DNA from: Planctomycetaceae bacterium | GTDB lineage: Bacteria > Planctomycetota > Planctomycetia > Pirellulales > Pirellulaceae | Direction of reading: 5' to 3' | Assembly: GCA_002685655.1 (NCBI GenBank) | Contig: NYXM01000106.1 | Span: 1-9,845 of the forward strand | Length of the DNA stretch: 9,845 bases | Program-made: the position numbers and the translations under genes | Notes under the pieces: model-generated | Seen by the model: only the letters and a program-made list of their open reading frames with translations | What the model was told of the DNA's origin: nothing | The model's database searches: none | Part shown: positions 1 through 9,845 of the stretch, in pieces | How the letters are laid out: the number at the start of each line of letters is the position of its first letter | Numbering within the stretch: the stretch's first letter is position 1

Positions 1-434
1 TGAATGGGCCACGCAAGCTGCCGACCATTGGTCCTCCAGACCCCCCGCCCTTCCTGGACGTCAATGGTGACGGCTTCGTCACGTCTAACGATGTGGTGAT
101 CCTGATCAACGAGATCAACCGTCAAGTCGGATCCGGTGCCGAAGCTGAAGGCAGCGTGAATGTGATCGATGATCCGTTTGGACGCCTTGATTTCCCGGCC
201 CCGACATTCGAGTCTTTCCGCATAAAGGAGGACATGCCTCTACGGCGCGGGGAAGTGACGGTCAGGCGAGACTTTGCGGCGATTGTTTCGGCCACTCGCG
301 CCAGTGCGGTTCAAAGTAACAGCCTGCAAGCACGCTTGATGCCCGCGCAACGTGCTTCGGAAACGGATGAACTTGAGTCGTTGCTGGACTTGCTGGCCGC
401 GGACCTTGTATCGCAACAGGAAGTTGGCCTATAG
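1..434 (+). CDS. C-terminal part of a large secreted/surface protein ending in a type I dockerin (partial)
   Basis: The reading frame is open from base 3 and runs through to TAG at 432-434, so this is the last 143 codons of a gene that starts left of the window; the GTG at 93 is internal. Residues 19-30 of the visible part (bases 57-92) read DVNGDGFVTSND, the calcium-binding DxNxDG...D loop of a type I dockerin repeat, followed by the helix VVILINEINRQ. The preceding GPRKLP and a Pro-rich stretch look like the linker between the two dockerin repeats common in planctomycete proteins, so the first repeat is probably just outside. After the dockerin come about 100 residues with no recognised domain, rich in Ala, Arg, Ser and Glu, ending in a Leu-rich segment (ELESLLDLLAADLV) that should be helical. 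Dockerins in planctomycetes sit on very large exported proteins; the partner cohesin is usually unknown. Dockerin call is firm; the function of the full protein cannot be told. Confidence 0.85.
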   Translation, partial: NGPRKLPTIGPPDPPPFLDVNGDGFVTSNDVVILINEINRQVGSGAEAEGSVNVIDDPFGRLDFPAPTFESFRIKEDMPLRRGEVTVRRDFAAIVSATRASAVQSNSLQARLMPAQRASETDELESLLDLLAADLVSQQEVGL

Positions 435-440
435 GCCAAC
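423..440. repeat. 18-bp perfect palindrome across the stop codon
   Basis: GTTGGCCTA is followed directly by its reverse complement TAGGCCAAC. The TAG of the dockerin gene (432-434) forms the start of the second half. In RNA this gives a 7-bp stem with a TATA loop. No T-run follows, so it is not a canonical intrinsic terminator; it could be a 3'-end stabilising hairpin or a protein site, or chance. Confidence 0.6.
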
Positions 441-517
441 GTAATCTGCACTTGCCCGCGAAGCGTGAGTTCCTCGATAGACGAAAACTGGCACTTAGCA
501 GTGTTCGATCTTTTATT

Positions 518-544
518 GTCGTCTTTCGCTCCGCGAAAGGCGAC
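518..544. repeat. Near-perfect hairpin between convergent genes (possible dispersed planctomycete palindrome)
   Basis: Arms 518-529 and 533-544 pair over 12 bp with a single T-G wobble (522/540) and a three-base TCC loop; the core is CTTTCGC TCC GCGAAAG. It lies midway between the ends of the dockerin gene (434) and the minus-strand gene (573). Neither strand has a T-run directly after the hairpin, so a rho-independent terminator is not well supported, though it could block readthrough in both directions. From memory, similar CTTTCGC...GCGAAAG palindromes are scattered in Pirellula-type genomes; that is not verified here. Confidence 0.65.
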
Positions 545-572
545 TATCGGACAGTAATTCCTCGAACGATCC

Positions 573-1484
573 TTAGCGATTGCCAACGTCCCCGCTGCGT
601 TCCATCCTTGCTATCAGACGGCTGAGATAGCGCTGGGTCACGTCGACGACCTCCTGTTCGTTTGGCTGAAAGCGGAAGTGCTGTGCGGCCAAGTCCGGCC
701 GGTGTTGAACCCCGTGTAGATCCATCGCAGCGATGGCCACGTAGCTCGCTGCTCCTGAGCTTGATGAGCCTACTTCCGTCTTATCCGATCTACGACCATA
801 TTCGATTCGATAGGGAAACAGGGGCAACTGCTGATCGCGTCCTAATGTGACTCTTACGATCTGGGGAAGGTGGCCTGGGAGCTTCTCCGCAGCCGTTACA
901 CCGAATTGCTTCAAGGCGTCAGGCTTCCATTCGCCGCTCAATTCCCACACAGGGACGGTCCCAATCTGGCTGGGCGTCGGCTCGGCGAATTCAAAATTGC
1001 GGCTGAGCTCGTGGAGAAGTTGATCAAGTCCCCCAAGCGCGAACCAGTTGCCGAGCGGGGACATCGTTTGGGTCCCAGTGTGCTTGTCTAATGCCTGACG
1101 AATTTGACGCAGATTGATGTACTCGAGGCCTTGATCGTCTCCCGAATCGCGCCGAATCCACAGTGTAGTTCCATCACTGATTTGTTGGAAACTGGTTACC
1201 TGACCAGCCACATCCATTTTGAGTTCTAGCCGCATCATTCGCTGGCGACCCGCAGGCATTTGCTGATAGATTCCTGATCCCACCAGTTCATGGCCGAACA
1301 GCCTAACCCGTTGGCGCAGCTTTGCTTCGAGCGCTGGGAGACGGGCCAGATTAGCGCCGGCCGCCGCAATCAGGTCATTACCACTGAGCGGATCTGCGCC
1401 TTCGTCCGCTGTCATGCTGCTGGCGATAACCAACTGCATGAGAAGAGATAATGCGCCTGTAAGATTGGGCAATCTGTACTTCAT
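573..1484 (-). CDS. Secreted hypothetical protein, possibly LolA-like fold
   Basis: A 303-residue protein read on the minus strand, TAA at 575-573. The open frame reaches back to 1631, but the ATG at 1484 is preferred because it gives a clean signal peptide: basic MKYR, a hydrophobic run LTGALSLLMQLVIASS and a likely cleavage near SSMTA|DE (about residue 26); the extra 49 upstream residues are unlike a protein start. No Shine-Dalgarno is visible upstream. The mature part begins with a helix-like stretch (NDLIAAAGANLARLPALEAKLRQRV, residues about 36-60) and continues with alternating short beta-like segments containing VGSGIYQQ, MMRLELKM, TTLWIRRD and, near the end, AAQHFRFQPNEQEVVDVTQRYLSRLIAR. 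That order (N-terminal helix, then an antiparallel sheet acting on apolar cargo) recalls LolA/LolB-type lipoprotein carriers, and secreted proteins of this kind are common in planctomycetes. The LolA link is an inference from pattern only. It is divergent from the lipoprotein gene at 1825 and convergent with the dockerin gene. Confidence 0.75.
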   Translation of the reverse strand: MKYRLPNLTGALSLLMQLVIASSMTADEGADPLSGNDLIAAAGANLARLPALEAKLRQRVRLFGHELVGSGIYQQMPAGRQRMMRLELKMDVAGQVTSFQQISDGTTLWIRRDSGDDQGLEYINLRQIRQALDKHTGTQTMSPLGNWFALGGLDQLLHELSRNFEFAEPTPSQIGTVPVWELSGEWKPDALKQFGVTAAEKLPGHLPQIVRVTLGRDQQLPLFPYRIEYGRRSDKTEVGSSSSGAASYVAIAAMDLHGVQHRPDLAAQHFRFQPNEQEVVDVTQRYLSRLIARMERSGDVGNR

Positions 1485-1636
1485 TACACGGTTGTGCGGG
1501 TTTTTCCAAAGATTCTGGTTCCATCGGGCCGAACATATTCCACAGAGAGTTTTCTCTACGTGGATTGCGTGCCGTGGTGGTCCGCAGTGCCAATTCGAAA
1601 CGAGTTTTGGGTTGGTGCGAGGCAACGCCAATGCGA

Positions 1637-1667
1637 GTTACACCGAATGTCGGTGTGGCAGTGTAAC
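1637..1667. promoter_or_regulatory. Nested, mutually exclusive inverted repeats (possible operator or leader structure)
   Basis: Two perfect 7-bp inverted repeats share bases. One is ACACCGA (1640-1646) with TCGGTGT (1650-1656) around an ATG loop. The other is GTTACAC (1637-1643) with GTGTAAC (1661-1667). Because ACAC at 1640-1643 is used by both, only one can form at a time in RNA. The position in the middle of a divergent promoter region suits a regulator site; a role is inferred, not shown. Confidence 0.4.
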
Positions 1668-1793
1668 GCTTCCGTGCAGTGGCTCCTACGTCAATCTGCA
1701 GTGGGTTGAACTGAGGAGTCGCGGCGATCGCAGTGAATTCTGTTCCCGTAAACAAATCCAATTCAGTTGAATTCCCGTCAGCCCTTCATTTTG

Positions 1794-1819
1794 GTTCGCT
1801 GGCGAACACCCAGGGGGGA
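1794..1819 (+). promoter_or_regulatory. Leader hairpin and strong ribosome-binding site of the lipoprotein gene
   Basis: GTTCGC-TG-GCGAAC (1794-1807) forms a short perfect hairpin just before an AGGGGGGAA purine block (1812-1820), which ends four bases before the ATG at 1825. The block fixes the start and suggests strong translation. The hairpin does not cover the block, so it is more likely a 5'-UTR feature or a protein site than a ribosome-site lock. Confidence 0.5.
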
Positions 1820-1824
1820 AAATC

Positions 1825-2946
1825 ATGAACGTACGACGAACGCTGTGGACTGTGTTCGCGGGCGTGGCCATCGCGGCAACCGGTTGCTCGGGGTTACAAC
1901 ATCAAGATCACAACTTGCCGCCAGCAGAACGGCTAATGAGTCCGGGCCCCGGTGTTGGTGGTCCTGGCCCTGGCGTCATACCGGCTAGTTTTCCGGGAAT
2001 GCGTCCAGGGATGCAGATGGGGCCAGGCGGACCTCCGATGATGCCGATCACTTCAGCTGCGCCCCAAATGGGGGCGACCATCCAGTTGCTATTCCATCGC
2101 CCCGAAGCCATGCAGGTTCGCTGGGACGTTTCTGGTGTTGGTCAATTCGATTCGGACCCCATGATCCTGCCCGGACGGAAGAACTTTCCGGAAGGTGGAA
2201 TCTTCCGTCTGAAGCTGACCAGCATCCCGGGACGTGAAGGTGTCGAACTCTATCCAACGCTGGAGGTTGGACCGACGACACCGCGGACGGCGGCTTACTT
2301 GGCGCACAACGCGATTCCGATTCAGTTCACCGAGGAAGATTTCGATCAGGTCCTGAGCGGCAACTTTGTTACCAAGGTCATCTACCTGCCTGATCCGGAA
2401 TTCCAGGAGATGGCGTTGGCGGGTGTCGAAACATTGGTCAGCACACGGCTTGATCCCGGTGTCGATCCGATTGTGGAAGCCGATCGCCGTGGTTCCATCA
2501 TGGCAGTCATTCGACTCGGCAACAAAGATGTCGAGATGCCAGGGGCCGCTAGTACGGATCAGGTCATGGCCGCATCGTTCAACAATCAACCCCCGGCTCC
2601 GCTCGGTGCCATGCTCCCACCGGGCGGCGGAGCTTTGATGTCACCCTATGTTTCCGGAGTCACGGCACCTCAGTACGGAATGCCAATGACGGGAACACCA
2701 ATCGGTCTGCCGGGACCGCCCCATATTCCTTTGGGTGCTCCTGCCGGCTTCCAGCGTCACGTCATCAACAACCACACTCGGGTACACATGCCCGGTCCAA
2801 CGGAACAGTTCAAAGTCAACATTCGACAGAGGCCCGGCTACAGCTATCCGAAGCCACCGAGCCACATGTCGATTCGCGAACAGAACATCTACCCCAGTAT
2901 TCCCTTCACTCGTCCGAATAACAATCGGGTTGAAGTGGTCCACTAA
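1825..2946 (+). CDS. Gly/Pro/Met-rich envelope lipoprotein with a core shared with the next gene
   Basis: A 373-residue protein, starting at ATG 1825 behind a strong purine-rich ribosome site. Residues 1-21 are a lipoprotein signal: MNVRR, a hydrophobic run TVFAGVAIA, then the lipobox ATGC with Cys21 as the lipidated residue. Residues about 38-82 are a low-complexity linker of Pro, Gly and Met (PGPGVGGPGPG, then a Met-rich GMRPGMQMGPGGPPMMP). The folded core is about residues 84-237, with MQVRWDVSGVGQFDSDP, FRLKLTSIPGREGVELYPTL, IPIQFTEEDFDQVLSGNFVT, KVIYLPDPE and DPIVEADRRGSIMAVIRLG. The tail from about 240 is again Pro/Gly/Met-rich and ends in a basic, Asn/Pro-rich stretch. The core is clearly related to the product of the gene at 3074, so the two are paralogues. 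I know of such proteins only as hypothetical planctomycete proteins; an envelope or surface role follows from the lipobox, the precise function is unknown. Confidence 0.85.
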   Translation: MNVRRTLWTVFAGVAIAATGCSGLQHQDHNLPPAERLMSPGPGVGGPGPGVIPASFPGMRPGMQMGPGGPPMMPITSAAPQMGATIQLLFHRPEAMQVRWDVSGVGQFDSDPMILPGRKNFPEGGIFRLKLTSIPGREGVELYPTLEVGPTTPRTAAYLAHNAIPIQFTEEDFDQVLSGNFVTKVIYLPDPEFQEMALAGVETLVSTRLDPGVDPIVEADRRGSIMAVIRLGNKDVEMPGAASTDQVMAASFNNQPPAPLGAMLPPGGGALMSPYVSGVTAPQYGMPMTGTPIGLPGPPHIPLGAPAGFQRHVINNHTRVHMPGPTEQFKVNIRQRPGYSYPKPPSHMSIREQNIYPSIPFTRPNNNRVEVVH

Positions 2947-2957
2947 TGGATAGAAAA

Positions 2958-2991
2958 CACGAGAGTCCGCCGAGCCGAGCGGAGACTCGTG
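2958..2991 (+). other. Hairpin upstream of the terminator, with loop complementary to the terminator loop
   Basis: Arms 2958-2970 and 2979-2991 pair over 13 positions apart from two central mismatches (outer CACGAG/CTCGTG, inner TCCGC/GCGGA), around the 8-base loop CGAGCCGA (2971-2978). It starts 11 bases after the TAA of the lipoprotein gene. No T-run follows, so it is not itself an intrinsic terminator. Its loop matches the loop of the terminator at 3007-3044 as an exact complement, and 2971-2982 is a 12-base exact complement of 3016-3027. Confidence 0.65.
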
Positions 2992-3006
2992 CAGTTTGAA
3001 ACGTCG

Positions 3007-3044
3007 AATCAGGTCCCGCTCGGCTCGCGGGGCCTGATTTTTTT
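3007..3044 (+). terminator. Strong intrinsic terminator after the lipoprotein gene
   Basis: The arm AATCAGGTCCCGC (3007-3019) pairs with GCGGGGCCTGATT (3027-3039) over 13 bp with one T-G wobble, around the 7-base loop TCGGCTC (3020-3026). The descending arm runs into seven T residues (3038-3044). This is the best terminator in the window. It stands only 29 bases before the GTG of the next gene, which belongs to the same family as the gene before it, so it either ends the first transcript or acts as a partial terminator within one operon. Confidence 0.85.
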
Positions 3045-3073
3045 GTCACTCGACATCCACACCAAGGTCTCTC

Positions 3074-3877
3074 GTGCAGAACAGCCTATTCGGTATTGGA
3101 GCGTCCGTCGCTCTGCTGCTGGCGAGCACCACACTGGCGCAGGCGCCGCGGCACTATGGTCATACGATCAACCTGCCGCCCGGCACCATCGCCCAAGGCC
3201 AGCTGGCTCATATTCCCGCACTTCGCGGTTATGTGCAGCCCGTCGAGATCATTGCACCCAAAGGGGTGCGTGTTTCTGTGCGGCAACAAGGGCGATTCGC
3301 AACAGCGCCCACGGGGCCTTTGCGAATGGGATTGTTCATTGGACCGGTTTACCATCTACAGGTGACGAACATTCCATTCCAGGAGGGCTATGAAGTCTAT
3401 CCGACGATTGAATTGGTGAATCGCCTCTATCCGCCGGAAGGTTCCAAGATTCGCTTTCCTATTCCAATCCAGTTGACACAGGAAGAACTGGAGATGGCCT
3501 TGTCCGGGCGGTTTGTGACGCGTGTGATCTACCTGGAGGACTCCGCCAACGCACTCGGACAGCGCTCGGACCCCGAACTGCAGGACTACTTCGAGACACC
3601 TTCGAATGAAGATCCGTTGCTGGTTGCAGACCGTTTGGGACGACCGATGGCGATTCTGCGAATGGGGTCTCGCGTTCCGGATTTCGAGCGCGGGAATGTC
3701 GGCGGTATTGGAGATCCGCCGGTCACAGTCTATCCAGCCCAGTCAGGCGCGGCGGAAGTTCGCCCAACCGATGCGGCCGCCGCAATTGAACGATCACCAG
3801 CGAACTTCCCGCGCCTTCCACTCCAACCTCGGCGGTCTCCGATCACCTTTCCCGTGGGGTATCCACAAGCACGATGA
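3074..3877 (+). CDS. Secreted paralogue of the upstream lipoprotein core
   Basis: A 267-residue protein with GTG start at 3074, chosen because AAGG lies at 3064-3067 with a six-base spacer and because it gives a signal peptide (MQNSLFGIGASVALLLASTTLAQA, cleavage after Ala24 at A-Q-A). No lipobox is present, unlike its neighbour. The mature protein (about residues 55-205) aligns by eye with the core of the 1825 product: VRVSVRQQGRF against VRWDVSGVGQF, YHLQVTNIPFQEGYEVYPTIEL against FRLKLTSIPGREGVELYPTLEV, PIPIQLTQEELEMALSGRFVTRVIYLED against AIPIQFTEEDFDQVLSGNFVTKVIYLPD, and EDPLLVADRLGRPMAILRMG against VDPIVEADRRGSIMAVIRLG. The C-terminal 60 residues are Pro/Arg-rich and probably disordered. 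The TGA overlaps the ATG of the next gene, so the two should be translated together. It is an unrecognised periplasmic or surface protein; function unknown. Confidence 0.8.
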   Translation: MQNSLFGIGASVALLLASTTLAQAPRHYGHTINLPPGTIAQGQLAHIPALRGYVQPVEIIAPKGVRVSVRQQGRFATAPTGPLRMGLFIGPVYHLQVTNIPFQEGYEVYPTIELVNRLYPPEGSKIRFPIPIQLTQEELEMALSGRFVTRVIYLEDSANALGQRSDPELQDYFETPSNEDPLLVADRLGRPMAILRMGSRVPDFERGNVGGIGDPPVTVYPAQSGAAEVRPTDAAAAIERSPANFPRLPLQPRRSPITFPVGYPQAR

Positions 3878-5247
3878 GACGCATCCTGGCTAAGCAGTTC
3901 TTAGAAGTGAACGCGCAGTTCGCAATTCAGAATCGCTGGATTTCTCAGCGTATTTCCGGGAGTCGACTGTGCAATCATTTGCAAACCCCGCTGAGCATCA
4001 TCTTGTCGGCGTGGTTAACGCGATCTTGGCTGCCCTTAGTCGCTTGTGCCACGGTTCTGTTTTGTTCCTGCAAAACAATCACACCGATCACTCCTTCTCC
4101 GGACTCGGTGAACCGCTTGAGTCCGCCCAGGGTTTCAAACGACCTCATGAGTGCGCAACCCACGTCGCGCCCCCGTTGGCCGATCCAACAGATCAGCAAT
4201 GCCACGGTGGTGAGACCGCCGACTGGGCATTCATGCGCCGCCTGTCAGCCACGCGGTTCCTATCCGCCATCGCTGCCAACCATGCCGCACGACGGAGGCA
4301 TGTCACATCGGTCAAAGCCGTGGCAATATGGGCCATGGCCGGCTGACGAATACATCTGCAATGGTGGAGACAACGATCTGTCCGTTCAGGTCGCCAACGA
4401 CTGGTCGGTGATCGGTCTTCACGAAGGGGACACTGTCGCGCATTACGATACCTTGGAGGGCCAAGTTGTCGTCGAACCGACGAACGAAGTCTGTCTGTAT
4501 GCGCCGCGATTTGCCTCGGTTCGAAAAGTGACGGGTGTGATTCTGCACGAGCAACATCTGCGATCGGCTGGATTGGAATTGCCTGTACATCTGGCTCAGA
4601 GCGGCGAAGCAGAGTCGGCCACGACCGTTTTGCAGCCCGTGCAGCCTGGCCGCAACCTCGCAATCAGCTCGGCCAATCGGTTTCGCGACAAAACGCGACC
4701 GGGTGGTCTGGAGAATCTCCAGGCTGCGGTCGGTGCCCAGGGCGGATTCTTGCCGTTCGAGGATTTCCTGATCATCCGGAGCGGTCTCTTTGATAACAGC
4801 GAAAAGGCTCGCTTGTCCGAACAGCTGCAAGCCGCTTACACATGGAGTCACGATGCATCAGTACAAGTTATCGTGGACAACATCGACGTGTTGGAGGTGT
4901 CGAGCGAAAACGGGATGCAGTCGGTCTATACGTACGAGATGCCTGATGGCAAGTCGCGTCTACGATTGGTCAAAGTCGCCTCAAAGCAAAATGCCAAACC
5001 GGGCGAGACGGTTGACTTCACGATTCGCTTCGACAACGTTGGCGATCGTGTGATTGGCAACGTGACCGTGATCGACAACCTCAACACACGGCTTGAACAT
5101 GTTCCAGACAGCCAGGAGTGTACGCTCAAAGCCGAATTCTCCTCGCCTGACAACGAGCACGAGACCGCGGTGCTGCGTTGGGAAATCACCGATCCCATGA
5201 AAGTGGGCACGGGTGGTGTGATCCGCTTCCGCTGTCGCGTTCGGTAG
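3874..5247 (+). CDS. DUF11-domain (OmcB-like) envelope protein, probable lipoprotein
   Basis: A 457-residue protein whose ATG overlaps the previous stop as ATGA (3874-3877), the reason for choosing this start. The signal region is unusual: about 40 mostly polar residues come before the hydrophobic run LVACATVLFCSC, with Cys66 as a possible but non-classical lipidated residue. A TTG at 4003 would give a normal-length signal (MSAWLTRSWLPLVACATV) and may be a second or true start. Residues 67-150 are a Pro/Ser-rich linker with a CAAC pair (121/124). Residues 158-220 hold the module DEYICNGGDNDLSV...GDTVAHYDTLEGQVVVEPTNEVCLYAPRF, which I associate with planctomycete DUF11 proteins. The last 97 residues (about 361-457) are the DUF11 domain, with PGETVDFTIRFDNVGDRVIGNVTVIDNL and LRWEITDPMKVGTGGVIRFRCRVR. 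DUF11 also occurs in the cysteine-rich outer-envelope protein OmcB of the related Chlamydiae, so a structural or scaffolding envelope role is likely, but the exact role is inferred. Confidence 0.8.
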   Translation: MRRILAKQFLEVNAQFAIQNRWISQRISGSRLCNHLQTPLSIILSAWLTRSWLPLVACATVLFCSCKTITPITPSPDSVNRLSPPRVSNDLMSAQPTSRPRWPIQQISNATVVRPPTGHSCAACQPRGSYPPSLPTMPHDGGMSHRSKPWQYGPWPADEYICNGGDNDLSVQVANDWSVIGLHEGDTVAHYDTLEGQVVVEPTNEVCLYAPRFASVRKVTGVILHEQHLRSAGLELPVHLAQSGEAESATTVLQPVQPGRNLAISSANRFRDKTRPGGLENLQAAVGAQGGFLPFEDFLIIRSGLFDNSEKARLSEQLQAAYTWSHDASVQVIVDNIDVLEVSSENGMQSVYTYEMPDGKSRLRLVKVASKQNAKPGETVDFTIRFDNVGDRVIGNVTVIDNLNTRLEHVPDSQECTLKAEFSSPDNEHETAVLRWEITDPMKVGTGGVIRFRCRVR

Positions 5248-5448
5248 AAGGCAGTTGTTATTCGTGGTTTCTCCTGTCCAGCGGGGATTTTGATGCAGCG
5301 CGGTAATACCCGTGTTGGCCAATTGCTCCCCTCTGAGCAAAAAGCGACCGCGCCGATCGCCAACTTGCATTCTCCGCACCCTTGGGCGACGATGATGCAG
5401 CGCGAGACCCGCCCTGGGATCGCCTGACGTCGAATGCAGGAGCCCGCC
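5248..5448 (+). other. Intergenic region with ribosome-binding site of the hydrolase gene
   Basis: About 200 bases with no clear terminator for the DUF11 gene and no convincing promoter. The ribosome site AGGAG (5438-5442) is six bases before the ATG at 5449 and decides that start over an ATG at 5434. The ten-base word ATGCAGCGCG occurs twice here (5293-5302 and 5395-5404) and once more at 8773-8782. Confidence 0.55.
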
Positions 5449-7557
5449 ATGAAGATTTTGGCCAACTGTCTGGTTGCTTTGTCGGTGACATTCCTTCTTG
5501 TCGCCACGATTCAGGCTCAAGGAGAGGCACCCGCGCCACGCGATACGTCGCGCGGCGACGAAATGATCGCTGAGTATTTTCGCGCGGAGACAGAACAGCT
5601 TCGTCGCGGCAGTATGACTAGCATCCAATCGTTGGAAGATTGGCAATCACAACGCGACGTCTATCGCAGTCAGTTGCTAGAAATGTTGGGCCTGGAGCCA
5701 CTGCCGGAGAAGACTCCGCTGCAGGCGAAAGTAACGGGCCGCGTCACGCATGACGAGTTCTTTGTCGAGAACATTCACTTTCAATCTCGCCCTGGATTGT
5801 ACGTCACCGGCAACCTCTACGTCCCGAAACAAGTCGACGGGAAGCTACCCGCCATTCTATACGTATGTGGTCACGGTCGCGTGAAGAAGGACGGGATCAG
5901 CTACGGAAACAAAGTGCACTACCAGCATCATGGCCAGTGGTTCGCGCGAAACGGCTACGTCTGTTTGACGATTGACACGCTTCAGTTGGGCGAAATCGAA
6001 GGGATTCATCATGGCACATATAACCACGACATGTGGTGGTGGCTCAATCGAGGCTACACGCCCGCTGGCGTCGAAGCGTGGAATTGCGTGCGAGCCTTGG
6101 ACTATCTGGAGACTCGACCGGAAGTGGATTCGAGCCGCTTTGGCGTAACAGGACGCAGCGGTGGTGGAGCTTATAGCTGGTGGATCGCGGCGATCGACGA
6201 GCGCATCAAAGCCGCCGTTCCTGTGGCGGGCATTACGGACCTACAGAATCATGTCGTCGATGGCTGCGTCGAAGGCCATTGCGACTGCATGTACATGGTC
6301 AACACGCACCGTTGGGACTATGGCCAGGTCGCCGCGTTGGTGGCTCCGCGCCCTCTCTTGATCAGCAATACGGATACAGACCGGATCTTTCCCTTAGATG
6401 GGGTGATGAGGACGTTCGAATCGGTGCGCCGAATCTATGCGTTGCACGATGCCGCGGACAAGGTGGCACTGAACATCACCGCGGGCGGGCATAAAGACAC
6501 GCAGGAGTTACGCGTCCACGCGTTCCGATGGTTCAATCAGCACCTCAAGAACGACGACAGCCTGATCGAGAAGACGGCCACCAAATTCTTCGAACCGCCG
6601 GAACTACGCGTTCTTGATGCATCGCCTGAGGATGAAAAGAACACAGAGATTCACGAGTCGTTTGTCGCTCACGCACCCGCTCCGACAGTACCGCTTGACG
6701 CGCTGGCGTGGGACGCCGCCTGTGAGACGCAAAGGAAGCACCTTGTCCAGCGGTCCTTCGCCGGATGGCCAGTGAAGGACGCTGATCTGGCTGTGCAGAA
6801 GAAGTTTTCCGTCGTTCGGGATGGCATTCAATTGACGGCCTTCGACTTTGTCAGCCAGTCGCCAATCACGTTGCGGGTCTACGTGGCACAGCGAGCTGGC
6901 CTCGAACGGGCCGACTTGATCGTATTGAATGTGCTCGACGACCAGGCGTGGGACGAGTTTCTGGCTACGGCGCGACGGGCATTCGAAAAGGAGTTGGCCG
7001 GCGAGCAGTTGCCGACGGCAGACCAGAAAGGCTTCGACCAGTGGAAGCAGATGTTCCAGTCATCTCCATGGGCGATGGCGTACGTGGCACCGCGCGGCAT
7101 CGGGCCGACCGCATGGGATCAAAGCACGCGCAAGCAAACTCAACATCGCCGCCGATTCTACTTGTTGGGGCAGTCCTTGGATGGTATGCGCATCTACGAC
7201 ACCCGGCGTGCCATACAGGCCCTCAGGACTCAAGCCGAGTTTGTGGAGACGCCGTTTTGGTTGCAAAGTCAGCGTACCATGGCTGGGGTGGCGTTGTATG
7301 CTTCGTTGTTTGAACCCGAGATTCGGCGGCTCGATCTGTACGACCTGCCTCCCAGTCATCGCGATGGGCCGTACCTGCTGAATGTAAGCCGCTTCGTTGA
7401 TTTGCGCGAAACCGTCGCCATGGTCGCCCAACGCAGCCAAGTCGTGCTCTACGACGAAGATCCCAAGCCTTGGAAGTTGGTCAGTGATATCGTAAATAAG
7501 CTGGGATGGGATAAGAAACAATTTCAGATTCGTCAACCGCCCGCTGCTGGACAGTGA
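5449..7557 (+). CDS. Exported tandem alpha/beta hydrolase, acetylxylan-esterase-like
   Basis: A 702-residue protein. The ATG at 5449 is chosen over 5434 because AGGAG sits six bases before it and it begins a good signal peptide (MKILANCLVALSVTFLLVATIQAQ, cleavage near AQA|Q). The first catalytic domain spans about residues 60-370: beta strand KLPAILYVCGHG, nucleophile elbow GRSGGG with Ser237, a motif GCVEGHCDCMYM (272-283) that I link to planctomycete esterase-like proteins, ALVAPRPLLI before the acid region NTDTDRIFP (Asp309 or Asp311), and TAGGHKD with His348. All three triad elements are present and in the right order. The second half (about 450-690) repeats the fold in weaker form: RADLIVLNVLDD, WAMAYVAPRGIGPT, an elbow-like GQSLDG (Ser576, but Asp where the second Gly should be), and RFVDLRETVAMVAQRSQVVLYD. 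It probably removes acetyl or other ester groups from polysaccharides outside the cytoplasm, a common planctomycete trait; substrate is inferred. The C-terminal domain is likely inactive or altered. Confidence 0.85.
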   Translation: MKILANCLVALSVTFLLVATIQAQGEAPAPRDTSRGDEMIAEYFRAETEQLRRGSMTSIQSLEDWQSQRDVYRSQLLEMLGLEPLPEKTPLQAKVTGRVTHDEFFVENIHFQSRPGLYVTGNLYVPKQVDGKLPAILYVCGHGRVKKDGISYGNKVHYQHHGQWFARNGYVCLTIDTLQLGEIEGIHHGTYNHDMWWWLNRGYTPAGVEAWNCVRALDYLETRPEVDSSRFGVTGRSGGGAYSWWIAAIDERIKAAVPVAGITDLQNHVVDGCVEGHCDCMYMVNTHRWDYGQVAALVAPRPLLISNTDTDRIFPLDGVMRTFESVRRIYALHDAADKVALNITAGGHKDTQELRVHAFRWFNQHLKNDDSLIEKTATKFFEPPELRVLDASPEDEKNTEIHESFVAHAPAPTVPLDALAWDAACETQRKHLVQRSFAGWPVKDADLAVQKKFSVVRDGIQLTAFDFVSQSPITLRVYVAQRAGLERADLIVLNVLDDQAWDEFLATARRAFEKELAGEQLPTADQKGFDQWKQMFQSSPWAMAYVAPRGIGPTAWDQSTRKQTQHRRRFYLLGQSLDGMRIYDTRRAIQALRTQAEFVETPFWLQSQRTMAGVALYASLFEPEIRRLDLYDLPPSHRDGPYLLNVSRFVDLRETVAMVAQRSQVVLYDEDPKPWKLVSDIVNKLGWDKKQFQIRQPPAAGQ

Positions 7558-7669
7558 CGCCGTGCCACACGCGGTTGAATACCGCACATTCAGAATGCCT
7601 GTACGATCGCCTGCCTTATTCTACTGGCTCTGCCGGTAGTCAGTGATTTTCCTGACTTTGGTTCCGATT
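7558..7669 (+). other. Short intergenic region before the aminotransferase
   Basis: It holds a weak hairpin GCGGT-TGAAT-ACCGC (7571-7585) without a T-run and no clear promoter or Shine-Dalgarno before the ATG at 7670. Whether the hydrolase and aminotransferase are co-transcribed cannot be told. Confidence 0.4.
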
Positions 7670-8773
7670 ATGTCTCATCCCTGGATTGCCGACCGCACCA
7701 AAGCGTTCGATTCAAGCGGTATTCGGAAGGTTTTTGACCTTGCCAGCAAGTTGAAAGACCCAATCAATCTCTCAATCGGACAGCCAGATTTCGATGTCCC
7801 GGTTCCGGTTCAGGACGCTTGTATCGACGCCATTCGTAGCGGCAAGAACGGCTACGCGCTCTCGCAAGGCATGCCCGTGCTGCGCGACAAGCTGCAAGCT
7901 CGGATCGACCAGGAATACAGCCACGCTGATCGGACTGTCTTCATCTGCTCCGGCACGAGCGGTGGATTGGTGCTGTCGATGTGGTCACTGATCGATCCAG
8001 GCGACGAGGTGGTCATATTCGATCCATATTTTGTGATGTACGAATCGTTGGTGCGGCTTGTTGGTGGTGTTCCTGTGTTGGTCGACACCTATCCGGATTT
8101 TGCGATCGATCTAAACAAGGTAGATGAGGCGATTACACCTCGCACCAAGATGATTTTGCTGAACAGCCCAGCGAATCCGACGGGTGTGGTGGCCACCGAA
8201 GCGGAAATACGCGGACTGGCTGAGCTCGCCAAGAAGTACGAAATCGCCTTGGTATCCGACGAGATTTACCGCGACTTCTGCTACGACGGCGATTTCTGCT
8301 CACCAGCAAGTTTCAACGACCAGACAATTGTCATTGATGGCTTCTCTAAGAGTCACGCTATGACCGGTTGGCGTGTTGGCTTCGTACACGGTCCGGCGGA
8401 AGTCATCAACACGATGATCAAGCTGCAGCAATACTCGTTTGTCTGCGCACCGCAGCCCGCACAATGGGCAGCAGCCGTGGCGATGGACGTCAAGCTCGAC
8501 GGCCATGTCGAGGATTATCGACACAAACGCGATTTACTGGTTGATGGGCTTTCGGATCGTTACGAGTTGGTCACCCCGCGAGGCGCATTTTATGCTTTTC
8601 CAAGAGCACCTGGTGGCCGCGGAAGCGAATTCGTGACTCGCGTGATCGAAGAGAACCTATTGATTATTCCCGGCAGCATCTTCAGCCGGCACGATACGCA
8701 CTTTCGCATCTCGTATGCAGCCACCGATGCCGTTATCGAGCGTGGCATCGAGGTGTTACGGCGGCTTGCTTAA
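7670..8773 (+). CDS. Class I/II PLP-dependent aminotransferase (aspartate/aromatic type)
   Basis: A 367-residue cytoplasmic enzyme, usual length for the family. ATG 7670 is chosen over a GTG at 7643 because MSHPWIADRTKAFDSSGIRKVFDLA matches the normal amino end; the nine extra residues add nothing and neither start has a ribosome site. Fold-type I landmarks are complete: LSIGQPDF near residues 34-41, GYALSQG (61-67), the cofactor-contact turn CSGTSGG (93-99), NSPANPTG with Asn169, VSDEIY with Asp197 and Tyr200, and the Schiff-base lysine in GFSKSHAMTGWRVG (Lys227, with Arg235). The substrate-carboxylate arginine is in FRISYA (Arg346). It moves an amino group between an amino acid and a 2-oxo acid, with aspartate, aromatic or alanine-type substrates all possible. 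Nothing in the neighbours points to one pathway. Confidence 0.93.
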   Translation: MSHPWIADRTKAFDSSGIRKVFDLASKLKDPINLSIGQPDFDVPVPVQDACIDAIRSGKNGYALSQGMPVLRDKLQARIDQEYSHADRTVFICSGTSGGLVLSMWSLIDPGDEVVIFDPYFVMYESLVRLVGGVPVLVDTYPDFAIDLNKVDEAITPRTKMILLNSPANPTGVVATEAEIRGLAELAKKYEIALVSDEIYRDFCYDGDFCSPASFNDQTIVIDGFSKSHAMTGWRVGFVHGPAEVINTMIKLQQYSFVCAPQPAQWAAAVAMDVKLDGHVEDYRHKRDLLVDGLSDRYELVTPRGAFYAFPRAPGGRGSEFVTRVIEENLLIIPGSIFSRHDTHFRISYAATDAVIERGIEVLRRLA

Positions 8774-8778
8774 TGCAG

Positions 8779-8799
8779 CGCGACGGCCGCCAACCAAAA
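8779..8799. repeat. 21-bp direct repeat, copy 1
   Basis: It begins CGCGACGGCCGCC and ends AACCAAAA, and is identical over 21 bases to 9705-9725. It starts five bases after the aminotransferase TAA. Read on the minus strand it is TTTTGG...CGCG and follows the hairpin at 8801-8855 directly, just as copy 2 follows the hairpin at 9728-9753. Confidence 0.85.
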
Positions 8800-8855
8800 G
8801 AGCAGGCGCACTCCGTGTGCCGTAGCGGTAGACGGCACACGGAGTGTAGCCCGCT
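8796..8855 (-). terminator. Large palindromic element with 15-bp perfect stem, likely terminator of the minus-strand membrane-protein gene
   Basis: Arms 8809-8823 (CACTCCGTGTGCCGT) and 8832-8846 (ACGGCACACGGAGTG) pair perfectly around the loop AGCGGTAG. After a small internal loop, AGCAGGC (8801-8807) and GCCCGCT (8849-8855) pair with one mismatch, so the stem is about 21 bp. On the minus strand the hairpin ends in CTCTTTTGG, a short T-run, which fits a terminator for the gene ending at 8948. From memory, GGCACACGGAGTGT-type palindromes are repeated many times in Pirellula-type genomes, so this may be a dispersed element that also serves as a terminator. Confidence 0.65.
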
Positions 8856-8947
8856 ACTATCAAACACGCGCGCACGGTGCAACCGTGACCAAGAGAGCCT
8901 CGAACCAATCCGAGCGGTAGCTCGCATCGGTCTAAGGCACAGCCTCA

Positions 8948-9514
8948 CTAGCCTGGCCAGGCTGGAAATGACGCTAGATACTCGGCGTTGGCACCCTTGA
9001 GCCAGACGTAGGCGTCGTCGATCTTTGTCGGCGAGACCATCCGTGAGGCCACCAGGCCGTAGATCGCACCGAAAAGAAACAGGACCAGGCCTGCGATGAT
9101 CAGGATTCCGAAAGCACCGTTCCGGTCGACCATGGCAGCTCCAACGATGACCATTGCGATCGATGCCAAAACCGACCCCCAACCGATCATCATGGCGCGA
9201 CCACGCTTGGCGAACCACTCGTCGCTGAGGCCGATGTAGATGGTTGCTTTCTTGGAAAGGATGAGCGCGAGGATAATATAAATGCAGATGCTGATCAGAA
9301 TACTCAAGAAGATCGCCGGGTGATGCCAATTCAGGCTCCGTTTGAGTTTGCGATCCGTTAGCACATTGCTTTTTATACAGCGATCGGGCAGCGCGGCATC
9401 CTTACGCATGACTAGCAGCGAGCCCTGTCGCCAGATGCCACTTTTGTCGAGCTCCTGCGGCTTCAAAATGGGGTCCGCGACTTGCGGTGGCTGATAGGGA
9501 TTATCACTGGACAC
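8948..9514 (-). CDS. Planctomycete-type membrane protein with three helices
   Basis: A 188-residue protein on the minus strand, TAG at 8950-8948. The frame opens at 9664, but the GTG at 9514 is chosen: AGGAG (minus strand, 9526-9522) stands seven bases upstream, and it yields the amino end SSDNPYQPPQ, a hallmark start (DNPYQPP) of many small planctomycete membrane proteins. A cytoplasm-facing segment with SGIWRQGSLLVMRKDAALPDRCIKSN (residues 25-50) precedes a basic patch RKLKRSLNWHHP and three hydrophobic segments at about 67-86, 107-129 and 133-156. The C-terminus carries SPTKIDDAYVWLKGANAEYLASFPAWPG, with YVWLKG...YL...P.WPG looking conserved in this group. No catalytic motif is visible; function unknown. 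It stands alone, convergent with the aminotransferase. Confidence 0.85.
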   Translation of the reverse strand: MSSDNPYQPPQVADPILKPQELDKSGIWRQGSLLVMRKDAALPDRCIKSNVLTDRKLKRSLNWHHPAIFLSILISICIYIILALILSKKATIYIGLSDEWFAKRGRAMMIGWGSVLASIAMVIVGAAMVDRNGAFGILIIAGLVLFLFGAIYGLVASRMVSPTKIDDAYVWLKGANAEYLASFPAWPG

Positions 9515-9521
9515 AACGTGA

Positions 9522-9526
9522 CTCCT
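9522..9526 (-). promoter_or_regulatory. Ribosome-binding site deciding the GTG start at 9514
   Basis: CTCCT on the plus strand reads AGGAG on the minus strand, seven bases before GTG 9514-9512. It is the reason to reject the 50-residue longer frame. Confidence 0.7.
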
Positions 9527-9585
9527 CGTTATTGAATGCAGGTCGAACCGACAGGTTCTGCCGTGGGAATTAATGGCAGCGGGTG

Positions 9586-9614
9586 ATTCTATTTTCCCAT
9601 CACGCCATAAACAA
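9586..9614 (-). promoter_or_regulatory. Candidate sigma-70-like promoter of the membrane-protein gene
   Basis: On the minus strand TTGTTT (9614-9609) and TAGAAT (9591-9586) are 17 bases apart. The -10 box matches TATAAT at five of six positions and the -35 box only at TTG. Transcription would start near 9579, leaving a leader of about 65 bases before the GTG at 9514. Position and spacing are right; the -35 match is weak. Confidence 0.35.
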
Positions 9615-9704
9615 GATACCTTCGCGAGGCACGCCGCCTGTTGGAATTGCAGCTGAAACGACACGGTGCCGAATTTTTTCTATGCAATAGGGACCTGCTC
9701 ATGA

Positions 9705-9725
9705 CGCGACGGCCGCCAACCAAAA
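9705..9725. repeat. 21-bp direct repeat, copy 2
   Basis: Identical over 21 bases to 8779-8799, in the same orientation and 926 bases away. Its A-run overlaps the T-run of the minus-strand terminator at 9722-9753. The two copies flank the membrane-protein gene. Confidence 0.85.
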
Positions 9726-9753
9726 AAGGGCGCGACGAATCGTCGTCGCACCC
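9722..9753 (-). terminator. Intrinsic terminator for a minus-strand gene entering from the right
   Basis: GCGACGA (9732-9738) and TCGTCGC (9743-9749) pair around an ATCG loop; after one C-A mismatch GGG (9728-9730) pairs with CCC (9751-9753). On the minus strand the stem is followed directly by six T residues (9727-9722). It lies 56 bases beyond the TAG at 9810, as expected for the end of a gene transcribed leftward. Confidence 0.75.
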
Positions 9754-9809
9754 AGTCTTGGGAGGTTTTCAGGATTTTCTCAGCTGCCGTTGGGGAGAAC
9801 CTACCCAGG

Positions 9810-9845
9810 CTAGGCACTCTTTTTTGGTTTAGCCATCGTGAACAA
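9810..9845 (-). CDS. Probable C-terminal end of an unidentified gene (partial)
   Basis: On the minus strand the frame from the window edge reads LFTMAKPKKSA and stops at TAG (9812-9810). Only 11 codons are visible and no domain can be named. The call rests on the good minus-strand terminator 56 bases downstream, which needs a gene to terminate. The lysine-rich, short tail is normal for a soluble protein. The alternative is a chance open frame with the real gene ending further right. Confidence 0.4.
   Translation of the reverse strand: MFTMAKPKKSA

Follow-up and report, generated by a model that had tools for sequence, protein, structure and literature searches.

The window, by which we mean the whole stretch of 9,845 nucleotides that was analysed, carries three neighbouring genes on its forward (+) strand around the spacer that is the subject of this work. 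In the open reading frame list, gene 1 (1825..2946, +) encodes a predicted lipoprotein of 373 amino acids, gene 2 (3074..3877, +) a protein of 267 amino acids, and gene 3 (3874..5247, +), the 5′ end of which overlaps the 3′ end of gene 2, a protein with a DUF11 domain according to a Pfam scan. The same scan assigns no Pfam family to gene 1, and its best named protein match is a hypothetical protein from a Pirellulaceae metagenome-assembled genome (MAG) (99%). The lipoprotein assignment rests on what we take to be a lipobox, recognised by eye, while the gene 2 product, again by eye, reads as secreted from its N terminus. An earlier note on this DNA had called genes 1 and 2 paralogues, and protein comparison agrees (35% over 137 amino acids, E value 7e-19). 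Between them, the gene 1 stop codon lies 11 bases 5′ of a first hairpin (hairpin 1; 2958..2991, +), which is followed by a linker (2992..3005, +), a terminator hairpin (3006..3040, +) and a T-run (3038..3044, +). From the T-run it is 29 bases, as the earlier note had counted, to the GTG start codon of gene 2 at 3074, and AAGG at 3064..3067 (+), part of a CAAGGT common to the two closest relatives of the locus, is the likely Shine-Dalgarno sequence of gene 2. No sigma-70-like site was found in the spacer or anywhere else in the window, by a scan that planctomycete promoters may escape.

The sequence, the folds and a pattern search agree on the presence and position of the two tandem hairpins. 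Hairpin 1 is built from 6 base pairs, a 2x2 internal loop and 5 base pairs, closed by loop 1 (CGAGCCGA; 2971..2978, +). The second hairpin, recovered both by folding and by a terminator scan, has the GC-rich stem and T-run of an intrinsic terminator, with 14 pairs (the most among 20 terminator-like sites in the window), the seven-base loop TCGGCTC (3020..3026, +) and seven T. Loop 1 pairs with this terminator loop and its closing base (TCGGCTCG, 3020-3027), such that the exact complementarity pointed out in the earlier note extends over 8 of 8 bases. Within the window the match is longer still, since CGAGCCGAGCGG, at 2971-2982 (+), recurs at 3016-3027 as its exact reverse complement; of the 7 matches to this motif at up to 2 mismatches in the window, these two sites are the only ones with zero mismatches. 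The isolated 8-mer loop-loop duplex is calculated at -13.8 kcal/mol with loop penalties left out, and a contact of 7-8 bases would be compatible with a kissing complex of the two finished hairpins. Loop-loop pairing is shared with the L2-L3 interaction of purine-type riboswitches and with ColE1 RNAI/RNAII, in which 7-base loops pair fully, although sequence and role are unrelated.

Such complementarity between neighbouring loops is beyond chance. A scan of 227,683 bases (the window and loci L001-L037) for hairpins no more than 40 bases apart, in which complementary loop bases were counted together with the closing pairs, returned 412 pairs, and at least 7 complementary loop bases were present in three of them: the window (9), L001 (8) and an unrelated pair in L011 (7). 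L002 is missing from these three; the spacer scan assigned that same locus a 3-base loop. When pairs of hairpins were drawn at random, each time from two different gene 1 - gene 2 spacers, at least 7 complementary bases occurred in 9 of 29,760 combinations.

The 37 loci come from a contig scan with the gene 2 protein alignment, the closest being L001 (79% identity) and L002 (78%), and the comparison of orthologous DNA accordingly comprises three sequences; 14 further relatives of 70-90% identity (P0122-P0130 and P0133-P0137) are represented as protein only, and viral contigs contained no relatives. Both hairpins, and the complementarity of 8 out of 8 loop bases, are kept in all three orthologues. 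Loss of the complementarity from a retained terminator, the outcome that the earlier note had set against regulation, was looked for in L001 and L002, and both have kept it. Loop 1 and the terminator loop are in fact identical in the three loci, and the starts of the 12-mers are 45 bases apart in each. The 12-base match proposed in the earlier note fares less well: exact in the window, it is broken in L001 and L002, where an A faces a C beside the 8-base core. Neither loop varies, and there are thus no compensatory loop changes among the three orthologues. This identity stands against extensive divergence at fourfold-degenerate sites, where pairwise identity is 0.40-0.48 and 65 of 288 shared sites (0.226) are the same in all three, with gene 1 of L001 and L002 shortened to 380 codons for the count; at this silent-site rate, the chance that all eight loop 1 bases agree is 0.226^8 = 7e-6. 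Silent sites have diverged far and yet the loops are identical, so the loops, on this comparison, are apparently under constraint.

The stems offer a more ambiguous picture. That of hairpin 1 differs between the orthologues with pairing mostly kept, and two of its pairs have changed on both sides, one reading U-A, C-G and A-U across the three loci and the other C-G and U-A, with the third orthologue unpaired. Over all local helices, 89.7% of cells are paired and 3 pairs have changed on both sides, values matched by 40 and 72 of 500 shuffles, respectively; the covariation of the local stems is therefore suggestive and not decisive. In the alternative long-range register, in which the two hairpins pair with each other, 16 of 28 pairs are invariant, 11 fail in at least one sequence and none covaries, and the longest unbroken helix is the eight-base loop core. 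This register was aligned without gaps, whereas the copies have one more base next to loop 1 than the repeat described below; the outer pairs of the register are therefore understated, and the comparison of fold energies is the fairer one. A further candidate, pairing of 2958-2965 with the start region of gene 2 (3069-3076), forms part of the minimum-energy fold of 2947-3075; it is absent from L001 and L002 and was set aside as chance.

Where the two hairpins came from is indicated by a repeat that is dispersed through the family. The motif CGAGCCGAGCGG was searched in eight genomes with the reversed motif as a control, and in most of them it did not rise above that control; the clearest excess was in genome G149 (26 against 9), which also holds five exact inverted pairs of the motif, 45-48 bases apart. 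Locus L172 in G003 was first taken for a coincidence, and it led on to the repeat family. The unit in G149 has the form AGTAGGTCCCGC-GAGCCGA-GCGGGACCT, about 24 bases of spacer, then AGGTCCCGC-TCGGCTC-GCGGGACCTACT, with the inverted copy ending in CCTACT. At up to 3 mismatches G149 contains 28 such palindromes, and the reversed pattern none. Among nine inverted doublets that could be aligned, the left GTAG and the right CTAC are each present in 8 of 9, and the doublets end in TACT or TACG without a T-run. Searched at up to 3 mismatches in 241 genomes, the 25-base unit with its CTAC end occurs in 15, with none for the reversed control in any genome; two of the 15 are G001 and G002, the genomes of L001 and L002, whose copies are without the tag. 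Matches number 164 in G063, 100 in G076 and 80 in G196, and several genomes carry other loop types on the same repeat stem.

By its anatomy, the dispersed G149 repeat is apparently a GTAG-tagged element of the REP/REPIN type. In the sections of the literature concerned, a REPIN is defined as a REP doublet forming a hairpin (PMC3116915), its anatomy is described further (PMC6006769), and GTAG repeats are reported for Planctomycetes too (PMC3733652); the G149 repeat shares with these elements, as far as those sections describe them, the inverted palindromes, the outer GTAG/CTAC tags, the short spacer, the many copies and the long hairpin. Its 7-base loops differ from the loops of 2-3 bases in many families and of 9-15 bases in one that are given in part of PMC3733652. 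A partner transposase of the RAYT type, as expected for GTAG REP/REPINs, was not found for this repeat at 50 Y1 loci, out of 95 matches in total. Of the 12 genomes searched, 11 have Y1 transposase genes, and some of these genes lie close to other GTAG palindromes; none of the 50 loci is convincingly associated with the GTAGGTCCCGC palindromes of this repeat; 3 of 50 match it at 3-4 mismatches, against a background, no lower, of 9 per 411,118 bases. The Y1 genes near other GTAG palindromes are at L292, L304, L290 and L285 (e.g., GTAGCCTGGGGCACCGCCCCAGG in L292), a layout that is expected of REP-associated transposases. Separately, a second dispersed long palindrome, CGAGCCGAAGGCGACGG...CCGTCGCCTTCGGCTCG, is present in several copies in G063, among other places at G063:C2:33089-33150.

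A covariance model (R2) trained on the nine G149 doublets only was used to search 38 loci (227,683 bases). Its three best matches are L001 (E 1.3e-13), the window (1.4e-10) and L002 (3.6e-10), the tool's E-values being rough, and the next, in L003 and L005, are at 7.7e-4 and weaker. The three top matches recur on the opposite strand, the element being nearly symmetric, and they cover model positions 1-81 of 81, i.e., two inverted units with a short spacer. The L001 terminator is the 25-base repeat exactly; the L002 terminator has 1 mismatch, and the window terminator, by eye, 1 mismatch at the same base. From this comparison, hairpin 1 and the terminator are evidently homologous to the two inverted palindromes of the dispersed family repeat, hairpin 1 corresponding to the first (GTAG-side) REP unit with its tag lost and the terminator to the second, inverted unit. 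That two unrelated hairpins came to look alike by accident is extremely improbable: short GC-rich palindromes are frequent here and one unrelated 7-base pair did turn up among the 412, but the match to an independently defined repeat at E values of 1e-10 to 1e-13, kept in two relatives, speaks strongly against it. The loops would then be complementary because the hairpins descend from an inverted doublet. For the kissing-loop or attenuation reading of the earlier note this means that its observations hold, the hairpins and their loop complementarity being conserved, while the complementarity itself is explained by inverted-repeat descent and not by attenuator design. The complementarity probably has an origin simpler than attenuation. 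That the loop contact plays a regulatory part is a live possibility.

The folds of the repeat and of the window copy differ in kind. In 9 of 9 G149 doublets, the long hairpin beats the local hairpins by 10-34 kcal/mol, while the long fold loses to the local hairpins by 1.1 kcal/mol in the window, 11.8 in L001 and 4.6 in L002; the balance in the window is within the error of the model (0.5-1.1 kcal/mol). The long hairpin is no longer preferred in these three loci, and the window copy is therefore classed as derived from the GTAG-type REP/REPIN family and not as a working member of it. Relative to a GTAG REP/REPIN, it is without tags (GTAG is absent from the window, L001 and L002 alike), is without the preference for the long hairpin and has a T-run, and copies of its type are single in the two orthologous genomes. 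The T-run is present in L002 and interrupted in L001 (TTCTTTT), the terminator of which was not flagged as such by a crude spacer scan. By comparison, then, the doublet in the three diverged orthologues is untagged, is followed by a T-run and has ceased to favour the long hairpin, and we read the loss of the tag, the gain of the T-run and the switch of fold as domestication into a hairpin plus an intrinsic terminator, the T-run having presumably replaced the CTAC end of the ancestral doublet.

The same energies bear on a working attenuator, in which the 12-base pairing (2971-2982 with 3016-3027) would act as an antiterminator competing with hairpin 1 and the terminator, switched by some signal such as a ribosome reaching the end of gene 1. 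The long-range fold is indeed the minimum-energy structure of nascent window RNA ending at 3027-3036; it is likewise favoured in L002, at 0 to 6 bases past loop 2, and marginally in L001, at 2 to 4 bases past loop 2. Once the window terminator is complete the two folds are within about 1 kcal/mol, the terminator winning narrowly, and RNA that extends as far as the start of gene 2 prefers the long fold by 8 (-57.5 against -49.5 kcal/mol); also in favour, the gene 1 stop codon is 11 bases upstream of hairpin 1. Against this, the pairing is interrupted beyond 8 bases in L001 and L002, the finished terminator clearly wins in both, and the readthrough fold of the window needs the start-region pairing that both lack. 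Nor does the window have any Rfam match at gathering score, the one sub-threshold match being to a microRNA family (E 0.52), far below that family's gathering score. We regard such an attenuator as unlikely.

The element is real, and is best explained as a domesticated REPIN-type repeat turned terminator; we consider it quite probable that a GTAG-type REP doublet (REPIN) survives as a fossil in the spacer, domesticated as the boundary element of an operon of genes 1, 2 and 3. We propose that transcription from upstream of gene 1 would mostly stop at 3038-3044, that leaky readthrough would supply less of genes 2 and 3, and that hairpin 1 and the terminator may protect the 3′ end of the gene 1 mRNA. 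With lower confidence, the nascent terminator loop might pair with loop 1 (7-8 bp, kissing), tuning or stabilising the terminator, and loop 1 could already make this contact as the terminator loop emerges, ahead of the synthesis of the descending arm.

Alternatively, transcription may end at some other place, and the element may chiefly stabilise the 3′ end of the gene 1 mRNA or act as a barrier to its processing. Part of PMC3733652 presents roles of REPs in mRNA stabilisation and in transcription termination as hypotheses, a precedent for such a function. The T-run, however, follows the second hairpin in 3 of 3 copies (interrupted in L001) and in 0 of 9 dispersed doublets, and it would be superfluous for a pure stabiliser, which makes this account improbable.

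The complementarity may also be something that the repeat passively left behind: hairpin 1 and the terminator would do the work, and the loops would never meet. This is a serious contender whose chances we put somewhat short of even. Inverted doublets have complementary loops by construction, and the loops are also nearly invariant in the nine G149 doublets, where 96.8% of loop cells are paired and there is no covariation. What this account leaves unexplained is the persistence of the loops in L001 and L002: silent sites are near saturation, loop 1 is unchanged though its stem has changed, and their genomes (G001 and G002, MAGs that may be incomplete) show no second copy above background, so that gene conversion from sister copies is unlikely. 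Given that loop 1 and its partner do not vary, while no more than 65 of 288 silent sites are the same in all three orthologues, the loop-loop contact may still matter. A stronger version, in which the kissing complex was selected after the long hairpin had been dismantled and the REPIN became a regulatory switch for the relative amounts of two paralogous secreted proteins, is put forward tentatively, as possible and rather doubtful.

Among known systems, the BIME/REP elements of E. coli are also comparable: a 2001 study by Espeli is said to describe BIME-associated transcription attenuation there, and a 1987 study by Newbury reportedly describes REP effects on mRNA stability. As proposed here, inverted palindromes lie inside operons and affect downstream expression; the difference is that the second palindrome of the present element is shaped as a canonical intrinsic terminator. 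The nearest functional precedent found, by analogy and as far as the metE example in PMC10653944 is described in the sections concerned, is the corrinoid riboswitch, where an L5-L13 kissing loop favours the terminator or the antiterminator, such that kissing of two hairpins bears on terminator formation. In that riboswitch, the kissing partner is a loop belonging to a ligand aptamer, and in the metE example P13 and the terminator are separate; here no aptamer is known, and it is the loop of the terminator that acts as partner. The open-access papers searched included none joining a REPIN with an intrinsic terminator, or a REP with kissing.

If the domesticated repeat is the right reading, living relatives show both ends of a route by which a dispersed miniature repeat can become a host terminator, as doublets that fold into one long hairpin and as copies that fold into a hairpin plus a terminator. 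More generally, where the loops of adjacent hairpins are exactly complementary, an inverted repeat doublet may lie behind them, and later conservation offers a test of whether such a loop contact has gained a function. If planctomycete transcription signals are indeed little studied, the element points to repeats as one source of operon punctuation in this group.

A wider survey places the spacer in context. Relatives of gene 2 occur in 230 of the 241 genomes of the family of G002, and of 127 loci taken, 112 have a recognisable gene 1 - gene 2 pair and 15 do not, a few of the 112 perhaps being counted twice with different boundaries. A crude scan of these spacers found a hairpin in 110, at least two hairpins in 76 and a terminator-like hairpin in 47, from which it follows that some punctuation between genes 1 and 2 is common. 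At least 7 complementary loop bases are present in 4 of the 112: the window, L042 (the L001 locus), L063 and L044; L043 (the L002 locus) scored 5, the scan having picked a smaller loop. The complementary loops of L063 and L044 differ in sequence from those of the window. In L063, the spacer holds a hairpin together with an inverted copy of part of that hairpin (about 19 bases, by eye), which gives exactly complementary loops, and in L044 (and L003), from G149, it holds an independent and different GTAG-type doublet, GTAGCGAAAGTCGCCAAG... / CGAAGCTCTTGGCGAGCTTCGCTAC, whose unit is matched 20 times in the forward and 21 times in the reverse direction across that genome. Repeats thus seem to have entered the gene 1 - gene 2 spacer more than once.

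Some further repeats were noted along the way. A related palindrome, GTAGGTCCCTCTCGGCGAGAGAGACCT, with a weak R2 match, lies at L003:5106-5132, directly after the apparent stop codon of the gene 3 homologue. Elsewhere in the window, and by eye, a direct repeat, CGCGACGGCCGCCAACCAAAA, is found at 8779-8799 and 9705-9725, and a long inverted repeat, GCACTCCGTGTGCCGT ... ACGGCACACGGAGTGT, at 8808-8847, 3′ of an aminotransferase gene.
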